A stretch of DNA of 64,000 nucleotides, taken from Hyphomicrobiales bacterium 4NK60-0047b (lineage in GTDB: Bacteria > Pseudomonadota > Alphaproteobacteria > Rhizobiales > HXMU1428-3). The stretch covers positions 62,001 through 126,000 of the forward strand of contig BAABWY010000003.1 in assembly GCA_040367435.1 (NCBI GenBank), written 5' to 3'. Position numbers and translations under genes: made by a program. Under the pieces are notes generated by a model. The model was not told the origin of the DNA. It ran no database searches and saw nothing but the letters and a program-made list of their open reading frames with translations. The number at the start of each line of letters is the position of its first letter. The first letter of the stretch is position 1. This document shows positions 1 through 64,000 of this stretch, in pieces.

Positions 1-155
1 CTTCACTAAAGAATTTGGTTATTACTGATAGTATTCAACCAACTGAAGCGGTTCGTGCGGCTCACAATATTCGTGTCATATCAATTTCAACACTCATTGG
101 CGAAGCGATAGCCAGAACATCCGGTGAAAAGTCTGTTTCAAGTTTGTTTGAGTGA
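1..155 (+). CDS. prs: Ribose-phosphate pyrophosphokinase, C-terminal end (partial)
   Basis: The window opens inside this gene; the last 50 codons are visible, ending in a TGA at 153-155. The reading ends with [19 protein letters not shown], and [12 protein letters not shown] precedes it, which is the C-terminal pattern of bacterial PRPP synthetase. The enzyme makes PRPP from ribose 5-phosphate and ATP in the cytoplasm, feeding purine, pyrimidine, histidine and tryptophan synthesis. A strong terminator follows 27 bases later. The start and catalytic region lie outside the window, so only the identity of the tail is supported. Confidence 0.85.
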
Positions 156-181
156 TTGGTTCATTTTTAAAACGTTCCAAC

Positions 182-212
182 AAAAAAGGGCCCGAAAATC
201 GGGCCCTTTTTT
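182..212. terminator. Bidirectional intrinsic terminator between prs and the ketosynthase gene
   Basis: An A-run, a GC-rich stem (GGGCCCGA paired with TCGGGCCC) and a T-run form a symmetric hairpin. It can end transcription of prs on the plus strand and of the convergent NodE-like gene on the minus strand. Confidence 0.9.
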
Positions 213-238
213 GTTATCTATTTTTGATTACCTTTGAA

Positions 239-1474
239 TTAGGCAGGTGATGGTCCAAAGACAAGCACTGCATTCAAGCCGCCAAAAGCGAAGCTATTTG
301 ACATAGTGTAATTTACTTCTGATGAGCGGCCTTCATTTGGAATGTAATCAAGATCACATTCATCGCCAGGCTCATCAAAACCTACTGTTGCTGGTAAATA
401 ATTATCTTCCATAGCTTTCAGACACGCAACCGCTTCAATACCGCCGCCAGCGCCCAATGCATGACCATGCATGGATTTGGTTGATGAAATAGGCGTATCT
501 TTCGCACTATTGCCAAAAACGCGTTTAATTGAACGAGTTTCATTGATGTCGTTAACAACCGTCGCTGTGCCATGTGCGTTGATATAATCAATATCACTTG
601 GAGAGAGGTCTGCATCTTTCAATGCTAAATCCATTGCGCCAGCTGTTCCATCAATATCTGGGTTGACCATGTCAGCTGCATCAGCTGTCATGCCAAAGCC
701 TTTGACTTCAGCTAAAATATTCGCGCCGCGCTCTTTAGCGTGCTCATATTCTTCTAGCATCAGGATGCCTGCACCTTCAGCTAAAACTGTACCGTTGCGG
801 TGTTTAGAAAAAGGATAAAGACCGACAGGGCTAAGAACACGCATACCTTGCCACGCTCTTGTTGTGCCCCAAGCTAATGAAGCTTCAGCCGCACCGCCCA
901 GACCAAAATCAACCATTCCAGATTTAATCATGTTGTAAACAAGACCGATGGAGTGAGTTGCGGTTGAGCATGCGCTTACAACACCAAAACAAGGACCTTT
1001 GATGCCATATTCAATTGAGATATGTGCTGGACCTGATGAACCAATGGTTTTTAGCAGTGTTAGCGGATGGGTTGCCCGTTTTTTTAGCTCAAAAAGACCA
1101 CGATAGCTGTCTTCCAGGGTATTGATACCACCAACACCAGATCCGATGATGGCAGCTGCACGCATACCGTCTTCCGGGGATAGTGGCATTTCCATACCAG
1201 ATTGTTTAACAGCTTCTCGTGCTGCTATGCCAGCAAATTGAGAATATCGATCGGCCATGAGGAATTGCTTTGTCAGCCCCTCTTCTTTTGGATCGAAATC
1301 TTTTACTTCGCCAGCTATTTTGATTTGCAGGTCTTCTGTATTGTAGGTTTTAGCGTCTTCAATACCGCATTCATGGTTTTTGATACCAGACCAGAATTTG
1401 TCAGTACCTATGCCAAGAGACGATACAACGCCAGTCCCAGTTACAACGACACGCCTTGTTTGTTGATTACTCAT
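239..1474 (-). CDS. NodE/FabF-like beta-ketoacyl-ACP synthase
   Basis: A 411-residue condensing enzyme of the KAS II type, which elongates an acyl chain on an acyl carrier protein with malonyl-ACP. The catalytic Cys is C169 in VVSACSTATH, and the two active-site histidines are H301 (NAHGTAT) and H338 (KSMHGHALGAGG), with K333 before the second. Several blocks (INETRSIKRVFG, the SSTKS-H-H region, CDLDYIPN) resemble rhizobial NodE more than housekeeping FabF. The NodF-like ACP gene lies 110 bases upstream on the same strand, so the two probably form an operon. The substrate cannot be read from sequence; a VLCFA or lipid-A-modifying FabF is the main alternative. No strong ribosome-binding site precedes the start, and a hairpin (1486-1505) sits just upstream. 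Confidence 0.88.
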   Translation of the reverse strand: MSNQQTRRVVVTGTGVVSSLGIGTDKFWSGIKNHECGIEDAKTYNTEDLQIKIAGEVKDFDPKEEGLTKQFLMADRYSQFAGIAAREAVKQSGMEMPLSPEDGMRAAAIIGSGVGGINTLEDSYRGLFELKKRATHPLTLLKTIGSSGPAHISIEYGIKGPCFGVVSACSTATHSIGLVYNMIKSGMVDFGLGGAAEASLAWGTTRAWQGMRVLSPVGLYPFSKHRNGTVLAEGAGILMLEEYEHAKERGANILAEVKGFGMTADAADMVNPDIDGTAGAMDLALKDADLSPSDIDYINAHGTATVVNDINETRSIKRVFGNSAKDTPISSTKSMHGHALGAGGGIEAVACLKAMEDNYLPATVGFDEPGDECDLDYIPNEGRSSEVNYTMSNSFAFGGLNAVLVFGPSPA

Positions 1475-1485
1475 TCAATTTTTAA

Positions 1486-1505
1486 GGACTTAAAAATTTA
1501 AGTCC
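1486..1505 (-). promoter_or_regulatory. Intercistronic hairpin before the ketosynthase start
   Basis: A near-perfect palindrome with GGACTTAAA and TTTAAGTCC arms lies in the gap between the ACP and ketosynthase genes, 11 bases before the ketosynthase ATG. In mRNA it would form a hairpin over the region where a ribosome-binding site is expected, so it may tune translation or mark a processing site. Function is inferred from position only. Confidence 0.4.
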
Positions 1506-1584
1506 CTTAAAACCTTTCTACTCGAAAAAAGATAAAACTCGTTTATAGCCTCGTTTGCAGCAGTTTCCTGCTTTGCCCGAACTA

Positions 1585-1836
1585 TTAGCCGTTAGCAGCG
1601 ACGAGTTCTTTAACTTTATCAACTACGGAGCCCACAGTTTTAAAGTCTTCAACTTCTTCATTGGCGTTGTATGGAATTTCAATACCGAATGTATCTTCGA
1701 TATCAAAAACAATAACAGCCAGGTCAAGTGACTCGATATCAAGTTCACTTAATGGTGTTTCCATCGGAATTGTTTCCGGTGGTTCTTTCATATTTTTTTT
1801 CAAAATATCAATAATTTTTTGTGCCACATCTTCCAT
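1585..1836 (-). CDS. NodF/AcpXL-like acyl carrier protein
   Basis: An 83-residue acidic protein with the acyl carrier fold. The phosphopantetheine serine is S36 in the sequence LDIESLDL, where the usual Asp before the Ser is Glu. The following stretch IVFDIEDTFGIEIP matches the second helix of specialised carriers such as NodF or AcpXL. It would carry acyl chains for the ketosynthase just downstream. A good ribosome-binding site (AAGGAGAG) precedes the ATG. Upstream lie three copies of a 14-bp repeat. Housekeeping AcpP is unlikely, because no fabD, fabG or fabF cluster surrounds it and the serine motif is atypical. Confidence 0.88.
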   Translation of the reverse strand: MEDVAQKIIDILKKNMKEPPETIPMETPLSELDIESLDLAVIVFDIEDTFGIEIPYNANEEVEDFKTVGSVVDKVKELVAANG

Positions 1837-1854
1837 ATGCCGCTCTCCTTCATT

Positions 1855-1901
1855 CGCAACATTTGCATCTTACGCAACATTTGCATCCGCAACATTTGCA
1901 T
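1855..1901 (-). repeat. Three 14-bp direct repeats in the ACP leader
   Basis: The 14-mer CGCAACATTTGCAT occurs three times, at 1855-1868, 1873-1886 and 1888-1901 (plus-strand reading), immediately upstream of the ACP ribosome-binding site. Spacing is uneven (18 and 15 bases). The copies could be regulator-binding sites or a slippage-generated leader repeat. Confidence 0.6.
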
Positions 1902-2203
1902 CATTTGAGCAAATAAAAATATTACTCTTAAATGTAAGTGCTAAATTAGACCCTCGAAAAGCGCAAGAAAACTTTTAGAATAACGTTAAAATGCGTTTTG
2001 ATAGTCGGTTTTGGGTTTAAGTTTTATAGCAATATATATGATCCTTTAATGTGCTATTAACGCGCACGCCACTCACACATTTAAGGGGAACAAATTTCAT
2101 GCTATTATGAATTTCATATAGTGTGTTGCTTCCTCTTTGAACAGGCCTAAATTACCTGATCATTGTTCAACATCTCCCACTTGGCTGGCAAAAGGCGCAT
2201 AAA

Positions 2204-3898
2204 ATGGAAAAAAAATCAAGCATCAACAACACAAATTCTGAATTTCCGTGGCAAAAATGTTACCCTGAAGGAGTGGATTGGGCTGGAGAATTTGTTGGAA
2301 AACCTCATTTTCACCTGTTAGATCAATCGGTTAAGGCCTATAGCTCTTTAATCTGCACATCATTTCTTGGGAAAGACATTACTTATCAGGAAATTGGTAC
2401 AAGAGTTGATAAATTGGCCGCTGGTCTCCAGAAACTTGGGATTGGCAAGGGAGACAAGGTCGGTTTATTCCTCCCAAACAGCCCTACTTATGTGTGCTTT
2501 TATTTTGCCATCCTAAAGACAGGTGCAACAGTTGTTAACTATAATCCTCTTTATACAGTTGAGGAGCTATCTTTCCAGGTCAAAAATAGTGAAACCAGTC
2601 TTATGGTCACCCTAGATTTGGAACTGTTATTTGATAAATGCGAAGCACTTATGGTTAATAATGTATTAAACCGTACAATTGTCGCTTCTTTTCCCTCTTT
2701 ATTACCTCCAGTTAAATCTCTGCTTTTTAAGCTCTTTAAAGGAAAAGATCTGGCCAAAATTTCAGCATCTTCTCAGGCTGATAAGTGTATTTTCGAAGAG
2801 GATTTACTTGAAACCAAGGCTTCCTTTTCCCCTGTTGAGATTACTCCTGAAACTGATATTGCTGTTCTTCAATATACGGGTGGTACGACGGGGCGCCCGA
2901 AAGGTGCGATGCTCACTCATAAGAATATTTCCATTCAAACAGAACAAATCATGCGGGCCTGCCTCACATTACGTAGAGGTGAAGAGGTCACGATGGGTAT
3001 TTTGCCATTTTTCCATGTGTTTGCCATGACGGTGGTTCTTAATTTAGGAATTGGGATTGGTGCGCGTTTGCTCCTAATGCCTAAATTTGAAATGAAAGAT
3101 GCTTTAAAGCTCATGTTGAAAGAGCGCCCTACTTTAATGCCAGGTGTGCCGACGCTCTTTAATGCTCTTTGTAATTTAGACAAAGCTCCTATTGAGGAGT
3201 TGAAACATTTAAGGCTATGTATTTCTGGTGGAGCCCCTCTTCCGCCTGATTTAATTGATGAATTTGCACAAATATGCCCGGCAACTTTGGTTGAGGGCTA
3301 TGGCCTTTCTGAAACGTCTCCTGTTTTGACGTGCAATCCACCAACTGGGGTGATGAAGCCTGGCTCTATCGGTATTCCTTTGCCAAATACCATTATCTCT
3401 ATTCGCTCGCTTGAAGACCCTTCCATTGAGATGCCACTTGGAGAAAAAGGTGAAATTTGCGCGACTGGCCCTCAAGTCATGCCAGGCTACTGGAATGCAA
3501 AGGAAGAAACAGACAATGTCTTTGTTGGAGACTTTTTTAGAACCGGTGACATTGGCTACATTGACGACGATGGCTACACATTCATCGTTGACCGGCTAAA
3601 AGACCTGATTATTTCTTCAGGTTACAATATTTATCCACGACATGTTGAGGATGCGATTTACAAACATGAGGCTGTTGAAGAAGTGACTGTCATTGGAGTG
3701 CCTGATGACTATAGAGGGGAAGCACCTAAAGCCTTTGTGAAATTAAAAGAAGGTCGTTCTTTATCTGCCGATGACCTTTTGGACTTTTTAAAAGACAAAT
3801 TGACTAAAATTGAATTACCTGAAGTTATTGAGTTTAGACAAGAGCTTCCCAAAACGATGGTTGGTAAACTGTCAAAGAAAGAACTCAGGGATGATTAA
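2204..3898 (+). CDS. fadD: Long-chain fatty acid--CoA ligase (FadD type)
   Basis: A 564-residue member of the AMP-forming acyl-CoA synthetase family, which activates free fatty acids to acyl-CoA with ATP for beta-oxidation or lipid synthesis. The AMP-binding loop YTGGTTGRPKG is at residues 224-234, the adenylate motif YGLSETSP at 366-373, the RTGD hinge near 446, and GYNIYPRHVE at 473-482. The C-terminal GKLSKKELR contains the expected catalytic lysine region. Full length for FadD. It is transcribed divergently from the NodF/NodE-like pair and lies near fadE-fadJ-fadI. A possible in-frame alternative start was not seen. Confidence 0.92.
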   Translation: MEKKSSINNTNSEFPWQKCYPEGVDWAGEFVGKPHFHLLDQSVKAYSSLICTSFLGKDITYQEIGTRVDKLAAGLQKLGIGKGDKVGLFLPNSPTYVCFYFAILKTGATVVNYNPLYTVEELSFQVKNSETSLMVTLDLELLFDKCEALMVNNVLNRTIVASFPSLLPPVKSLLFKLFKGKDLAKISASSQADKCIFEEDLLETKASFSPVEITPETDIAVLQYTGGTTGRPKGAMLTHKNISIQTEQIMRACLTLRRGEEVTMGILPFFHVFAMTVVLNLGIGIGARLLLMPKFEMKDALKLMLKERPTLMPGVPTLFNALCNLDKAPIEELKHLRLCISGGAPLPPDLIDEFAQICPATLVEGYGLSETSPVLTCNPPTGVMKPGSIGIPLPNTIISIRSLEDPSIEMPLGEKGEICATGPQVMPGYWNAKEETDNVFVGDFFRTGDIGYIDDDGYTFIVDRLKDLIISSGYNIYPRHVEDAIYKHEAVEEVTVIGVPDDYRGEAPKAFVKLKEGRSLSADDLLDFLKDKLTKIELPEVIEFRQELPKTMVGKLSKKELRDD

Positions 3899-3943
3899 GC
3901 GCTAATTGATTTATAGCTCTAAAATGCAAAAATTTTTTAGTAA

Positions 3944-4492
3944 TTATTTTTCGGCACTTTTGTTATTTTCAAGACCGCTTACTTTTTTCCAAATATGTGT
4001 TTTGCAAATCGGTAATATGCTACTGCAGCCTTTAACTTCAAGCTTGTTTGCAGTGATTAAGCGGGCATGTCCTTGAAAGGCTTTTCCTTTTTCAGGGTCG
4101 TAAAGCCAACCTTTCCACATATTGTCCTGCACACGGCGCATTTTAAGCATAATTGAAATGCCAATGATTGGGCGCCCTCTCAATTTTCCATTTTTATTGA
4201 GTTTATCTGTTTGCGGCTTTCCTGCACGGTCAAGCGGCTGTTTTAGCCAAATGATCTCATTACACAAGCTTTCACCGCATGGTGTGACTTTTAAATGAGA
4301 TCTGCCTTGTTTGGTCAGCCAAACACCTTCAATAGCAGCGAGTTCTGCTGCCCCTTTTTCAGCTGTGTCTTTGCCAGCTGTGTCTTGGGCAAAAGCTGTT
4401 GAAGAACCAGCAACCATTACCAGACAAGAGAAAACTAGTGATGATACTACTAGTGACGATAGTGTGTGACCAAATTTAACAAGAACGCTCAT
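3944..4492 (-). CDS. DUF2147 family secreted protein
   Basis: A 182-residue exported protein with a long N-terminal hydrophobic segment and a likely signal peptidase site after AFA (about residue 35). The mature part has the DUF2147 pattern: GVWLTKQGRSHLKV, the paired cysteines in CGESLCNEIIWLK, RGRPIIGI, WKGWLYDPEKGKAF, and a C-terminal KGCSSILPICKTHIWKK. The four conserved cysteines probably form periplasmic disulfides. The molecular role of this family is not known to me. It lies 145 bases downstream of fadI on the same strand, and converges on fadD. A ribosome-binding site (GGAG) supports the start. Confidence 0.85.
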   Translation of the reverse strand: MSVLVKFGHTLSSLVVSSLVFSCLVMVAGSSTAFAQDTAGKDTAEKGAAELAAIEGVWLTKQGRSHLKVTPCGESLCNEIIWLKQPLDRAGKPQTDKLNKNGKLRGRPIIGISIMLKMRRVQDNMWKGWLYDPEKGKAFQGHARLITANKLEVKGCSSILPICKTHIWKKVSGLENNKSAEK

Positions 4493-4637
4493 TACAAACT
4501 CCGGACATAAAAATTCTCAAGAGAATATAGCACATGCCATTCTAAAATTGTCAATATGATGAAATTCACGCAATTAAATTATACATAGATTTAAAATCAA
4601 CAATGTTTACTAAATAATATTTGCTAAAAAATAGCGT

Positions 4638-5942
4638 TTATTCAACTTCCGGAGCGTCTTCAGGGCTTTTTAAAATGGCGGCAACCCCCATTCCGCCTGC
4701 TGTACAGATAGAAATAAGGCCTGTTTTTCCTTTAGTTTCACTCAGTTGTTTTGCTAAAAGCGAAACTATTCGAGCACCTGTTGCTGCAAAGGGGTGTCCA
4801 TAAGCAAGGCTTGAACCTTTCACATTAAGTTTACTGTGATCAATTGAGCCAAGCACTCCCTCCATGCCCAGAGCGGTTTTGCAATATTCATCACTTTCCC
4901 AAGCTTTTAAGGTTGATAGCACTTGAGCTGCAAAGGCTTCGTGGATTTCATAAAAATCAAAATCCTGGAGCTTCATGTTGTTTCGTTTAAGTAGGTTTGC
5001 CACCGCTACGGTTGGTGCCATGAGCAAGCCGTCCCCATTTACAAAATCAACCGCTGAGGTTTCAGCATCCACTAAGTAGGCCTGAACTTTATGTCCTTTT
5101 TCTTTTGCCCACTCATCAGATGAGAGAAGAACTGTTGAAGCGCCATCAGTTAACGGTGTGGAATTTGCTGCAGTTAATGTGCCCCTTGAAGATTTTTCAA
5201 AACTTGTTTTTAAAGTTGCTAATTTTGATAATTCCATGTCTGGGCGAATGTTATTGTCTTTAAAAACTCCTGCGCAGGGGATGAGGAGATCATCGTGGTA
5301 GCCTTCTTCATAAGCTTTCACTGCATTTTTATGGCTTTGGAAGGCAAGTTCATCTTGTTCACTTCTTGGGACTTGCCAAGTTTGTGCCATCAACTCGCAG
5401 TGGCCGCCCATTGAGAGGCCTGTGCGAGGTTCATTGGTGCTTGGTGGTTGCGGTGCCAATTCACCGAATGAAAAGCCTTTAAAAATTTTCAACTTGTCTT
5501 TAAAGGATCTGGCTCTGCTTAATTTGACTAACCTTAGAGCAAAGCGGCGCTTAAACACAACAGGTGCATCACTTACTGTGTCTGATCCCATAGCGATTGC
5601 GCTGTCACATTGGCCGATAGCAATTTTGGCTGCACTTCCCATTAAGGCTTGCAGGCTGGTTCCACACGCTTGCATCATTGTTGTGGCTGGCGTTGAAGGG
5701 GCTAGTTTTGAAGCCACCACAGCTTCTCTTGCCAAGTTCCAGTCTTTTGCATGAGTGACAACTGCACCGCCAACGACTTCATCTATATGTTCGCCGCTAA
5801 GGTTATATTGATCAACCAAACCATCAAGAGCTGTTCCTAACAGGTCTAAATTTGTTAAGTCTTGATATGCCGTGTTCGAGCGGCAAAACGGAGTTCTCAT
5901 GCCACCTAAGATTGCCACTGGCCTTACAGTTTGGTTTGCCAT
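4638..5942 (-). CDS. fadI: Acetyl-CoA C-acyltransferase (3-ketoacyl-CoA thiolase)
   Basis: A 434-residue thiolase that cleaves 3-ketoacyl-CoA to acetyl-CoA and a shortened acyl-CoA, the last step of beta-oxidation. The acyl-accepting cysteine is C93 in MQACGTS; the second half carries EIHEAFA, GHPFAATG (H383) and the final CTAGGMG (C413). The length and the inserted region around residues 130-170 fit the FadI branch rather than short PhaA-type thiolases. It starts 47 bases after fadJ with a clean AAGGAG ribosome-binding site, so fadE-fadJ-fadI is probably one transcript. Confidence 0.92.
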   Translation of the reverse strand: MANQTVRPVAILGGMRTPFCRSNTAYQDLTNLDLLGTALDGLVDQYNLSGEHIDEVVGGAVVTHAKDWNLAREAVVASKLAPSTPATTMMQACGTSLQALMGSAAKIAIGQCDSAIAMGSDTVSDAPVVFKRRFALRLVKLSRARSFKDKLKIFKGFSFGELAPQPPSTNEPRTGLSMGGHCELMAQTWQVPRSEQDELAFQSHKNAVKAYEEGYHDDLLIPCAGVFKDNNIRPDMELSKLATLKTSFEKSSRGTLTAANSTPLTDGASTVLLSSDEWAKEKGHKVQAYLVDAETSAVDFVNGDGLLMAPTVAVANLLKRNNMKLQDFDFYEIHEAFAAQVLSTLKAWESDEYCKTALGMEGVLGSIDHSKLNVKGSSLAYGHPFAATGARIVSLLAKQLSETKGKTGLISICTAGGMGVAAILKSPEDAPEVE

Positions 5943-5989
5943 TTTTAACTCCTTATCATTTCAAAATTTTGTGAAATGAGTGATTTCAA

Positions 5990-7960
5990 TTAATTTTCTT
6001 TGTGGTCCAAATAGTGAAGGGGTCCACCTCGGAACGGTGCGAAGCCGGTTCCGAAGATTATCCCTGCGTCTATCAAACCTCTGTTTGGTGCAATATTTTC
6101 TTCATCGCATTTTTCACATTCTGTCAGTAACGGCGAGATGAGTTCATCAGCCAGGGCTATGAGTTCAGCCTCTTCATAGTCTTCTTTATTCTTTTCTGGC
6201 TTGCCTTCATTCCAGACATAAAACCCTTCTCCGGTTTTCTTTCCTAATTTGCCTTGGGCAACCAGGCGTCCAAGCTTACTATTGTCAGCGTCTCCCAATT
6301 CAAGTGAATGAGAAACGTGTTTGGCGATATCAAGTCCCACTACATCGATTAATTCAATGGGCCCCATTGGCATGCCGAAATCTAATGCGGCCTGGTCAAT
6401 TTTTTCTGGTGGCACGCCTTCATCTAACTGACGCACAGATTCCATCATGTATGGTGCGAGCACACGGTTGACCAAGAAACCTTTGCATGATTTCACAATC
6501 AGCGGGAATTTGTTGATTTTGGTGACGAAAGCACAGCCCTTTTCAACTTCTTCTTTGCGAGACTTTGTTGATTGGACCACTTCGACTAATGGCATTTGTG
6601 CGACTGGGTTAAAGAAATGAATGCCGATTAGTCGCCCTTCATCTTGCATACCGCTTGCGATTTCTTCCAGTGAAAGCGAAGATGTGTTGGAGGCAAGAAC
6701 TGCTCCTGGTTTGATTTCTTTTTCTAGATTTTTGAAAAGCTCTTGCTTGATCTCTAGATTTTCAACAATAGCCTCGATGATAATATCAGCGCGCTTTACG
6801 CCTTTGCCTTCTGGGTCTGATGTTAATCTGGCAATAGCGGCTTCAACAGCCACCGGTTTTTTCAATCTTTTGCGAAATAGTTTTTTAGCACTTTTCTGAG
6901 CTTTGGTAATTTGCTCGACCGACATGTCTTGCAGGGTTACATCCATTCCGCAAACAACGCACCAGCTGGCGATATCTGCACCCATTGTGCCGGCGCCGAT
7001 AATGTGCGCCCTTAGTGGCTTATAGTCACTGTTTTTTGGCGCTAGTGCCTTCATCTCTTCAGAGAGATGAAAGACGCGGCGTAAATTTCTTGATGTATCT
7101 GAGACCATAAGGGGGGCAAATATTTTTTGCTCGGCTTTAAACATCTCAGCTTCTGAGCCACCATGGTTCTCAAATAATTCAATGAGTTTAAAGGGGGCTG
7201 GGTAATGATCTTCGCGCACTTTGGCTTTTGTCTTACTGCGCATTTGATTGGCTAGAAGTTTTCTCACCGGGCTTAGACGCATAATTTTAAATAAAAGGCT
7301 GTTACCGGCTTTTGACTTGCGTTTTTGCAGCACAGCTTTTCGAGCAGCCCAGCGCAGCTCAAGATGGCTTGGCACCAGTTGATCCACCAGGCCGTAAGCT
7401 TTAGCAACCGGGGCTTTGAGCATGCGCCCAGTGAGCATGGCTGTCATACCATTTAGGGGGCCTGCTAATCTAAGCATGCGCACAGTGCCATGAATGCCTG
7501 GAATGATACCTAGCTTTACCTCAGGCAAACCTACTCTTGTGCCTTCACTTCTTGTTGCTATGCGATAATGACATGCCATGGCCATTTCCAGGCCGCCACC
7601 TAAGCAAAAACCATTTATAGCTACGACAACTGGTACATTTAGATCTTCCATTCTTTGAAAAAGCTTTGTGCCATAGTCTGTGACTTCTTCCACTTTCTCG
7701 ACTGTATCAAGTTGCTCGAACTCTTTGATGTCTGCGCCAGCAATGAAATTATTTTTTTTACCTGAGATGATGACCAATCCAGCGATCTCATTTTTCAGTT
7801 TGCCGCGTTCGACCTCATCAATAATGGCTTCTAATTCTTTAAATGAGCGCTCGCCCAATGTGTTCATTGATTGGCCAGGACAATCAATGGTAGCCCAGGC
7901 TATTTTTTCAATGTCAGTTTCAAAAGACCAATTTTGTAAATTCTCAATATTGATATCCAT
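5990..7960 (-). CDS. fadJ: Enoyl-CoA hydratase / 3-hydroxyacyl-CoA dehydrogenase fusion
   Basis: A 656-residue bifunctional beta-oxidation enzyme. The N-terminal crotonase domain (about 1-290) shows the oxyanion region FIAGADIKEF and the catalytic stretch LPEVKLGIIPG. The middle NAD-binding domain opens with HIIGAGTMGADIASW, and the dehydrogenase signature GIHFFNPVAQMPLVEVV follows. The C-terminal 3HCDH domain ends in GTGFAPFRGGPLHYLD. It is shorter than the roughly 710 residues of E. coli FadJ but has all domains. The gene sits 59 bases after fadE. FadB is the alternative name; pairing with a FadI-type thiolase favours FadJ. Confidence 0.92.
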   Translation of the reverse strand: MDINIENLQNWSFETDIEKIAWATIDCPGQSMNTLGERSFKELEAIIDEVERGKLKNEIAGLVIISGKKNNFIAGADIKEFEQLDTVEKVEEVTDYGTKLFQRMEDLNVPVVVAINGFCLGGGLEMAMACHYRIATRSEGTRVGLPEVKLGIIPGIHGTVRMLRLAGPLNGMTAMLTGRMLKAPVAKAYGLVDQLVPSHLELRWAARKAVLQKRKSKAGNSLLFKIMRLSPVRKLLANQMRSKTKAKVREDHYPAPFKLIELFENHGGSEAEMFKAEQKIFAPLMVSDTSRNLRRVFHLSEEMKALAPKNSDYKPLRAHIIGAGTMGADIASWCVVCGMDVTLQDMSVEQITKAQKSAKKLFRKRLKKPVAVEAAIARLTSDPEGKGVKRADIIIEAIVENLEIKQELFKNLEKEIKPGAVLASNTSSLSLEEIASGMQDEGRLIGIHFFNPVAQMPLVEVVQSTKSRKEEVEKGCAFVTKINKFPLIVKSCKGFLVNRVLAPYMMESVRQLDEGVPPEKIDQAALDFGMPMGPIELIDVVGLDIAKHVSHSLELGDADNSKLGRLVAQGKLGKKTGEGFYVWNEGKPEKNKEDYEEAELIALADELISPLLTECEKCDEENIAPNRGLIDAGIIFGTGFAPFRGGPLHYLDHKEN

Positions 7961-8019
7961 TAGTCTTTACTCCATTATCTTTGCTCAATTAGCTTCGGCT
8001 CAGTTCGTTTAGACGCTGT

Positions 8020-10584
8020 CTATTTATACTCATTTGCTTCAGGATTCGCGGAAGAATGATTTAGAGGTGATTGTCTCTCACTCTGATCTGCACTCAGGTC
8101 TCCACTCAGGTCTCCACTGTGAGCTCCCTGCATAGATGAGAACTTTATCCCTTGTATGTCATCAGGGTGAAACTGATCTACAGCAATCACTTTATTTGTT
8201 AAGTCCTCTAACCGTCTTAACCTTGCAGCTTCATTATCTGTGATGATGTCAGCTTTAACAGCGGCTTCGAACCAGTCCATACCGTGGTAACGTTTTATTT
8301 CACCCTGTTTGATGGCTTTTTCTAATTTTTTGCTCAAGGGAGCAAGCTCAACCACTTCCGTCAATGTGACTTCAAGAATACCAGTTGGATCATTTTCATC
8401 ATTGCTGACAAAGATATGGTTTGTTAGGCGATCTCTCATTGTTGGTTCGTTGATTGTTTTTTTGACAATGGCTTTGCCTAAACGATCTTTTGCTTGTTTG
8501 TGATGATTGCCGAGAGGAAAGATTATTCGGCGCAAGAGAGTTGCTGCCATCGGAGACGGGTAGTTTAACAAAACGCTGTCTAATGATTTATAGAACCTAT
8601 AGAGAGTGTTTTGAGCCGCAAACTCCAGATAGACGAGATCGTCTGTGATTTGCCCATCATCTTCATAGCGTTTTAAAATGGCTGATAAGAAATAAAGCTC
8701 ACTTAGGGCATCTGCCATGCGGCCAGATAGTTTTTGCTTCATTTTCAAGCTGCCCCCTAAGAGCGCAACTGTTATGTCTGATAATAATGCAAAATTTCTT
8801 GATGCACGAGAGAGAGCTCGATACCACTTTGTGCTATTACCCGCTCTATGGGGAGCGTGAGCGAACGCACCCAGTGTGAGGTTATGGAAAAGACTGCCAA
8901 AAATATTGGCGAGAGAATATTTTACATGGCCCCACAAGAGAGGTTCAAATTCTTCTAACCCTTGCTCTTTATTTTCAACCTGAACAGCTTGTATTTCTTT
9001 ATATAAATAAGGATGACTGCGCAGGGACCCTTGAGCAAAGGTGATCAGGGTGCGGGTCAGTATATTAGCCCCTTCAACGGTAATTGCGACTGGGATTGAT
9101 TGATATGCTGCCTGTAAATAATTGGACGGCCCATCGCAAATGCCGCGCCCACCATGGATGTCCATGGCATCGTTCACAGCCCGCCTCGCCCATTCTGTTG
9201 ATTGATATTTTAGAAGTGCTGATATAACTGCTGGCTTTTCTCCGCCTTGTACCATAGACGCTGTCATAGCTCTTGCGGCTTCCAATACATAAGCCGTCTC
9301 AACCAGCCTGGAGAGTGGCTCTTCAACACCTTCCATGTTGTTAATTGGGATACCGAACTGATTACGAATACGGCCATAGGCTGTTGTAAAGCGCAGCATG
9401 GCTTTCGCGGCTGCTGTCGAACTTGCGGGCAGTGAAATGGCCCGGCCGGCTGCCAAACAACTCATGAGCATTTTCCAGCCTTCACCAACTCTTTCCTGGC
9501 CGCCGATCACCCATGATAAGGGAATGAAAACATCTGTACCGCTATTTGGTCCATTTGGAAAGGCGCAGCCATTTGGCAAATGACGGTTACCAATATTCAC
9601 ACCCTTATGGTCCGCAGGGATCAAGGCCAGAGTAATCCCGATTTCTTCTTCATCTCCGATTAATTTGTCTGGATCAAAGAGATAAAAAGCCAGTCCCAAA
9701 AGCGTGGCTTTAGGGCCAAGGGTAATATAGCGTTTGTCCCAGCTTAGTTTGATGCCGAGGGTCTTTTGTCCTTCAAATTCTTCCTCGCAAACAGTACCTA
9801 TATCGCGCATTGTGGCGGCATCTGAGCCAGATGTAGGGCCTGTTAGGCCAAAACAAGGGACTTCTTGTCCCTTTGCCAGTCGCGGCAAATATTGCTCGAC
9901 TTGTTCTGGCGTGCCGTATTTTTCAATTAATTCGCCAGGTCCTAAAGAATTTGGCACCATGATTATGACGGAAACATCTGGTGAGCGTGAGGCTACTTTT
10001 CCCAAAATGAGGGATTGAGCTTGTGCTGAAAAGCCTAAACCACCATGGTCTTTGGAAATCAGCATGCCTAAAAAGCCCTGCTCTTTTATAAAGGCCCAGA
10101 TATTTTCAGGAATTTCACGATTGCAGGCCCTAATTTGCCAATCATCAATCATCTTACATAGCGTTTCCGTTGGTCCTTCTAAAAAGGCTTGTTCTTCATC
10201 AGTTAGGCGGATGGGAGAAATGGCTCGTAATTTTTCATAGTCTGGCTTACCGCTAAAAAGTTCGGCGTCCCAGCCAACGGTTCCGCTCTCGAGCGCTTCT
10301 TTTTCAGTCTCGGACACGGGGGGGATAATTTTTGAAATGGCCTTGAATATGGGTTTTACGATGTATGACTTACGGATGCTCTCAATTGAGCATAATCCAA
10401 GAGCTGATGTTATTGCTGCAAAGATGAAGAACAGAATGCTAAAGCCAGAGCCTGTGCCGGGGCTTAAGAGCACGATTAAACTTGCTAGGAGAAAAAGCGC
10501 AGTCCACAGAATGAGAGATGCATGACGAACGGATAAAACCATAGCCCCTAGGAAAAGAAAAATAAAACTAATGATTATTGCCAT
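8020..10584 (-). CDS. fadE: Acyl-CoA dehydrogenase, FadE type
   Basis: An 854-residue protein of the large FadE family (E. coli FadE 814 residues), which introduces the first double bond into acyl-CoA using FAD. Two hydrophobic segments occupy residues 1-70, suggesting membrane association. The acyl-CoA dehydrogenase core begins near residue 110, with CFGLTGPTSGSDA as the flavin/substrate motif and DIHGGRGICDGPSNY toward the end of the core. The remaining C-terminal 300 residues correspond to the FadE-specific extension (DUF1974). The extreme C-terminus holds a short SGDLSGDLSAD duplication from a 12-bp tandem repeat. First gene of the fadE-fadJ-fadI run. Confidence 0.93.
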   Translation of the reverse strand: MAIIISFIFLFLGAMVLSVRHASLILWTALFLLASLIVLLSPGTGSGFSILFFIFAAITSALGLCSIESIRKSYIVKPIFKAISKIIPPVSETEKEALESGTVGWDAELFSGKPDYEKLRAISPIRLTDEEQAFLEGPTETLCKMIDDWQIRACNREIPENIWAFIKEQGFLGMLISKDHGGLGFSAQAQSLILGKVASRSPDVSVIIMVPNSLGPGELIEKYGTPEQVEQYLPRLAKGQEVPCFGLTGPTSGSDAATMRDIGTVCEEEFEGQKTLGIKLSWDKRYITLGPKATLLGLAFYLFDPDKLIGDEEEIGITLALIPADHKGVNIGNRHLPNGCAFPNGPNSGTDVFIPLSWVIGGQERVGEGWKMLMSCLAAGRAISLPASSTAAAKAMLRFTTAYGRIRNQFGIPINNMEGVEEPLSRLVETAYVLEAARAMTASMVQGGEKPAVISALLKYQSTEWARRAVNDAMDIHGGRGICDGPSNYLQAAYQSIPVAITVEGANILTRTLITFAQGSLRSHPYLYKEIQAVQVENKEQGLEEFEPLLWGHVKYSLANIFGSLFHNLTLGAFAHAPHRAGNSTKWYRALSRASRNFALLSDITVALLGGSLKMKQKLSGRMADALSELYFLSAILKRYEDDGQITDDLVYLEFAAQNTLYRFYKSLDSVLLNYPSPMAATLLRRIIFPLGNHHKQAKDRLGKAIVKKTINEPTMRDRLTNHIFVSNDENDPTGILEVTLTEVVELAPLSKKLEKAIKQGEIKRYHGMDWFEAAVKADIITDNEAARLRRLEDLTNKVIAVDQFHPDDIQGIKFSSMQGAHSGDLSGDLSADQSERQSPLNHSSANPEANEYK

Positions 10585-11368
10585 TGGAACACCCCGTTTT
10601 TTACTTTAGAGCATGTCACTTTGTTTTGAATTCAAAGACATGCTCTATCTTTTTGTTTTGGCGTGTCTTTTTTCACAAAACCGTTACCCACTTTTGTGCG
10701 ACACGCACTAGGCTCTATAACTAAGCAGTTGAACGATAAGCATTTTGGTTTCTATTTTAATAGACTACACTTTCATCGCTTACACTCAAACACTTATCAC
10801 AATTTTGCATAATTGATGTGATCTTACACCCTACTGCTTCTCAAATATGACTGTCTTTCATGTTCCTCAAGGGTCTGTGGACATTTTCACTCACCTTGTG
10901 CAGGAACAACACAGCATTTTTTAGTTTAAGCGCCAGTTTTTAATTTTTCCCTTATTTTTTAGTCTATTAGCTAGAATAGTTACCTGTTTTTCTTAGCTCT
11001 TGTCTGCTTCTTAATATCTCATTGCTGTTATTTTATAATTTTTCGTTCTCGCGACAATAATTTGAGCTATTTGAGCCCGTTTTAAGGCGTATATCAGTTT
11101 CCTTTAACTGATAGAACTCTGGTGAGATATCTTTGGCTCGGTTATATGGCTTTGATATGAAAGTGGTCAAAAATCCCAGTTTATTTCTGGCCTCTAGAGC
11201 ATTTTAGGGCATTGCGAAACCAGCTACTGGTTCAATTGACTCTAAGGAAGAGCTTGATAAACTGCCCGCATAATAAAAGGTATTTGATTTGGATCATTGC
11301 TGTACTTAGCTAGACCACCTATGCCAAACATTGCTGATAAACTGTTTTATAGATAAGGGATTTATTTT
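10585..11368. other. 784-base gap before the CDGSH gene
   Basis: No credible ORF was found on either strand. The left end holds a RIME-like element (10608-10706). The rest is AT-rich and presumably carries the fadE promoter and the CDGSH gene promoter, but I cannot place either with confidence. Confidence 0.5.
10608..10706. repeat. RIME-like palindromic intergenic element
   Basis: Two adjacent hairpins. The first has perfect 10-base arms AGAGCATGTC (10608-10617) and GACATGCTCT (10637-10646). The second pairs GCGTGTC (10661-10667) with GACACGC (10700-10706), with an inner CACAAAA/TTTTGTG pair around a core reading AAACCGTTACCCACTTTTG. That core and the AGAGCAT/ATGCTCT ends are typical, as I remember them, of the RIME repeats found between genes in Rhizobium, Agrobacterium and relatives. 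Confidence 0.65.
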
Positions 11369-11614
11369 ATGTCTGATCAAGAGCCTGAAAGCCCACAAAT
11401 GTCGCCCTATATGGCTGAAGTGGAAGAAGGTAAACGTTATTTTTGGTGCTCATGTGGCAAATCAAAAACCCAACCTTTTTGCGATGGTTCTCATCAAGGG
11501 ACGGATTTTAAGCCAGTTCCATTTGTTGCTGAGACAACAGGGACTGTGACTTTATGCGGCTGCAAGAAAACAGATGACGGCCCTTGGTGTGACGGCTCTC
11601 ACCTACTTTACTGA
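11369..11614 (+). CDS. Double CDGSH-type iron-sulfur protein
   Basis: An 81-residue cytoplasmic protein with two CDGSH zinc-finger-like motifs, each expected to hold a [2Fe-2S] cluster through three cysteines and one histidine. Ligands are C27, C29, C38, H42 in the first motif and C63, C65, C74, H78 in the second. The protein has no membrane anchor and ends directly after the second motif. Bacterial double-CDGSH proteins are thought to take part in redox or cluster handling; the exact partner is not known. A REP-like hairpin lies just downstream, before the shared terminator with the convergent symporter gene. Confidence 0.9.
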   Translation: MSDQEPESPQMSPYMAEVEEGKRYFWCSCGKSKTQPFCDGSHQGTDFKPVPFVAETTGTVTLCGCKKTDDGPWCDGSHLLY

Positions 11615-11636
11615 GACACGAGTGTCTTTGTTAGTG

Positions 11637-11665
11637 GTGCTTCAGTTGCCCACAAGCAACCGCAC
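11637..11665. repeat. REP-like hairpin, GTGC/GCAC outer-stem variant
   Basis: One unit of the dispersed family. The outer stem GTGC (11637-11640) pairs with GCAC (11662-11665), a TTCA spacer follows, and the inner stem pairs GTTGC with GCAAC around a CCACAA loop. The outer stem differs from the common GCGC/GCGC by a base-pair change that keeps pairing. Confidence 0.8.
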
Positions 11666-11673
11666 TTTTAGTG

Positions 11674-11742
11674 GTGCTTCAGATGACACTTTTGATGGGC
11701 CTTCAGATTTCCCACCAGAAACCGGCCCTTAAGCATCCGCAC
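11674..11742. repeat. Nested REP-like element (one unit inside another)
   Basis: An outer unit (GTGC at 11674-11677 with GCAC at 11739-11742, inner arms GATG and GCATCC) is opened at its loop and holds a second unit whose outer stem is GGGCC/GGCCC and whose inner stem is TTTC/GAAA around CCACCA. The same nested layout recurs at 19883-20030. Confidence 0.7.
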
Positions 11743-11777
11743 TTTGTAAGAGAGTTTTATTGCTAGTCCACTGTTAT

Positions 11778-11813
11778 AAAAAAGCCCCTGTACGTTTCGT
11801 ACAGGGGCTTTTT
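11778..11813. terminator. Intrinsic terminator between CDGSH and symporter genes
   Basis: A-run, stem AGCCCCTGTACG paired with CGTACAGGGGCT, then a T-run. It is symmetric and can serve the CDGSH gene and the convergent symporter gene. Confidence 0.9.
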
Positions 11814-11836
11814 GTTGTTTGTTTTAGATAAAAGTT

Positions 11837-13378
11837 TTATCTGTATTTTTGAATCTCACCAGATTTTAGGCGGGTCATGTAGCTTTGCAATTCTCTCTTC
11901 ACAACTGGTGCTAAGAGATAGAGGCCGATAATGTTAAAAATGGCCATGGCAAAGAAAGTACCATCCGTGAAGTCAATAATCGCACTTAAGTTCATTGCTG
12001 AGCCAGGAATGATCGCAAGACAGAAAATTAATTTATAAATTAATTCTGAAATGGAGCTTCCACCGAAAAGATACGTCCACGCTTTAAGCCCATAATAAGA
12101 CCAAGCGATCATAGTTGAGAAGGCAAACAGAACTACTGCTACTGCCAAGACATATGGGAACCAGGAAATATTGACTGCAAATGCTTTTGAGGTCAGAGCT
12201 ACGCCAGCGATTTTTTGGCCAACAACGAGTTCACCAGAGATCACAATTACCAGCGCTGTCAAAGTACAGACAACTACTGTATCAATAAAGGGTTCTAGTA
12301 GAGCTACAAAGCCTTCTGAAATTGGCTCTTTTGTTTTTACTGCTGAGTGAGCAATGGCTGCTGAACCCATACCAGATTCATTCGAGAATGACGCCCGTTT
12401 AAAACCTTGTAAAATTGCGCCAATTGCACCGCCGGCAACACCTGTTGCTGTGAATGCCCCATCAATAATTTGGCCAAATGCCCAGCCAATTTTATCATAG
12501 TTCATGATGATAATTGCCAAAGCTGCCAGCACATAAATAATTAACATGAATGGAACGATTTTTGATGTCACGCTAGCAATTGTTCGAATTCCGCCAATAA
12601 TAACGGCACCTACAATAACAGCCAACACAGCGCCAAAGATCCAGCCAGAACCTGCAAGAGGTCCGGCGTCGCCACCTGTTACATTATAGACTTGGCTGAA
12701 TGATTGGTTTGCCTGGAACATGTTACCGCCGCCAAGAGCACCAAATATACAACAAAAAGCAAATAATACCGCTAATATACGGCCTAATCCGCCCATACCT
12801 TTTTCAGCTAAACCTTTGGACAAATAATACATTGGGCCACCAGAAACTGAACCATCGGCATGTTCATTTCTGTATTTCACGCCCAGGGTACATTCAGTGA
12901 ATTTGGTTGCCATTCCCAAAAGACCCGCGAGGATCATCCAGAAGGTAGCGCCTGCACCACCGATACTGACAGCAACAGCTACACCAGCAATATTACCCAA
13001 GCCAACGGTGCCTGAAAGAGCTGTTGAGAGCGCCTGAAAGTGAGTGATTTGTCCTGGATCGTTTGGATTGGTATATTTCCCTCTTACAATATCAATCGCG
13101 TGACGGAATGCAAAAAGTTGGATAAATCCAAAATAAAATGTGAAGATAAGAGCTGCTATAATGAGCCAAACAACAATGAGGGGAATAGGAACGCCCGAAA
13201 TTGGGACTGAGAAGAAAATGACATCTACGACGGCTTTTGCAATGGGGGCCACAAAGTCATTTATTTGTGCATCTATTGATTTCTCTGCTACCTCTTGAGC
13301 CATAGCCAAGGCTGGTAGTAGTGTGATGGTCAGTGTGGCCATCACTGCGGCAAGTGCCGCGTTGATCTTTCGTTTCAT
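11837..13378 (-). CDS. Sodium:alanine/glycine symporter (AGCS family)
   Basis: A 513-residue inner-membrane transporter of the alanine/glycine:cation symporter family, importing a small neutral amino acid with Na+. An N-terminal signal-like segment ends near residue 27 (ALAMA), then about ten or eleven hydrophobic segments follow. Family motifs visible are ALSGTVGLGNIAGVAVA, the GGPMYYL stretch near residue 180, and GFKRASFSNESGMGSAAIAHS. The start is supported by a GGGAGAG ribosome-binding site. Three direct repeats 24 bases apart lie about 65 bases upstream and may be operators. I saw no glycine riboswitch upstream. Substrate (alanine, glycine or D-alanine) cannot be decided. Confidence 0.9.
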   Translation of the reverse strand: MKRKINAALAAVMATLTITLLPALAMAQEVAEKSIDAQINDFVAPIAKAVVDVIFFSVPISGVPIPLIVVWLIIAALIFTFYFGFIQLFAFRHAIDIVRGKYTNPNDPGQITHFQALSTALSGTVGLGNIAGVAVAVSIGGAGATFWMILAGLLGMATKFTECTLGVKYRNEHADGSVSGGPMYYLSKGLAEKGMGGLGRILAVLFAFCCIFGALGGGNMFQANQSFSQVYNVTGGDAGPLAGSGWIFGAVLAVIVGAVIIGGIRTIASVTSKIVPFMLIIYVLAALAIIIMNYDKIGWAFGQIIDGAFTATGVAGGAIGAILQGFKRASFSNESGMGSAAIAHSAVKTKEPISEGFVALLEPFIDTVVVCTLTALVIVISGELVVGQKIAGVALTSKAFAVNISWFPYVLAVAVVLFAFSTMIAWSYYGLKAWTYLFGGSSISELIYKLIFCLAIIPGSAMNLSAIIDFTDGTFFAMAIFNIIGLYLLAPVVKRELQSYMTRLKSGEIQKYR

Positions 13379-13442
13379 GATAAGTTTCTCTCCCGTTTGT
13401 TGAACCCTTATTATAATTGGGGGGTCTCAAGCCCTTACGGCA

Positions 13443-13501
13443 CATTCTGCATGAAGCTGTATTGAGCATTCTGCATGTAACCGTGCCGGACATTCTGCAT
13501 G
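13443..13501 (-). promoter_or_regulatory. Three 24-bp-spaced direct repeats upstream of the symporter
   Basis: The 11-mer CATTCTGCATG is repeated exactly three times, starting at 13443, 13467 and 13491, so each copy is 24 bases from the next. The intervening bases differ. Even spacing with diverged spacers suggests binding sites for a repeating or cooperative regulator acting on the symporter promoter. Confidence 0.55.
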
Positions 13502-13619
13502 AAATATGCCGAGACTCCAAATTTTTGAGAGAATTTTGCAGTGATATAGGCTTATCGTTCCACAGCTAATGAATTTATGTCACAGTTACAGTGTTTTTCT
13601 TGCTATTTTTAGAAAAATT

Positions 13620-14546
13620 CTAAAGAAAAACAACGGTTTTGCCATCATTTATCAAAACGCGATGTTCAATGTGATATCTTACAGCTTTTGCTAATACTCG
13701 GCGTTCTATGTCTCTACCAGCGGCGATTAAGTCAGTCACATTCATGGCATGATTAACCCGCTCCACTTCCTGCTCAATAATTGGGCCTTCATCTAAGTCA
13801 GGGGTGACATAATGGGCTGTTGCCCCGATGAGCTTTACACCTCTGTCATGGGCTCTGTGGTAGGGCTTTGCCCCTTTGAAGCCTGGCAAGAAAGAGTGAT
13901 GAATATTGATGATCGAGCCAAAGTAATCTTTACTTAATTTGTCAGATAAGATCTGCATGTATCTCGCCAGAACAATGAGCTCTGTACCATCATTTACAAA
14001 CAATTCACGCAGTTGCTGTTCTTGATTTTCTTTGGTTTCTTTTGTGACCGGAGCATAGGTGAAAGGGATGTTATTTAATTTTGCAATGTCTTCTACATCT
14101 TTATGATTTGAAATAATGCGAACGATATCTATTGGTAATGTCCCCATTCTCCAACGATAGACCAAATCGTTTAAACAATGATCTGTTTTTGATGCCATGA
14201 TGACCGTTTTTGTTGGCCGGTTTGCTTCATAGAGGCGCCATTCCATTGTAAATTTTTCGCCGGGCTGTTCCAGAGCTGTTACAATTTCGCTTTTCTTCAC
14301 TTCCTGGCTGGACGAAAATTTTACCCTCATAAAAAAGCGCCCTGTTTGAGGATCTCCGAATTGAGAACTTTCGATGATGTTACCACCTATTTCTGCGATT
14401 GTTCCGGCTATACTTGCCACAATGCCCGGTGCATCACAGCACGCCAATGTGAGTATATAGTCTTGCCCCACATTTTCGCCTTCTTTCAATGACGCATCAC
14501 CACACCGGATTGATCGAATTGGTGGATTTAATTTGGTTTGCGTCAT
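13620..14546 (-). CDS. purU: Formyltetrahydrofolate deformylase
   Basis: A 308-residue enzyme that hydrolyses 10-formyl-THF to THF and formate, supplying formate and balancing one-carbon pools. An N-terminal ACT domain (about 27-110, opening with YILTLACCDAPGIVASIAG) precedes a formyltransferase domain with NIHHSFLPGFKGAKPYHRA and the catalytic Asp in HYVTPDLDEGPII. An AAGGAGG ribosome-binding site seven bases before the ATG supports this start even though it gives about 25 extra N-terminal residues compared with E. coli PurU (280 residues). It stands alone, near other purine genes but not in their operon. Confidence 0.93.
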   Translation of the reverse strand: MTQTKLNPPIRSIRCGDASLKEGENVGQDYILTLACCDAPGIVASIAGTIAEIGGNIIESSQFGDPQTGRFFMRVKFSSSQEVKKSEIVTALEQPGEKFTMEWRLYEANRPTKTVIMASKTDHCLNDLVYRWRMGTLPIDIVRIISNHKDVEDIAKLNNIPFTYAPVTKETKENQEQQLRELFVNDGTELIVLARYMQILSDKLSKDYFGSIINIHHSFLPGFKGAKPYHRAHDRGVKLIGATAHYVTPDLDEGPIIEQEVERVNHAMNVTDLIAAGRDIERRVLAKAVRYHIEHRVLINDGKTVVFL

Positions 14547-14574
14547 GAATTTGCCTCCTTAAGGCTTCTTTTAT

Positions 14575-14604
14575 GTGCTTCAGGTTGCCCACTAACAACC
14601 GCAC
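14575..14604. repeat. REP-like hairpin upstream of purU
   Basis: The outer stem GTGC/GCAC encloses TTCAG and a weakened inner stem (GGTTGC against ACAACC) around CCACTA. It lies in the divergent purU/DUF2259 gap. Confidence 0.7.
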
Positions 14605-14606
14605 GA

Positions 14607-14645
14607 ACCTAAAACTGATACCCGCTTTTGGGCGGAATGCTCTAA
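14607..14645. repeat. RIME-like fragment
   Basis: The stretch contains AAAACTGATACCCGCTTTTG and ends in GAATGCTCTAA, which resembles one half of the element at 10608-10706. It directly follows a REP-like hairpin. Confidence 0.45.
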
Positions 14646-14814
14646 GTTATTTTCTCTTTTATAAGGCCATTTTGAAATTTAATTGTGAACAATATTTAAT
14701 TGGCGCATTTTGGCTATAGTTATATTATCTACAGAGAGAAATACAAGTCAGCTTCTGTTCATGTTTTCTGATTTAGGTTAAGTTAATCCTTATAAGTTTT
14801 GTGGAAGAATTGTT

Positions 14815-15633
14815 ATGCATCCTCTTATGTTTAAATCCAGAACACGGCGTTCGATCAATATTATCATTTTGGCTTTGATTTTTGTGTCTGCTCTTTTAGG
14901 AACAGCTCGGGCTGGAGATGTAGCAAAGAGGCATATTTTGGGTTTCTCTCCTGATGGGACTTATTTTGCTTTTGAAGAATTTGGCGTGCAGGATGGTTCT
15001 GGTTTTCCCTATTCTAATATTTACATCACAAACACGCGCAACAATAGCTGGGTAAAGGGCTCCCCTTATCGGGTTTTGCTAAAAGATGAGAGTGATGCTG
15101 ATCTAAATGAAGAGCGGCTCAGATTGAAACGCGCACGGGATAAAGCTTTGTTGCTAGCTGACGCTACTTTAAAAAAATACAAGATCAGTGAACCTGGTGA
15201 CCTTTTGGCTCATAACCCGCTCTCTGAAGTGGATCGAGACCCTAAAAAAGTTACAGTTTTTCCAGGCAGAGACCCGTATTGGCAAAAATTCAAACTGACT
15301 TTCAGAGTTTCAGACATCGAATTACCTACGAAAAGATGTAAAGATTACGGGGATGAAGCTCAAACCGGTTACTCCTTATCTATGCAAGCGCAAGATAAAA
15401 AAGAAACTCTTTTGCATAAAGATCAGCGTATTCCGACTAGCCGCGGTTGTCCCAAAAGATATGCGATTTCAGATATTATAAAGTTTGTCCCTCAACTTTC
15501 TTCTTCTAAGAATAAGAAAAAAGAATCTGTTTATATCGTTATTTTACAAATCTTTAGCTATGGCTTTGAAGGTGATGACGGTCGATATTTAGCAAATTCA
15601 TCCTGGCTGCCTGCTTTTAATGCGACAAACTAA
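14815..15633 (+). CDS. DUF2259 family secreted protein
   Basis: A 272-residue exported protein with a basic N-terminus, a hydrophobic core and a likely signal peptidase site after ARA (residue 33). The mature N-terminus reads ILGFSPDGTYFAFEEFGVQD followed by a GSGFPYSNIYI block, the hallmark of DUF2259. A Lys/Arg/Leu-rich helical stretch occupies about residues 98-125. The opening pattern resembles a single WD/TolB-type strand set (FSPDGTYFAF), but the whole does not look like a propeller. The role is not known. It appears monocistronic. Confidence 0.8.
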   Translation: MHPLMFKSRTRRSINIIILALIFVSALLGTARAGDVAKRHILGFSPDGTYFAFEEFGVQDGSGFPYSNIYITNTRNNSWVKGSPYRVLLKDESDADLNEERLRLKRARDKALLLADATLKKYKISEPGDLLAHNPLSEVDRDPKKVTVFPGRDPYWQKFKLTFRVSDIELPTKRCKDYGDEAQTGYSLSMQAQDKKETLLHKDQRIPTSRGCPKRYAISDIIKFVPQLSSSKNKKKESVYIVILQIFSYGFEGDDGRYLANSSWLPAFNATN

Positions 15634-15908
15634 GTCGTAATTCTCAGTAAGCAATAGCTAATACTGACGTTTTGGGCCTTAATTGTGCACAAGTCGCCGT
15701 TCTCTCGCGGACTCTATTTTGCTCCTTGATTTGCTTTGCTATACACAACCTTACATTTTTTCAACGTTGCGATTGTTTAACCCTCGGTTGAACAGTTTAA
15801 AACGGCATTAGTTACGAAAATAGCTGTGTTTGAGCCGTGAAACTGTCTCAATCATTGGTTAGGCTCTTTAATCGAAATTTGAAATTTAAGTTTTTAAGGG
15901 GAAGTTTA

Positions 15909-16427
15909 ATGGCAAATAGTGCAGCCGCAACAGCGGGACATGGACGCGGTAAAATTGCTGGCTTAGTGCTTGCGATTTTATTTTCAGTTATTTATGGAAT
16001 TTTCTTATCTGGCGCTTTGATGACAGAACACATCCAAATGGGTGGTGGTGAATTAACAGATGATGTGGCAAACACGGCTTATGCTGTTGGGATCTCAGGT
16101 TCAATTGCCGCTTTATTAACATGGTGGTTTCAGATTTTAGTTGCTAGTCGCCCTATACTCTTTCGATTTGTTTTTGCTTTTCTAACTCTTACAGTTTTGT
16201 TTTTGGTTGTGGGCGGTGCTCTAACTTTAGCACATGAATATTTACCACTTCCTGGAAAAATTGGCCCGACTTATCAATTTAGCGGTGCGCAAGATTTTTA
16301 CATCTCTCTTGTGCAAGGGATTAATGCATTTACATCTCTATTTTTAAGCCCGCTACGTCTTTCAATTTTAGGCCTTTTGCCAGCTGGTGCTTTGTATATC
16401 ACGATGTTTGGTCCTAGAAGAGATTAA
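15909..16427 (+). CDS. Small four-helix inner-membrane protein, unknown function
   Basis: A 172-residue protein with about four hydrophobic segments (near residues 17-37, 55-77, 84-105 and 140-165). I do not recognise the family. The ATG at 15909 is chosen because AAGGGG lies eight to nine bases before it; an in-frame GTG at 15837 would add 24 residues but has no convincing ribosome-binding site. A terminator-like hairpin follows at 16471-16502. Nothing in the neighbours indicates a job. Confidence 0.7.
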   Translation: MANSAAATAGHGRGKIAGLVLAILFSVIYGIFLSGALMTEHIQMGGGELTDDVANTAYAVGISGSIAALLTWWFQILVASRPILFRFVFAFLTLTVLFLVVGGALTLAHEYLPLPGKIGPTYQFSGAQDFYISLVQGINAFTSLFLSPLRLSILGLLPAGALYITMFGPRRD

Positions 16428-16470
16428 TTGATAAAGCTAGTTTGATAGCTAAATCAATTAAGTAGAATTG

Positions 16471-16502
16471 GCAGTGCTTCTGTAAAGAAGTGCTGCTTTT
16501 TT
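16471..16502 (+). terminator. Intrinsic terminator after the small membrane protein
   Basis: GCAGTGCTTCT pairs with AGAAGTGCTGC (two wobble pairs) and is followed by a T-run. Confidence 0.75.
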
Positions 16503-16584
16503 CATTTTTATTCGCTTTCTGGTGGGTTTGCGTCATTTTTCACCTGAGTTTTCATTGAGCTACTCTTGACAGGCGAGAGCAAAA

Positions 16585-16668
16585 ATGAAATCTCCTAAAC
16601 CATCACAATTTTCTTTTTATGAGGCCACACCTCATTTCTTAAACACAATAGAAAGTAAACGCTCATGA
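16585..16668 (+). CDS. Possible 27-residue leader ORF overlapping purB
   Basis: An ATG at 16585 opens a 27-codon frame (MKSPKPSQFSFYEATPHF and so on) whose TGA at 16666-16668 overlaps the purB ATG in an ATGA arrangement. The preceding AGGCGAGAG is a modest ribosome-binding site, while purB itself has only a weak one, so translational coupling is plausible. It could also be chance, since the frame is short. Confidence 0.35.
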   Translation: MKSPKPSQFSFYEATPHFLNTIESKRS

Positions 16669-17966
16669 TCCCTCGCTATTCCCGTAAAGAGATGACTGAT
16701 ATTTGGGAACCAGCTACGAAATTCCGCATTTGGTTTGAAATTGAAGCTCATGCAGCTTCTGCAATGGCTGAACTTGGGACTATTCCGCAAGCTTCTGCTG
16801 ATGTGATCTGGGAAAAAGGCGGGAAAGCTGAATTTAATGTTGACCGCATTGACGAGATTGAGCGGGAAGTGAAGCATGATGTGATTGCCTTCCTAACACA
16901 TCTAGCCGAGCATGTTGGAGATGATGCCCGTTTTGTGCACCAGGGGCTGACCTCATCTGATGTTTTAGACACTTGCTTTAACGTGCAGCTTGTTAAAGCA
17001 ACGGATATTCTACTTGCTGACCTTGATGAATTGCTTGCGGTTCTAAAACGCCGTGCAGACGAGCACAAAGACACCGTCTGTGTTGGCCGTAGCCACGGCA
17101 TTCATGCTGAGCCGGTTACTGTTGGTTTAAAGATGGCTTCTTTTTATGCTGAGTTTGATCGCTCGAAAAAACGCCTTCTTGCTGCGCGCGAAGAGATTGC
17201 AACATGTGCGCTTTCTGGTGCAGTTGGCACATTTGCAAATATTGACCCACGGGTTGAAGTTTATGTTGCAGAGAAGCTTGGCCTTGAAGCCGAGCCGGTT
17301 TCAACTCAAGTGATCCCTCGTGATCGTCATGCGATGTATTTTGCAACCTTAGGTGTGATTGCCAGCTCTATTGAGCGCCTGGCAGTTGAAGTTCGTCATT
17401 TACAAAGAACCGAAGTTTTAGAAGCTGAAGAATATTTCTCGCCTGGTCAAAAAGGCTCTTCAGCTATGCCGCATAAGCGGAACCCAATTTTGACTGAAAA
17501 CCTCACTGGTCTTGCTCGTTTGGTTCGCGGCTTTTCAATTCCTGCAATGGAAAATGTTGCGCTTTGGCATGAGAGAGATATTTCACACTCTTCTGTTGAG
17601 CGGATGATTGGCCCTGATGCGACAGTGACACTTGATTTTGCTCTGAAACGCTTAACGAATGTGATGGATAAGCTTGTTATCTACCCTGAGAACTGTGAGA
17701 AGAACCTCAATAAGCTAGGTGGCTTAGTCCATTCTCAGCGAGTGCTTCTAGCATTAACGCAAGCTGGTGTGAGCCGTGAAGATAGTTATCGTCTTGTGCA
17801 GCGCAATGCTATGAAAGTTTGGCGTGAAGGCAAAGACTTTATGACCGAGCTTTTGGCTGATGAAGAAGTTCGAGCTGCTTTGAGTGAAGATGATATCAAA
17901 GAGAAGTTTAATCTCGACTATCACACGAAACATGTCGATACTATTTATAAGCGCGTGTTTGGCTAA
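16665..17966 (+). CDS. purB: Adenylosuccinate lyase
   Basis: A 433-residue member of the fumarase/aspartase superfamily, catalysing two purine steps: SAICAR to AICAR plus fumarate, and adenylosuccinate to AMP plus fumarate. The superfamily signature GSSAMPHKRNP lies near residue 265, TSSDVLDTC near residue 100, and the histidine-bearing block VCVGRSHGIHAEPVTVG near residue 135. The length fits the Bacillus/alphaproteobacterial type. The start is the ATG that overlaps the stop of a short upstream frame. Confidence 0.95.
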   Translation: MIPRYSRKEMTDIWEPATKFRIWFEIEAHAASAMAELGTIPQASADVIWEKGGKAEFNVDRIDEIEREVKHDVIAFLTHLAEHVGDDARFVHQGLTSSDVLDTCFNVQLVKATDILLADLDELLAVLKRRADEHKDTVCVGRSHGIHAEPVTVGLKMASFYAEFDRSKKRLLAAREEIATCALSGAVGTFANIDPRVEVYVAEKLGLEAEPVSTQVIPRDRHAMYFATLGVIASSIERLAVEVRHLQRTEVLEAEEYFSPGQKGSSAMPHKRNPILTENLTGLARLVRGFSIPAMENVALWHERDISHSSVERMIGPDATVTLDFALKRLTNVMDKLVIYPENCEKNLNKLGGLVHSQRVLLALTQAGVSREDSYRLVQRNAMKVWREGKDFMTELLADEEVRAALSEDDIKEKFNLDYHTKHVDTIYKRVFG

Positions 17967-18043
17967 TATTCAGTTCCCCTTTGGCAGTTTTTTAGTGGTT
18001 TGACAAAAGCCTCTGCTGACAAAGGGGAAGAATTTCTCAATTC

Positions 18044-19297
18044 CTAAATCGCAACGAGTTCCACGGTCTGGTAATTTTCTTCGTTTGCTTTTCTTTGGGC
18101 AATTAGGTCTTGTACTGCTTTTTTCGCATCGCCCTTACCTAGATGAAATTCTGTCATCTCAACATGATTTCCAGGGTTTTGCCGACTTTTCCCTTTGGCC
18201 ATATACATGAGTTGATCGGCTGCCTTGACGAGTTCATCTGGTTCGCAAAATACATCCGGTCCGGTTTGAACAACTCCCATTGAGACATTAATTCTTAATT
18301 TGTCCTGTTGCTCCAAGGCGCTAAAGATCCGTTTGGCGACAATATCTTTTGCCATTTTTTGCTCTGTGTTTGGTAGAATAATACAGAATTCATCACCGCC
18401 ATATCTGCAACCAATATCAACTTCGCGAATGTTTTTTTGTATGACTTGACCAACAAATTTTAAAATATTATCGCCAGCTATATGCCCCTTATTATCGTTG
18501 ATTTCTTTAAAGCCGTTTAAGTCAAAATAAATCAGTGTGACGCGGCTACCAATTCGTTGTGCAACAGCAATTTCTCTGCGCATTTGTTCGTAAAATACAC
18601 GCTGGTTATAAAGGCCTGTAAGCGAATCTTTCGATGATAGCTCTTCTAACTGTGCCGTTCGTTCTGCTATGACTTCTTCAAGCCCTTCAGCATAGTCTTT
18701 CATTTCTTTTCTTGCCATCTCAACTTCAGTGACAAGGGTTGCGATATAAGTGTCAAAGACCAATTGCATATCAAACATGAAGAGTTGTTTCAAAGCTTGT
18801 TGAAATTCTACAAAAACTTCTTCTGTTTCTTTTTCTTGCATTAGCGGAAGAATGCAATTGTTAACGGCGGTTTCTAACTGCATCATTGCGGAGACATAAA
18901 GCTTTGGTGACACACCAATGCGGTGATGGACCTTACCGATCCGCAAGCGTTTATCGACATATTCCATATCATAAAACCCTCCGAACAAATCAAGGATATA
19001 TCCTCTCATTGAGCTTTTTAATCGCATAAGAGAGTGCAAGTCACCGATGAGTAGTGAAATTTCTGGATGTTCTAATTGGGTTATGTAAAAATTTTCAACG
19101 ATTTGATTTACATTTTGGTAGGCAATTTCTTTTGCCTTCGTCAGGCTTTTTTCATGTGCCTTTGTAAAGCCTAACATTTTTTTTCTTATTGCTATGTCAC
19201 GCTCAGTGATTTGTATTTGCTGCGCTAAAGTTTGCTTTACAGAGAGGTTGGCATTTTGTTGTGTAAGTTCCGTTTCGATATCTCTTCTGTAGCTCAT
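18044..19297 (-). CDS. Globin-coupled diguanylate cyclase
   Basis: A 417-residue cytoplasmic sensor. Residues about 35-185 form a protoglobin/globin-coupled sensor domain; the block IGKVHHRIGVSPKLYVSAM supplies the likely proximal heme histidine (H124 or H125). A coiled linker (about 190-220) leads to a GGDEF domain with the intact active site RYGGDEF (GGDEF at 300-304) and an RxxD inhibitory site (R291, D294) five residues before it. It should make cyclic-di-GMP in response to O2 or another heme ligand, with product inhibition. The ATG at 19297 has AAGGTG six bases upstream, better than the GTG three codons earlier. A small unknown gene lies 112 bases upstream. Confidence 0.9.
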   Translation of the reverse strand: MSYRRDIETELTQQNANLSVKQTLAQQIQITERDIAIRKKMLGFTKAHEKSLTKAKEIAYQNVNQIVENFYITQLEHPEISLLIGDLHSLMRLKSSMRGYILDLFGGFYDMEYVDKRLRIGKVHHRIGVSPKLYVSAMMQLETAVNNCILPLMQEKETEEVFVEFQQALKQLFMFDMQLVFDTYIATLVTEVEMARKEMKDYAEGLEEVIAERTAQLEELSSKDSLTGLYNQRVFYEQMRREIAVAQRIGSRVTLIYFDLNGFKEINDNKGHIAGDNILKFVGQVIQKNIREVDIGCRYGGDEFCIILPNTEQKMAKDIVAKRIFSALEQQDKLRINVSMGVVQTGPDVFCEPDELVKAADQLMYMAKGKSRQNPGNHVEMTEFHLGKGDAKKAVQDLIAQRKANEENYQTVELVAI

Positions 19298-19409
19298 TTT
19301 ATTCACCTTTTACCATCTTTCGTTCATAGGTGAATTAAGCATAATTGTGTTTAATGGGTAGTTACATTTTATTGGTGTGCTGAGTTGTTTTGGCACGCAC
19401 AGTTTCAGT

Positions 19410-19727
19410 TTAATTTATGACCTTGGTCTGTTTGTTTTTATGAACATTATGGTCTTCTTTTTCCATGATCATATCTGCGATCATTTCAAATTTTTCTTCA
19501 TTGCTATATTTGTACATGAATTCCAAAAGCGGGAGCAGATCATTTTTAATGATCAAATCAGAAAGGTCTAGACCATCTTCTTTCAACGAAAGATCTAGCT
19601 CATTTATGGTCAGCATTATGATTTTAGAGATTTGATCCAGACCAACAGATTCAGCATCTTTGGCTAGATAATAAAGTGAAGCAATCGTAGTGCGTAACTC
19701 AACTTCTTGTTCATCGGTCAAATTCAT
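19410..19727 (-). CDS. Small acidic hypothetical protein
   Basis: A 105-residue, Leu/Asp/Glu-rich, probably all-helical cytoplasmic protein without cysteines of note or membrane segments. I do not recognise it. It lies just upstream of the globin-coupled cyclase on the same strand (112-base gap), so the two may be co-transcribed and it could be a partner in cyclic-di-GMP signalling; that is inference from position only. A short AGAGA precedes the ATG. Confidence 0.6.
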   Translation of the reverse strand: MNLTDEQEVELRTTIASLYYLAKDAESVGLDQISKIIMLTINELDLSLKEDGLDLSDLIIKNDLLPLLEFMYKYSNEEKFEMIADMIMEKEDHNVHKNKQTKVIN

Positions 19728-19882
19728 GTGTTTATTCTCTGTAGAAATTATCCAAGGCTTAACACAGCCCTAAAAATATATCTTTAAGTGAGCAATTCTA
19801 TTCATTGTTATGTCTCACATTACAGTTTTTCTAAGTAAAAACACCTATCAACCTTGATAGGGGGTACTCATATTAAAGTTTA

Positions 19883-20070
19883 CGCTTCAGATGCCCACTC
19901 TTTTAACGCTCCTTCAGTTTGCCTACCAGCAACCGTCGCGGCATCCGTGCTTTTTAGAGCTGCGCTTCAGATGCCCACTCTTTTGATGCGCCTTCGGTTG
20001 CCCACTAGCAACCGGCGCGGCATCCGCGCTTTTTAGAGCTGCGCTTTAGATGCCCACAAAGCATCCGCGC
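19883..20070. repeat. REP-like array: two nested units plus one simple unit
   Basis: Units begin at 19883, 19963 and 20042, about 80 bases apart. In the second, the outer stem GCGC/GCGC and arms GATGCC/GGCATC enclose a complete inner unit with stem GCGCC/GGCGC, arms GGTTGC/GCAACC and loop CCACTA. The first is a degraded copy of the same nest. The third is a simple unit whose right end (20070) joins the 3' end of the decayed luxR copy. Confidence 0.8.
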
Positions 20071-20454
20071 TAGTTGGAGTGATAAGCCCTAATTTAATGG
20101 CCTTTACAACTGCCAAGGTGCGTTCGTTCACTTTTAAATTTATGGAATATATTCTTGATATGAAACCTTACTGTTGAATGCTTAATCATAAGGATATCGG
20201 CAATCACCTGATCGCTTTTTCCATCAGCTGCCCATAGTAAAATTTCACGTTCTCTTTCTGTGAGTGAGAGTTTTATGTTGCTGTTTTTATTATGGTCTGA
20301 ATATGCAAAATGAAATTGCCTTGTTAGAGCATCTATTTTTCTGAGCATATCTAAATTAGGTGTTTCTTTATCGTAACTGCTAGCAATTCCAACTCCTGAG
20401 AGCCCGCCAAAGCGGCCATGAATTGCAACTGCTGCACCTTTGAACATATAAAAA
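20071..20454 (-). pseudogene. Decayed third luxR copy (truncated, frameshifted)
   Basis: The frame encodes the C-terminal half of a LuxR-type regulator (IHGRFGGLSGVGIASSY, then the HTH EREREILLWAADGKSDQ and KHSTVRFHIKNIF). It is closest to the gene at 21263-22009. The N-terminal 110 or so residues, including the signal-binding pocket, are missing; homology begins just after the stop of the neighbouring copy. A run of four A (minus strand, 20132-20135) has one base too many: beyond it the other frame reads VNERTLAVVKAIKLGLITP, as in the intact copies. The 3' end then runs into a REP-like hairpin. A 128-residue frame over this region is therefore a remnant. Confidence 0.85.
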
Positions 20455-21204
20455 TCATTTTTGGTCATGGAATAAGGCACCGATGAAACTTGGAGTGATG
20501 AGCTGCATTTTAATGGCCTTAACCACCGCCATGGTTCTGTTATTGGCGCCTATTTTTAAAAAAATATTATTGATGTGATAGCGAACAGTTGCGTGCTGAA
20601 TGAATAAAATATCAGCAATTGATTGATCGCTTTTTCCTTCAGACATCCAATGCAAGATTTCAATTTCACGTAGAGAAAGATTGTTTGGGCTCGCCGTTGG
20701 CTGCGCATAATTTAGTTTGGAATAAACTTCATGAAATTGAAAGGCAAGCAGATTGAGCTTGGCCAGCATATCTTTATTTGGCGCGGCTCGTTTAAAGCTG
20801 CTTGTAATCCCAAAACCTGAGACTTCCATTCCCTCATGAACACCGACACCGACACCGCTAAAAATTCCAACATCCTCTGCTTCATGCATGATCTTAGATT
20901 GGATTTTGGTTAATTCCTGTTTTTCTATAATGCTTTCCCATGCGAAAGGCCCGTCAGATTTAAAGAGTTGCCTAACGACTGGGTCATGATCCATAAAGTT
21001 GGATTGATTGTAATAATTTGTCCATTCTTCTGGATAAGTGGTGACGATGCCAAATTCGGCTTTTCTATTTAATTTGGGTTGGTCGGTTGCATAGCAATAA
21101 ATAAGTCGGTCATAGCCCATGCTTTCCAAAGCGCTTTGAAAAAGTTGGTAGACGTCTTCTTTGTTGTTTGCTCTGTTTGTATTTTCAATAAAGCTGTCTA
21201 TCAT
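20455..21204 (-). CDS. LuxR-type regulator with autoinducer-binding domain (copy 2)
   Basis: A 249-residue transcription factor: an N-terminal autoinducer-binding domain (about 1-165) and a C-terminal LuxR HTH (about 178-235, with LSLREIEILHWMSEGKSDQS and QHATVRYHINNIF). The AHL-pocket residues of TraR (W57, Y61, D70, P71, W85) are matched at W61, Y65, D74, P75 and W89 with identical spacing. It lies 58 bases downstream of a close paralogue in the same orientation. No luxI lies in the window, so it behaves as a solo or responds to a distant synthase. Confidence 0.9.
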   Translation of the reverse strand: MIDSFIENTNRANNKEDVYQLFQSALESMGYDRLIYCYATDQPKLNRKAEFGIVTTYPEEWTNYYNQSNFMDHDPVVRQLFKSDGPFAWESIIEKQELTKIQSKIMHEAEDVGIFSGVGVGVHEGMEVSGFGITSSFKRAAPNKDMLAKLNLLAFQFHEVYSKLNYAQPTASPNNLSLREIEILHWMSEGKSDQSIADILFIQHATVRYHINNIFLKIGANNRTMAVVKAIKMQLITPSFIGALFHDQK

Positions 21205-21262
21205 TTTTAAACTTTGGTCTTCATATTGTTTTTCAATAGTTCTAAATAGAGAGAGTGCGGGC

Positions 21263-22009
21263 TTACCCCTTATATGGAAACCCTATGTAACTTGGTGAGA
21301 TCAAGCGCATTTTGATGGCTTTTACAACGGCCATGGTTCTCTCATTTACACCTAGTTTTTTAAAAACATTTTGAATATGAAACCTGACAGTTGAATGTTT
21401 GATTTCAAGCAGCTCAGCAATCACTGGGTCACTTTTCCCCTCAGCAGCCCAGAGTAGAATTTCTCTTTCTCTGGCTGAGAGTTTAATTTTTTTCTCTTCT
21501 ACAGTATCTTGATTATGATCTGAGTAAGCTAAATGAAATTGCCTAGAGAGTGCGTTTAATTTTCTTAAGGTATCTAAACTTGGATTTGTTTTTTCATAGC
21601 TACTTGCTATGCCAAGCCCCGATAGATTTCCGAAATGTCCATGAATGGAAACACCGACACCACTAAAGAGATTGATCTCGTTGGCTTCATCCATGATTTG
21701 TTTTTCAATTTTAGTGAATTCTTTAATTTTTGAAAGGCTGTCCCAACTGAAGGGGCCGTTAAAAATAAGGGCCTTCTTAAAGGTTGGATCATTTTTTATA
21801 TAGTCTGAGGAAAAATAACGATCCATCCATTCATCAGGATAGTTTGTGACTATACCGTGCTCGGCCTCTTTGTTTAGATCTGGCTGGTCGGTTAAGTAGG
21901 TATAGATTGTGCGATCATAACCAAAGTTACTGAGTGCCTTTAAAAAAAGCTGGTAGACCTCTTCTTTAGAGGTCGCTCTATTCGTATTTTCAATAAATTC
22001 TTCAATCAT
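21263..22009 (-). CDS. LuxR-type regulator with autoinducer-binding domain (copy 1)
   Basis: A 248-residue paralogue of the downstream regulator. The autoinducer-binding domain carries W61, Y65, D74, P75 and W89 at TraR-like spacing, and the HTH has LSAREREILLWAAEGKSDP, KHSTVRFHIQNVFKKLG and NERTMAVVKAIKMRLISP. A strong GGGGGAG ribosome-binding site precedes the ATG. It heads a run of three same-strand copies, the third of which is decayed. Its signal is probably an acyl-homoserine lactone by pocket conservation, but this cannot be proved from sequence. Confidence 0.9.
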   Translation of the reverse strand: MIEEFIENTNRATSKEEVYQLFLKALSNFGYDRTIYTYLTDQPDLNKEAEHGIVTNYPDEWMDRYFSSDYIKNDPTFKKALIFNGPFSWDSLSKIKEFTKIEKQIMDEANEINLFSGVGVSIHGHFGNLSGLGIASSYEKTNPSLDTLRKLNALSRQFHLAYSDHNQDTVEEKKIKLSAREREILLWAAEGKSDPVIAELLEIKHSTVRFHIQNVFKKLGVNERTMAVVKAIKMRLISPSYIGFPYKG

Positions 22010-22193
22010 TTTCAGCTCTCCCCCAAGAACATCAAACCTTATACTCTATCTATTTAATATATATATTTATACTCCCTATTGTCTTTATGCAAATTACTAC
22101 CAAATACAACCATATTTAATTACAGAACCTCTCCTTTAAAGTATAGTTTTGTATCATGCAGCAACTGTATCTAGGTTTTATTATAGCTTGAAA

Positions 22194-22221
22194 TAAAAAA
22201 GGCCGCAAATGCGGCCTTTTT
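22194..22221. terminator. Intrinsic terminator of the DUF1476 gene
   Basis: An A-run, stem GGCCGC/GCGGCC with AAAT loop, and T-run. It is symmetric, so it may also act on the plus strand. Confidence 0.88.
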
Positions 22222-22245
22222 GTAGTGTTTTTTTTGATTCGTTAT

Positions 22246-22560
22246 TTAGCTAAGTTCTTCACCTGCTTTAACAAAGAACTCAGAGAGCTTTTCAACGATT
22301 TCAGCTTCTGAAATGCCAAGGCCTGCTTCTTTAATATCAGCCATAACTTTGGCAATCACATCTGCATCACCTGCTTCTTTTAGGTCAGAAATAACAACTT
22401 CTTTTGCATATGCATCAGCTGCATCGCCTGTTTTGCCCATTTTTTCAGCCAACCAGAGGCCTAGTAATTTATCGCGGCGGGCATCAACTTTAAAGCGTAA
22501 TTCCTCATCATGGGCAAATTTAGCTTCAAACGCTTTTTCACGATCATTTAAATTATTCAT
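22246..22560 (-). CDS. F1-ATPase inhibitor zeta subunit (DUF1476)
   Basis: A 104-residue helical protein with the DUF1476 pattern: an N-terminal REKAFEAKFAHDEELRFKV segment, RRDKLLGLWLAEKMG, and a C-terminal four-helix region. In Paracoccus this family is the zeta subunit that blocks ATP hydrolysis by the F1-ATPase through its N-terminal inhibitory segment. Alphaproteobacteria commonly carry it directly upstream of, and divergent from, purC, as here. AGGAA before the ATG supports the start. Confidence 0.88.
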   Translation of the reverse strand: MNNLNDREKAFEAKFAHDEELRFKVDARRDKLLGLWLAEKMGKTGDAADAYAKEVVISDLKEAGDADVIAKVMADIKEAGLGISEAEIVEKLSEFFVKAGEELS

Positions 22561-22874
22561 TGGGCATTCCTCATATTTTGTTTTTTAAGCTGAATAATAG
22601 TAAACTCATTTATACCAATCTTACTTCAGACATAATGCGCTCTAAGTCGAAATTCAACGCTTTTCGAGGGCTTTACGTTGATAAAACTCAATTTATTAGT
22701 TAAGTCCTGGTTAAAACCCATTTTTTAACTGTATGAGATGAAAAAGAGTTATAGGGGACAAGCCGCTTTAAAACCTGTGTTAATTATTGTTTTTAATGAG
22801 GGTTTAGGCTAGTTTGCGGCCATATAGCTTGTTGAGGGGATATCTCCCTTCACAGTTTTGAAAAGGAATAAAAT
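22561..22874. other. Divergent promoter region of DUF1476 and purC
   Basis: A 314-base gap with no credible ORF. It must hold promoters for both flanking genes; I see no purine riboswitch or obvious palindromic operator. Confidence 0.45.
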
Positions 22875-23648
22875 ATGAACCGTCGCAGACGGCTTTATGA
22901 AGGTAAAGCAAAAATCCTTTATGAAGGCCCCGAGCCTGGAACACTCATTCAGCATTTTAAAGATGATGCCACAGCGTTTAACGCTAAAAAGCATGACTCT
23001 ATTGAAGGCAAAGGTGTTCTAAACAATCGTATTTCTGAGCATATTTTTGAACGCCTTGGTTCTATTGGCGTTCCGACGCATTTTATTAAGCGGATGAATA
23101 TGCGAGAGCAGCTCATAAAAGAATGTGAGATCGTGCCAATTGAAGTGGTTGTTCGTAATGTTGCGGCTGGTTCTTTGGTCAAAAAGCTTGGACTTGATGA
23201 AGGCATGCAATTGCCTCGTTCTATCATTGAGTTTTATTACAAATCAGATGAGCTTGATGATCCTATGGTCTCTGAAGAGCATATAACAGCTTTTGGCTGG
23301 GCTAATCCGCAAGAAATAGATGAGATGATGGCTCTTGCCCTTCGAATTAATGATTTTCTCTCTGGTTTGTTTTTTGGCATCGGCATTCGTCTTGTCGACT
23401 TTAAGATTGAGTTTGGGCGCCATTTTGAAAATGAAACTATGAAGATCATTCTTGCTGATGAAATTAGCCCGGATTGTTGTCGCCTTTGGGACATAGAAAC
23501 TGATGACAAGTTGGACAAAGACCGTTTTCGTCAGGATTTAGGTGGATTGATTGATGCCTATACTGAAGTTGCTAAACGCCTTGGCATTTTAACCGAGAAC
23601 CCAACAAACGAACCTTCTGGTCCAAGGCTTGTAACATCAAACGAATAA
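22875..23648 (+). CDS. purC: Phosphoribosylaminoimidazole-succinocarboxamide synthase
   Basis: A 257-residue SAICAR synthase, which joins CAIR and aspartate with ATP. Family motifs are [19 protein letters not shown] at the N-terminus, [15 protein letters not shown]-type sequence near residue 95 ([15 protein letters not shown]), and [14 protein letters not shown] near residue 195. AAGGA six bases before the ATG supports the start. It opens the purC-purS-purQ-purL run, separated from purS by a 145-base gap with two hairpins. Confidence 0.95.
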
Positions 23649-23652
23649 GACA

Positions 23653-23750
23653 GTGTGGTGGAGCCTAACTCGTTAGGTTTGTTCCACACCTAATTTTATT
23701 AACAAAATATCTATCACTAATATGGTCTCGGTTTTAAAAAGCGAGGCCAT
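23653..23750 (+). promoter_or_regulatory. Two hairpins in the purC-purS gap
   Basis: The first pairs GTGTGG and CCTAA arms with TTAGG and CCACAC (about 23653-23691); the second pairs ATGGTCTCG (23722-23730) with CGAGGCCAT (23742-23750). Neither ends in a clean T-run, so they look more like processing, stability or weak attenuation structures than full terminators. Confidence 0.45.
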
Positions 23751-23793
23751 TTATGGTTGCAGCTTTTACGAAAGACTAAAGAAAGACACAAAA

Positions 23794-24033
23794 ATGAAAG
23801 CACGGATCACTGTTACATTAAAAACCGGCGTTCTTGACCCACAAGGTAAGGCCATCGAACATGCTCTTGAGGGGCTTGGCTTTGCTGGTGTTGATGAAGT
23901 CCGCCAAGGCAAGCTGATTGAACTTGATCTGACTGACACAGACAAGGAAGCCGCAATGACCCGGGTTACAGAAATGTGCGAAAAGCTTCTGGCCAACACG
24001 GTGATTGAAAATTACTCTATTGAGCTGGAGTAA
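23794..24033 (+). CDS. purS: Phosphoribosylformylglycinamidine synthase subunit PurS
   Basis: A 79-residue small subunit of the three-part FGAM synthase, needed to bridge PurQ and PurL. It has the expected pattern [34 protein letters not shown] and a final [10 protein letters not shown]. The ATG at 23794 follows GAAAGA and begins [10 protein letters not shown] as in relatives; an in-frame ATG at 23722 would add a poorly conserved 24-residue extension and lies in a hairpin. The purQ start is five bases past its stop. Confidence 0.93.
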
Positions 24034-24038
24034 CTCTG

Positions 24039-24728
24039 ATGCGATCATCCGTTATTGTTTTTCCCGCTTCAAATTGCGACCGAGACGCAAGCGTTGCCCT
24101 TGAGAAGATTACGGGCACTAAGCCCTCCATGGTTTGGCATGCAGAGAGCACCGTTCCAGAGAGTGATTTGATTGTGCTTCCTGGTGGCTTTTCATTTGGT
24201 GATTATTTGCGCTCTGGCGCCATGGCTGCGCAATCTCCCATTATGAAAGATGTTATTGCCAAGGCAAAGACTGGTGTACCAGTACTTGGTATTTGCAATG
24301 GCTTTCAGGTTTTGGTTGAAAGTGAGCTGCTACCGGGCGCGTTGATGCGCAACCGTGACATTAAATTTTTATGTAAAGATGTGCAGCTCAAAGTTGAGCG
24401 CAATGATACGATTTTTACTTCTAAATATGATGCCGGTGAAATTATCACCATTCCGATTGCACATCATGATGGCAACTACTTTGCCTCTGATGAAACCTTA
24501 AAAGAGCTAGAGGGTGATGGACGCGTTGCGTTTCGTTACGTTGATGATGCGGGCACTGCATCTTCCGAAGCCAACCCAAATGGTTCTCAGAACAATATTG
24601 CAGGAATTTACAATAAAGACATGAAGGTGCTTGGACTTATGCCTCACCCTGAACGACTGATCTCGCAAGAGCTTGGTGGCACAGATGGTGTTGGGTTGTT
24701 TGAAAGTTTGGTGGAGGCACTTCATTGA
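24039..24728 (+). CDS. purQ: Phosphoribosylformylglycinamidine synthase glutaminase subunit PurQ
   Basis: A 229-residue class I glutamine amidotransferase that supplies ammonia to PurL. The nucleophile is C86 in [13 protein letters not shown], and the His-Glu pair lies in LMPHPERL near the end. The start, five bases after purS, has GGAG as a ribosome-binding site inside the last purS codons. Its TGA overlaps the TTG start of purL. Confidence 0.95.
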
Positions 24729-26974
24729 GTGAGATTAATGGCATGAGCGATACAACTCTTATATCTGAAACTGAAATTCCTGAGCCAGTGGCTATAACGG
24801 CTGAATTAATCGCTGAGCATGGGCTTAGTGATGATGAATATAAGCACCTTCTTGAGATCATTGGCAGAGAGCCCTCTTCTACCGAGCTTGGCATTTTCTC
24901 TGTAATGTGGTCTGAGCACTGCTCTTACAAATCATCGCGTTACCATCTTAAAAAACTCCCTGTTGATGGCCCTCAAGTTATTCAAGGGCCGGGTGAAAAT
25001 GCTGGTGTTGTTGATTTGGGTGATGGTCAAGCAGCAATTTTCAAAATGGAAAGCCATAACCACCCGTCTTACATTGAGCCTTTCCAAGGAGCGGCAACTG
25101 GTGTTGGCGGCATTATGCGCGATGTGTTCACCATGGGTGCGCGCCCTGTTGCAAACCTAAACGCCCTTCGTTTTGGAGCGCCGGATCATCCGAAAACAAG
25201 TCACCTTGTGAACGGTGTTGTGGCTGGCATTGCGGCTTATGGTAATTGCATGGGCGTGCCAACTGTTGGCGGCGAGACGAATTTTGATAAGCGCTATGAT
25301 CAAAACATTCTTGTAAATGCAATGTGCATTGGCTTGGCGGATACGGATAAGATTTTCTATTCGGCTGCCAAAGGTGTTGGTTTGCCTGTTGTTTATGTGG
25401 GCTCGAAAACCGGGCGTGATGGCATTCATGGTGCGACCATGGCATCAGCTGAGTTTGATGAACAAACGGATGAGAAACGCCCTACTGTTCAAGTGGGCGA
25501 CCCATTTGCTGAAAAACTATTGCTTGAGGCATGTCTTGAGTTGATGAGCTCTGATGCGATCATTGCTATTCAAGATATGGGAGCGGCTGGTCTGACTTCA
25601 TCTTCAGTTGAGATGGCTGATAAGGGCGGTGTTGGTTTTACGATGAACCTAGACCATGTACCCCAGCGCGAAACTGGCATGACCGCGTATGAGATGATGC
25701 TTTCTGAAAGTCAGGAACGGATGCTTATGGTTTTGAAGCCAGGCTCTGAAGCTTCAGCGAAAGCGATTTTTGATAAGTGGGATTTGGACTTTGCGGTTGT
25801 TGGTAAGACAACAGACACTGGCCGTTTGATTGTGCATCATAAAGGTGTGGTTGAAGCGAACTTGCCGGTTGCCACTTTGGCTGACAGTGCGCCTGAATAT
25901 CAGCGCCCATTTGTTAAAACACCTACACCAGAGGCAGTGTCTCCAACAGACGTGCCTGCAACGGATGATGTGCTTGGCACATTAAAGACATTGATGAGCG
26001 GCCCTCACCTTTGTTCACGTCGGTGGATTTATGAACAGTATGATCACATGGTGATGGGGGATACTGTCCAGCGCCCTGGCGGCGATGCGGCAGTGGTTCG
26101 TGTGCATGGAACGAAAAAAGGGTTAGCGTCTGCTACCGATGTGACACCGCGCTATTGTTATGCGGATCCTTATGAGGGTGGCAAGCAAGCTGTGGTTGAG
26201 ACGTGGCGGAACCTAACTGCTGTTGGAGCATCTCCATTGGCCATTACTAACTGTCTCAACTTTGGCAACCCGACGCGGGAAGAAATTATGGGACAATTTG
26301 TTGGTTGTTTAGAGGGCATGGGCGATGCCTGCCGAGCTCTTGATTACCCGATCGTTTCTGGCAATGTTTCACTTTATAATGAAACCAACGGCATTGGCAT
26401 TCCGCCAACACCAGCTATTGGTGGCATTGGGCTGATTGATGATATTTCTACCCAAGCCACTGTTGCTCTTCGTGATGTTGGTGATGTTCTGATTGTGATC
26501 GGTGAGACAACTGGCCATGTTGGGCAAAGCATTTATCAGGAGTTGCAAACTGGTGACTTTAATGGAGCACCGCCTGCTGTTGATTTGGATCTTGAACGTA
26601 AACATGGTGATATGATCCGCTCGCTCATTGTTAGTGGGCGCTTAAAAGCTGTTCACGATACATCTGATGGTGGCTTATTAGTTACTGTTGCTGAGATGTG
26701 TTTGGCAGGTAAAATTGGTGTTAAGCTTGATGATATTTCAGGCGATATTCCTGCTGGTAGCTTCTGGTTTGGTGAAGACCAGGCGCGTTATGTCGTCTCT
26801 GTTAACCCAGGCGACAGTGAGGCCTTGTTGGCTGAATTGTCGGATAAAGGCATTCCTGCTTACCAGATTGGGGTGGTAACTGGAAATGAGATAACCATCG
26901 AAAGTCACGGTTCTTTACCTTTGGAACAATTATCTGCTGAGTTTGAAGCTTATTTGCCGAATTTACTGGCATAA
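24725..26974 (+). CDS. purL: Phosphoribosylformylglycinamidine synthase subunit PurL
   Basis: A 749-residue ATP-dependent large subunit converting FGAR and ammonia to FGAM. The N-terminal signature is [20 protein letters not shown], followed by [21 protein letters not shown] and [14 protein letters not shown] second ATP-grasp-like half follows with GGDAAVVR and [10 protein letters not shown]. The TTG at 24725 is preferred because GGAGG lies exactly seven bases upstream and it overlaps the purQ stop; the ATG at 24743 lacks a ribosome-binding site. A MITE-like element begins 21 bases after the stop. Confidence 0.94.
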
Positions 26975-26994
26975 ATGAAAATCGCTCTTATATA

Positions 26995-27263
26995 CTAGGA
27001 CGTAGACTCATAAATTAACTGCTTTTGGTAAGAGCCAATTTGGTTGTATATTAGGAGCGAAATCGCAGTAAATATGGTTTATTTTCAAGGTTTTGCGACG
27101 CTAGATACGGCCAAATTGGCCTTATCCTACGGACGCTCTCACAAGTCGCGTTTGGCGTCGTCAAACAACTTATATGGGGAATGCCCCCGTATTGCGCTGT
27201 TTTCCTAGCCAATCACGACTTGTGAGGCGCCAAAAGTAGTTAATTTATGAGTTTACGTCCTAG
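26995..27263. mobile_element. MITE-like element, copy 1 (269 bp, uninterrupted)
   Basis: The ends are inverted repeats of 34 bases with two mismatches: CTAGGACGTAGACTCATAAA at the left and its near-complement at the right. Two internal long hairpins fill it: one with arms GCCAATTTGG/CCAAATTGGC, one with arms CTCACAAGTCG/CGACTTGTGAG capped by a GGGG/CCCC pair. No transposase ORF fits. A second copy lies inverted at 40037-40341. The right end lies 22 bases before the bolA ATG. Confidence 0.85.
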
Positions 27264-27285
27264 ACGAAAAGAAGGATTTGCACCT

Positions 27286-27525
27286 ATGCCAATGGAAGCC
27301 AGTGAAATTGAACGGATGATTAAAGAGGCTCTGCCTGATGCTCAAATCGAGATTACCGATTTGGCTGGAGATGGAGATCATTATTCAGCTAAGGTCATTT
27401 CGAGTGCATTTGCGGGCAAAAGCCGCGTTCAGCAGCACCAAATGGTTTATGGCGCTTTAAAAGGCAATATGGGTGGTGTTTTGCACGCTCTTGCTTTAGA
27501 AACATCAGCCCCAACAGACGCCTGA
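27286..27525 (+). CDS. bolA: BolA-family protein
   Basis: A 79-residue BolA-type protein (EIERMIKEALPDAQIEITDL, GDGDHYSAKVIS, KSRVQQHQMVY with H51, GGVLHALALET with H67). Such proteins bind a [2Fe-2S] cluster together with a CGFS glutaredoxin and act in iron-sulfur delivery or iron sensing. The ATG at 27286 is chosen because GAAGGA lies ten bases upstream and MPMEASEIE matches relatives; the longer frame from 27247 would start inside the MITE terminal repeat. grxD follows 39 bases later. Confidence 0.92.
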   Translation: MPMEASEIERMIKEALPDAQIEITDLAGDGDHYSAKVISSAFAGKSRVQQHQMVYGALKGNMGGVLHALALETSAPTDA

Positions 27526-27564
27526 AAGGGTGATCAAACAGACTTAAAACAAGGATTTAAAACT

Positions 27565-27915
27565 ATGAGTGAACAAGAAATCCATGACTGGATCCGCCAA
27601 ACAGTGGCCTCAAATGACGTTGTTCTTTTCATGAAGGGCACACATAAATTTCCACAATGTGGTTTTTCTGGTCAAGTTGCTCAAATCATGGACTATCTTG
27701 GTCTTGAGTTTAAAGACGTTAATGTTCTTGATGATATGGGCATTCGCGAAGGCGTTAAGTCATTCTCAGACTGGCCTACTGTACCTCAACTTTATGTTAA
27801 AGGTGAGTTTGTTGGCGGCTGCGATATCGTTCGCGAAATGACCCAAGCTGGCGAACTACAACAGCTCCTTAAAGACAAAGGCGTTAGCTTCAACGAGCAA
27901 AGTGCTATTGCTTAA
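27565..27915 (+). CDS. grxD: Monothiol CGFS glutaredoxin
   Basis: A 116-residue glutaredoxin with the CGFS active site at residues 32-35 (FPQCGFSGQ), the WPTVPQLYVKGEFVGGCDIV glutathione-binding region and the conserved FMKGT lysine. It coordinates a bridging [2Fe-2S] cluster with glutathione and transfers clusters, usually with the BolA partner encoded just upstream. AAGGA precedes the ATG. A REP-like hairpin begins seven bases after its stop codon. Confidence 0.95.
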   Translation: MSEQEIHDWIRQTVASNDVVLFMKGTHKFPQCGFSGQVAQIMDYLGLEFKDVNVLDDMGIREGVKSFSDWPTVPQLYVKGEFVGGCDIVREMTQAGELQQLLKDKGVSFNEQSAIA

Positions 27916-27921
27916 TGCTTG

Positions 27922-27951
27922 GCACTTCAGTTGCCCACTACGCAACCGTGC
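27922..27951. repeat. REP-like hairpin, GCAC/GTGC variant
   Basis: The outer stem GCAC (27922-27925) pairs with GTGC (27948-27951), the mirror of the GTGC/GCAC variant elsewhere; the inner stem is GTTGC/GCAAC. An unrelated GGGCG/CGCCC hairpin follows at about 27968-27984. Confidence 0.8.
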
Positions 27952-28154
27952 TTACTCACGGGTTATCGGGCGTTATGCGCCCGACCCTATGCTGTGCGCG
28001 CAATTTTTTTGCTTATACTTACAGCCAAGCCAATACGTTTGATAACAATAGTTTCATAAACTCTTTCTTTGCTATGCTTAATTATTATAATCGCACAGTG
28101 CATAAAAACGCATGTAACTAGAAAAAGGCATAACTTTGAAATGATAGCGTGATT

Positions 28155-28946
28155 TTACGTAACATCTCGTAAAAAGTCGTAAGCTGGTAGGCTATGACCT
28201 AAAATTTTATTACCGTTTTTGTTTTTTAGTCGCCGTAAAGAATATATAATAAGCGAGACTGCAGAAGCTGTTCCAATGAAATATTTACTGTGTACGGCAA
28301 AATTTATTTCTGACAAAAGTAGCTTAAGATTATCTGCAGATCTTATTCTTTGAGGATCGCCTAAGTAATTTTCAGGACAATTAGAAACAATATTTATCCT
28401 ATCATTCAATACATTTTGGAACGCAAGCAACCCACGATAGTCATCTGTCATCACAAATATATTTCTAGTATTACCTATCTTATCTATTTCATCTTTTAGT
28501 TTTAATGCCGCAATCTCAAGACTCATTCCGTGCTGCTGGACTTTATCACCAAGTCGTAAGTGAATAGAGAGATAATCAGACTTAAATTCAGAATCTAAAG
28601 CTAGCTCCTCTGTTATATCTGTAATCACGCCAGGTTTTGGTTTAATCAGATCACAAAGGTAAGGTAGATAGAATTCAGAATCCTCTTTGATATAACGCTT
28701 CCAAAGGGAAAGACCATAATCTCCATCTTTCATTGTGCAATCGTAAAACTCTATAGATGAAGCTTTACCTGAGAGTTGGGGTGCATCGAAAAATTCTTCC
28801 CAACGACCATAAGACCACTCTTCATCTTCGATCAATAAGCTAACTTTTTTTAAGTGCGCAAGATGAGAGAAACCAAGAAGGGCCATCACTATGTGTCCAA
28901 AACCAGGATGCACCGAACCTTTCCTGCCAATTTTTACTTTAATCAT
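28155..28946 (-). CDS. Putative fucosyltransferase-like glycosyltransferase
   Basis: A 263-residue protein with three motifs reminiscent of the NodZ/FUT8/O-fucosyltransferase superfamily: LSIHLRLGDKV (compare HxRxGDK), IFVMTDDYRG and FIGTASAVSLIIYSLRR. These bind the GDP-sugar phosphate and sugar parts in that superfamily. It lacks a signal peptide and is AT-rich. It has no other sugar genes next to it and lies in an AT-rich patch with small membrane genes, which could mean recent acquisition. The substrate is unknown; a generic DUF glycosyltransferase is the alternative. Confidence 0.6.
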   Translation of the reverse strand: MIKVKIGRKGSVHPGFGHIVMALLGFSHLAHLKKVSLLIEDEEWSYGRWEEFFDAPQLSGKASSIEFYDCTMKDGDYGLSLWKRYIKEDSEFYLPYLCDLIKPKPGVITDITEELALDSEFKSDYLSIHLRLGDKVQQHGMSLEIAALKLKDEIDKIGNTRNIFVMTDDYRGLLAFQNVLNDRINIVSNCPENYLGDPQRIRSADNLKLLLSEINFAVHSKYFIGTASAVSLIIYSLRRLKNKNGNKILGHSLPAYDFLRDVT

Positions 28947-29280
28947 TTAGAACTCTTTGAAAAATTGACATAACTAATTTGCAATTAATATTTTCAACAC
29001 AACAGTAACGCAATTAAAAAAACAAAATAACAATAATGATATTAACGCTTATAACAATTTGAACTCAATATATGCATATTTGTTTTGGCTCTGTTCTCAT
29101 TAACCTTTGTGTTCCTAAAACTTATGCTTTTTAGAAAAATCAGCTTACCTTTGAAACACCATACATATGCTTAATCCCATATTTAAGAATTTAAAATTTT
29201 GCACCGCAAACTAGCAAAGTCAAAAAAACTAAAGCTTCAGGCATAGTACTCAAACGCACGATCGTTATCGCAGAAGGGTC
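28947..29280. other. AT-rich gap
   Basis: A 334-base, very AT-rich stretch with no credible ORF. Nothing but the presumed promoter of the glycosyltransferase is expected here. Confidence 0.4.
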
Positions 29281-29559
29281 TTACGGTTCAAAATAAGGTA
29301 TCACGACAAGCACCAATAAAAAATTTACTATGGCAATGACAAGAGCAGCCCAAAATATTTTGTTTTCTTCCGACAAAAAATAAGAACGTCTATGATCTTT
29401 GTAAAATTTCTGATTGGTCAACATCAAAGCTGGTTTTACAGCCACAAAGGAACAAATAAGTGCAAACAAACTCATTTGCCCCCAGCCAATCAAAAAAACT
29501 GCACACAAAGATGACACAATAAAGCAGACCAATGAAAACAGAAAAACATACTTAAACAT
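29281..29559 (-). CDS. Small membrane protein, unknown function
   Basis: A 92-residue protein with three hydrophobic segments and a charged loop (FYKDHRRSYFLSEENK) between the second and third. I do not recognise it. The ATG at 29559 has TTAGGTG about eight bases upstream; an in-frame upstream start at 29604 would add 15 residues. Base composition is like the AT-rich glycosyltransferase gene next door. Confidence 0.5.
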   Translation of the reverse strand: MFKYVFLFSLVCFIVSSLCAVFLIGWGQMSLFALICSFVAVKPALMLTNQKFYKDHRRSYFLSEENKIFWAALVIAIVNFLLVLVVIPYFEP

Positions 29560-30023
29560 TAAACAAACACCTAATAAAGTAGAGATAGATCTCAACGAAT
29601 ACAATAAATAGACAATAATTAATTAAGATAAAAGCATTGTCTGGCCTGGCTATAAATCCACAAATTCCTAACGGTCTTGGTTTTCATTTTCTCATATGTT
29701 GGATATAAGAGCGGCAGCATGGTGGGTGGGTTAAGAAGATGCTACTAGCGCCTTTGATGGGATGCTTTTCTCGGTATAAAAATAGAAAATTTTGATCAGT
29801 TCGCCGGAATTACCCTCCACCCACCCTTCCCCACCGTTCACAAAATGCTGATGTGTTGTGATTTGCAACTTATTTAGATGAGACTGAGAATGTCATTATC
29901 TTGCGCGTGGTGTTCGGCACTTTGAATAGAGCTGATTTTAACTGCGTGCAGTCGGTGACGTGGGTGCTCTTTTTTGGGTGCCTGTGTCTGTTTGGATGGA
30001 ACAGATATTTGAGAGGTTCTGTT
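29560..30023. other. Gap upstream of the DUF3179 gene
   Basis: A 464-base divergent gap. An in-frame TTG at 29901 extends the next gene, but no ribosome-binding site supports it. I see no repeat or RNA gene. Confidence 0.4.
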
Positions 30024-31424
30024 ATGGTTTCTGCGCTTAGTTCGTATTTCCGTAATTTCATGCTTGCACCCTTGGTACTTGCTTCCCTCTTTTTGCTCGA
30101 TGCAATGAGGCCCGATGTGATGCATGCAAAGGAAGCTGCAACTGTTCCTGATTATGTGATTAAGGAATTTGGTAAGCCTCCAGTCATACCGAAGGGGCCG
30201 CTATCAAAAGATGTGCTATCTGCCGTGCAAGTGGCTTTTATTGAGGGTATTAAGCAGTCGACTTGGGGAAGAGACCAAGGGATTGCCCTTGATATAATTG
30301 TTAACTCAAAAGACCCGCGGCTAGTTTGGATTATCAGTGACTTGATGCGCTTCACTGCCGGACAACAATTGAACGATGCACTCACAGATGCTGCTTCCAG
30401 GTTGCTTGGTAAGACTGTGCCAAAATCAAATTCATGGGGTGTGACGACTGACCATCTTATTGCATGGGATATACCTGCGCCGCCTGATTACTTAGTTGCA
30501 AAACGCGCCATTTTTACAAGTGTTGTGCCTGGCTGGGATAAGATTTTTGTAAAAGGCGATATAGATTGGCGGCACGTTTCTTGGGGCGGTGTGCTGATTG
30601 ATGACCGCGCTTATAATAAAACAGATGACGAATGCAATTGTATTCCGGCGATTGACAACCCGAAAGTAAGTAGTGCGAACGAGGCCACTTGGCTTAAAGA
30701 CGAAGATATTGTTTTTGGGATTGAGGTCAATGGTGAGTTCCGTGCTTATCCGCGGCGCATTATGGAAGTGCGCGAGATGGTGAATGACACCTTAGGCGGA
30801 CGTCATCTTGGCATTCCTTACTGCACTTTATGCGGGGCAGCCCAAGCCTATTTTACTGACCGTGTGCCTAGCGGTGTTAAACGGCCAATATTGCGCACTT
30901 CAGGCCTATTAATCAGATCGAATAAAGTGATGTATGACGTTGAGACTTATTCAGTGTTTGATACGTTTAAAGGCCATGCGGTAACGGGACCATTAGCGGC
31001 GAAAAATGTGCAACTGAAACAAGCCAGCGTTGTGACAACTGACTGGGGCACATGGAAAAAAGCTCACCCTAAGACAACAGTTTTGGTCGAAGAACTGGCG
31101 TTTGGTCGTGATTTTGATTTTCGCAATAACCGAGATGCTAATGGTCCGATATTCCCGGTTGGTGATGTTGACCCTCGCTTGCCCGTTCATGAGGATATTA
31201 TTGGTGTCATCACAGCGTCTGGCAAGCCGGTGGCGTTTCAACGAAGTAAGGCTTTTGTGGCATTGAGCAAAGGTGAAGCTATTACTTTTGAAAATGTGCG
31301 TTTGAAACTTGACGCAGGTGGCATTAAAGCAGTTGCCGCTGATGGGTCTGATCTTGGAAGCCATCAGGCATTTTGGTTTGCCTGGTCACAATTTTATCCT
31401 CAAACGGCGCTTTGGCGGGGATAA
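30024..31424 (+). CDS. DUF3179 domain protein, exported
   Basis: A 466-residue protein with an N-terminal signal or anchor (about 10-35) and a C-terminal DUF3179 domain. Visible domain motifs are VFGIEVNGEFRAYPRRIME, VNDTLGGRHLGIPYCTLCGA with two cysteines close together, and RTSGLLIRSNKVMYDVETYS. The ATG at 30024 is preferred to a TTG at 29901 because GAGAGG lies seven bases before it. The cysteine pair suggests metal or redox chemistry, but the function of the family is not established to my knowledge. It is apparently a single-gene transcript. Confidence 0.82.
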   Translation: MVSALSSYFRNFMLAPLVLASLFLLDAMRPDVMHAKEAATVPDYVIKEFGKPPVIPKGPLSKDVLSAVQVAFIEGIKQSTWGRDQGIALDIIVNSKDPRLVWIISDLMRFTAGQQLNDALTDAASRLLGKTVPKSNSWGVTTDHLIAWDIPAPPDYLVAKRAIFTSVVPGWDKIFVKGDIDWRHVSWGGVLIDDRAYNKTDDECNCIPAIDNPKVSSANEATWLKDEDIVFGIEVNGEFRAYPRRIMEVREMVNDTLGGRHLGIPYCTLCGAAQAYFTDRVPSGVKRPILRTSGLLIRSNKVMYDVETYSVFDTFKGHAVTGPLAAKNVQLKQASVVTTDWGTWKKAHPKTTVLVEELAFGRDFDFRNNRDANGPIFPVGDVDPRLPVHEDIIGVITASGKPVAFQRSKAFVALSKGEAITFENVRLKLDAGGIKAVAADGSDLGSHQAFWFAWSQFYPQTALWRG

Positions 31425-31592
31425 AGTAAAGTCGTGGTCCAATTTTTACTGGCTTTAGAATTTTCTAATATAGATCTTTATTATTTCTACTAAATTTAAA
31501 CATGAATAATTTATCATTTTACCTTGCTACATCTCAAGTAATACTAGAATAATCATTCATCAGTATTTACTATTTTTTGCAAGGCCTGATAA

Positions 31593-32054
31593 GTGGATGA
31601 ACATTTAATAATTATATTTAACAATTACACGAGAGTTATGTCTATCTCAGCTATAGGGGTATTTCTTACCGCTCTACCTTTGTTAATATGCATGTGGGTC
31701 GATGAGCAACATCCTCTATATAAAAGGTTTCATCTAGAACGAGACTTATTTGGTGATAAAAAAGGGCACATAACTCTGCTTACTTTTTTATTTCTCTTTG
31801 GACATAGTTCATATTGTATCTGGCTAATATCCAGACTTGGATCCTCGCATGACTTTAGCACTCATCTCTTTTGGTCATTATGTGCTCAATTTTTGATTTA
31901 TTTGTTTATTGGAGTTCTAAGTGTCCGCAAGCATTTATTTAGTAAAATCAATTTACTAAAATCTAAGAAAGAAAATAATTTTTATCTTTTCTTTGCTTGC
32001 ATCGCTTGTGTTTACTTTTTTGATTGGGCTGGATCTATTGAGTATAGATTATGA
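31593..32054 (+). CDS. Four-helix membrane protein, unknown function
   Basis: A 153-residue protein with hydrophobic segments near residues 16-36, 62-82, 92-110 and 128-145. It is AT-rich and I do not recognise it. The GTG at 31593 has AAGG eight to nine bases upstream; an in-frame ATG 45 bases later is an alternative. It converges on mgtE, with only 31 bases between the two stops. Confidence 0.55.
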   Translation: MDEHLIIIFNNYTRVMSISAIGVFLTALPLLICMWVDEQHPLYKRFHLERDLFGDKKGHITLLTFLFLFGHSSYCIWLISRLGSSHDFSTHLFWSLCAQFLIYLFIGVLSVRKHLFSKINLLKSKKENNFYLFFACIACVYFFDWAGSIEYRL

Positions 32055-32085
32055 TCGTTCTCACTAACCTATTTAAAAACACGCC

Positions 32086-33468
32086 CTAAACCAAAAACAA
32101 AGCGGCGAGCCCTAGGAAACTGAAGAAACCAAAGACGTCTGTTACAGTTGTAACAAAAACACTTGAGGCGACGGCGGGGTCTATTTTTAGGCGCTCTAAA
32201 AGAATAGGAATTAGGATGCCTGAGAGACCTGCGATGATCATGTTAAAAATCATCGCGACCCCCATGATGACAGCTAGCCCTGTGCTTTGAAACCAGACCA
32301 GTGTCACCAAACCTGTGACAATCGCGAACAAGATACCGTTTAGAACACCAACCATGCCTTCCCTTGAGACAATGCGCATCGCGTTAACTGGCGTCAGCTC
32401 TTTCGTGGCGAGGGCGCGCACTGATACGGTCATTGTTTGAACAGCCGCGTTACCGCCCATTGAGGCGACCACGGTCATCAAAACTGCGAGAGCGACTTTT
32501 TCATTGATGGTGGCATCGAACATATTAATTACGATGGAGGCAAGGATCGCTGTGAAGAGATTGATCGCCAGCCAGGTAAAGCGACTTTTGGCAATATTAA
32601 GGACAGTGTCTGTCAGGGCCTCATCACCAACACCACCTAGGCGGTGAATGTCTTCTTCAGCTTCTTCATTAATCACATCAACGATGTCATCAATCATGAC
32701 GACACCTAACAAGCGTCTATCTTGATCAACCACAGGCATTGAAAATAAATTATAACGCTCGAATTGCCGCGCTACTTCTTCCTGGTCTAGATTTGCGTCG
32801 ATTTCATGGTGGCTTGTGTCCATGATATCGCTCACAGAAATGGGTCGCCCGGTTCGAAGCAAACGGTCCAGGGTGATGATACCAAGCAAGTGAAAATCCG
32901 GATTAATGACATAGATCTCTGAAAAGATGTTTGGTAGATCTGTGGTCTCGCGCATGTAATCTATGGTTTGACCAACAGACCAAAATGGAGGCACCGCGAT
33001 GAATTCAGCCTGCATCAGGCGGCCGGCACTATCTTCCGGGTATTCTAAGGACCTCTCCAATGGTGCCCGCTCAATTTCAGGAATTTGCTCGAGGATTTTG
33101 CTTTGCTCTTCCTCTTCTAAATCCTCGATTAAGTAGACGGCATCATCCGTTTCTAGTTTTCGAATAACGTCGGCGACTTCATCATTGGGCATATCCTCAA
33201 CAATTTTCGTCCGCACCGGCTCTTCAAGTTCGGCATATGTATCGAGATTAAAATCATCGCCTAAAAGGGAAATGAATTTGTTGCGTTTTTTGGCGGGTAA
33301 ATTTTCAATCAAGTCAGCAAGATCGGAAGAGTGCAATTCTCCGACAAGTTTTATAAGGGATTTAACATCATCCGCTTTGATGGAAGAGATCACCTCTTTG
33401 ATCAGAGTTTTACTAATCTCTTCTTTGTCGCTTTGGCTTAACTCATCTGTGATTTGATGCTTGCTCAT
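32086..33468 (-). CDS. mgtE: Magnesium transporter MgtE
   Basis: A 460-residue Mg2+ channel: N-terminal superhelical MgtE_N domain (about 30-130, rich in ADLIENLP/DVIRKLETDDA-type repeats), two CBS domains (about 140-265), and a C-terminal five-helix membrane domain (about 285-460) with MGGNAAVQTMTVSVRAL. In this family cytoplasmic Mg2+ binding between the N and CBS domains closes the pore. The second ATG (33468) is preferred, since AAGGAG lies nine bases before it but only three before the first. No Mg2+ riboswitch was seen upstream. Confidence 0.93.
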   Translation of the reverse strand: MSKHQITDELSQSDKEEISKTLIKEVISSIKADDVKSLIKLVGELHSSDLADLIENLPAKKRNKFISLLGDDFNLDTYAELEEPVRTKIVEDMPNDEVADVIRKLETDDAVYLIEDLEEEEQSKILEQIPEIERAPLERSLEYPEDSAGRLMQAEFIAVPPFWSVGQTIDYMRETTDLPNIFSEIYVINPDFHLLGIITLDRLLRTGRPISVSDIMDTSHHEIDANLDQEEVARQFERYNLFSMPVVDQDRRLLGVVMIDDIVDVINEEAEEDIHRLGGVGDEALTDTVLNIAKSRFTWLAINLFTAILASIVINMFDATINEKVALAVLMTVVASMGGNAAVQTMTVSVRALATKELTPVNAMRIVSREGMVGVLNGILFAIVTGLVTLVWFQSTGLAVIMGVAMIFNMIIAGLSGILIPILLERLKIDPAVASSVFVTTVTDVFGFFSFLGLAALFLV

Positions 33469-33827
33469 TGCCATGCGCTCCTTAAAAAACGTTTTTTCTT
33501 ATATCTTTGTCACTTGAGTTTTAGTACAGCCAAGTTGTTTTCAGAATGTTGCTTTCATAAATTTAGCTTTATCCACACTCTCAAAAGTCATTCTTTATTC
33601 AAAGACAGAAATCGCTAACTCATATGTACCTAAAGGAATTTTTGTTAATATGACAGTGTAAACTGGATGATTAATGCACTGGGACAATTTTTTTTAGTTC
33701 GTTCTTCACATTATGCTTCTTTTCTCTTGATTGATACAGTTATTATACCCCCTCACACTCTATTTCTTGTTGTGTTTTCATAGTTGAAACCTTGACAAAT
33801 AATAGATTTTTACAGGGAGCAATTACA
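33469..33827. other. Divergent gap between mgtE and the deacetylase gene
   Basis: A 359-base gap without a credible ORF. It must contain both promoters. I looked for an M-box (ykoK) leader before mgtE and saw none. Confidence 0.4.
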
Positions 33828-34832
33828 TTGTTTTTGCGTTTTCGTTGCGTTAAGTCTGTTTCACTAATTTCCATCTGTTTCGGTGTGTTTTTATTTCATT
33901 CACTACTCCTCTCTCATCATTCGTTTGCAGGCCCTTCACATAAAGGAGAGACTTGCCGAAATAAGGGAGCCATTGGTGTTTCACGTGTTCTAGAGATTGA
34001 TACAAGTACGGGACCGCGATACGGACGTGTACAATTTAAAGACCAGCTTTTGCCCTTAAAGCACAAAGAGGTTGTTATCACATTTGATGATGGGCCTTTG
34101 CCTTCTGTGACGAAAAGCATTCTTCGGACATTAAAGCGTCATTGTACGAAAGCCACTTTTTTCGCCGTTGGTAAAATGGCGAAAGCTTATCCGCAGATCA
34201 TTCAAAAAGTTTATAATGAGGGGCACACTGTTGGAGCGCATACTCATAGTCACCCAAGAGATCTACGCCACCATTATTTTCCCTATTCACGCTTTCAAAT
34301 CGAGAGAGGGTTTCAGGATGTCCGAACCGCAACGGGACACCCTATCGCTCCATTTTTTAGATTTCCAGGGCTGCATGATTATAAAGAAATGAATGACTAT
34401 CTCAGCGATCGCCATATCGCTAATTTCTCAGTTGACATTGTGCCTGGAGATACGAACGGATTTGGCCCAGCGCGCATCATTCGAAACACGGTTTCTCAGC
34501 TCAGACGACGCGGCAAAGGTATTTTGTTATTGCATGATATTAAACCAGCAACAGCTGCCGCCCTGCCCCGATTGCTTTCAGCCCTAAAATCTCATGGTTA
34601 TAAAATTGTGCATATTGTGCCGAAGAAACCATTTAAGCCTGTGCCGATTGCATTGATGAATATGCTCTATGAGGACTTTAGCCACAAAGACCCTAAGACG
34701 ATTATCGGCGGCTTAACTTACAGGCAACTCTATGGTGGCAAACCCTCTAGAGGGTCTAAGCGGCGCACTAAAAAACGATGGCGCAAATATCAAGGCAAGA
34801 GATATTCCAAACGGGGCTATAGACGTAAGTGA
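33828..34832 (+). CDS. Secreted polysaccharide deacetylase (NodB fold)
   Basis: A 334-residue exported carbohydrate esterase family 4 protein with an N-terminal signal segment (about 10-34). The NodB motifs are TFDDGP (85-90; D87 base, D88 metal), HTHSH with metal ligands H138 and H142, RFPG in place of the usual RxPY, and LLLHDI. It should remove N-acetyl groups from peptidoglycan or another surface polysaccharide. The C-terminus is a 30-residue Lys/Arg-rich tail that may bind anionic polymer. The TTG at 33828 is chosen because AGGGAG lies eight bases upstream; a TTG at 33792 has none. Confidence 0.85.
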   Translation: MFLRFRCVKSVSLISICFGVFLFHSLLLSHHSFAGPSHKGETCRNKGAIGVSRVLEIDTSTGPRYGRVQFKDQLLPLKHKEVVITFDDGPLPSVTKSILRTLKRHCTKATFFAVGKMAKAYPQIIQKVYNEGHTVGAHTHSHPRDLRHHYFPYSRFQIERGFQDVRTATGHPIAPFFRFPGLHDYKEMNDYLSDRHIANFSVDIVPGDTNGFGPARIIRNTVSQLRRRGKGILLLHDIKPATAAALPRLLSALKSHGYKIVHIVPKKPFKPVPIALMNMLYEDFSHKDPKTIIGGLTYRQLYGGKPSRGSKRRTKKRWRKYQGKRYSKRGYRRK

Positions 34833-34837
34833 CGGTA

Positions 34838-34879
34838 TAAAAACCCCGCTAGTTGAATAACTAGCGGGGTTTTGTTTTT
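34838..34879. terminator. Intrinsic terminator after the deacetylase
   Basis: Stem AACCCCGCTAGTT/AACTAGCGGGGTT with a short loop, flanked by an A-run and a T-run. Confidence 0.92.
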
Positions 34880-34900
34880 CTCTCGCCGCTATTGCTCTTT

Positions 34901-34996
34901 AGTGGCGCTTCAGGTTGCCCACCAGCAACCGCGCTATTAGTGGCGCTTCAGGTTGCCCACCAGCAACCGCGCTATTAGTGGCGCTTCAGGTTGCCC
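34901..34996. repeat. REP-like hairpins in 38-bp tandem
   Basis: Two full units and a truncated third, starting at 34901, 34939 and 34977. Each has GCGC/GCGC as outer stem and GGTTGC/GCAACC as inner stem around CCACCA (first hairpin 34905-34934). Confidence 0.85.
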
Positions 34997-35004
34997 GCTT
35001 TTCT

Positions 35005-35297
35005 GAGCTTCAGATGCCCACAAGCATCCGCAAAACAACCGCGCTTTCTTGGCTGCGCTTCAGATACCCACAAAGCATCCGCAAAACAACCGCGCTTTCT
35101 TGGCTGCGCTTCAGATGCCCACAAGCATCCGTAAAACAATCGCGCTTTCTTGGCTGCGCTTCAGATGCCCACAAGCATCCGTAAAACAATCGCGCTTTCT
35201 TGGCTGCGCTTCAGATGCCCACAAGCATCCGTAAAACAATCGCGCTTTCTTGGCTGCGCTTCAGATACCCACTAAGCATCCGCAAAACAACCGCGCT
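35005..35297. repeat. REP-derived 50-bp tandem array
   Basis: Six units of 50-51 bp start near 35005, 35055, 35106, 35156, 35206 and 35256. Each has the GATGC/GCATC (or GATAC) hairpin followed by a TAAAACAAT-type spacer before the closing GCGC. Units three to five are virtually identical. The right end overlaps the stop codon of scoB (35296-35298). Confidence 0.88.
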
Positions 35298-35919
35298 AGA
35301 CAAGCGTGGCTTCTGTTGAGGTTTTTACTTCCTCTTCAGTGACGCCGTCAGCTAGTTCGATGAGTTTTAAACCACCTTCAACCACATCAAACACACCTAG
35401 ATTTGTAATGACCCGATCAACGACACTTTTGCCAGTGAGTGGCAAAGTGCATGATTTTAACAATTTACTCTCGCCTTTTTTGTTGGTGTGATCCATCACC
35501 ACAACAACGCGGCCAACGCCAGCTACCAGATCCATCGCGCCGCCCATGCCTTTGACGAGCTTGCCCGGGATCATCCAATTGGCTAGATCACCTTTTTCAT
35601 CAACTTCCATAGCGCCCAATATCGCCATAGCGATCTTGCCGCCACGGATCATTCCGAAACTTTGTGAGCTGTCAAAATAGGCTGTTTGCGGTAGTTCTGT
35701 GATCGTTTGCTTGCCAGCATTGATCAGATCTGCGTCAACTTCATCATCTGTTGGAAATGGTCCCATGCCGAGCATGCCATTTTCAGATTGGAGTGTTACT
35801 TCAATACCCTCGGGGATGAAGTTAGACACCAAAGTTGGAATGCCGATCCCCAGGTTCACGTACCAGCCATCTTCTAATTCTTGTGCTGCCCGTTCGGCCA
35901 TTTGATTGCGATCCCACAT
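35296..35919 (-). CDS. scoB: 3-oxoacid CoA-transferase subunit B
   Basis: A 207-residue beta subunit of succinyl-CoA:3-ketoacid CoA transferase. The catalytic glutamate is E46 in [29 protein letters not shown] precedes it, and a [12 protein letters not shown] motif lies near residue 130. The enzyme activates acetoacetate using succinyl-CoA in ketone-body use. It starts 12 bases after scoA with an AAAGGAGA ribosome-binding site. Its stop codon TAG overlaps the last bases of the REP-derived array. Confidence 0.93.
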
Positions 35920-35931
35920 ATCTATTCTCCT

Positions 35932-36627
35932 TTAAGCCGCGCGCGTTGTGCGTTGTTCAATCCGTTTTTCATGATCACCTTTAATCAAGCGGTTCACATA
36001 AATTCCGGGTAGGTGAATATGATCCGGGTCGAGGCTTCCTGTTGGGACGATTTCTTCAACTTCAGCAACACAGACTTTGCCGCACATGGCTGCTGGTGGG
36101 TTAAAGTTCCTGGCTGTTTTTCTGAAAATTAAATTTCCGGTCTCATCCGCTTTCCATGCTTTTACGATGGAGAGATCTGCGAAAATTCCTTCTTCGAGGA
36201 TAAATGTTTCGCCGTTGAAGTCTTTATGATCTTTGCCATCTGCGATGACAGTACCTACGCCTGTTTTGGTGTAAAACCCGGGGATGCCACAACCGCCAGC
36301 CCGCATACGCTCAGCTAATGTTCCTTGAGGGGCAAATTCCAATTCCAGTTCACCAGAGAGATATTGACGCATAAATTCAGCATTCTCACCAACATATGAA
36401 GAAATCATCTTCTTCACTTGATGTGTTTGAAGCAAAATACCAATGCCAAATTCATCAACACCTGCGTTGTTAGACGCAAAGGTGAGGTCTTTAGTGCCCG
36501 CTGTTTTAATGGCTTCAATTAGATTTTCAGGAATTCCGCATAATCCAAATCCGCCTGCTGCGATAAACATTCCATCAAACAGCAAGCCCTCAAGAGCGCT
36601 TTCAGCTGTTTCATAAATTTTTTTCAT
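35932..36627 (-). CDS. scoA: 3-oxoacid CoA-transferase subunit A
   Basis: A 231-residue alpha subunit with the coenzyme A-binding motif [17 protein letters not shown] near residue 22 and the block [20 protein letters not shown]. Together with the downstream beta subunit it forms the heterotetrameric CoA transferase. CAAGGAGC precedes the ATG. With the fad genes it suggests use of fatty acids and short ketoacids. Confidence 0.93.
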
Positions 36628-36830
36628 TTTTGCTCCTTGAAATGATCATCAACTGAGCCATTGTAGATGGCTTCACCTTTGTGCGGTTGATGTCATTCTA
36701 AATTTGAATAAGTAAATTTAATATTTTTGACAAAATATAGAGAGTTTCGCCCCAGAAACTGAATGAATTTCAACCATAAGCAACATGAGTTGGGTCGTCA
36801 ATATGTCGCAGTTTAATGGAAAAGATATTT

Positions 36831-37052
36831 TTAATCGTCGCTTTTTTGCTGACTTTTTTGAAAGAAACTGCGTACCCAGAAAATCAACACAAAACTGATG
36901 ATAAATGCAAAGCCCAATCCATAAGCTAGCCATTCATTGTACTCTGCCATTTGCTTCATCAAAGGCGGGAGAAAGTAGACACCTAGAAACACAAACAACA
37001 TAATGAGCGCAGCTGCTATAAAGGCGGATGTATCAGAATTTTTATTACTCAA
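36831..37052 (-). CDS. Small two-helix membrane protein
   Basis: A 73-residue protein with two hydrophobic segments (about 10-30 and 42-61) and a basic end. The TTG start has AGGAAA about nine bases upstream. I do not recognise the family. It is 84 bases downstream of the GNAT gene and could be in the same transcript. Confidence 0.5.
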   Translation of the reverse strand: MSNKNSDTSAFIAAALIMLFVFLGVYFLPPLMKQMAEYNEWLAYGLGFAFIISFVLIFWVRSFFQKSQQKSDD

Positions 37053-37136
37053 TTAATTATTTCCTGTTTTTTCATACAGTTAAATAAACTAAATCATCAT
37101 TATATGATAAGAGAACATTTCAGCAAATGCTTCTTT

Positions 37137-37826
37137 TTAATTCTCAGCTGCGAGTTCAGTTCTTATTTGAATGAGTGATTTAATTTGTTTCTCTGATTTA
37201 TCAAAATTGCTATGATCTAACCAGCTTTCAAAAGTCGCTTTGATAAGTGGCCATTCATTATCTAGCATTGAATACCATGCTGTGTCTCTGTTTTTTCCTT
37301 TTGCAACCATATGTTGGCGGAATATACCTTCAAAAGAAAACCCCAACCTTTTTGCAGCTTTGTGAGATGCCTCATTTTCATTGTTCAATTTCCACTCATA
37401 TCGACGATAGCCTAACTCTTCAAAAATGTATTTTGCGAGAATAAAATGCGCCTCAGTCGCAAGAGGTGAGCGGGCCATTTTCGGCCCGTGAGCAACCGCC
37501 CCAACTTCCACGGATCCGTTTTCAGGTGAACATCTCATATAGCTTGCCATCCCGAGAACTTCTTTTGTTTTCACTGATAACATAATCATCGTATGAAACT
37601 CTTTTGTCTCATTCACTTCTTTTAGCCAAGACCCAAAATTAGTGGAATTTTCATATCGGTCATTTGGGAAAAAACGAATGAGTTGGTTGGTCTTCTCTCC
37701 ACCAAGGGCCTCCCACAAAGCTGCACTGTGCTCATCAAAATTATAATGAGTTAACTGAACGAATTTGCCGTTCAATTCTGTGGGTTCTGGTTTTAGGCGG
37801 GTTTTCCAGTTGTTTAGGTTGTTCAA
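37137..37826 (-). CDS. GNAT acetyltransferase (RimJ/RimL-like)
   Basis: A 229-residue N-acetyltransferase. The fold is recognisable from VLGMASYMRCSPENGSVEVGAV, the acetyl-CoA region ARSPLATEAHFILAKYIFEELG, and the paired sequence NNENEASHKAAKRLGFSFEG. Close relatives of RimJ/RimL acetylate protein or small-molecule amino groups; the substrate here cannot be told. The start is TTG with AAGAGAG seven bases upstream. Confidence 0.82.
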   Translation of the reverse strand: MNNLNNWKTRLKPEPTELNGKFVQLTHYNFDEHSAALWEALGGEKTNQLIRFFPNDRYENSTNFGSWLKEVNETKEFHTMIMLSVKTKEVLGMASYMRCSPENGSVEVGAVAHGPKMARSPLATEAHFILAKYIFEELGYRRYEWKLNNENEASHKAAKRLGFSFEGIFRQHMVAKGKNRDTAWYSMLDNEWPLIKATFESWLDHSNFDKSEKQIKSLIQIRTELAAEN

Positions 37827-37883
37827 AAGGAACTCTCTTAAGGTAAAAATTTATTCTTTGAACTTTTAGTCCTCAAGCCTCGC

Positions 37884-39995
37884 CTATTGCAAGTCTTTTA
37901 CAACCCGAAAGCCTAGTGTGATTGTTCTATCTGTTGGTTTTGTGAATTGCCTATTCCATGATGTCACTGATGGGACGCTTTGTAACCAACTGCCGCCACG
38001 GTGGATGCGGTTTGCACATGAGCCATGATTGCGATTGTTTGAGATTATCCAAGCGTCTCCATTTGTAGGTGCGCCTTTATAATCATAATGGACGCAATCT
38101 TCAGTCCACTCTCCGACATTGCCGTACATATCATATACACCCCATGGATTGGCTTTAAACCCACCGACTTTAGAGAGAACTTTTACGCCGTCTCTACATG
38201 TTTTATTGCGCCATTTTACTTTGGTTTCAGCAGCTGCGTGATTAGAAAACTGGCACAAGAAACTCACTCTATTTCCATAATGCCAATTTCTTTGACGCCC
38301 AGCTCTTGCGGCGAACTCCCATTCGGCTTCTGTTGGTAATCTATAGCCACCGCTTGGGATTTGCCTGTTGAGCCACTTCACATATTCTTTGGCATCATAC
38401 CAGCTCACACATGTTACCGGGTAATTCAATTTGTAAGGCAGGCCGTTTTTTTGATAATTGCGGAATTTTCTATATTTGCCGCGCCCTTTTTCATTGGTCC
38501 AACAAAGACTTCCTGGGTCATGTCCTGATTGTTTGATGAAGGCATCATATTGCTTGATGGTGATTTCATGCACACCAATTGCGATTTGGCGACTGATATT
38601 CACTTTATGTATGGGCAAGGCGTATTGATGCTGCCCTTTTCGTTTATCTTTCCAGCCCATAGAGAATTGTCCGGTTGGCAATACAACCATTTTGGGGCAT
38701 TCGCCGCATTCTTGCAATCTTTCTCCATGTTGGTAGGAGCGTGTTTTGGGTTTCTTTATTTCTTTTGGCGTTACCACTGCCACTTCTTTTTCTTCTAACG
38801 CTTTGATACGGGAATATTCGCGGTATTCTGCGTGCCTCAGTAATTCCAAAATCCGACGGGCTTCAGCGATATATTTGCCTCTTGGGTATTTATGAATGTA
38901 AGCTTCGACTTCTAAAGAGCGCCTTGAACCTCTCACCTCACTCCAGAGCTTATCATCAGCATCTTTGACGACGAGGGGTTTTTCTTTATCAGCTTTAATG
39001 GTGTCTTTATTTTTTAGCTGGATGAGTTTTAGTCTAGCGATTGAAGAATAGCGCCCTGTTGGATGTTCTTTTAGATAGAACTCAAAGTCACTGCTCTTGT
39101 TTGATTTTTCAATGGCCTGCCATAGGATTTCATCAGCATCAGCAACTGTATTTTTTTCACTTCGCTTGCCTGGCTTGAAGAAGAAATCACCTCTTAGCTC
39201 ATCATAATAAGAGGGGTATTGTTTATGTGCTCCGCCTTCGGCTGTTCTTGCTAAATTTTCAACTTCAGAGCGCAACCTTTTGGCAACCCGAACAATTTGC
39301 AAGCCTTCCTCTTTCATGAGGGGAATGAGTTTTCTTGTATAAACTGAATTTGGGTGAGGATCATCATCGCTTAAACGATCAAGTGCTTCCTGACCGACAC
39401 CAGCTGAATACATTACAAAGGTTCCCTCTGGCGGAGCGGAAGTGCGCCCTAATCCTATTGACCGTCCAATGGACCTAGTGCCTTTGCGAGGGAAAGGGTT
39501 ATTTCGGCAAGCATCAAGAATGAGAATGCTCACTCGCACGCGCTTGTCTTGCAGGGATTGAATGATTTCATTTTCTGAAAAAGCTTCTCTTGTGATGAAG
39601 CCTTCCTGGCCGGGGGCTACTTTTGGAACGTCTGTTGGCAAGAGGTAATTTTCCCCTCTGACAGAGATGCCGTGCCCAGAGAAAAAGAACAGCACTTCAT
39701 CGCCTTTTTCAATCTCATTGGTGAATTCTGCCAAAGCAGCGTTCATAGACCGCCTGTTAAGATTGCTGTGCAAATGAGTTTGGAAACCAAGATCATTTAA
39801 GGTGTTTGAGATGGCATCAGCATCGTTTACCGCCTTTTTTAATGGAGTGACATTTGCGTATAGGTCATTGCCAATGATTAAGGCTAAGCGCTTTGCGTGA
39901 ACATGAGTTAAATTTGTCGTCAAGGTTGAGGCAAATAACAGTGCAAATGTAAGATATTTAACAGATAAAGTTTTTAGCAATTTGAATTTTATCAT
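37884..39995 (-). CDS. Caspase-like/SUMF1 fusion protein, exported
   Basis: A 703-residue protein with an N-terminal signal segment (about 10-34), a peptidase C14 caspase-like domain (about 35-280) with the catalytic dyad H108 (FFFSGHG) and C163 (LDACRNNPF), two tandem repeats of about 45 residues (each WxxxxxS...YPxGxYxxxAR), and a C-terminal formylglycine-generating-enzyme-like SUMF1 domain (about 430-700, with YRLPTEAEWEFAARAG, DMYGNVGEWTED and HRGGSW). The two active-site cysteines expected after GGSW are absent, so the SUMF1 part is more likely a binding module. The ATG at 39995 has GGGAGAG upstream; a longer frame adds seven residues. Confidence 0.85.
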   Translation of the reverse strand: MIKFKLLKTLSVKYLTFALLFASTLTTNLTHVHAKRLALIIGNDLYANVTPLKKAVNDADAISNTLNDLGFQTHLHSNLNRRSMNAALAEFTNEIEKGDEVLFFFSGHGISVRGENYLLPTDVPKVAPGQEGFITREAFSENEIIQSLQDKRVRVSILILDACRNNPFPRKGTRSIGRSIGLGRTSAPPEGTFVMYSAGVGQEALDRLSDDDPHPNSVYTRKLIPLMKEEGLQIVRVAKRLRSEVENLARTAEGGAHKQYPSYYDELRGDFFFKPGKRSEKNTVADADEILWQAIEKSNKSSDFEFYLKEHPTGRYSSIARLKLIQLKNKDTIKADKEKPLVVKDADDKLWSEVRGSRRSLEVEAYIHKYPRGKYIAEARRILELLRHAEYREYSRIKALEEKEVAVVTPKEIKKPKTRSYQHGERLQECGECPKMVVLPTGQFSMGWKDKRKGQHQYALPIHKVNISRQIAIGVHEITIKQYDAFIKQSGHDPGSLCWTNEKGRGKYRKFRNYQKNGLPYKLNYPVTCVSWYDAKEYVKWLNRQIPSGGYRLPTEAEWEFAARAGRQRNWHYGNRVSFLCQFSNHAAAETKVKWRNKTCRDGVKVLSKVGGFKANPWGVYDMYGNVGEWTEDCVHYDYKGAPTNGDAWIISNNRNHGSCANRIHRGGSWLQSVPSVTSWNRQFTKPTDRTITLGFRVVKDLQ

Positions 39996-40036
39996 GTTTT
40001 TTCTCTCCCAATGCACTTCAGCTAGTCCGCTAGCAA

Positions 40037-40341
40037 CTAGGCCGTAAATTCATAAATTAACTACTTTTAGCGCCTCACAAGCCGCGTTTGGCTAGTAAAA
40101 CAGCGTAATACGGGGTCATTCCCCCGTATAAGGCTTTTTGTTTGCGCTTCAGTGCCCACTAGCAACCGCGCTTGACGACGCCAAAGGTGGCTTGTGAGAG
40201 CGTCCTAAAGATAAGGCCCATTTGGTCGTATCTAGCGTCGCAAAGCTTTGAAAATAAGCCATAATTCCTGCAGTTTTGCTCCTAATATACAACCAAATGG
40301 GTTCTTACCAAAAATAGGTAATTTATGAGTTTACGGCCTAG
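40037..40341. mobile_element. MITE-like element, copy 2 (inverted, carries a REP insertion)
   Basis: The ends start CTAGGCCGTAAATTCATAAA and finish in the complement, with CTAG at both tips. The interior matches the reverse complement of copy 1, including the GAGCGTCC and GGGG/CCCC hairpins. It is 36 bases longer, almost entirely because a REP-like hairpin (40144-40171) with a possible TTG duplication is inserted in one arm. Confidence 0.85.
40144..40171. repeat. REP-like hairpin inserted in the MITE
   Basis: The unit has GCGC/GCGC outer stem, TTCAG, loop region GCCCACTAGC and AACC. TTG lies on both sides, whereas the empty site in copy 1 has TTG once, before ACGACGCC. Confidence 0.8.
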
Positions 40342-40533
40342 TACAAAGCATCAGTGATACTCTAACCTAAGTTTAAACTGATTTGTAGAGGGAGAAGATT
40401 AAAGTTTTTTAATGCTTTCCTTGAAATCTCAATTGTTAACAAAGACTTACCTTGGTAAGGCCTTATTAAGGGTTTTCGGGGTAGACTTTTGTTAATATTT
40501 ATTCAAAAACAATAATTCGTGCGGTGGTTCATC

Positions 40534-41913
40534 ATGTCTGTTTCTTTGACGCATGTACAAGCTGCGTTACAAAATCATTTAACAAGTGGTGGCTCTGGGC
40601 CTCTCACATTAAATGTTTTGCATAAAACAGAGAATTTGCTGCAGCAATTGCAAGCTCTAAATCACAACAAGCCCTTATCTGTTGAAGTTTTAAAATCTTT
40701 GCCAAATGGTCGTGCCGAAGTTCTCACAGGTGGATTAAAACTTGATGTTAAAGCATCACTTCCTTTGCAGAAGGGCGAAGTCTTACAGTTAAAACTTGAG
40801 CAAAATGGCAGCGCTGTTCGTTTGGTGCAAACCCTTGGTGATGGCACAAATTCCTCTAAACCACATTCGCCTCCCATTCAACAAACAGTGCAGAAAGCAG
40901 GTCAACAAATTGGACTACAAGCCACAGTTACCCAAACCGGAAGCACTATTGTACAAAATGGCCCTCCTGCTGTATCGACTGGCGGACAAACATCGGTGCC
41001 GGTTTCTGGACAAGCACAGATACCAAATAGTCAACCCGTTCCTCAACAAGGCTTAACGCCTTCAGCTCAGGGGGGACAGGTTCTAAATTCACAACAGCCT
41101 AACTCCGCTTTGCATTCTAGTAATTTGGCTAGCAACTTGATCAACTCAGGTGGCACATTAAACTCAAACGCTCAAGGTTTGACGGGAAAACAAATTCAAA
41201 CTCAAAACCAAAGCCAGGTACAAAATCAGGCGCTGGTGACATCCCAAGCTCCAAGACCTGGTCAAGCTCAGGCGCAAATTACAGCGTCTGCATTGATTGG
41301 GGTTGTCGCAGAAACTTTGCCGGGACTAGCGAAAAAACTAGGTGGACGTTCACAATCTCAATCTCACATACAAGGTCATGAAAACACTACCAGTCGGGTC
41401 AGTACGCAAGGCTCTCCACAGCATGCAGGTGCAAGCACCTTACAAAATCAGAAAATGGCTGAGGATGTTTCAGCCAAATATAAGAACACTTCTTCACTTG
41501 CAGTGGAGGAAGTACAAGAAGTGCGACAAAAGCCTCTTCCTAAACCACTCGAATTGAATTTAGAACTCCCCATACAAGGCGCTGATAAACCGGTTTTCGT
41601 AAACTTACAAATCTCACCAGAACGGCAAGAAAGTGAAACGGGCGAAGAAAGAGATGGTTATGGAGTTAAATTCTCAATAGAAACTGATGATACCGGCCCT
41701 GTTCATGCCTCACTTGGGCTACTTGGTAAACAGGTGAGAGTTACGCTTTGGGCTGAGAGGGTTGAAATTGCAGAAAGTTTAAACCTTTATCGCGAAAGCC
41801 TTGATGACCGATTGGCTGCAACTGGACTTGATGTGGCTTCACTACAAATTCGAAGAGGCCGCCCAAAATCTAATTTATCGAAAGTGCAAGACCATGTTGA
41901 TGCGCAAATTTAG
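40534..41913 (+). CDS. FliK-like hook-length control domain protein
   Basis: A 459-residue protein with a structured N-terminus (1-110), a very Gln/Ser/Asn-rich middle (about 115-330), and a conserved C-terminal domain (about 345-440: LELNLELPIQGADKPVFVNL, VKFSIETDDTGPVHASL, VRVTLWAERVEIAESL). That architecture is that of FliK-type hook-length or type III secretion needle-length control proteins. The ATG at 40534 follows GGTGG six bases upstream. The FlhB-C-like gene lies immediately downstream. No other flagellar gene is nearby. Confidence 0.75.
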   Translation: MSVSLTHVQAALQNHLTSGGSGPLTLNVLHKTENLLQQLQALNHNKPLSVEVLKSLPNGRAEVLTGGLKLDVKASLPLQKGEVLQLKLEQNGSAVRLVQTLGDGTNSSKPHSPPIQQTVQKAGQQIGLQATVTQTGSTIVQNGPPAVSTGGQTSVPVSGQAQIPNSQPVPQQGLTPSAQGGQVLNSQQPNSALHSSNLASNLINSGGTLNSNAQGLTGKQIQTQNQSQVQNQALVTSQAPRPGQAQAQITASALIGVVAETLPGLAKKLGGRSQSQSHIQGHENTTSRVSTQGSPQHAGASTLQNQKMAEDVSAKYKNTSSLAVEEVQEVRQKPLPKPLELNLELPIQGADKPVFVNLQISPERQESETGEERDGYGVKFSIETDDTGPVHASLGLLGKQVRVTLWAERVEIAESLNLYRESLDDRLAATGLDVASLQIRRGRPKSNLSKVQDHVDAQI

Positions 41914-41927
41914 TTTTACTTATATTG

Positions 41928-42326
41928 ATGATGGATTTAAAAATGACTGATCCGACCAAGACAAATGGTGCTCCACTGACGGATACCGCTTTAGAGAAAC
42001 AAAGCGGCAATCATGCCAGTGATACAGTCCTGGATGCTTCAGGTGACGGTTCTGTTAAAAGAGCGGTTGCGCTTCATTATGATCACAAAGATGCTCCGAA
42101 GGTTGTTGCTAAAGGAGAGGGGCATATTGCTGAACAAATCATAGCGGCAGCGACGGCACATGGTGTTTACGTCAAAGAGAACCCGCTTCTTGCGCAAGCT
42201 CTTGGCGCGGTTGAACTTGATGAAGAAATTCCTGTTGAGCTTTATACTGCAGTTGCTGAAATTATTGGCTTTGTTCTTAGCTTAAAAGAAGGCCCTTCAG
42301 CTCAATCATCACCGCTAGGCGAATAA
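41928..42326 (+). CDS. FlhB C-terminal-like protein
   Basis: A 132-residue soluble protein resembling the C-terminal cytoplasmic part of FlhB/EscU export gate proteins (family also called FhlB/YlqH): KRAVALHYDHKDAPKVVAKG, AEQIIAAATAHGVYVKENP, LAQALGAVELDEEIPVELY, AVAEIIGFVLSL. The FlhB autocleavage motif NPTH is absent; HYDH stands nearby. It starts 14 bases after the FliK-like gene, so the pair may act together on secretion-substrate switching. Three in-frame ATGs (41928, 41931, 41943) exist; none has a strong ribosome-binding site. Confidence 0.8.
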   Translation: MMDLKMTDPTKTNGAPLTDTALEKQSGNHASDTVLDASGDGSVKRAVALHYDHKDAPKVVAKGEGHIAEQIIAAATAHGVYVKENPLLAQALGAVELDEEIPVELYTAVAEIIGFVLSLKEGPSAQSSPLGE

Positions 42327-42379
42327 TACGTTTGCCATAAACCACTACTTTTCGACCACAAACAAATGATATTCAACGA

Positions 42380-43135
42380 TTACCATTTTAAATGTTGACC
42401 ACCAGCTAATGTGATTGTCTCACCTGTCAAAGAATTAGTTTGTAAAATGAACTTTACAGTTTCAAAAATTTGATCTGGTGTTGTGCCGGCCTCAAGCAAT
42501 GTACCTTTACATTCGTTTTTAAATTCATCTTCTGTTTGGTGAATGCTTTGCAAAACAGGGCCAGGCGCAATTGCGTTGACACGGATGTTTGGCGCAAGAG
42601 ATTGCGCCATGGTGATTGTGGCTGTTGATAAACCAACCTTGCTTAGAGTGTAGCTAAAAAAGGTTGGGTTTAATTTCTGAACTCTTTGATCAGTTATGTT
42701 GATGATATTTGCAGATGCATCTTTATCGCCACCGCTAAGAGCTTTTTGGTGAGCCTCAGCAAAAGCTTTACTTAGCAACAAAGGCGCTTTTAAATTGATT
42801 GCCATCTGCTCATCAAAGGTCTTACTCTCCAGTGTTTTCAGTTCATCTTTGTGAAATACTGAGGCGCAATTGATCAGCAAGTTTGGCAGACCTAGTTCAG
42901 CCTGACAAGCGGCAATGAGAGGTATGACTTCTTTATCATTTTTCAAATCTGCCTTAAGGGAAATGGCTTTACCGCCAAACTTTTTAATCTCTCGGTTAAG
43001 CTCGAGGGCACCTTCTTCAGATTGATTATAATGGGCTGCAATTGACCAGCCCTCTTTGGCTAGGGATAATGCCAAGTGATGCCCTATTCTTTTACCGGCC
43101 CCGGTAATCAGGGCTATGCTTTTTACTTTGCTCAT
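42380..43135 (-). CDS. Pteridine-reductase/FolM-like short-chain dehydrogenase
   Basis: A 251-residue SDR. The NADPH-binding motif is TGAGKRIG (11-18), the Arg being typical of pteridine reductases. The usual catalytic Ser is replaced by D149, with Y162 and K166 in the SYTLSK motif, giving the Asp-Tyr-Lys triad of PTR1. It may reduce dihydropterins (dihydromonapterin or dihydrofolate). The start overlaps the stop of the exchanger gene in an ATGA arrangement, so the two are translationally coupled. Confidence 0.8.
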   Translation of the reverse strand: MSKVKSIALITGAGKRIGHHLALSLAKEGWSIAAHYNQSEEGALELNREIKKFGGKAISLKADLKNDKEVIPLIAACQAELGLPNLLINCASVFHKDELKTLESKTFDEQMAINLKAPLLLSKAFAEAHQKALSGGDKDASANIINITDQRVQKLNPTFFSYTLSKVGLSTATITMAQSLAPNIRVNAIAPGPVLQSIHQTEDEFKNECKGTLLEAGTTPDQIFETVKFILQTNSLTGETITLAGGQHLKW

Positions 43136-44166
43136 GAGTTTGCTGCTGTACCGTTGATCACGGATTGACCTGATGCTTGTTCTGTCTGATTTATGCGCCC
43201 CATCTCAAGAACCTTGTATGTATACAGGCCATAAGCCAAGAGGAAAATGACGCCGACGATTTTGTTTATTTTCCATTTGAAGAGAATAAAGGGCAAGATT
43301 GATAGAGAGGCTGCAATCATCACCCACAAGTCAAATGATAAGAAGACCGGATCAACTGCTATGGGAGTAATAAGTGCAGTGATGCCAAGGACGCCGCATA
43401 TATTATAGATGTTTGATCCAATTGCGTTGCCGAGCGCTAAGCCTGAATGCCCGCGAATAGCTGCCATTACAGTTGCCGCTAGTTCTGGAAGTGATGTTCC
43501 TATGGCCACCACAGTTAGGCCGATGGTTGTATCGGAAACTCCGAACGTTTTTGCAATTTCAACTGCTCCTTTAATGGTGAGCTCAGCACCGATTGCAAGG
43601 CCGATTAATCCCAAGATTACCAAAGACACCATTTTCCATAGTTGCGTTTCTTTTGAGCCCTCGATCTCTTCGATTAGTTCTTCGACATCTTCATCTAATG
43701 CTTCAGATTCGTTTTTATGTTTTCTTGCTCTAAAAAATACATCCACGAGAAAAAGAAGCATTAGCACTGATAGAACAACACCGTGCCAAATGGTCAATGG
43801 TGACCAAAAACAAAGAACTGCCAGTATTATGCAAGCGCCTAACATAAAGAAATAATTGTGATGAATATTTTTTTGATCGCAACAAATCGCAGAAATTAAA
43901 GCTGGGACACCTAAGACGAGCCAAATATTTGCAATATTACTCCCAACAACATTACCAAGTGTGATGCCTGAGAGATCTGCCAGCGCAGCTCTGATTGAAA
44001 TTAACAATTCTGGAGCTGACGTACCAAAGGCAACGATGGTTAAACCAATTATTAAATGTGGTATGTTCATTCGAACAGCAAGGGCTACTGCGCCGCGAAC
44101 CAGAATATCACCGCCAAAAACCAACAGTGATAGCCCTGCAACGAGAAAAACATATGACATATTCAT
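43132..44166 (-). CDS. Na+/Ca2+ exchanger family protein (CaCA, YrbG-like)
   Basis: A 344-residue inner-membrane antiporter with two homologous halves. The alpha-repeats are FGTSAPELLISIRAA and the later IGTSLPELAATVMAA, each followed by a GNVVGSN/GNAIGSN motif. An acidic loop (DEDVEELIEEIEGSKE, about residues 156-171) lies between the halves. It probably exports calcium using sodium or protons. GGAG precedes the ATG at 44166. Confidence 0.9.
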   Translation of the reverse strand: MNMSYVFLVAGLSLLVFGGDILVRGAVALAVRMNIPHLIIGLTIVAFGTSAPELLISIRAALADLSGITLGNVVGSNIANIWLVLGVPALISAICCDQKNIHHNYFFMLGACIILAVLCFWSPLTIWHGVVLSVLMLLFLVDVFFRARKHKNESEALDEDVEELIEEIEGSKETQLWKMVSLVILGLIGLAIGAELTIKGAVEIAKTFGVSDTTIGLTVVAIGTSLPELAATVMAAIRGHSGLALGNAIGSNIYNICGVLGITALITPIAVDPVFLSFDLWVMIAASLSILPFILFKWKINKIVGVIFLLAYGLYTYKVLEMGRINQTEQASGQSVINGTAANS

Positions 44167-44616
44167 GGATCTCCTAGATCGTAAAATGAAGTCTTACCAA
44201 ACACATTTGATTTAGACAATAAAGCTATTAATAACCATCATTCCTTTGCTGACGCATAAAAATTAAGCATTTGCAAACTTGCTGTTCAGAATAGTTTTTT
44301 CCACAACCAGTACTATTTTTTTGCCCGAAACAAATATGTCACAGAATCACCAGTATGTGACATTTTTGCTAATTTAATAAGCAGCAATGCCTAGCAAAAC
44401 GACTTGGCACGGAACTTGTAATACTTATTCCTGAAAGAACATAAGGCCCTTTTCGAATTTTGAAATATTGTTTCAATTGTTCGAGAAAAATGATTACGGG
44501 GATCTTACCTACTTTTGATTTCGAAGGTACTTAACCTTCTTTTTTTGAGTAAACGCATATTTTCATATATGTGTTTTAAAAATTTTTACAAAGTTACATT
44601 CCAATTGGGGGAATAA
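44167..44616. promoter_or_regulatory. 450-base gap with two dyads upstream of the first TorF gene
   Basis: A perfect dyad ATGTCACA (44336-44343) / TGTGACAT (44356-44363) has a 12-base spacer. A second lies at 44450-44489: TTTTCGAA and TGAAA on the left, TTTCA and TTCGAGAAAA on the right. Either could be an operator or a 5' UTR hairpin for the porin gene. No ORF is credible. Confidence 0.45.
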
Positions 44617-45420
44617 ATGAATTATAAATCCATTACAGGTCGTATTGCAGCAACGACAGTTGCTCTATTCGTTTCAACTGGTGTTGCTAATGCAGCTGAT
44701 TTATTTGAACGCGGCAGCTTGAAGGACGCTCCTGTTGAACGTGAACGTCCAGAATTGTCTGCAAATGTTGCTTTAACATCAGATTACATATTCCGTGGTA
44801 TTTCACAAACACAAGAAGGGCCAGCTATTCAAGGTGGCTTCGACGCTTCGTATAAAATGTTTTATGCAGGTGTTTGGGCTTCAAACTTAGACTTCGGTGG
44901 TGATGATAACGGAAATGATATAGCTAACATTGAGATTGATCTTTATGCGGGTATCAAACACAAATTTGGTGCTATCGAAGCTGATCTTGGTGTGATTTAT
45001 TATGCATACCCTGGTGCTGAAGATCCTACTGCTGAACTTGATTATGTTGAAATCAAATTTGGTGCAAGCGGTAACTTGACTGATAAAATTGGTCTTAGTG
45101 GCACACTTTACTACTCACCTGATTATACCGGTGAAACTGGCGAAACTTTGACATATGAAGGTGGTGTTTCTATCGCGCTTGGTACTTACGGCCGCTTCTC
45201 ACCAACATTCACAGGTACTGTTGGCTATGTTGATTTTCTTGAATCAGCAAATGAAGCGCTTTCATATACATACTGGAACGCTGGTGTTGAAGTTGGTTTC
45301 GCTGAAAAGTTCACTCTTGACCTACGTTATTGGGATACAGACATTGATGATGACCATGCTTCTGGTCTAGCTGATGAATCTGAAGAACGCTTTGTAGCAA
45401 CTGTTTCTGCTAGCTTCTAA
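44617..45420 (+). CDS. TorF family putative porin (copy 1)
   Basis: A 267-residue outer-membrane beta-barrel with a signal peptide ending in ANA (residue 27). The TorF/TIGR02001 start LSANVALTSDYIFRGISQT is followed by QGGFDASYKMFYAGVWASN and LDFGGDDNGNDIANIEIDLY. It ends in a terminal aromatic ASF as expected for an outer-membrane protein. A tandem paralogue follows 329 bases later. The substrate is unknown. A terminator lies at 45453-45484. Confidence 0.88.
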   Translation: MNYKSITGRIAATTVALFVSTGVANAADLFERGSLKDAPVERERPELSANVALTSDYIFRGISQTQEGPAIQGGFDASYKMFYAGVWASNLDFGGDDNGNDIANIEIDLYAGIKHKFGAIEADLGVIYYAYPGAEDPTAELDYVEIKFGASGNLTDKIGLSGTLYYSPDYTGETGETLTYEGGVSIALGTYGRFSPTFTGTVGYVDFLESANEALSYTYWNAGVEVGFAEKFTLDLRYWDTDIDDDHASGLADESEERFVATVSASF

Positions 45421-45452
45421 GCACCCATTCAAAAAAGACTATTCTCCAAAGA

Positions 45453-45484
45453 ACGGGGCTTCAAAATTTGAAGCCCCGTTTTTA
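45453..45484. terminator. Intrinsic terminator after TorF copy 1
   Basis: Stem ACGGGGCTTCAA/TTGAAGCCCCGT followed by a T-run; symmetric. Confidence 0.92.
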
Positions 45485-45691
45485 ATTATTCTGAAGATAT
45501 CAAGCCTGATCACGATTTATTGCTTTCGTAAAAAAGTTACGAATCAGCTATATTTGTCTCGGAAAGTTTCTGGATCTATAGTGAAAAATGCGGCTTCAAT
45601 AGACTAGATTTGATTTTAATTTTTACATTTACAAATAACTAACCTGTCACTCTAAATTCTCATGTTGGTGATTTGACTTAATTTTTTTTGT

Positions 45692-45737
45692 AGTGGAAAC
45701 CTAATCCACTTTTTATGAGGTGGTAACCTAATCCACT
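45692..45737 (+). promoter_or_regulatory. Repeated 16-mer in the TorF copy 2 leader
   Basis: GGAAACCTAATCCACT (45695-45710) and GGTAACCTAATCCACT (45722-45737) lie 27 bases apart; the first with its upstream AGT forms an AGTGGA/TCCACT hairpin. The second copy abuts the AGGGGG ribosome-binding site 13 bases before the start codon, so it could control translation. Confidence 0.5.
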
Positions 45738-45749
45738 AGGGGGTACTTA

Positions 45750-46556
45750 ATGAAAACTAACTTCTTAACAACACGAATTGCAGCTTTTTCTGCAGCTCTT
45801 CTTCTTAGCACTGGGATTGCTCATGCGGGTGATCTGTTCAACCGTGGCGGTAGCTTAAAAGATGCACCTGTTGTTCATTCAGATCGTCCTGAATTGTCAG
45901 CTAATGTGGCACTTACTACAGACTATGTGTTTCGCGGAATTTCTCAAACAGAAGAGAACCCAGCCATTCAAGGTGGTTTTGATGCCACTTATAGAATGTT
46001 CTATGCTGGTGTTTGGGCATCGAACCTAGATTTTGGATCTGATGGAAACGGTAACGATATTGCAAATATCGAAATTGATGTTTACGCCGGTCTAAAGCAC
46101 AAATGGCGCAATACAGAATTTGATCTAGGTGTGATTTATTACGCTTACCCAGGTGCTGAAGATGCTGGCGGCGAACTTGATTATGTTGAACTTAAATTTG
46201 GCTCTTCAACAGAACTTACAGATCGTATCACATTCAATTCAACAACTTATTGGTCACCTGATTATACAGGAGAGACAGGTGATGTGATTTCATCTGAATG
46301 GCAGGTTGTTGTTGCACTTGGTGAATATCGTGGCATGAAGCCATCTTTCTCAGCGTTAATCGGTTATGTTGATTTTCTTGATGATGGTTTTGAAGCAAAT
46401 TCATATACCTATTGGAATGCTGGTGTTGAGGTTGGTTTGAATGATAAATTCACTCTTGATCTTCGCTACTGGGACACTGACAATGATGGCAATGACCCAA
46501 ATGCTGGTGAAAATTCAGAAGCACGGTTTGTTGGAACGGTTTCAGCTAGCTTCTAA
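45750..46556 (+). CDS. TorF family putative porin (copy 2)
   Basis: A 268-residue paralogue of the preceding gene, alike along its whole length (ELSANVALTTDYVFRGISQT, QGGFDATYRMFYAGVWASN, YTYWNAGVEVGLNDKFTLDL). The signal peptide ends in AHA (residue 26). The main differences are charged loops near 110-115 and 160-190. It has its own leader and terminator, so the two porins are separately regulated. AGGGGG precedes the ATG. Confidence 0.88.
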   Translation: MKTNFLTTRIAAFSAALLLSTGIAHAGDLFNRGGSLKDAPVVHSDRPELSANVALTTDYVFRGISQTEENPAIQGGFDATYRMFYAGVWASNLDFGSDGNGNDIANIEIDVYAGLKHKWRNTEFDLGVIYYAYPGAEDAGGELDYVELKFGSSTELTDRITFNSTTYWSPDYTGETGDVISSEWQVVVALGEYRGMKPSFSALIGYVDFLDDGFEANSYTYWNAGVEVGLNDKFTLDLRYWDTDNDGNDPNAGENSEARFVGTVSASF

Positions 46557-46575
46557 TTTCACGCTAATTCAAAAA

Positions 46576-46612
46576 ACAAAAACGAGGCTTTTTTTAAAGC
46601 CTCGTTTTTTTT
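46576..46612. terminator. Intrinsic terminator after TorF copy 2
   Basis: A-run, AACGAGGCTTT/AAAGCCTCGTT stem, T-run; it also suits the convergent RNase T2 gene. Confidence 0.9.
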
Positions 46613-46646
46613 ATGATCTTTTTTATAAAAATAAATAAAGATGCCT

Positions 46647-47399
46647 TTATCTCACTGGAGGTAAATAAACCTTTGGTAACCGGCATAATTTCTTTTGATA
46701 TTCGTTTTGACCACAGGCTGTTAATTTGCCGCCTTTATCATAACAAATACGAATTTCCTTCAAACGGCGCTTGCCACATACAATCGAGATCATCTCTGGT
46801 TTCATCTCAGGATTTGCAATGAGAAAATCATTTTCAATTTCTTTTGGTGACAAAAGCATTGGCTTGCTTGGCTTCTGATATCTTGGCGGAATTTTCACGC
46901 TGTTATAGAGGTGGCGCGACAATTTATAATACCCTTCAGGTGTGAGACCTGAACATGTGCCATGTTTTTTATATTCGTGAATGATCAAACCTTTAGATGG
47001 CATGATGTCGAGCATGGATTGAATGACTTCTCTTGAAACCCATGGGTTCTTTTTAAGTCTACAGTTTTGCGGCCAGCCCTTTTTATATTGTGGCCACACA
47101 CCATGCAGAACAAATGAATAGGGGCGACCTGAGGTGCATTGTGGTTCTCTTTTATGTTTGCCTGCTGTTTCACAATAGGTTGGTGACCAGGAAAGAACCA
47201 AATCATAATAATCAAAACGGCCAGGTACGTGTTTTTGATTTCTATAATGGCGCTTATCAGAGCTGTATTTGTTACCATAATCGCGCGCTGTTGCTTGCTC
47301 TGTCTCTGGTTTGAAATGAGATGTGGCCCAAAGACCCGCTATAGCCAATAGCGATAATAGTATTTTCTGCACAGGTTGTTTTATAACAGATCGCTTCAT
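46647..47399 (-). CDS. Ribonuclease T2 family protein
   Basis: A 250-residue exported or periplasmic endonuclease with a signal-anchor segment (about 10-28). The CAS motifs are intact: H99 in SFVLHGVWPQ, and H141, E142, K145, H146 in IIHEYKKHGTC. Four or more cysteines (C76, C88, C113, C149) fit conserved disulfides. It should cut RNA through a 2',3'-cyclic phosphate intermediate, probably for nutrient scavenging. The ATG at 47399 is chosen because AAGGAAA lies upstream; a longer frame from 47435 has none. Confidence 0.88.
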   Translation of the reverse strand: MKRSVIKQPVQKILLSLLAIAGLWATSHFKPETEQATARDYGNKYSSDKRHYRNQKHVPGRFDYYDLVLSWSPTYCETAGKHKREPQCTSGRPYSFVLHGVWPQYKKGWPQNCRLKKNPWVSREVIQSMLDIMPSKGLIIHEYKKHGTCSGLTPEGYYKLSRHLYNSVKIPPRYQKPSKPMLLSPKEIENDFLIANPEMKPEMISIVCGKRRLKEIRICYDKGGKLTACGQNEYQKKLCRLPKVYLPPVR

Positions 47400-47463
47400 A
47401 CGATATTTCCTTTTTAGTGGCGTTTTTTCTCTCACGGCTATTCCAAGTGTTTAATCGTGCATG

Positions 47464-47547
47464 AGCCTCCGAGGGGCGGCGCTAAGCGCCGAACGCCTAT
47501 GGCGCTATGTCCCCCCAGCCAGAAAAGGGCTGGGCTCCTTCTTCGGG
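47464..47547. repeat. Multi-hairpin dispersed element, copy A
   Basis: Conserved start GCCTCCGAGGGGCGGCGC, a GGCGC/GCGCC hairpin with TAA loop, a CGCC/GGCG hairpin, a conserved ATGTCC, a CCAGCC/GGCTGG hairpin, and CTCCTTCTTCGGG. Flanked on the left by CTCTCACGGCTATTC. Related copies are at 56352 and 56531. Confidence 0.7.
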
Positions 47548-47597
47548 CCGATAGCTTTTTTCTCTCACGACTATATAAGTCTTAAGTTGCCTTTTCT

Positions 47598-47678
47598 GTA
47601 CTTCAGATGCCCACAAAGCATCCGTAAGAAGCACCCACGCTATTTTTTGCGCTTCAGTTGCCCACAAAGCAACCGCGC
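47598..47678. repeat. Two REP-like hairpins
   Basis: The first (47598-47627) is an imperfect GATGC/GCATC unit; the second (47649-47678) is a good unit with GCGC/GCGC and GTTGC/GCAAC stems around CCACAAA. They lie between the RNase T2 and oligopeptidase B genes. Confidence 0.75.
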
Positions 47679-47748
47679 TATTTTTCTGCGCTTTAGTTAT
47701 TCATGTTTATTCATAAATTTCAATGAGTTTTACAATTTTACTTATCTA

Positions 47749-49845
47749 TCAGATTAAATTAGCCACTTTTAAGGCAAAGCTTTGGACTATGGCCACTTCT
47801 TTTAAATGATCGAACCGGCCAGAGGCACCTCCATGACCTGCTTCCATGTTTGTTTTCAAGTAAAGGCTGTTCTCATCTGTTTTAGTGTCTCGTAATTTGG
47901 CAACCCATTTTGCTGGCTCCCAATAGGTAACGCGAGGATCTGTTAGTCCTGCCATGACCAGCATTGATGGATAGTCTTGTGCTTTGACATTATCATAGGG
48001 TGAATAGCTTTTAATGCGCTCGTAGGCTTCTTTGCTCTCGATTGGGTTTCCCCATTCCGGCCACTCAGGCGGTGTTAAAGGTAGCGTGTCATCAAGCATT
48101 GTGTTGAGCACATCTACGAAGGGAACTTCTGCGATAATTCCTGCAAACAAATCGGGGTTCATGTTCACTACGGCGCCCATCAGCATGCCACCGGCAGATC
48201 CACCATGGGCAACAATCTTGCCTTTGGTTGTGAAGTTTTCTTTTACAAGATATTCACCCGCTGAAATGAAGTCTTTAAAGCTATTGGTTTTATGTTCCAT
48301 TTTGCCATTTTTATACCAATTGTAGCCTTTTTCCTTACCGCCACGGATGTGAGCAATGGCATAGATAAAGCCACGGTTGACCAGGCTTAAATGGTTAGCG
48401 TAAAAACCGGCTGGCATTGAGATACCGTATGATCCATAGCCATAGAGAAACAGAGGCGCTGAGCCATCTAATGGTGTGTCTTTTTTATAAAGCAATGTGA
48501 CAGGGATCTTCTCTCCGTCATGGGCATCGGCCATCACTCTTCTTGTGACATAATCCTCGATGGTATGACCGGATGGAACTTCTTGTGTTTTTCTCAAAAC
48601 CCGCTCTTTGGTTCTCATATTATAATCAAATATTTGAGCTGGCGTGGTCATTGACGAATAAGTGAAACGAATTAAATCAGTTTTAAACTCATAGCCACTT
48701 GAAAGCCCTAGTGAATAAGCTTCTTCATCAAATGCAATGGCGTGCGATGAATTACTTTCAAGGTCACGAATGACAATACGAGGAAGACCATTTTCCCGCT
48801 CTAGATGCACCATGTAATCAGCGAAGACATTGATATCTATAATTAAACGCCCTGGATGATGATCAATTAAGTCTTTCCAATTTTCCATTGCAGTTTGATC
48901 AACAGGGGTTGTTACAATTTTAAAATCTTCAGCCTCATCTTTGTTGGTGAGGATGTAAAGCGTGCCATTTCGCTCTTCAATAGAATATTCATGACCGCTT
49001 ATGCGTGCTGCAACGCAGACAGGCGCCCCTTTTTGATCGTCAGCATCGATTAAATGCCACTCTGATGTTTCATGACCTGATGCATTGATGACGACATATT
49101 TATTTGATTGAGTTGTGCCGATATTTACAAAGAAACCCGGGTCTTGCTCCTGGTAGACCAATTCATCAGTTTTGTCTGCTGCATTACTTAAGTGCCTGTT
49201 ACCTAAGTGTCTGTACACAAAGGCTGGGCGATGGTTGTCATCTCTCTGGACATAATAAAGGGTTTCGCTATCATTGCCCCAACAGATGTTTCCTGTTGTT
49301 TTTTCAATCGAATGGGTCCGATCTTCGCCAGTTTTTATGTCCCTGATATAGGCCGTGTAATATTCAGAGCCTTTGTCATCAACTGACCAGGCAACCAGCT
49401 CATGATTTGGGCTGTGGCTAATGCCGCCAAATTGGAAATATGCTTTGCCTTCGCTTAATTTATTCCCATCAAGCAGGACGGTCTCAATGCCTGTTTCATT
49501 ATGTTTACGGCAATAGAGGGGATGTTCACCATCTTGGACATATGAGATGTAATAACTCCATTCCCCATCTGGTTGAGGGACGGAACTATCATCTTGTTTA
49601 ATCCGCCCTTTTAACTCTTCGAATAGTATAGCTTGCAAATCTGACGTGTCTTTTAGGGCCTCTTCAGTATAAGCATTCTCAGCTTCAAGATACGATCTGA
49701 TCTCGTGATCTAGTTTTGATGGGTCTGTCATGACCTCTTGCCAATTATCTGCACGGAGCCAGTGATAAGGGTCTTCATAAGTAAGACCATGGTGGGTGTT
49801 TGAAATTGGTCGTTTTTCGGCTTTTGGTGCAGGCAGAGTGCTCAT
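47749..49845 (-). CDS. ptrB: Oligopeptidase B (S9A serine peptidase)
   Basis: A 698-residue cytoplasmic peptidase with an N-terminal seven-bladed propeller (about 70-400) and a C-terminal alpha/beta-hydrolase. The catalytic triad is S550 (HGGSAGGM), D636 (GLTDPRV) and H671 (AGHGG); the spacings are close to those of E. coli PtrB (532, 617, 652). It cuts small peptides after Lys or Arg. The start at 49845 follows AGGAC eight bases upstream; a longer frame adds about 19 residues without support. Confidence 0.92.
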   Translation of the reverse strand: MSTLPAPKAEKRPISNTHHGLTYEDPYHWLRADNWQEVMTDPSKLDHEIRSYLEAENAYTEEALKDTSDLQAILFEELKGRIKQDDSSVPQPDGEWSYYISYVQDGEHPLYCRKHNETGIETVLLDGNKLSEGKAYFQFGGISHSPNHELVAWSVDDKGSEYYTAYIRDIKTGEDRTHSIEKTTGNICWGNDSETLYYVQRDDNHRPAFVYRHLGNRHLSNAADKTDELVYQEQDPGFFVNIGTTQSNKYVVINASGHETSEWHLIDADDQKGAPVCVAARISGHEYSIEERNGTLYILTNKDEAEDFKIVTTPVDQTAMENWKDLIDHHPGRLIIDINVFADYMVHLERENGLPRIVIRDLESNSSHAIAFDEEAYSLGLSSGYEFKTDLIRFTYSSMTTPAQIFDYNMRTKERVLRKTQEVPSGHTIEDYVTRRVMADAHDGEKIPVTLLYKKDTPLDGSAPLFLYGYGSYGISMPAGFYANHLSLVNRGFIYAIAHIRGGKEKGYNWYKNGKMEHKTNSFKDFISAGEYLVKENFTTKGKIVAHGGSAGGMLMGAVVNMNPDLFAGIIAEVPFVDVLNTMLDDTLPLTPPEWPEWGNPIESKEAYERIKSYSPYDNVKAQDYPSMLVMAGLTDPRVTYWEPAKWVAKLRDTKTDENSLYLKTNMEAGHGGASGRFDHLKEVAIVQSFALKVANLI

Positions 49846-50396
49846 AGATTTGTCCTGAAAATTGAAAGTGCCTAAGATTTGATGGTGATCTTCAAAGATC
49901 ACAGAAATTTATTTGAACTGTTGGTTCTATCATTATTACCCCCTTATCGCTAGCTGATTGATGATAGTTTTTTGTTTTTTTACTGGGGTTTGTCACGAAT
50001 AAGATGAATACCAATTGTTTTGTTTGGGATAACCCGCCCTCTATAGGATCAATGGCTTGAATTTTAAAAAAAATCATTGCTATTGTTTGGGTTATTAAAG
50101 TTTGAGATGAGTGTCTTTGTTCTACTTTTCGCTCTTTTTATTCTTACTCAGTTTTTTATATAAGTTTCAGAGCGTGTCTCATTTTTAACTAAGCGTCAGC
50201 CTAAACTGTGTTCAGCCTTTTAAAGGGTGTCTGTTATTTTAAAATAGGTTTTTCTGTTTTTTTGAGTTCTGTATCCTTCTGTTTCTTGTTTGTTTCCTTG
50301 TTTAATTATTTTGTTCAGTAGTTTATTGATTTACCGGTCTTTCGATTTGTTCTCGCTTACATTGCTGGTTTTAACCTGAAATAAAGAGGCTTTCTT
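49846..50396. other. 551-base gap before the mrp operon
   Basis: T-rich with no credible ORF. The mrp promoter and, on the other strand, the ptrB promoter must lie here, but neither can be placed reliably. No repeat family was recognised in it. Confidence 0.4.
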
Positions 50397-52742
50397 GTGA
50401 TTGGCTATTTGGTTCTCACTCCTTTTTTGGCAGCACTTCTTGCGCCAGTACTTGTTCTTCTGTTGGGTCATCGGGCGAGCTGGATATTAGCTCTGGTTCC
50501 AGGCTATTTACTGTATCGTTTTTTTGAATTTGTTCCCGCCGTTGCCAAGGGAGAAACTGTTTTACAATCTCATGAATGGCTAGGTGGGTTTGGCATCAAC
50601 TATTCCTTTATGATTGATGGACTTAGCCTTACATTTGCATTCCTAATCTTAGGGATTGGCTTTTTCATAGTTATTTATGCTGGTGGTTATTTAAAGGGGC
50701 ACCCGCAACTCGGCCGTTTCTTAGCCGTATTATTAGCCTTTATGGGCTCAATGCTTGGCTTGGTTGTCTCTGATAATCTCATCACCCTCTTTGTGTTTTG
50801 GGAACTGACATCCATTACCTCTTTCCTTCTTATCGGTTTTGATAATGAACGCGAAGCTTCACGGCGCGCCGCTTTACAGGCCTTAATCATTACTGGTCTT
50901 GGTGGCTTGGTGATGCTAGCTGGCTTCACTCTCATTGGCCTTGTTGGCGGGACATTTGAGCTTTCTGAATTACTCTCTAAAGGTGAGGTTATTAAAGAGC
51001 ACGGGCTTTATAGCCTGATATTTTGGTTGGTTATGGCTGGTGCATTTACCAAATCAGCTCAAGTACCGTTTCATTCCTGGTTGCCGAATGCTATGGAAGC
51101 GCCTACCCCGGTTTCAGCTTATCTGCACTCTGCGACCATGGTGAAAGCTGGTGTTTTCCTTCTTATGCGGACATACCCGATGCTTGGAGAGACTGAGTTA
51201 TGGGAGACGGTTCTGCCACTATTTGGCGGTGCGACTTTGCTTGCAGGTACTATCCTCGCCGTTCGCGATAAAGATATGAAACTAATGCTTGCCTATACAA
51301 CGGTTGCGTCCTTGGGGCTTCTGGTGTTGATGCTTGGTGTTGGCGGCGAACGTGCTATTGAGGGAGCTGTGCTTTATCTCATTGCACACTCTTTCTTTAA
51401 AGGGGCTTTGTTCATGGTGGTTGGTACCGTGGATCATGAAGCTGGAACGCGGCAGATTGATAAACTCAGCGGCCTTCGTAGTGCCATGCCGATCACTGCA
51501 CTGGCCGCTGCTCTAGCTGCGCTTTCCATGTGCGGTCTGCCGCCTTTTATAGGCTTCTTAGCAAAAGAATCGATTTACTATTCATTGACCCATGGTGGAT
51601 TGCATGAATGGACGATTGCAATCGTTGCCATTGTTGGTAACGCGCTGATGTTTGGTGTTGCGGCAAGCATTGCAATTCGTCCCTTTATGGGCAAGTGGAT
51701 TGATCCACCTAAAGCTGTGCATGAGGGCCCCGTGATGCTCTTCCTTGGGCCGCTGGTTCTATCTATTACGGGTTTAGTTACAGCAATATTTGCCCTTCAA
51801 TTCATGCAAACAAATTTCTTTTCGCCAATGGTAAGCGCTGTTGCTGGCAAGGAAGTTACTCTTGATTTGCATTTATGGCACGGCATTAACCCAGCGCTTA
51901 TTCTCAGTGTTATTACTGTTGGCTTGGGTATCGGGGTTTTTATATTCACGGCTGAATTGAAGAAGATCTTTGATAAGATTTTGAATTTCATTAGTTGGGG
52001 ACCTGATAAAGGGTTTGACCAAGCAATCTGCTTCCTCACCTGGTTTGCAGGCCTTTTCACCCGCATTTTACAAACAGGTGAGATTCGCACTTATATGCGA
52101 ATCACATTCTTAATTACAGCTCTTACTTTGCTTGTACCGATGTATAATCTTAATATCTGGCCGAACGTTCCTAGCTTTCCGAAGTTGAGTTTGTGGGAAA
52201 TTGGGGTTTTCGTCATTCTGGTTATTGGCATTCTGCAAGTTGTTTTTGCAAACACACGGCTAACGGCAATTATCTCTCTTGGTATACAAGGTTTTTCAGT
52301 TGCCCTCATTTTCATGTTATTTGGTGCACCTGACCTTTCTTTCACACAATTTATGGTCGAGACGCTTTCTGTTGTGATTATTGCTCTTGTACTCACGCGC
52401 TTGCAGCTCATGAAACAAGACAGACGCAGCTCTCTTTCTCTTATTTTTGATGGGGTTGTAGCGATTTCTGTTGGTGTTGGTATGGGGGCGTTGCTGATGA
52501 ATATCACTCAGTTGCCACTTGATATGCGGCTTTCTGAATTCTTCTCAACTTACTCTGCTGCGATTGCACATGGCCGCAATATTGTGAATGTCATTCTGGT
52601 TGATTTCAGAGCGATTGATACGCTTGGTGAAATTACAGTGGTGCTTATCACTGGTGTTTCTGCTCTTGCGCTTATTCGCGTTAAAGCTATTCCTGAGAAA
52701 AAAACAACCAAAGGCTCCCCAGCACTTAAGGAGACTTCATGA
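50397..52742 (+). CDS. mrpA: Mrp cation/proton antiporter subunit A
   Basis: A 781-residue multi-pass subunit homologous to NADH dehydrogenase subunit 5. Segments such as FVFWELTSITSFLLIGFD, SAQVPFHSWLPNAMEAPTPV, HSATMVKAGVFLL and the C-terminal LTFSQF-like PDLSFTQFMVETLSVV mark MrpA. The complex exports Na+ or K+ for protons and supports pH and salt tolerance. The GTG start has AAAGAGG seven bases upstream. It overlaps mrpB by ATGA. Mrp A is separate from B here, unlike some rhizobial PhaAB fusions. Confidence 0.95.
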   Translation: MIGYLVLTPFLAALLAPVLVLLLGHRASWILALVPGYLLYRFFEFVPAVAKGETVLQSHEWLGGFGINYSFMIDGLSLTFAFLILGIGFFIVIYAGGYLKGHPQLGRFLAVLLAFMGSMLGLVVSDNLITLFVFWELTSITSFLLIGFDNEREASRRAALQALIITGLGGLVMLAGFTLIGLVGGTFELSELLSKGEVIKEHGLYSLIFWLVMAGAFTKSAQVPFHSWLPNAMEAPTPVSAYLHSATMVKAGVFLLMRTYPMLGETELWETVLPLFGGATLLAGTILAVRDKDMKLMLAYTTVASLGLLVLMLGVGGERAIEGAVLYLIAHSFFKGALFMVVGTVDHEAGTRQIDKLSGLRSAMPITALAAALAALSMCGLPPFIGFLAKESIYYSLTHGGLHEWTIAIVAIVGNALMFGVAASIAIRPFMGKWIDPPKAVHEGPVMLFLGPLVLSITGLVTAIFALQFMQTNFFSPMVSAVAGKEVTLDLHLWHGINPALILSVITVGLGIGVFIFTAELKKIFDKILNFISWGPDKGFDQAICFLTWFAGLFTRILQTGEIRTYMRITFLITALTLLVPMYNLNIWPNVPSFPKLSLWEIGVFVILVIGILQVVFANTRLTAIISLGIQGFSVALIFMLFGAPDLSFTQFMVETLSVVIIALVLTRLQLMKQDRRSSLSLIFDGVVAISVGVGMGALLMNITQLPLDMRLSEFFSTYSAAIAHGRNIVNVILVDFRAIDTLGEITVVLITGVSALALIRVKAIPEKKTTKGSPALKETS

Positions 52743-53155
52743 ACACTCTGATTTTAAGAACCATTGTCCCACTTTTAACAAGCTTAATGGTTATCTATTC
52801 GATTGTAGTTTTGCTTGCTGGTCATAATGATCCTGGCGGCGGGTTTATTGGTGGACTAATTGCCGCCTCTGCTTTTGCTCTTTATGGCATTGCTTGCGGA
52901 GTAGCGCCGGTGCGCCGAGCTCTTTATTTCCACCCGATTTCAATTGCAGCTTTTGGCATGTTTCTTTCAGCTATGAGTGGTGTAATTTCTCTCTATAAGG
53001 ATGTTCCTTTCCTTACTGGTATTTGGTGGTTCCCTGAAATTGCTAAGGGCGTTGAAGTGCCTTTATCAACACCGCTGATGTTTGACATTGGTGTTTGGCT
53101 AGTTGTTGTTGGCTCACTTGTGACCATAGCTCTTGCGCTAGAAGAGAAGGAGTAA
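52739..53155 (+). CDS. mrpB: Mrp antiporter subunit B
   Basis: A 138-residue membrane protein with four hydrophobic segments and the MnhB signature HNDPGGGFIGGLIAASAFAL. The start overlaps the mrpA stop by ATGA. mrpC follows after six bases. Confidence 0.94.
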   Translation: MNTLILRTIVPLLTSLMVIYSIVVLLAGHNDPGGGFIGGLIAASAFALYGIACGVAPVRRALYFHPISIAAFGMFLSAMSGVISLYKDVPFLTGIWWFPEIAKGVEVPLSTPLMFDIGVWLVVVGSLVTIALALEEKE

Positions 53156-53161
53156 AGACAT

Positions 53162-53539
53162 ATGGAAAGTTATCTTTCAATTTTAGTCGGTCTTTACTTT
53201 GCTGGCAGTGTTTATCTTTTGCTATCGCAGAGTTTGGTGCGCATTCTCATTGGCATTGCCTTGCTTGGCAATGGTGTGAACCTTCTGATTTTCACTTCAG
53301 GGCGGATCACTCGTGGTGTTCCTCCGATTATTGAAAAAGGGGCTAAGGTTGCTGAAGCGTCGATTGCCAATCCGCTTCCACAAGCGCTTATTCTTACAGC
53401 GATTGTGATTTCCTTTGCGTTGTTTGCGTTTGTACTTGTGCTCTCTTATCGGGCTTATCAAGAAATCGGGACTGATGATACAGCGAAGATGCGCATTGCC
53501 GAACCAGTTGAACCATCTCATTTGCCAAAAGGGTATTAA
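53162..53539 (+). CDS. mrpC: Mrp antiporter subunit C
   Basis: A 125-residue NuoK-like subunit with three membrane segments; motifs IGIALLGNGVNLLIF and NPLPQALILTAIVISFA are typical for MnhC. It follows AAGGAG at the end of mrpB. Confidence 0.94.
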   Translation: MESYLSILVGLYFAGSVYLLLSQSLVRILIGIALLGNGVNLLIFTSGRITRGVPPIIEKGAKVAEASIANPLPQALILTAIVISFALFAFVLVLSYRAYQEIGTDDTAKMRIAEPVEPSHLPKGY

Positions 53540-53542
53540 TTT

Positions 53543-55108
53543 ATGAAAACCATCTCTACAGAAGGGGCAATGCTGCAAACTGCAACCACTGCAGTTGATT
53601 GGTACATTCTGGCCCCTGTTGTGATCCCGCTGGTGGCGGCAGCTATTTTGATCATTTTCAGACGATCTGTTGGACTGCACCCTTACATTGCTTTGTTGGC
53701 ACTTGCTGCAAATATTTATGCTAGTTTTGAGCTTTTAATGAAGGTGAAACTGGATGGCCCTGTGGCGATGACCATGGGCAATTGGTTGCCTCCATTTGGC
53801 ATTAGTTTTACGGCAGATTTTCTCGGTGCCATATTAACTATGACGTCGTCATTAGCTGTGTTTTGTGTGGCTCTATATGGCATGGGCGATGCCTCATCAA
53901 GAGAACGACGGTTTGGGTTTTATCCGCTTATCTTAACTCTTTTGGTTGGGGTCAACGGGTCCTTCTTAACGGGGGATATATTCAACCTTTATGTTTGGTT
54001 TGAAGTGTTTGTGATTTCTTCCTTCGGTTTAATTGTTCTGGGTGGTACACGCAAACAATTGGATGGTGCTGTTAAATATTGTTTCCTTAGTCTAATTGCA
54101 ACCACACTATTTCTAATCGCGACCGGTTATCTTTACGGGCTTTATGGCACCTTAAACATGGCTGATCTCAGTAAGATCGTTGCTCCCCTAAGATTTGAAG
54201 GACCGTTGGTTGTTGTCTCAGGGCTTTATCTCCTGGCATTTTCAATGAAGGCAGCGGCGTTTCCTCTCTATTTCTGGCTACCGGCCTCCTATCATACGCC
54301 GAAGATTGTTGTCTCAGCCCTTTTTGCCGGCTTGCTAACAAAAGTTGGTGCTTATTCTCTTCTTCGAACTTTTACCATCACGCTTCCCGTTGCTGGTGAT
54401 AGCTGGTTAATGGATGTGATGTTTTATGTAGGAGTTGGCACGGCTATTTGCGGTTCCTTGGGCGCGGTAGCACAAACTGATTTACGCAGATTATTTAGTT
54501 TCCTTCTTGTGGCATCGATTGGCTTTATGCTCATTGGCATTTCCATTGGAACTGAAATTGCTCTTACGGCAACCATTTTTTATATGGTCCACTCGATCCT
54601 CATCATGACAGCTTTGTTCCTCATTGCTGGTGTGATTTATGAGCATCGTGGCAGTCTTGATTTGCGCTCCCTTTCTGGCATCAATAAAGATTTACCTCTT
54701 TTAAGCCTTTTGTTTTTAGGTTTGGGCTTTGTTGCCATGGGCTTTCCTCCCTTCTCAGGATTTTGGCCTAAAATGGTTTTGATTTCTGAGACGATAAACC
54801 AACAAGCTTATGTTGGAACCTTTGCCATTATCTTTAGTAGCTTTCTTTCTATTATCTCGCTTGGCCGGGCTTTTGCTTTTGGGTTTTGGCGACCGCTTAC
54901 GGCGGAAGGAGAGAATGAAGTCGCTGTACAAGAGAAACAGCTAACTTCATTTTCCAAGTTGCAATATGTGCCAGTTTTATTGCTTATGATTTTGGTTACG
55001 ATCGTTGGCCTGCTCCCAGGTTACTTGTTTGACCTTTCTTCAATGGGAGCCAAAGGGCTTGTTGATACCAGCTCTTATATTGCAGCCGTATTTGGAGGTG
55101 CTTCATGA
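53543..55108 (+). CDS. mrpD: Mrp antiporter subunit D
   Basis: A 521-residue subunit homologous to NuoL/M/N-type proton-pumping subunits, with FNLYVWFEVFVISSFGLIV, SMKAAAFPLYFWLPASYHTP and MGFPPFSGFWPKM. With subunit A it forms the two ion-pathway subunits. It begins three bases after mrpC and overlaps mrpE by ATGA. Confidence 0.95.
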   Translation: MKTISTEGAMLQTATTAVDWYILAPVVIPLVAAAILIIFRRSVGLHPYIALLALAANIYASFELLMKVKLDGPVAMTMGNWLPPFGISFTADFLGAILTMTSSLAVFCVALYGMGDASSRERRFGFYPLILTLLVGVNGSFLTGDIFNLYVWFEVFVISSFGLIVLGGTRKQLDGAVKYCFLSLIATTLFLIATGYLYGLYGTLNMADLSKIVAPLRFEGPLVVVSGLYLLAFSMKAAAFPLYFWLPASYHTPKIVVSALFAGLLTKVGAYSLLRTFTITLPVAGDSWLMDVMFYVGVGTAICGSLGAVAQTDLRRLFSFLLVASIGFMLIGISIGTEIALTATIFYMVHSILIMTALFLIAGVIYEHRGSLDLRSLSGINKDLPLLSLLFLGLGFVAMGFPPFSGFWPKMVLISETINQQAYVGTFAIIFSSFLSIISLGRAFAFGFWRPLTAEGENEVAVQEKQLTSFSKLQYVPVLLLMILVTIVGLLPGYLFDLSSMGAKGLVDTSSYIAAVFGGAS

Positions 55109-55581
55109 ACAAGATTTTTCTAATCAATGTTTTGCTTGCCTTTACTTGGTGTGCTGTACAAGGCTCTTTTACTTTCATCAATTTGATTTTTGGTTTTCTA
55201 ATTTCCAGCGCGGCGCTTTGGCTAATTAGAGAACAGTTTGGCACATCAAAATATTTTAACAGAACCTGGTTGATTATTGGGCTGGTCTTTTTGTTCTTAA
55301 AAGAACTGTTTATGTCCGTTTTGCGGGTGGCGTGGCTTGTTCTGAAACCCGGACAATCCTACAAACCAAGTTTCATCTCTTTTCCGCTCACTGTTGATGA
55401 ACCACATGAAATAACTTTGCTTGCCAATCTTATTACTTTAACACCTGGCACACTGAGCGTTGACGTTTCAGATGATAATAAAACGCTTTATATTCACTGT
55501 ATTGATGTAGAAGATGTTGACGCACTGCGCAAAGATATTGCCGATGGTTTTGAGCGCAAAATTTTGGAGGCCTTACGATGA
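55105..55581 (+). CDS. mrpE: Mrp antiporter subunit E
   Basis: A 158-residue subunit with two or three N-terminal membrane segments and a soluble end carrying LITLTPGTLSVDVSDDNKTL and YIHCIDVEDVD, standard for MnhE. ATGA overlaps occur on both sides. Confidence 0.94.
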   Translation: MNKIFLINVLLAFTWCAVQGSFTFINLIFGFLISSAALWLIREQFGTSKYFNRTWLIIGLVFLFLKELFMSVLRVAWLVLKPGQSYKPSFISFPLTVDEPHEITLLANLITLTPGTLSVDVSDDNKTLYIHCIDVEDVDALRKDIADGFERKILEALR

Positions 55582-55943
55582 GCCCAGAAGAATTTTTTGA
55601 ACTCTCTATTTACATATCTTTTGGTCTCAGCATCATTGCGTTCCTCTTCACAATTTTACGATTGATCTTAGGAACAACTCTAGCCGACAGAATTTTATCG
55701 CTTGATATGCTGGTGACATTGGGTATCGGTTTCATTGCCATCTTCACCCTTCATACTGGATTTTATGCATATCTCGATATGGCGATTGCGTTAGGTTTGG
55801 TTGGCTTTTTGGCAACTGTGGCATTTGCTCGCTTGCTCATGCACAGGGGTGAAACGCATGATACCCCTGCTGGTGACAAGCTTGAAGAAATCGAAGATGG
55901 TGATGACGCAAAACAGTTGAAATCAAGTGGGGGGGCAAACTGA
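55578..55943 (+). CDS. mrpF: Mrp antiporter subunit F
   Basis: A 121-residue protein with three membrane segments and the MnhF motif LADRILSLDMLVTLGIGF. A charged tail of about 30 residues after the last helix makes it longer than the usual 90 or so. Confidence 0.92.
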   Translation: MSPEEFFELSIYISFGLSIIAFLFTILRLILGTTLADRILSLDMLVTLGIGFIAIFTLHTGFYAYLDMAIALGLVGFLATVAFARLLMHRGETHDTPAGDKLEEIEDGDDAKQLKSSGGAN

Positions 55944-56308
55944 TGCTGGATATTTTTCTTGGGTGTCTTTTAATTGCTGCTGCGATTTTTAATTTGATTG
56001 CGGCCATCGGTCTCCTTCGGTTACCTGATGTTTACACACGGATGCACGCTGCCAGTAAGGCTGGTACATTTGGCTCAGGCTTGATGCTTGTAACAATTGC
56101 AATTCATGCCGGTGAAATAAATATTGCGTCCCGCGCTCTTGCTGGTGTGGCCTTCTTTTTACTGACCGCACCTATCTCTGCTCACCTTCTAGCCCGTGCG
56201 GCTTATGTGGCTGGTATTGAGCCATGGAGCGGCACTGTGAGGGATGATCTTAAAGGGCATTACCAAGATAAACAGGGGCATTTGAGTAGTGATGAGGATG
56301 ACGAGTAG
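55943..56308 (+). CDS. mrpG: Mrp antiporter subunit G
   Basis: A 121-residue final subunit of the operon with three membrane segments, LLRLPDVYTRMHAASKAGTF and the C-terminal LTAPISAHLLARAAY. It starts within the mrpF stop (TGATG) and completes the A-to-G set. Confidence 0.94.
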   Translation: MLDIFLGCLLIAAAIFNLIAAIGLLRLPDVYTRMHAASKAGTFGSGLMLVTIAIHAGEINIASRALAGVAFFLLTAPISAHLLARAAYVAGIEPWSGTVRDDLKGHYQDKQGHLSSDEDDE

Positions 56309-56351
56309 TCTCTCTTATATCTCTCACGGCTATTCTGCAGCTGAAGCTACA

Positions 56352-56430
56352 GGCCTCCGAGGGGCGGCGCTAAGCGCCGGACGCAAAGGCGTCATGTCCT
56401 GACGCCGAAATGGCGTCACTCCTTCTTCAG
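56352..56430. repeat. Multi-hairpin dispersed element, copy B
   Basis: Like copy A: GCCTCCGAGGGGCGGCGC, a GGCGC/GCGCC hairpin, then GACGC/GCGTC, ATGTCC, TGACGCC/GGCGTCA and CTCCTTCTTC. The outer arms GCTGAAG (upstream) and CTTCAGC (end) can pair, closing a cloverleaf-like fold. The leading CTCTCACGGCTATTCTGCAG is also shared. Confidence 0.75.
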
Positions 56431-56530
56431 CTAGGTTGACCTTATAAATTTTCTTACTAAATGTACACTTCTCATCCAGTGACGGAGTTTGCACTTGTTT
56501 TCTCGCGGTTATTCTGCAGTTGAAGTTGCA

Positions 56531-56605
56531 GGCTTCCGAAGGGCGGAGCTAAGAGCTGGGCTGCGCCATGTCCCCCAGCCCGAAGTGGACTGGGTTCCTT
56601 CTTCG
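56531..56605. repeat. Multi-hairpin dispersed element, copy C
   Basis: GCTTCCGAAGGGCGGAGC opens it; compared with copies A and B the CCT/AGG pair becomes CTT/AAG, which keeps the pairing. ATGTCC, a CCAGCCC hairpin and TTCCTTCTTCG follow. It lies 100 bases past copy B. Confidence 0.7.
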
Positions 56606-56690
56606 TATTGTGAGTATTTTTTTGTTTCAGTTGTGATAGGGCGTTCGTTTTTAAGTTCTCTTTGGGAAAACAGAACACTGCGAAAACACG

Positions 56691-56728
56691 AAAAGCCGCT
56701 TTGCAGATAACTGCAAAGCGGCTTTTTT
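56691..56728. terminator. Terminator shared by rpmJ and the mrp side
   Basis: AAGCCGCTTTGCAG paired with CTGCAAAGCGGCTT, followed by a T-run on the plus strand and an A/T run on the minus strand. Confidence 0.9.
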
Positions 56729-56789
56729 ATTCAATCCATTAGATTTAAGCTAATGCGCTACAATTAGGCTTTAGATTAGCCTTCTTAGA

Positions 56790-56915
56790 TTAACCTTGGC
56801 GCGCTTTAAATCTTGGGTTTGTTTTGTTAATTACATAAAGACGGCCACGACGACGTACTACGCGGTTATCCCGGTGGCGCTTTGCAAGCGACTTAAGTGA
56901 ATTTCTGATCTTCAT
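56790..56915 (-). CDS. rpmJ: Ribosomal protein L36 (YkgO type)
   Basis: A 41-codon gene too short for usual cut-offs. Translation begins [20 protein letters not shown] and ends [11 protein letters not shown], the alphaproteobacterial L36 of the cysteine-free YkgO type that lacks the zinc ribbon. It completes the 50S subunit. A terminator lies 62 bases downstream. The absence of the zinc-binding cysteines means it works without zinc. Confidence 0.93.
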
Positions 56916-57179
56916 TGTTTTAAATCCGAATATCGTAAGTTAAATATGACCCTAATTAGGTAATTTTATTTTTTTCTACGCTTTGCCACTGCCCCGAACT
57001 TCTATAATTATTTGTAATCATTCAAATAATTCCTACAGAGTTCAGTTAGGTCTTAAAGAATGACTTATCAGGCAAGGGCACTCAAGTTTAATGTAGAAAA
57101 TAAACAACCGTATTAGGTCTAATATCAGTGTCATTAACGATTAAGCGTTAAAAAAACGAGCAATCGCACAAAAAACAGA

Positions 57180-57204
57180 GGCCAGCTAAAAAAACTGGCC
57201 TTTT
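57180..57204 (+). terminator. Orphan intrinsic terminator
   Basis: GGCCAG and CTGGCC separated by a short A-rich loop and followed by TTTT. No ORF ends just upstream on the plus strand, so it may end a small RNA. Confidence 0.7.
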
Positions 57205-57357
57205 CTAAGGGTTTAATGGCATAGACCTCAAAAATTGTCAACTAGGGTCTTAGGGCAGGACCCATTTATTATCCTAGTTTATTCTACTCTTTAATTTAGA
57301 TTAAAGACTGCTATTTCCCGTACATTTATAGTTGTAGGGTCATAAATGAGAAGAAAT

Positions 57358-57375
57358 ATGTATCTTTTAATACAT
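57358..57375 (+). promoter_or_regulatory. Dyad resembling an NsrR site
   Basis: ATGTAT and ATACAT are separated by six bases, 48 bases before the regulator gene. The NsrR consensus has ATGYAT and ATRCAT with five bases between, so the match is close but one base too long. Autoregulation is inferred. Confidence 0.45.
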
Positions 57376-57422
57376 TCTATATTAAAGTATCTTTTGAACA
57401 GCTTAATTTATCAGGACCATAC

Positions 57423-57875
57423 ATGCGCTTAACAGTTCATACAGACTATGCCATCAGAACTCTTATTTTTCTAGCTATCCGTGATAATAAGTTAGCTACG
57501 ATTAGTGATATCTCTGAGCGTTATCAAATTTCCAAGAATCATTTGATGAAAGTTGCTCAAGAGCTTGTTCATCATGAATTTGTTATTAGTGAACGCGGAC
57601 GAAATGGAGGTCTTCGTTTGGCACGCCCCCCTTCTGAGATTAACCTTGGTGACGTTATTCAAAAAATGGAAGCTGATTTTTATCTTGTTTCCTGTCTTGA
57701 TCCTGAAAAAAACAACTGTAAAATCATTGGTAATTGCGGTGCACAATCAATTATGCACAAGGCTATTGCTGCTTTTATTGACGTCTTTCGGCAATATACT
57801 TTAGAAGATGCAGTTATTAATGAGAAAACCCTCAAGAAAATGTTTCTTACTGAACTTGAGATTAATGACACTTAA
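57423..57875 (+). CDS. Rrf2 family regulator, NsrR-like
   Basis: A 150-residue Rrf2-type regulator: winged helix at 1-75 (MRLTVHTDYAIRTLIFLAIR, GRNGGLRLARPPSEINLGDV) and three cysteines C91, C99 and C105 with the spacing C-x7-C-x5-C, as in B. subtilis NsrR. Such proteins bind a [4Fe-4S] cluster and lose DNA binding on nitric oxide. No NO-detoxifying gene lies next to it, so targets must be elsewhere. AGGA precedes the ATG, and a dyad upstream suggests autoregulation. Confidence 0.82.
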   Translation: MRLTVHTDYAIRTLIFLAIRDNKLATISDISERYQISKNHLMKVAQELVHHEFVISERGRNGGLRLARPPSEINLGDVIQKMEADFYLVSCLDPEKNNCKIIGNCGAQSIMHKAIAAFIDVFRQYTLEDAVINEKTLKKMFLTELEINDT

Positions 57876-57960
57876 AGTGCTTTTTCTTTAAGTCTGATCT
57901 TCTGTGTGCAAGGCTCACTCTCGTATCGCATAAATGTCTTGGCTATGATATTTGTTTTTC

Positions 57961-60126
57961 ATGTTAAGAGCGCGGGAAATTCTCAAGAAAACATTTGGTT
58001 ATGACGATTTTCGCAGCCATCAAGCTTCAGTAATTGAAACTTTGATTGGTGGCGGCGATTGCCTGACCCTTATGCCAACTGGCGGGGGGAAATCTCTTTG
58101 TTATCAGATCCCTGCTCTTGTGCGTCCGGGGACTGGCATCGTTGTCTCTCCCTTAATTGCTCTGATGCAGGATCAGGTTGATGCTCTCATTCAACTGGGT
58201 GTAAAAGCCGCTTTTTTAAACTCAACACAGACACAAGCAGAGCAACGTGATGTTCAGGACCAATTGCTTAATGGCTCTTTAGACCTTCTTTATGTTGCAC
58301 CTGAACGCTTACTTTCAAATCGAATGTTAGAGTTATTAGCCAGTGCTGACCTCTCGCTTTTTGCTATCGATGAAGCTCATTGTGTTTCTCAATGGGGACA
58401 TGATTTTAGACCTGAGTATCGCCAGCTTTCTGCGCTTGCTGATCTGTTTCCTCATGTACCGCGCATTGCGCTGACGGCAACAGCTGATCAAAGAACAAAG
58501 GCTGAGATTGTCGAGCAGTTAAGATTAACTGGTGCCGCTCAATTTATTGCTAGTTTTGACCGCCCGAATATCCGTTATACGATCGCCGAAGGTGGTGCCA
58601 ACCGTGAACAGCTCTGGCGTTTTTTAGAGGCTGAACATAGTAACGATGCTGGCATCATATATTGTTTGTCTCGCAAAAAGGTTGAAGAAACCGCTGAGTG
58701 GCTTTCTAAGAAAGGGCGCACGGCCCTTCCCTATCATGCTGGTATGGATGCTGCTATCCGCCGAGATGCACAAACTCGTTTCTTGAGAGAAGATGGCATT
58801 GTGATGGTGGCAACAGTTGCTTTTGGCATGGGGATTGATAAGCCTGATGTTAGGTTTGTTGCTCACTTGAACCTACCGAAATCAATCGAGTCTTATTATC
58901 AGGAAACTGGGCGGGCCGGACGTGATGGTGAACCAGCCAACAGCTGGATGGCTTATGGCCTTAATGATGTTATTACCTATCAACAATGGATTGAAAATTC
59001 TGACGCTGGTGATGTGCAGAAGCGAGTGGAGAGAGAGAAATTGGATGCTCTCCTTGGCTTATGTGAAACCACGACTTGTCGGCGCGAACACTTACTTAGC
59101 TACTTTGGACAAGAAACTAAGGTTGAGGAAAAAACAGAGGAAGAGCAAGTTACTAAAGGGACTTGTGGTAATTGCGATAATTGCATATCACCGCCGGAAA
59201 CATTTGAAGGGCTCGAACTGGCGCAAAAAGCACTTTCCACTGTTTATAGAACAGGTCAACGTTTTGGTGTTTCATACCTCATTAAAGTTTTGCTGGGAAA
59301 TTCCGATGAACGCATCATTCAGAATAATCATGACCAGGTCTCTACCTTTGGTATTGGCAGTGATATTAGTGATAAAGAATGGCGTAGTATTTTCAGGCAG
59401 CTTATTGCTCGAGGATTTTTAATATCTGACCATGATAAATATGGTGGCCTCCGATTAAGCGAAACGTGTCGCCCTCTCTTGAAGGGAGAGGGAATGTTTC
59501 AGCTGAGACGATTACGTATCACTGCTAAAACCAAAAGAGCAAGTCGTAGTAAAGATACGAAAGTTCCAGCCGCTGATAAGCCTTTATGGGATGCTTTGAT
59601 TGCCCTTCGCACTGAATTAGCAGCAACTCAAAAGGTTGCACCTTATGTGATTTGTCATAACCGCACTTTTGAGGAACTGGTCACTGTTAGGCCGAAAACA
59701 AAAACAGGGCTTTATAATATAACAGGTCTTGGTGAGAGTAAGATCAACCGCTATGGAGATGATTTTTTAAAGGTCATCAAAGCTCATCCGCCTTTAACTG
59801 CACTTGATAACAAACTCTCTGATACCGTTAACCAGACTTTACTTTTACACATTCAAGGTCACAAGCCTGATGTTATTTCTGAAAAGCGTAATATTGGTAT
59901 TTCAACAATTTATGATCATTTTGCAGATGCTATAGAAGGTGGTATTCTTGAGATCAAAGACTTGCAAGAAATTGATGAGGTCGCCATTGCTGAAATTGGT
60001 CAAGCTTTTGAAGAACAGAACATATTTGAAACCGGCCAATTAAAACCAAGTTATGAGGCGCTTGATGGGCGTTATAGCTATGGCATTTTGAAATGTGTTC
60101 TGGCCGAAAAAGCGCTTAGTGCTTAG
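57961..60126 (+). CDS. recQ: ATP-dependent DNA helicase RecQ
   Basis: A 721-residue RecQ helicase: Walker A PTGGGKS (39-45), [18 protein letters not shown], the aromatic-rich loop, ALTATAD, and the C-terminal helicase domain ending [12 protein letters not shown]. The zinc-binding cysteines (CRREHLL, then GTCGNCDNC), an RQC winged helix and a C-terminal HRDC-like domain follow. It unwinds recombination and repair intermediates. The ATG at 57961 is preferred to an upstream TTG, though no strong ribosome-binding site is visible. Confidence 0.94.
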
Positions 60127-60168
60127 GCTGAAAATTCATTAACACACCTAAAAAAATTCTAAAAAAAA

Positions 60169-60206
60169 GCACCTACTGGTATGGGAACCCCAGCAGGTGC
60201 AGTTTT
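60169..60206 (+). terminator. Intrinsic terminator of recQ
   Basis: GCACCT and CTGG arms pair with CCAG and AGGTGC, followed by a short T-rich run. Confidence 0.75.
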
Positions 60207-60231
60207 AAATAGGAGAGTTTAATGATCAAGT

Positions 60232-60263
60232 AAAAGAAGTCATGAAGGTTTAAGACTTCTTTT
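60232..60263. terminator. Terminator of the alginate-export-like porin gene
   Basis: AAAAGAAGTC pairs with GACTTCTTTT around an 11-base loop; on the minus strand it follows the porin stop codon by about 20 bases. Confidence 0.7.
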
Positions 60264-60281
60264 GTTTTTGTATTTTGGAAA

Positions 60282-61529
60282 TTAATATTTCCAACCGACA
60301 CCCATGATAAATTTCTCAGTGTCTGTCGCAAACTGATCTGCATTGTAGTTTGCGTATTTGGCTTCTACATATACACCTCTTCTTAAAGGCATCTTTGCGT
60401 AGAAATCAAATTCTGTGCCGTAATCAATTGAACCTTCTTCAGACTTGAAGTCATGGTACTGAGCTTTAAGCAGCAGCCCGTTGAAGATTGATAATTGACC
60501 AGGTGCATTTTTGACTTTGTATGTAACATCAACATAAAAATCTTCCAGGCCAGCTTCTGGTGTTCCTAAGAATTTATCAGCAAAACCATTAAATTTATGC
60601 AATGTGGCTAGTGGTGTTCTAAAGCGTCCAGTTGAATCATCATCGGCGCCTAGAACTTCATAGCCCACAGTTGTTTTTAGACCTGATTTAGAAACACCGA
60701 GAGCTAGATGATAGTAGTCGGCATCATACTCTAATGTGTTGCTACCGTAATCTTCCTGGTGAGCATATTCAGCATAGTAGTGCAAACCGTAACCGGCATA
60801 TTCTCTTTTACCTTTTAGAGAGATACCGTAAGACGCGTTTGAATTTGCAGGGCTATCTTCATCAAAGTCGAGTAAAAATCCATAACCCTTTACAACGCCT
60901 ACACCTTTTATTTTATAGGCAGCATGTAGAATATGGCTTTCACTATCCCAATCACCATTTGGTGAATCATTACCAAAAATACGGTTCACTTTATCAATAT
61001 AACCATATGTAAGAGTGAGACCAGGAATTGATGTATTTTTCACCATGGCTGCATCAAATGTTTGATTGTTCTGGCGCCAACCGACGTGTCCAACAAAACG
61101 ATGATTATCAACAGTGATCACTTGGCGACCAATTTTTGCAACTGTTCCAGGTAGACCTGCATATTGCATATAAAGTTGGTTTAGTTCGTGAGATTTAACA
61201 TCTGCAACAACTGGAAATTGAGTTTTTCCGTTGATTGTGTTGTTAAATTCATCACCAAAAACGTTTGTTACAGCTTCAAATTCAACACCTAAAGTTAAAC
61301 CATAAAAGCTACCAGATTTCCATCCAACCCGGCTTCTTAATGTCGATGCATTTGCTTCCTCTGCAATGCCATCCTGGTCTACATATTCATATCTATATCT
61401 CTCATCGATTGAAAGCTTACCTGCTTTAATTGCATCGAAGAGAGCTTCACCAGCGTTAGCGCTTAAAGGCGCTGCGAACAGCGCAGATATAAACGCTAAT
61501 TTGCCTAGTGAATTACTATTCATTTTCAT
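60282..61529 (-). CDS. Alginate-export-like outer-membrane porin
   Basis: A 415-residue beta-barrel with a signal peptide ending in ANA (residue 26). The motif KIGRQVITVDNHRFVGHVGW followed by RQNNQTFDA is the core of the Alginate_exp (AlgE-like) domain. Alternating aromatic strands and a terminal GVGWKY fit an outer-membrane protein. No alginate genes lie in the window, so it may pass another oligosaccharide or an unrelated small molecule. It is alone on the minus strand. Confidence 0.82.
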   Translation of the reverse strand: MKMNSNSLGKLAFISALFAAPLSANAGEALFDAIKAGKLSIDERYRYEYVDQDGIAEEANASTLRSRVGWKSGSFYGLTLGVEFEAVTNVFGDEFNNTINGKTQFPVVADVKSHELNQLYMQYAGLPGTVAKIGRQVITVDNHRFVGHVGWRQNNQTFDAAMVKNTSIPGLTLTYGYIDKVNRIFGNDSPNGDWDSESHILHAAYKIKGVGVVKGYGFLLDFDEDSPANSNASYGISLKGKREYAGYGLHYYAEYAHQEDYGSNTLEYDADYYHLALGVSKSGLKTTVGYEVLGADDDSTGRFRTPLATLHKFNGFADKFLGTPEAGLEDFYVDVTYKVKNAPGQLSIFNGLLLKAQYHDFKSEEGSIDYGTEFDFYAKMPLRRGVYVEAKYANYNADQFATDTEKFIMGVGWKY

Positions 61530-62076
61530 TTTCGGTTACCCCCGGTAGAAAAACAAAATTAATAATTGTCTCCAATATTTCTCATCACGATAGTGACAAA
61601 AAAATAAAGATGCAAATTGAATCCGTGTTTTTTATTCAAAAATCTTGTTATTTTTCAAATGCTTACAAAGTAGGCAATGATTTGCCTATTCTTTATTCAA
61701 TATAAGTTTCAAAATTTTCTACTAAAGAATTGGATTGCTTTTTTCTTGTGCAGGCGCTTAATTTTTTAGCCCTTGTTTGCGGTGTTTAATGAGGCCTATA
61801 GCTGCTATTGCAACATATAATATTGATAAAGCTATCTCTGAAATCCATTTTTGAAGGAATGATATGATTCTTTTTTCTGCGAACTGATATCCTGATTAGA
61901 GGGGCTGTTCTTCGTTATCTGTACTGTTTAATGCATTTTGGAATTCGCCTTCATGCTCATCACTCTCTACACTCACAAAACTTTGAACAAAAGCGACAAC
62001 AAATGTCCTAATTATCATTTATATTTATCGAAGAAGAAATATTCATCTCGTATTTTAAATTTAAGGACACAACATT
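61530..62076. other. 547-base gap upstream of the Tat-exported hydrolase
   Basis: AT-rich. It holds a stop-interrupted minus-strand frame (61758-62018) and presumably the promoters of both flanking genes. Confidence 0.4.
61758..62018 (-). pseudogene. Possible small membrane-protein gene with one internal stop
   Basis: From an ATG at 62018 a 40-codon frame (starting MIIRTFVVAFVQSFVSVE) ends at TAA 61896-61898. The same frame continues at once for 45 sense codons, including a clear hydrophobic stretch (EIALSILYVAIAAIGLI) followed by basic residues, to TAA 61758-61760. One nonsense change would explain an 86-codon gene split in two. No ribosome-binding site is evident, so chance cannot be excluded. 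Confidence 0.3.
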
Positions 62077-63042
62077 ATGTCAGATATTACCCGCAGAGAA
62101 CTTGTTGTCTCTGCTAGCGGTGCCGCTGTTCTTGGTCTTTGTGGCCCCATGGCTGTTATTCCGGATGCTCATGCACAAACCAAATTGAAGCAAGGGTTTG
62201 TCAATTATGATATTGGGGATGTGCGTTGCACCTCTCTTTATGATGGTATTTGGAAAAAGCCACATGATCCGAACTTTATTCGCAATGCCAGCCTTGATGA
62301 TATGAAATCTGCACTTAAGCAGGGAGGATTAACGACCGAATTTATGCCGATTGAATTTTCTCAAACGGTTTTGAAAGTTGGTAAGAAAACGGTTTTGGTT
62401 GACAGTGGGACAGGTGGTCAACTTTCACCAGATGCCGGAATGATGATGAAAAACTTAAAAGCTGCTGGTGTGGAAGCCAAGTCTATTGATACCATTCTTA
62501 TCTCTCATTTTCACCCCGACCATATATTCGGCTTAATGGCAAAAGAGACGAATGAGCAAGTTTTCCCAAATGCAGAAATCATGATGCCGTCTAAGGAATA
62601 TAAATTCTGGACTGACCCTGCACTTGTTTCGAAATTACCTAAGCGCTTTCAAGGTTTGGCCTTGCGTATCCAGGCGACCTTTCCGAAATGGAAGAACATT
62701 ACCCTTTTTGATGAAGGTGAGAAGCAACTACTCCCAAGCGTTCGTTCAATTCCAGCTTATGGTCACACTCCTGGCCATACAGCTTTTCATGTTAGTAGCG
62801 GTGATAAACAACTGATTATTGCTGGAGATGCAGCTAATTTGCCAGCTCTATTCCTCAAGAACCCGAATTGGCATCTTGTTTTTGATGGTGATCCGAAAGC
62901 GGCTCAGGAAGCGCGCGTTAAATTATTTAATCGTGTTTTAGAAGAAAAAGCTGTTGTTGCTGGGTACCATTTTGGTTTTCCCAATGCTGGTAAATTAGAA
63001 AAAGATGGCAAAGGCTTTGCCTTTAGTGCGTTTACCGGTTAA
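62077..63042 (+). CDS. Tat-exported metallo-beta-lactamase-fold hydrolase
   Basis: A 321-residue periplasmic enzyme. A twin-arginine signal (TRRELVVSASGAAVLGL) ends near residue 34 (AHA). The metal-binding motif is HFHPDH near residue 148, with later ligands in GHTPGHTAFH, GDAAN and the final GYHFGFP. It resembles quorum-quenching lactonases and other MBL hydrolases, but the substrate cannot be assigned. AAGGA precedes the ATG, and a terminator follows at 63081. Confidence 0.88.
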   Translation: MSDITRRELVVSASGAAVLGLCGPMAVIPDAHAQTKLKQGFVNYDIGDVRCTSLYDGIWKKPHDPNFIRNASLDDMKSALKQGGLTTEFMPIEFSQTVLKVGKKTVLVDSGTGGQLSPDAGMMMKNLKAAGVEAKSIDTILISHFHPDHIFGLMAKETNEQVFPNAEIMMPSKEYKFWTDPALVSKLPKRFQGLALRIQATFPKWKNITLFDEGEKQLLPSVRSIPAYGHTPGHTAFHVSSGDKQLIIAGDAANLPALFLKNPNWHLVFDGDPKAAQEARVKLFNRVLEEKAVVAGYHFGFPNAGKLEKDGKGFAFSAFTG

Positions 63043-63080
63043 GGAATTATTTACTCACTTTAACTGACTTAAGTAGATGC

Positions 63081-63112
63081 GAGGGAGGTCATTAGCGCCT
63101 CCCTCATTTTTG
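63081..63112. terminator. Intrinsic terminator after the MBL hydrolase
   Basis: GAGGGAGG pairs with CCTCCCTC around a nine-base loop, followed by a T-run. Confidence 0.88.
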
Positions 63113-63132
63113 TGTTCTTACCATTAAGCCGT

Positions 63133-63747
63133 TTATAGAAACTTAGCCTGACAGCGACCAATATTGCCTTGATAATGTGTTAGGCATGGTTTTGTGGATT
63201 GCGCTTTTCTATTTGCATCGGCCATGCATGCATTTAAAACAGCTGTACTGAATTTAGCGCATTTGAAATACTCATCTTTATTTTTACGTGCATTTAATCG
63301 ACCTGATGTTGGATCCTGGTTTTTTTGTGTGATAACAGTTTTTGGTGTCGTCACACGCTTATCAGTTTTCACAATGGCTTTAGGGGTTGTCACGCGCTTA
63401 TCCGGCAGAGGACGCATTCTTTTTATCGGCCTTTTCAGCTGCTCTTTCAATGCATTACGATTTTTATTTTTGACATTTGTCTTGATTGGACGTTTGATAT
63501 TTACACGTTTAGCAAGGTTATTTTGTCTCTTACCAAGTTTTGCTCTTTGCTTTAAAGCTGCACGCTTTATTTGTCGTTTCGCAACACGGTTTTTCTGAGC
63601 TCTTTTGGACTTTTTCTTTAGAATATCCGTTTTTTGAACTTTATCTCCAAAACGGTCTTTTTTGCTATTTTTAGCTTCGGCGACGCCAGCTAATAGAGCG
63701 ACACTCATACCAGCGATAACAAGGGTATTGCTTAATCTATTGATCAT
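63133..63747 (-). CDS. Very basic secreted protein with C-terminal cysteines
   Basis: A 204-residue exported protein with a signal peptide ending near AEA (residue 25). The central part is strongly Lys/Arg/Asn-rich with few acidic residues, including a repeated DKRVTTPK. The C-terminal 50 residues are different and hold four cysteines (KCAKF, NACMAD, KPCLTH, GRCQA), likely two disulfides. I do not recognise the family. Charge suggests binding to nucleic acid, lipopolysaccharide or another anionic polymer in the envelope. AAGGAG before the ATG supports the start. Confidence 0.75.
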   Translation of the reverse strand: MINRLSNTLVIAGMSVALLAGVAEAKNSKKDRFGDKVQKTDILKKKSKRAQKNRVAKRQIKRAALKQRAKLGKRQNNLAKRVNIKRPIKTNVKNKNRNALKEQLKRPIKRMRPLPDKRVTTPKAIVKTDKRVTTPKTVITQKNQDPTSGRLNARKNKDEYFKCAKFSTAVLNACMADANRKAQSTKPCLTHYQGNIGRCQAKFL

Positions 63748-64000
63748 TTTGATCTCCTTAAAAAAATTTGAAACTCACCAAAGACAATTCTCTAAGTGAG
63801 GACCAAACTTTTAATGAAAAGCAGGTCAATGAGATGTGTGATTGATCACAATACATTCATTGATAATACTTATTTTACTGACATGTTAATGTTTCTTTTT
63901 TTCTCCTCAGTTTGCCTGTATTTTTGCTATATTGATTCTTCCCTTACTGGGATACCTTATTTATTGGGTTCCTCCTAATTAGGAATTAGGGCAGAGAACT
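63748..64000. other. Right edge, no gene seen
   Basis: AT-rich, with only a short unconvincing frame. It may be the promoter region of the basic secreted protein. Confidence 0.4.

Follow-up and report, generated by a model that had tools for sequence, protein, structure and literature searches.

REP Hairpins Inserted into MITEs and Other Hairpins Show a Replication-Linked Orientation in a Hyphomicrobiales Genome

The Locus and Its Two MITE Copies

The window, meaning the whole 64,000-nucleotide stretch analyzed, comes from Hyphomicrobiales bacterium 4NK60-0047b, whose assembly is rated 99.67% complete and consists of 26 contigs. It carries two copies of a MITE, the first interrupted by a REP unit and the second uninterrupted (Table 1). 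Measured from CTAG to CTAG, they are 36 bases apart in length (305 vs. 269), and the termini of copy 1 show a 91% inverted match to each other. A preliminary description had read this pair as the filled and the empty state of one site, and both states were confirmed in these places. All 17 REPs found in the window lie on the + strand. A 710-aa ORF on the minus strand (37884-40016), which appears to encode a caspase-like peptidase joined to a sulfatase-modifying-factor domain, adjoins the MITE.

Table 1. Repeat features of the window; positions are counted from its first base.
Feature	Position	Strand	Remarks
Inserted REP unit, ~40 nt	40134..40173	+	Edges from 62 isolated copies; BLAST matches over query 97-137
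MITE copy 1	40037..40341	+	CTAG...CTAG, 305 bases; interrupted by the REP unit; inverted terminal repeats of ~32 bases
MITE copy 2	26995..27263	-	269 bases, uninterrupted; no counterpart in the sister genome (precise empty site)
Uninterrupted site in copy 2	27164..27168	-	Reads TTGTT (minus strand); replaced in copy 1
Probable older REP remnant (GCACTTCAGCTAGTCCGCTAGCAAC)	40013..40037	+	MITE apparently inserted in its right arm; degenerate REP there in the sister
REP array, 7 copies, all +	34906..35230	+	End approximate
Two further REP copies	47600..47675	+	End approximate
P element	47429..47543	+	C3 109429-109543
P element	56321..56428	+	C3 118321-118428
P element	56501-56603		

The alignment of the MITE family comprised 14 copies: the two of the window and 12 from the same genome and four sister genomes. 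The hairpin occupies the focal spot in copy 1 only. Among the 13 other copies, 12 can be aligned there, and none is filled; two of these (G006:C188 and G006:C229) lie on contigs that end just past the spot, with read-through across it. The remaining copy, G006:C195, is too diverged at the spot to be scored, and a partial copy, L003, which ends short of it, was left out of the alignment. A MITE in G003:C3 was considered as an orthologous empty copy and set aside as a paralogue, as its flanks do not match. The preliminary description, which took the pair as the record of a REP movement, had named the hairpin's presence in most other MITE copies as the sign of a loss from copy 2. With none of the 12 carrying it, the hairpin in copy 1 is a gain, and the movement is borne out. 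Loss by deletion from copy 2 is extremely improbable: no support for it was found, and against it stand both the 12 hairpin-free copies and the presence of the hairpin at many unrelated places.

The contig of the window (C3) is largely collinear with contig C1 of the sister genome G003, and the comparison of the sister loci proposed earlier was carried out: both MITEs of the window are absent from the orthologous loci. At the locus of copy 2, the sister reads TTATATA-CTAG-ACGAAA where the window has CTAG-element-CTAG, a TA duplication within CTAG. At the locus of copy 1, the sister has, in place of the MITE, a degenerate REP, five edits from the core. When the flanks of copy 1 are joined without the MITE, they come within six edits of the REP core; 0 of 150 shuffles are as close, against 4 of 150 random stretches of the window, three of which lie at distance 1 and are probably real REPs. 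Hence, the MITE of copy 1 probably sits in the remnant of an older REP. The likely order of events would be an old REP, then an IS630/Tc1-type MITE inserted in its right arm with a TA duplication, and finally a young REP in one arm of the MITE, the oldest layer being the moderately supported one.

The Inserted Unit

The hairpin reported at 40144-40171 is present, but its extent had to be revised: the conservation profile of isolated copies delimits a larger unit of about 40 nt, at ~40134-40173. The unit was defined from 51 initial copies and then from 256 non-redundant copies out of 283, 62 of the 256 being isolated. In the 62, information is close to zero 14 nt before CTTCAG and amounts to 0.27-1.4 bits, mostly T, at 13 to 8 nt; on the 3' side, conservation falls to background ~5 nt after AACCG. 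From 5' to 3', the unit consists of a T-run, an outer arm GCGC, TTCAG, an inner stem with a CCAC loop, a second outer arm GCGC and a T. Its outer-stem pairs are Watson-Crick in 213, 207 and 200 of the 256 copies, above all 500 shuffles in a comparison uncorrected for relatedness. Taken by itself, the 40-nt unit has no unusual stability (z -0.04).

The family is abundant. The hairpin alone matched at least 48 other places, with 40 of 161 candidates scored, and its 17-base core, searched genome-wide with up to two mismatches, gave 367 matches (184 forward, 183 reverse) against two (one and one) for a reversed control pattern. None of the 73 REP copies of the 391-kb contig lies within an ORF of at least 150 aa; on the sister contig, 2 of 53 do. 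At the 5' foot, GT[AG]G occurs in 49 of the 256 copies vs. 4 of 256 in a control window, and in 16 of the 62 isolated copies, while CGTC is found in 1 of 256 on one strand and 2 of 256 on the other. No fixed target tetranucleotide for REP insertion was found. A GCT target motif was also considered and rejected, since conservation within the unit extends to the T that follows the right arm.

With these edges, the TTTG to the left of the hairpin falls inside the conserved REP unit and does not belong to the MITE. Consequently, the TTG on both sides, previously proposed as a possible 3-bp target duplication, is not one: the left TTG is part of the T-run segment of the REP, and 4-5 MITE bases, TTGT(T), are missing from the filled site relative to the uninterrupted TATAAG-TTGTT-TGACG. 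A standard duplicative transposition that doubled a 3-bp TTG target is, hence, very unlikely. It has in its favor that TTG does flank the bare hairpin on both sides; apart from the position of the left TTG within the unit, it would require an extra, unexplained insertion of GCTTT, and no such duplication occurs at the other two REP-in-MITE sites.

REPs lie within the MITE family at three places, the focal one and two others in sister species. In G006:C147, a REP of opposite orientation stands between TCTAGC and GTCGC of the MITE; the host has lost zero or four bases, depending on whether TAGC is assigned to the host or to the insert. G005:C42 carries a degenerate REP at the same MITE site. In G006:C195, the REP is located between TTTT and GCTTCC of the MITE.

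REPs inside P Elements and Other Hairpins

A second repeat family, named P, is ~115 nt long, contains four hairpins and hosts REPs at other places. In P copies, the linkers are constant and the arms variable (e.g., CCAAGCGC/GCGCTTGG or CTGCAGC/GCTGCAG), and the 5' edge is T-rich in 34 copies. Many REPs are located inside P elements and also inside the loops of other REPs; hairpin 1 of P holds one at C3:285748, for example, and hairpin 4 one at C3:234408-234445 on the reverse strand. Among the REPs of hairpin 1, one common class replaces the 5' arm and shares one junction; in our reading, this class may go back to a single insertion that multiplied together with P. Some REPs in P elements may also have come through exchange between P copies.

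One orthologous P copy (C3:39772-39925 vs. sister C1 ~374,820) has wholly different downstream hairpin arms in the two species, as if arms had been swapped among P copies. A third hairpin element, a T-run followed by GATCAGCTTATCCGT...GGGCTGATC, was seen in hairpin 2 of P at C3:168520-168560 and in two P copies of the sister stretch.

The preference for hairpin hosts was assessed independently of the family, from the pairing of the flanks just outside the unit compared with 200 shuffled pairings. Complementary flanks of at least 6 bp surround 22 of the 256 copies vs. a mean of 4.8 in the shuffled pairings, none of which reaches 22; controls at distant offsets gave 7 and 3, the chance level. 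In 11 of the 256 copies, the REP is enclosed by matching halves of a host REP, with 1.1 expected (shuffle maximum 6; 0 of 2000 reach 11); in two cases, the enclosing halves are unlike. This stricter recount replaced a looser one (14 vs. 2.0), which had admitted three hosts with unlike halves. After removal of these 14 cases, stems of at least 6 bp remain in 14 of 242 copies, where 300 shuffles average 4.0 and never exceed 10; for stems of at least 7 bp, there are four vs. a mean of 1.0, but the shuffle maximum is 6. REPs, thus, sit inside other hairpins more than chance predicts. Insertion into a loop was discarded for the focal site, which lies in a paired arm of the predicted MITE fold and not in a terminal loop.

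Orientation Relative to Replication

The strand bias of both families is nearly absolute. On the 391-kb contig, 72 REPs are on the + strand and one on the - strand; on the collinear stretch of the sister, the numbers are 51 and 2. P elements identified by profile are 25+/0- and 22+/0-, respectively, all 47 hits being on one strand, and looser motifs give 62+/4- and 52+/3-. The ORFs of at least 150 aa on the 391-kb contig, in comparison, are balanced (140+/133-), and + REPs occur in all four contexts of flanking gene orientation (34, 21, 11 and 6). The orientation of the REPs tracks replication, independently of gene direction.

The link to replication was assessed from skews whose transcription and replication components were separated at four-fold degenerate sites. 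Contig C3 of the genome (G000) was taken whole, along with 20-120 kb each of C1, C2 and C4-C8, in stretches picked partly where REPs were already known and not by skew. On all eight contigs, GC and TA skew have a replication component whose sign matches the REP orientation, and 158 of 162 copies (~97%) agree with it, with four discordant. Counted by clusters (n = 82), 78 are concordant, two mixed and two discordant. Among 20 individual 20-kb stretches, all agree in the TA component and 19 in the GC component; in the exception, L264, GC has the wrong sign and TA agrees. The T-run strand of the REP is the G/T-rich strand. By established knowledge, the G/T-rich strand is the leading strand, which places it as the template on which the lagging strand is made. 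Unseparated GC skew was unsuitable, being weak and changing sign along the contig; the signal appears only after transcription has been separated at four-fold sites. The orientation is unchanged on both sides of dnaA and hemE, and neither the origin nor the terminus was located.

As a separate observation, the GC replication component at four-fold sites amounts to 0.26-0.39 in C1, C2 and C4 vs. 0.04-0.16 in C3 and C5-C8. Some of the low-skew stretches are rich in REPs, C7 having 29 in 40 kb, for instance; the stretches had been picked partly around REPs.

Both skews are also positive, oriented by the REP, in BQJJ (26 loci), JAEPQF (23), JAJFHW (14), JAJFHX (6 of 7 oriented) and JANQQH (7), where BQJJ is G003 and, therefore, not independent of the sister contig. 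With random flips, the TA skew was reached in 0 of 2000 trials for BQJJ, JAEPQF and JAJFHW, and p was 0.018 for JAJFHX and 0.0095 for JANQQH. The polarity was not seen in Hyphomicrobium bin.114 (six loci, 0.000 and -0.039) or in Ga0077537 (three loci, -0.045 and -0.106). In the remaining ten genomes, with one or two loci apiece, the signs are mixed or the loci have no orientation. Pattern matches in Jiangella, Granulicella, Pseudovibrio and a betaproteobacterium may be due to chance (about one expected by our estimate) and carry no weight in the claim of polarity.

A polarity of this kind could also be produced by selection, with REPs inserting both ways and the wrong orientation being removed because the hairpin serves as a polar signal. 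KOPS or AIMS-like motifs act as such signals, and skews this extreme are otherwise known for selected polar motifs, which speaks for this explanation. Exact, presumably young, copies also make up three of the four discordant REPs vs. 48 of the 158 concordant ones on the sampled contigs of G000; the discordant copies are too few to reveal purging over time. Selection is nevertheless improbable, because the unrelated P family shows the same polarity by profile and by motif.

Search for an Enzyme

Neither a Y1_Tnp (RAYT) transposase nor a reverse transcriptase (RVT_1) was found in the genome, and DDE_3 (PF13358) transposases had no match there or in any of the eight genomes of the genus. Y1 is present in one of these eight, G003, with two genes (L087 1465-2130 and L088) flanked by a different hairpin. 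The L087 gene lies amid repeats with the hairpin AATTACGGTTACTGTCACCGTAATT, and together they look like a separate RAYT-like system; the RAYT of G003 was, accordingly, rejected as the mover of this REP. Among the genomes reached with a 20-base REP pattern, 3 of 14 have Y1 genes, and the REP core was found beside the Y1 gene in none of ten Y1-bearing loci (~2-3 kb each). The A-run on the opposite strand of the REP is compatible with an oligo(A)-tailed hairpin RNA. Movement through such an RNA was rejected, given that RVT_1 was found in only two of the eight genomes of the genus and not in this one. The GTGG foot in about a fifth of the copies could be the trace of a RAYT past. Any enzyme that moved the REPs may have been lost, may act from elsewhere or may be of a kind outside those searched.

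Possible Mechanisms of Insertion

The reading preferred here, held tentatively, is that REPs insert through a single-strand reaction like that of IS200/IS605, into the lagging-strand template. Such insertion would produce no recognized target duplication and, in the focal case, would cost the host a few bases; polarity and hairpin preference would both arise at insertion itself. Taken together, the lack of duplication, the hairpin hosts and the strict polarity speak for a single-strand event on this template. IS200/IS605 elements are not known to make a target duplication, and the fixed ends of the REP would fit a reaction of their type, as would the sharp, discrete edges of the unit in the 62 isolated copies.

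Several observations speak against this reading. The genome has no detected Y1 transposase, the only two Y1 genes found in the genus, both in G003, have a different hairpin beside them, and the GT[AG]G foot that RAYT substrates should carry is present in only 49 of 256 copies. The focal insertion falls in an arm of the MITE that is predicted to be paired; the common class in hairpin 1 of P may go back to one insertion spread with P, and other REPs in P may stem from exchange between P copies. As for polarity, oriented skew is all but absent in Hyphomicrobium bin.114 and has a weak opposite sign in Ga0077537, the GC component of L264 has the wrong sign, and one REP orientation extends over both sides of dnaA and hemE.

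Template switching at the fork is a possible explanation, on the unlikely side: a lagging strand stalled at a hairpin would copy a REP elsewhere and return a few bases further on, with no transposase involved. Polarity and hairpin preference would then both be supplied by the fork. The missing enzyme, neither Y1 transposase nor reverse transcriptase having been found in the genome, and the loss of 4-5 host bases with no target duplication at the focal site fit this process. A microhomology of two bases is also possible at the right junction, in our reading, whole hairpin arms have been exchanged between P copies at one orthologous locus, and tandem arrays differ in copy number between the two sister genomes. 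However, the unit edges are sharp and common to the isolated copies, whereas ends made by template switching should vary. A more sweeping reading is doubtful: in Hyphomicrobiales, a replication-coupled process independent of any transposase would put whole hairpins (REP, P and the third type, all T-rich at the 5' edge) into other hairpins on the lagging-strand template, and palindromes nested in this way would grow recursively while keeping a fixed replication polarity.

Comparison with Known Systems

Like the GTAG-tagged REPs and REPINs associated with RAYT (TnpA-REP), the REPs described here are short, imperfect palindromes of high copy number, intergenic and present as singles and in arrays. 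They share with GTAG REPs a GTGG at the 5' foot, but only in a minority of copies; ~81% are untagged, and no RAYT was found in the genome. Unlike in REPINs, the arrays are head-to-tail in one orientation and not inverted pairs. The near-absolute replication polarity also sets them apart from GTAG REPs and REPINs.

The host MITE resembles the IS630/Tc1 type in its length of 269-305 bases, inverted repeats of ~32 bases and TA duplication within CTAG at the orthologous empty site. It differs from MITEs accompanied by a related transposase, as no DDE_3 was found in the eight genomes of the genus.

Hairpins and a strand polarity of this sort are what IS200/IS605 elements would lead one to expect: the excerpted text of PMC6006769 documents that IS608 and ISDra2 insert into the template of the lagging strand. 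In contrast to these elements, the 40-nt unit has no room for a transposase gene, no Y1 was found in the genome, and no fixed target tetranucleotide was found. Palindromes inserted into one another have been described in Volvox organelle DNA (PMC2670323, in excerpt) and merged short hairpins in the GC clusters of yeast mitochondrial DNA (PMC4478555, in excerpt); the REPs reported here are bacterial and chromosomal, with a replication polarity. In a literature search covering titles and the beginnings of abstracts, no description of this REP family or of a replication-strand polarity of REPs was found.

A further comparison is with the CGTC and untagged REP-like families of Di Nocera et al. (2013; PMC3733652). 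In the excerpted parts of that article, CGTC REPs are palindromic, alphaproteobacterial and without a dedicated transposase, and REPs within palindromes are on record for GTAG-15, GTAG-23 and the CGTC-1 elements of H. neapolitanus. The present family is likewise palindromic and inserted within palindromes; it lacks the CGTC tag and is hosted by several repeat families, MITEs and other REPs among them. The same excerpts raise, for the CGTC and untagged families, the question of how REPs spread without a RAYT. Here, the MITE, P and REP hosts supply empty-site references for such movement, and a replication polarity of 97% that does not depend on gene direction suggests that insertion takes place at the fork. 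Together, replication polarity and empty-site hosts make the spread of REPs without a RAYT testable.
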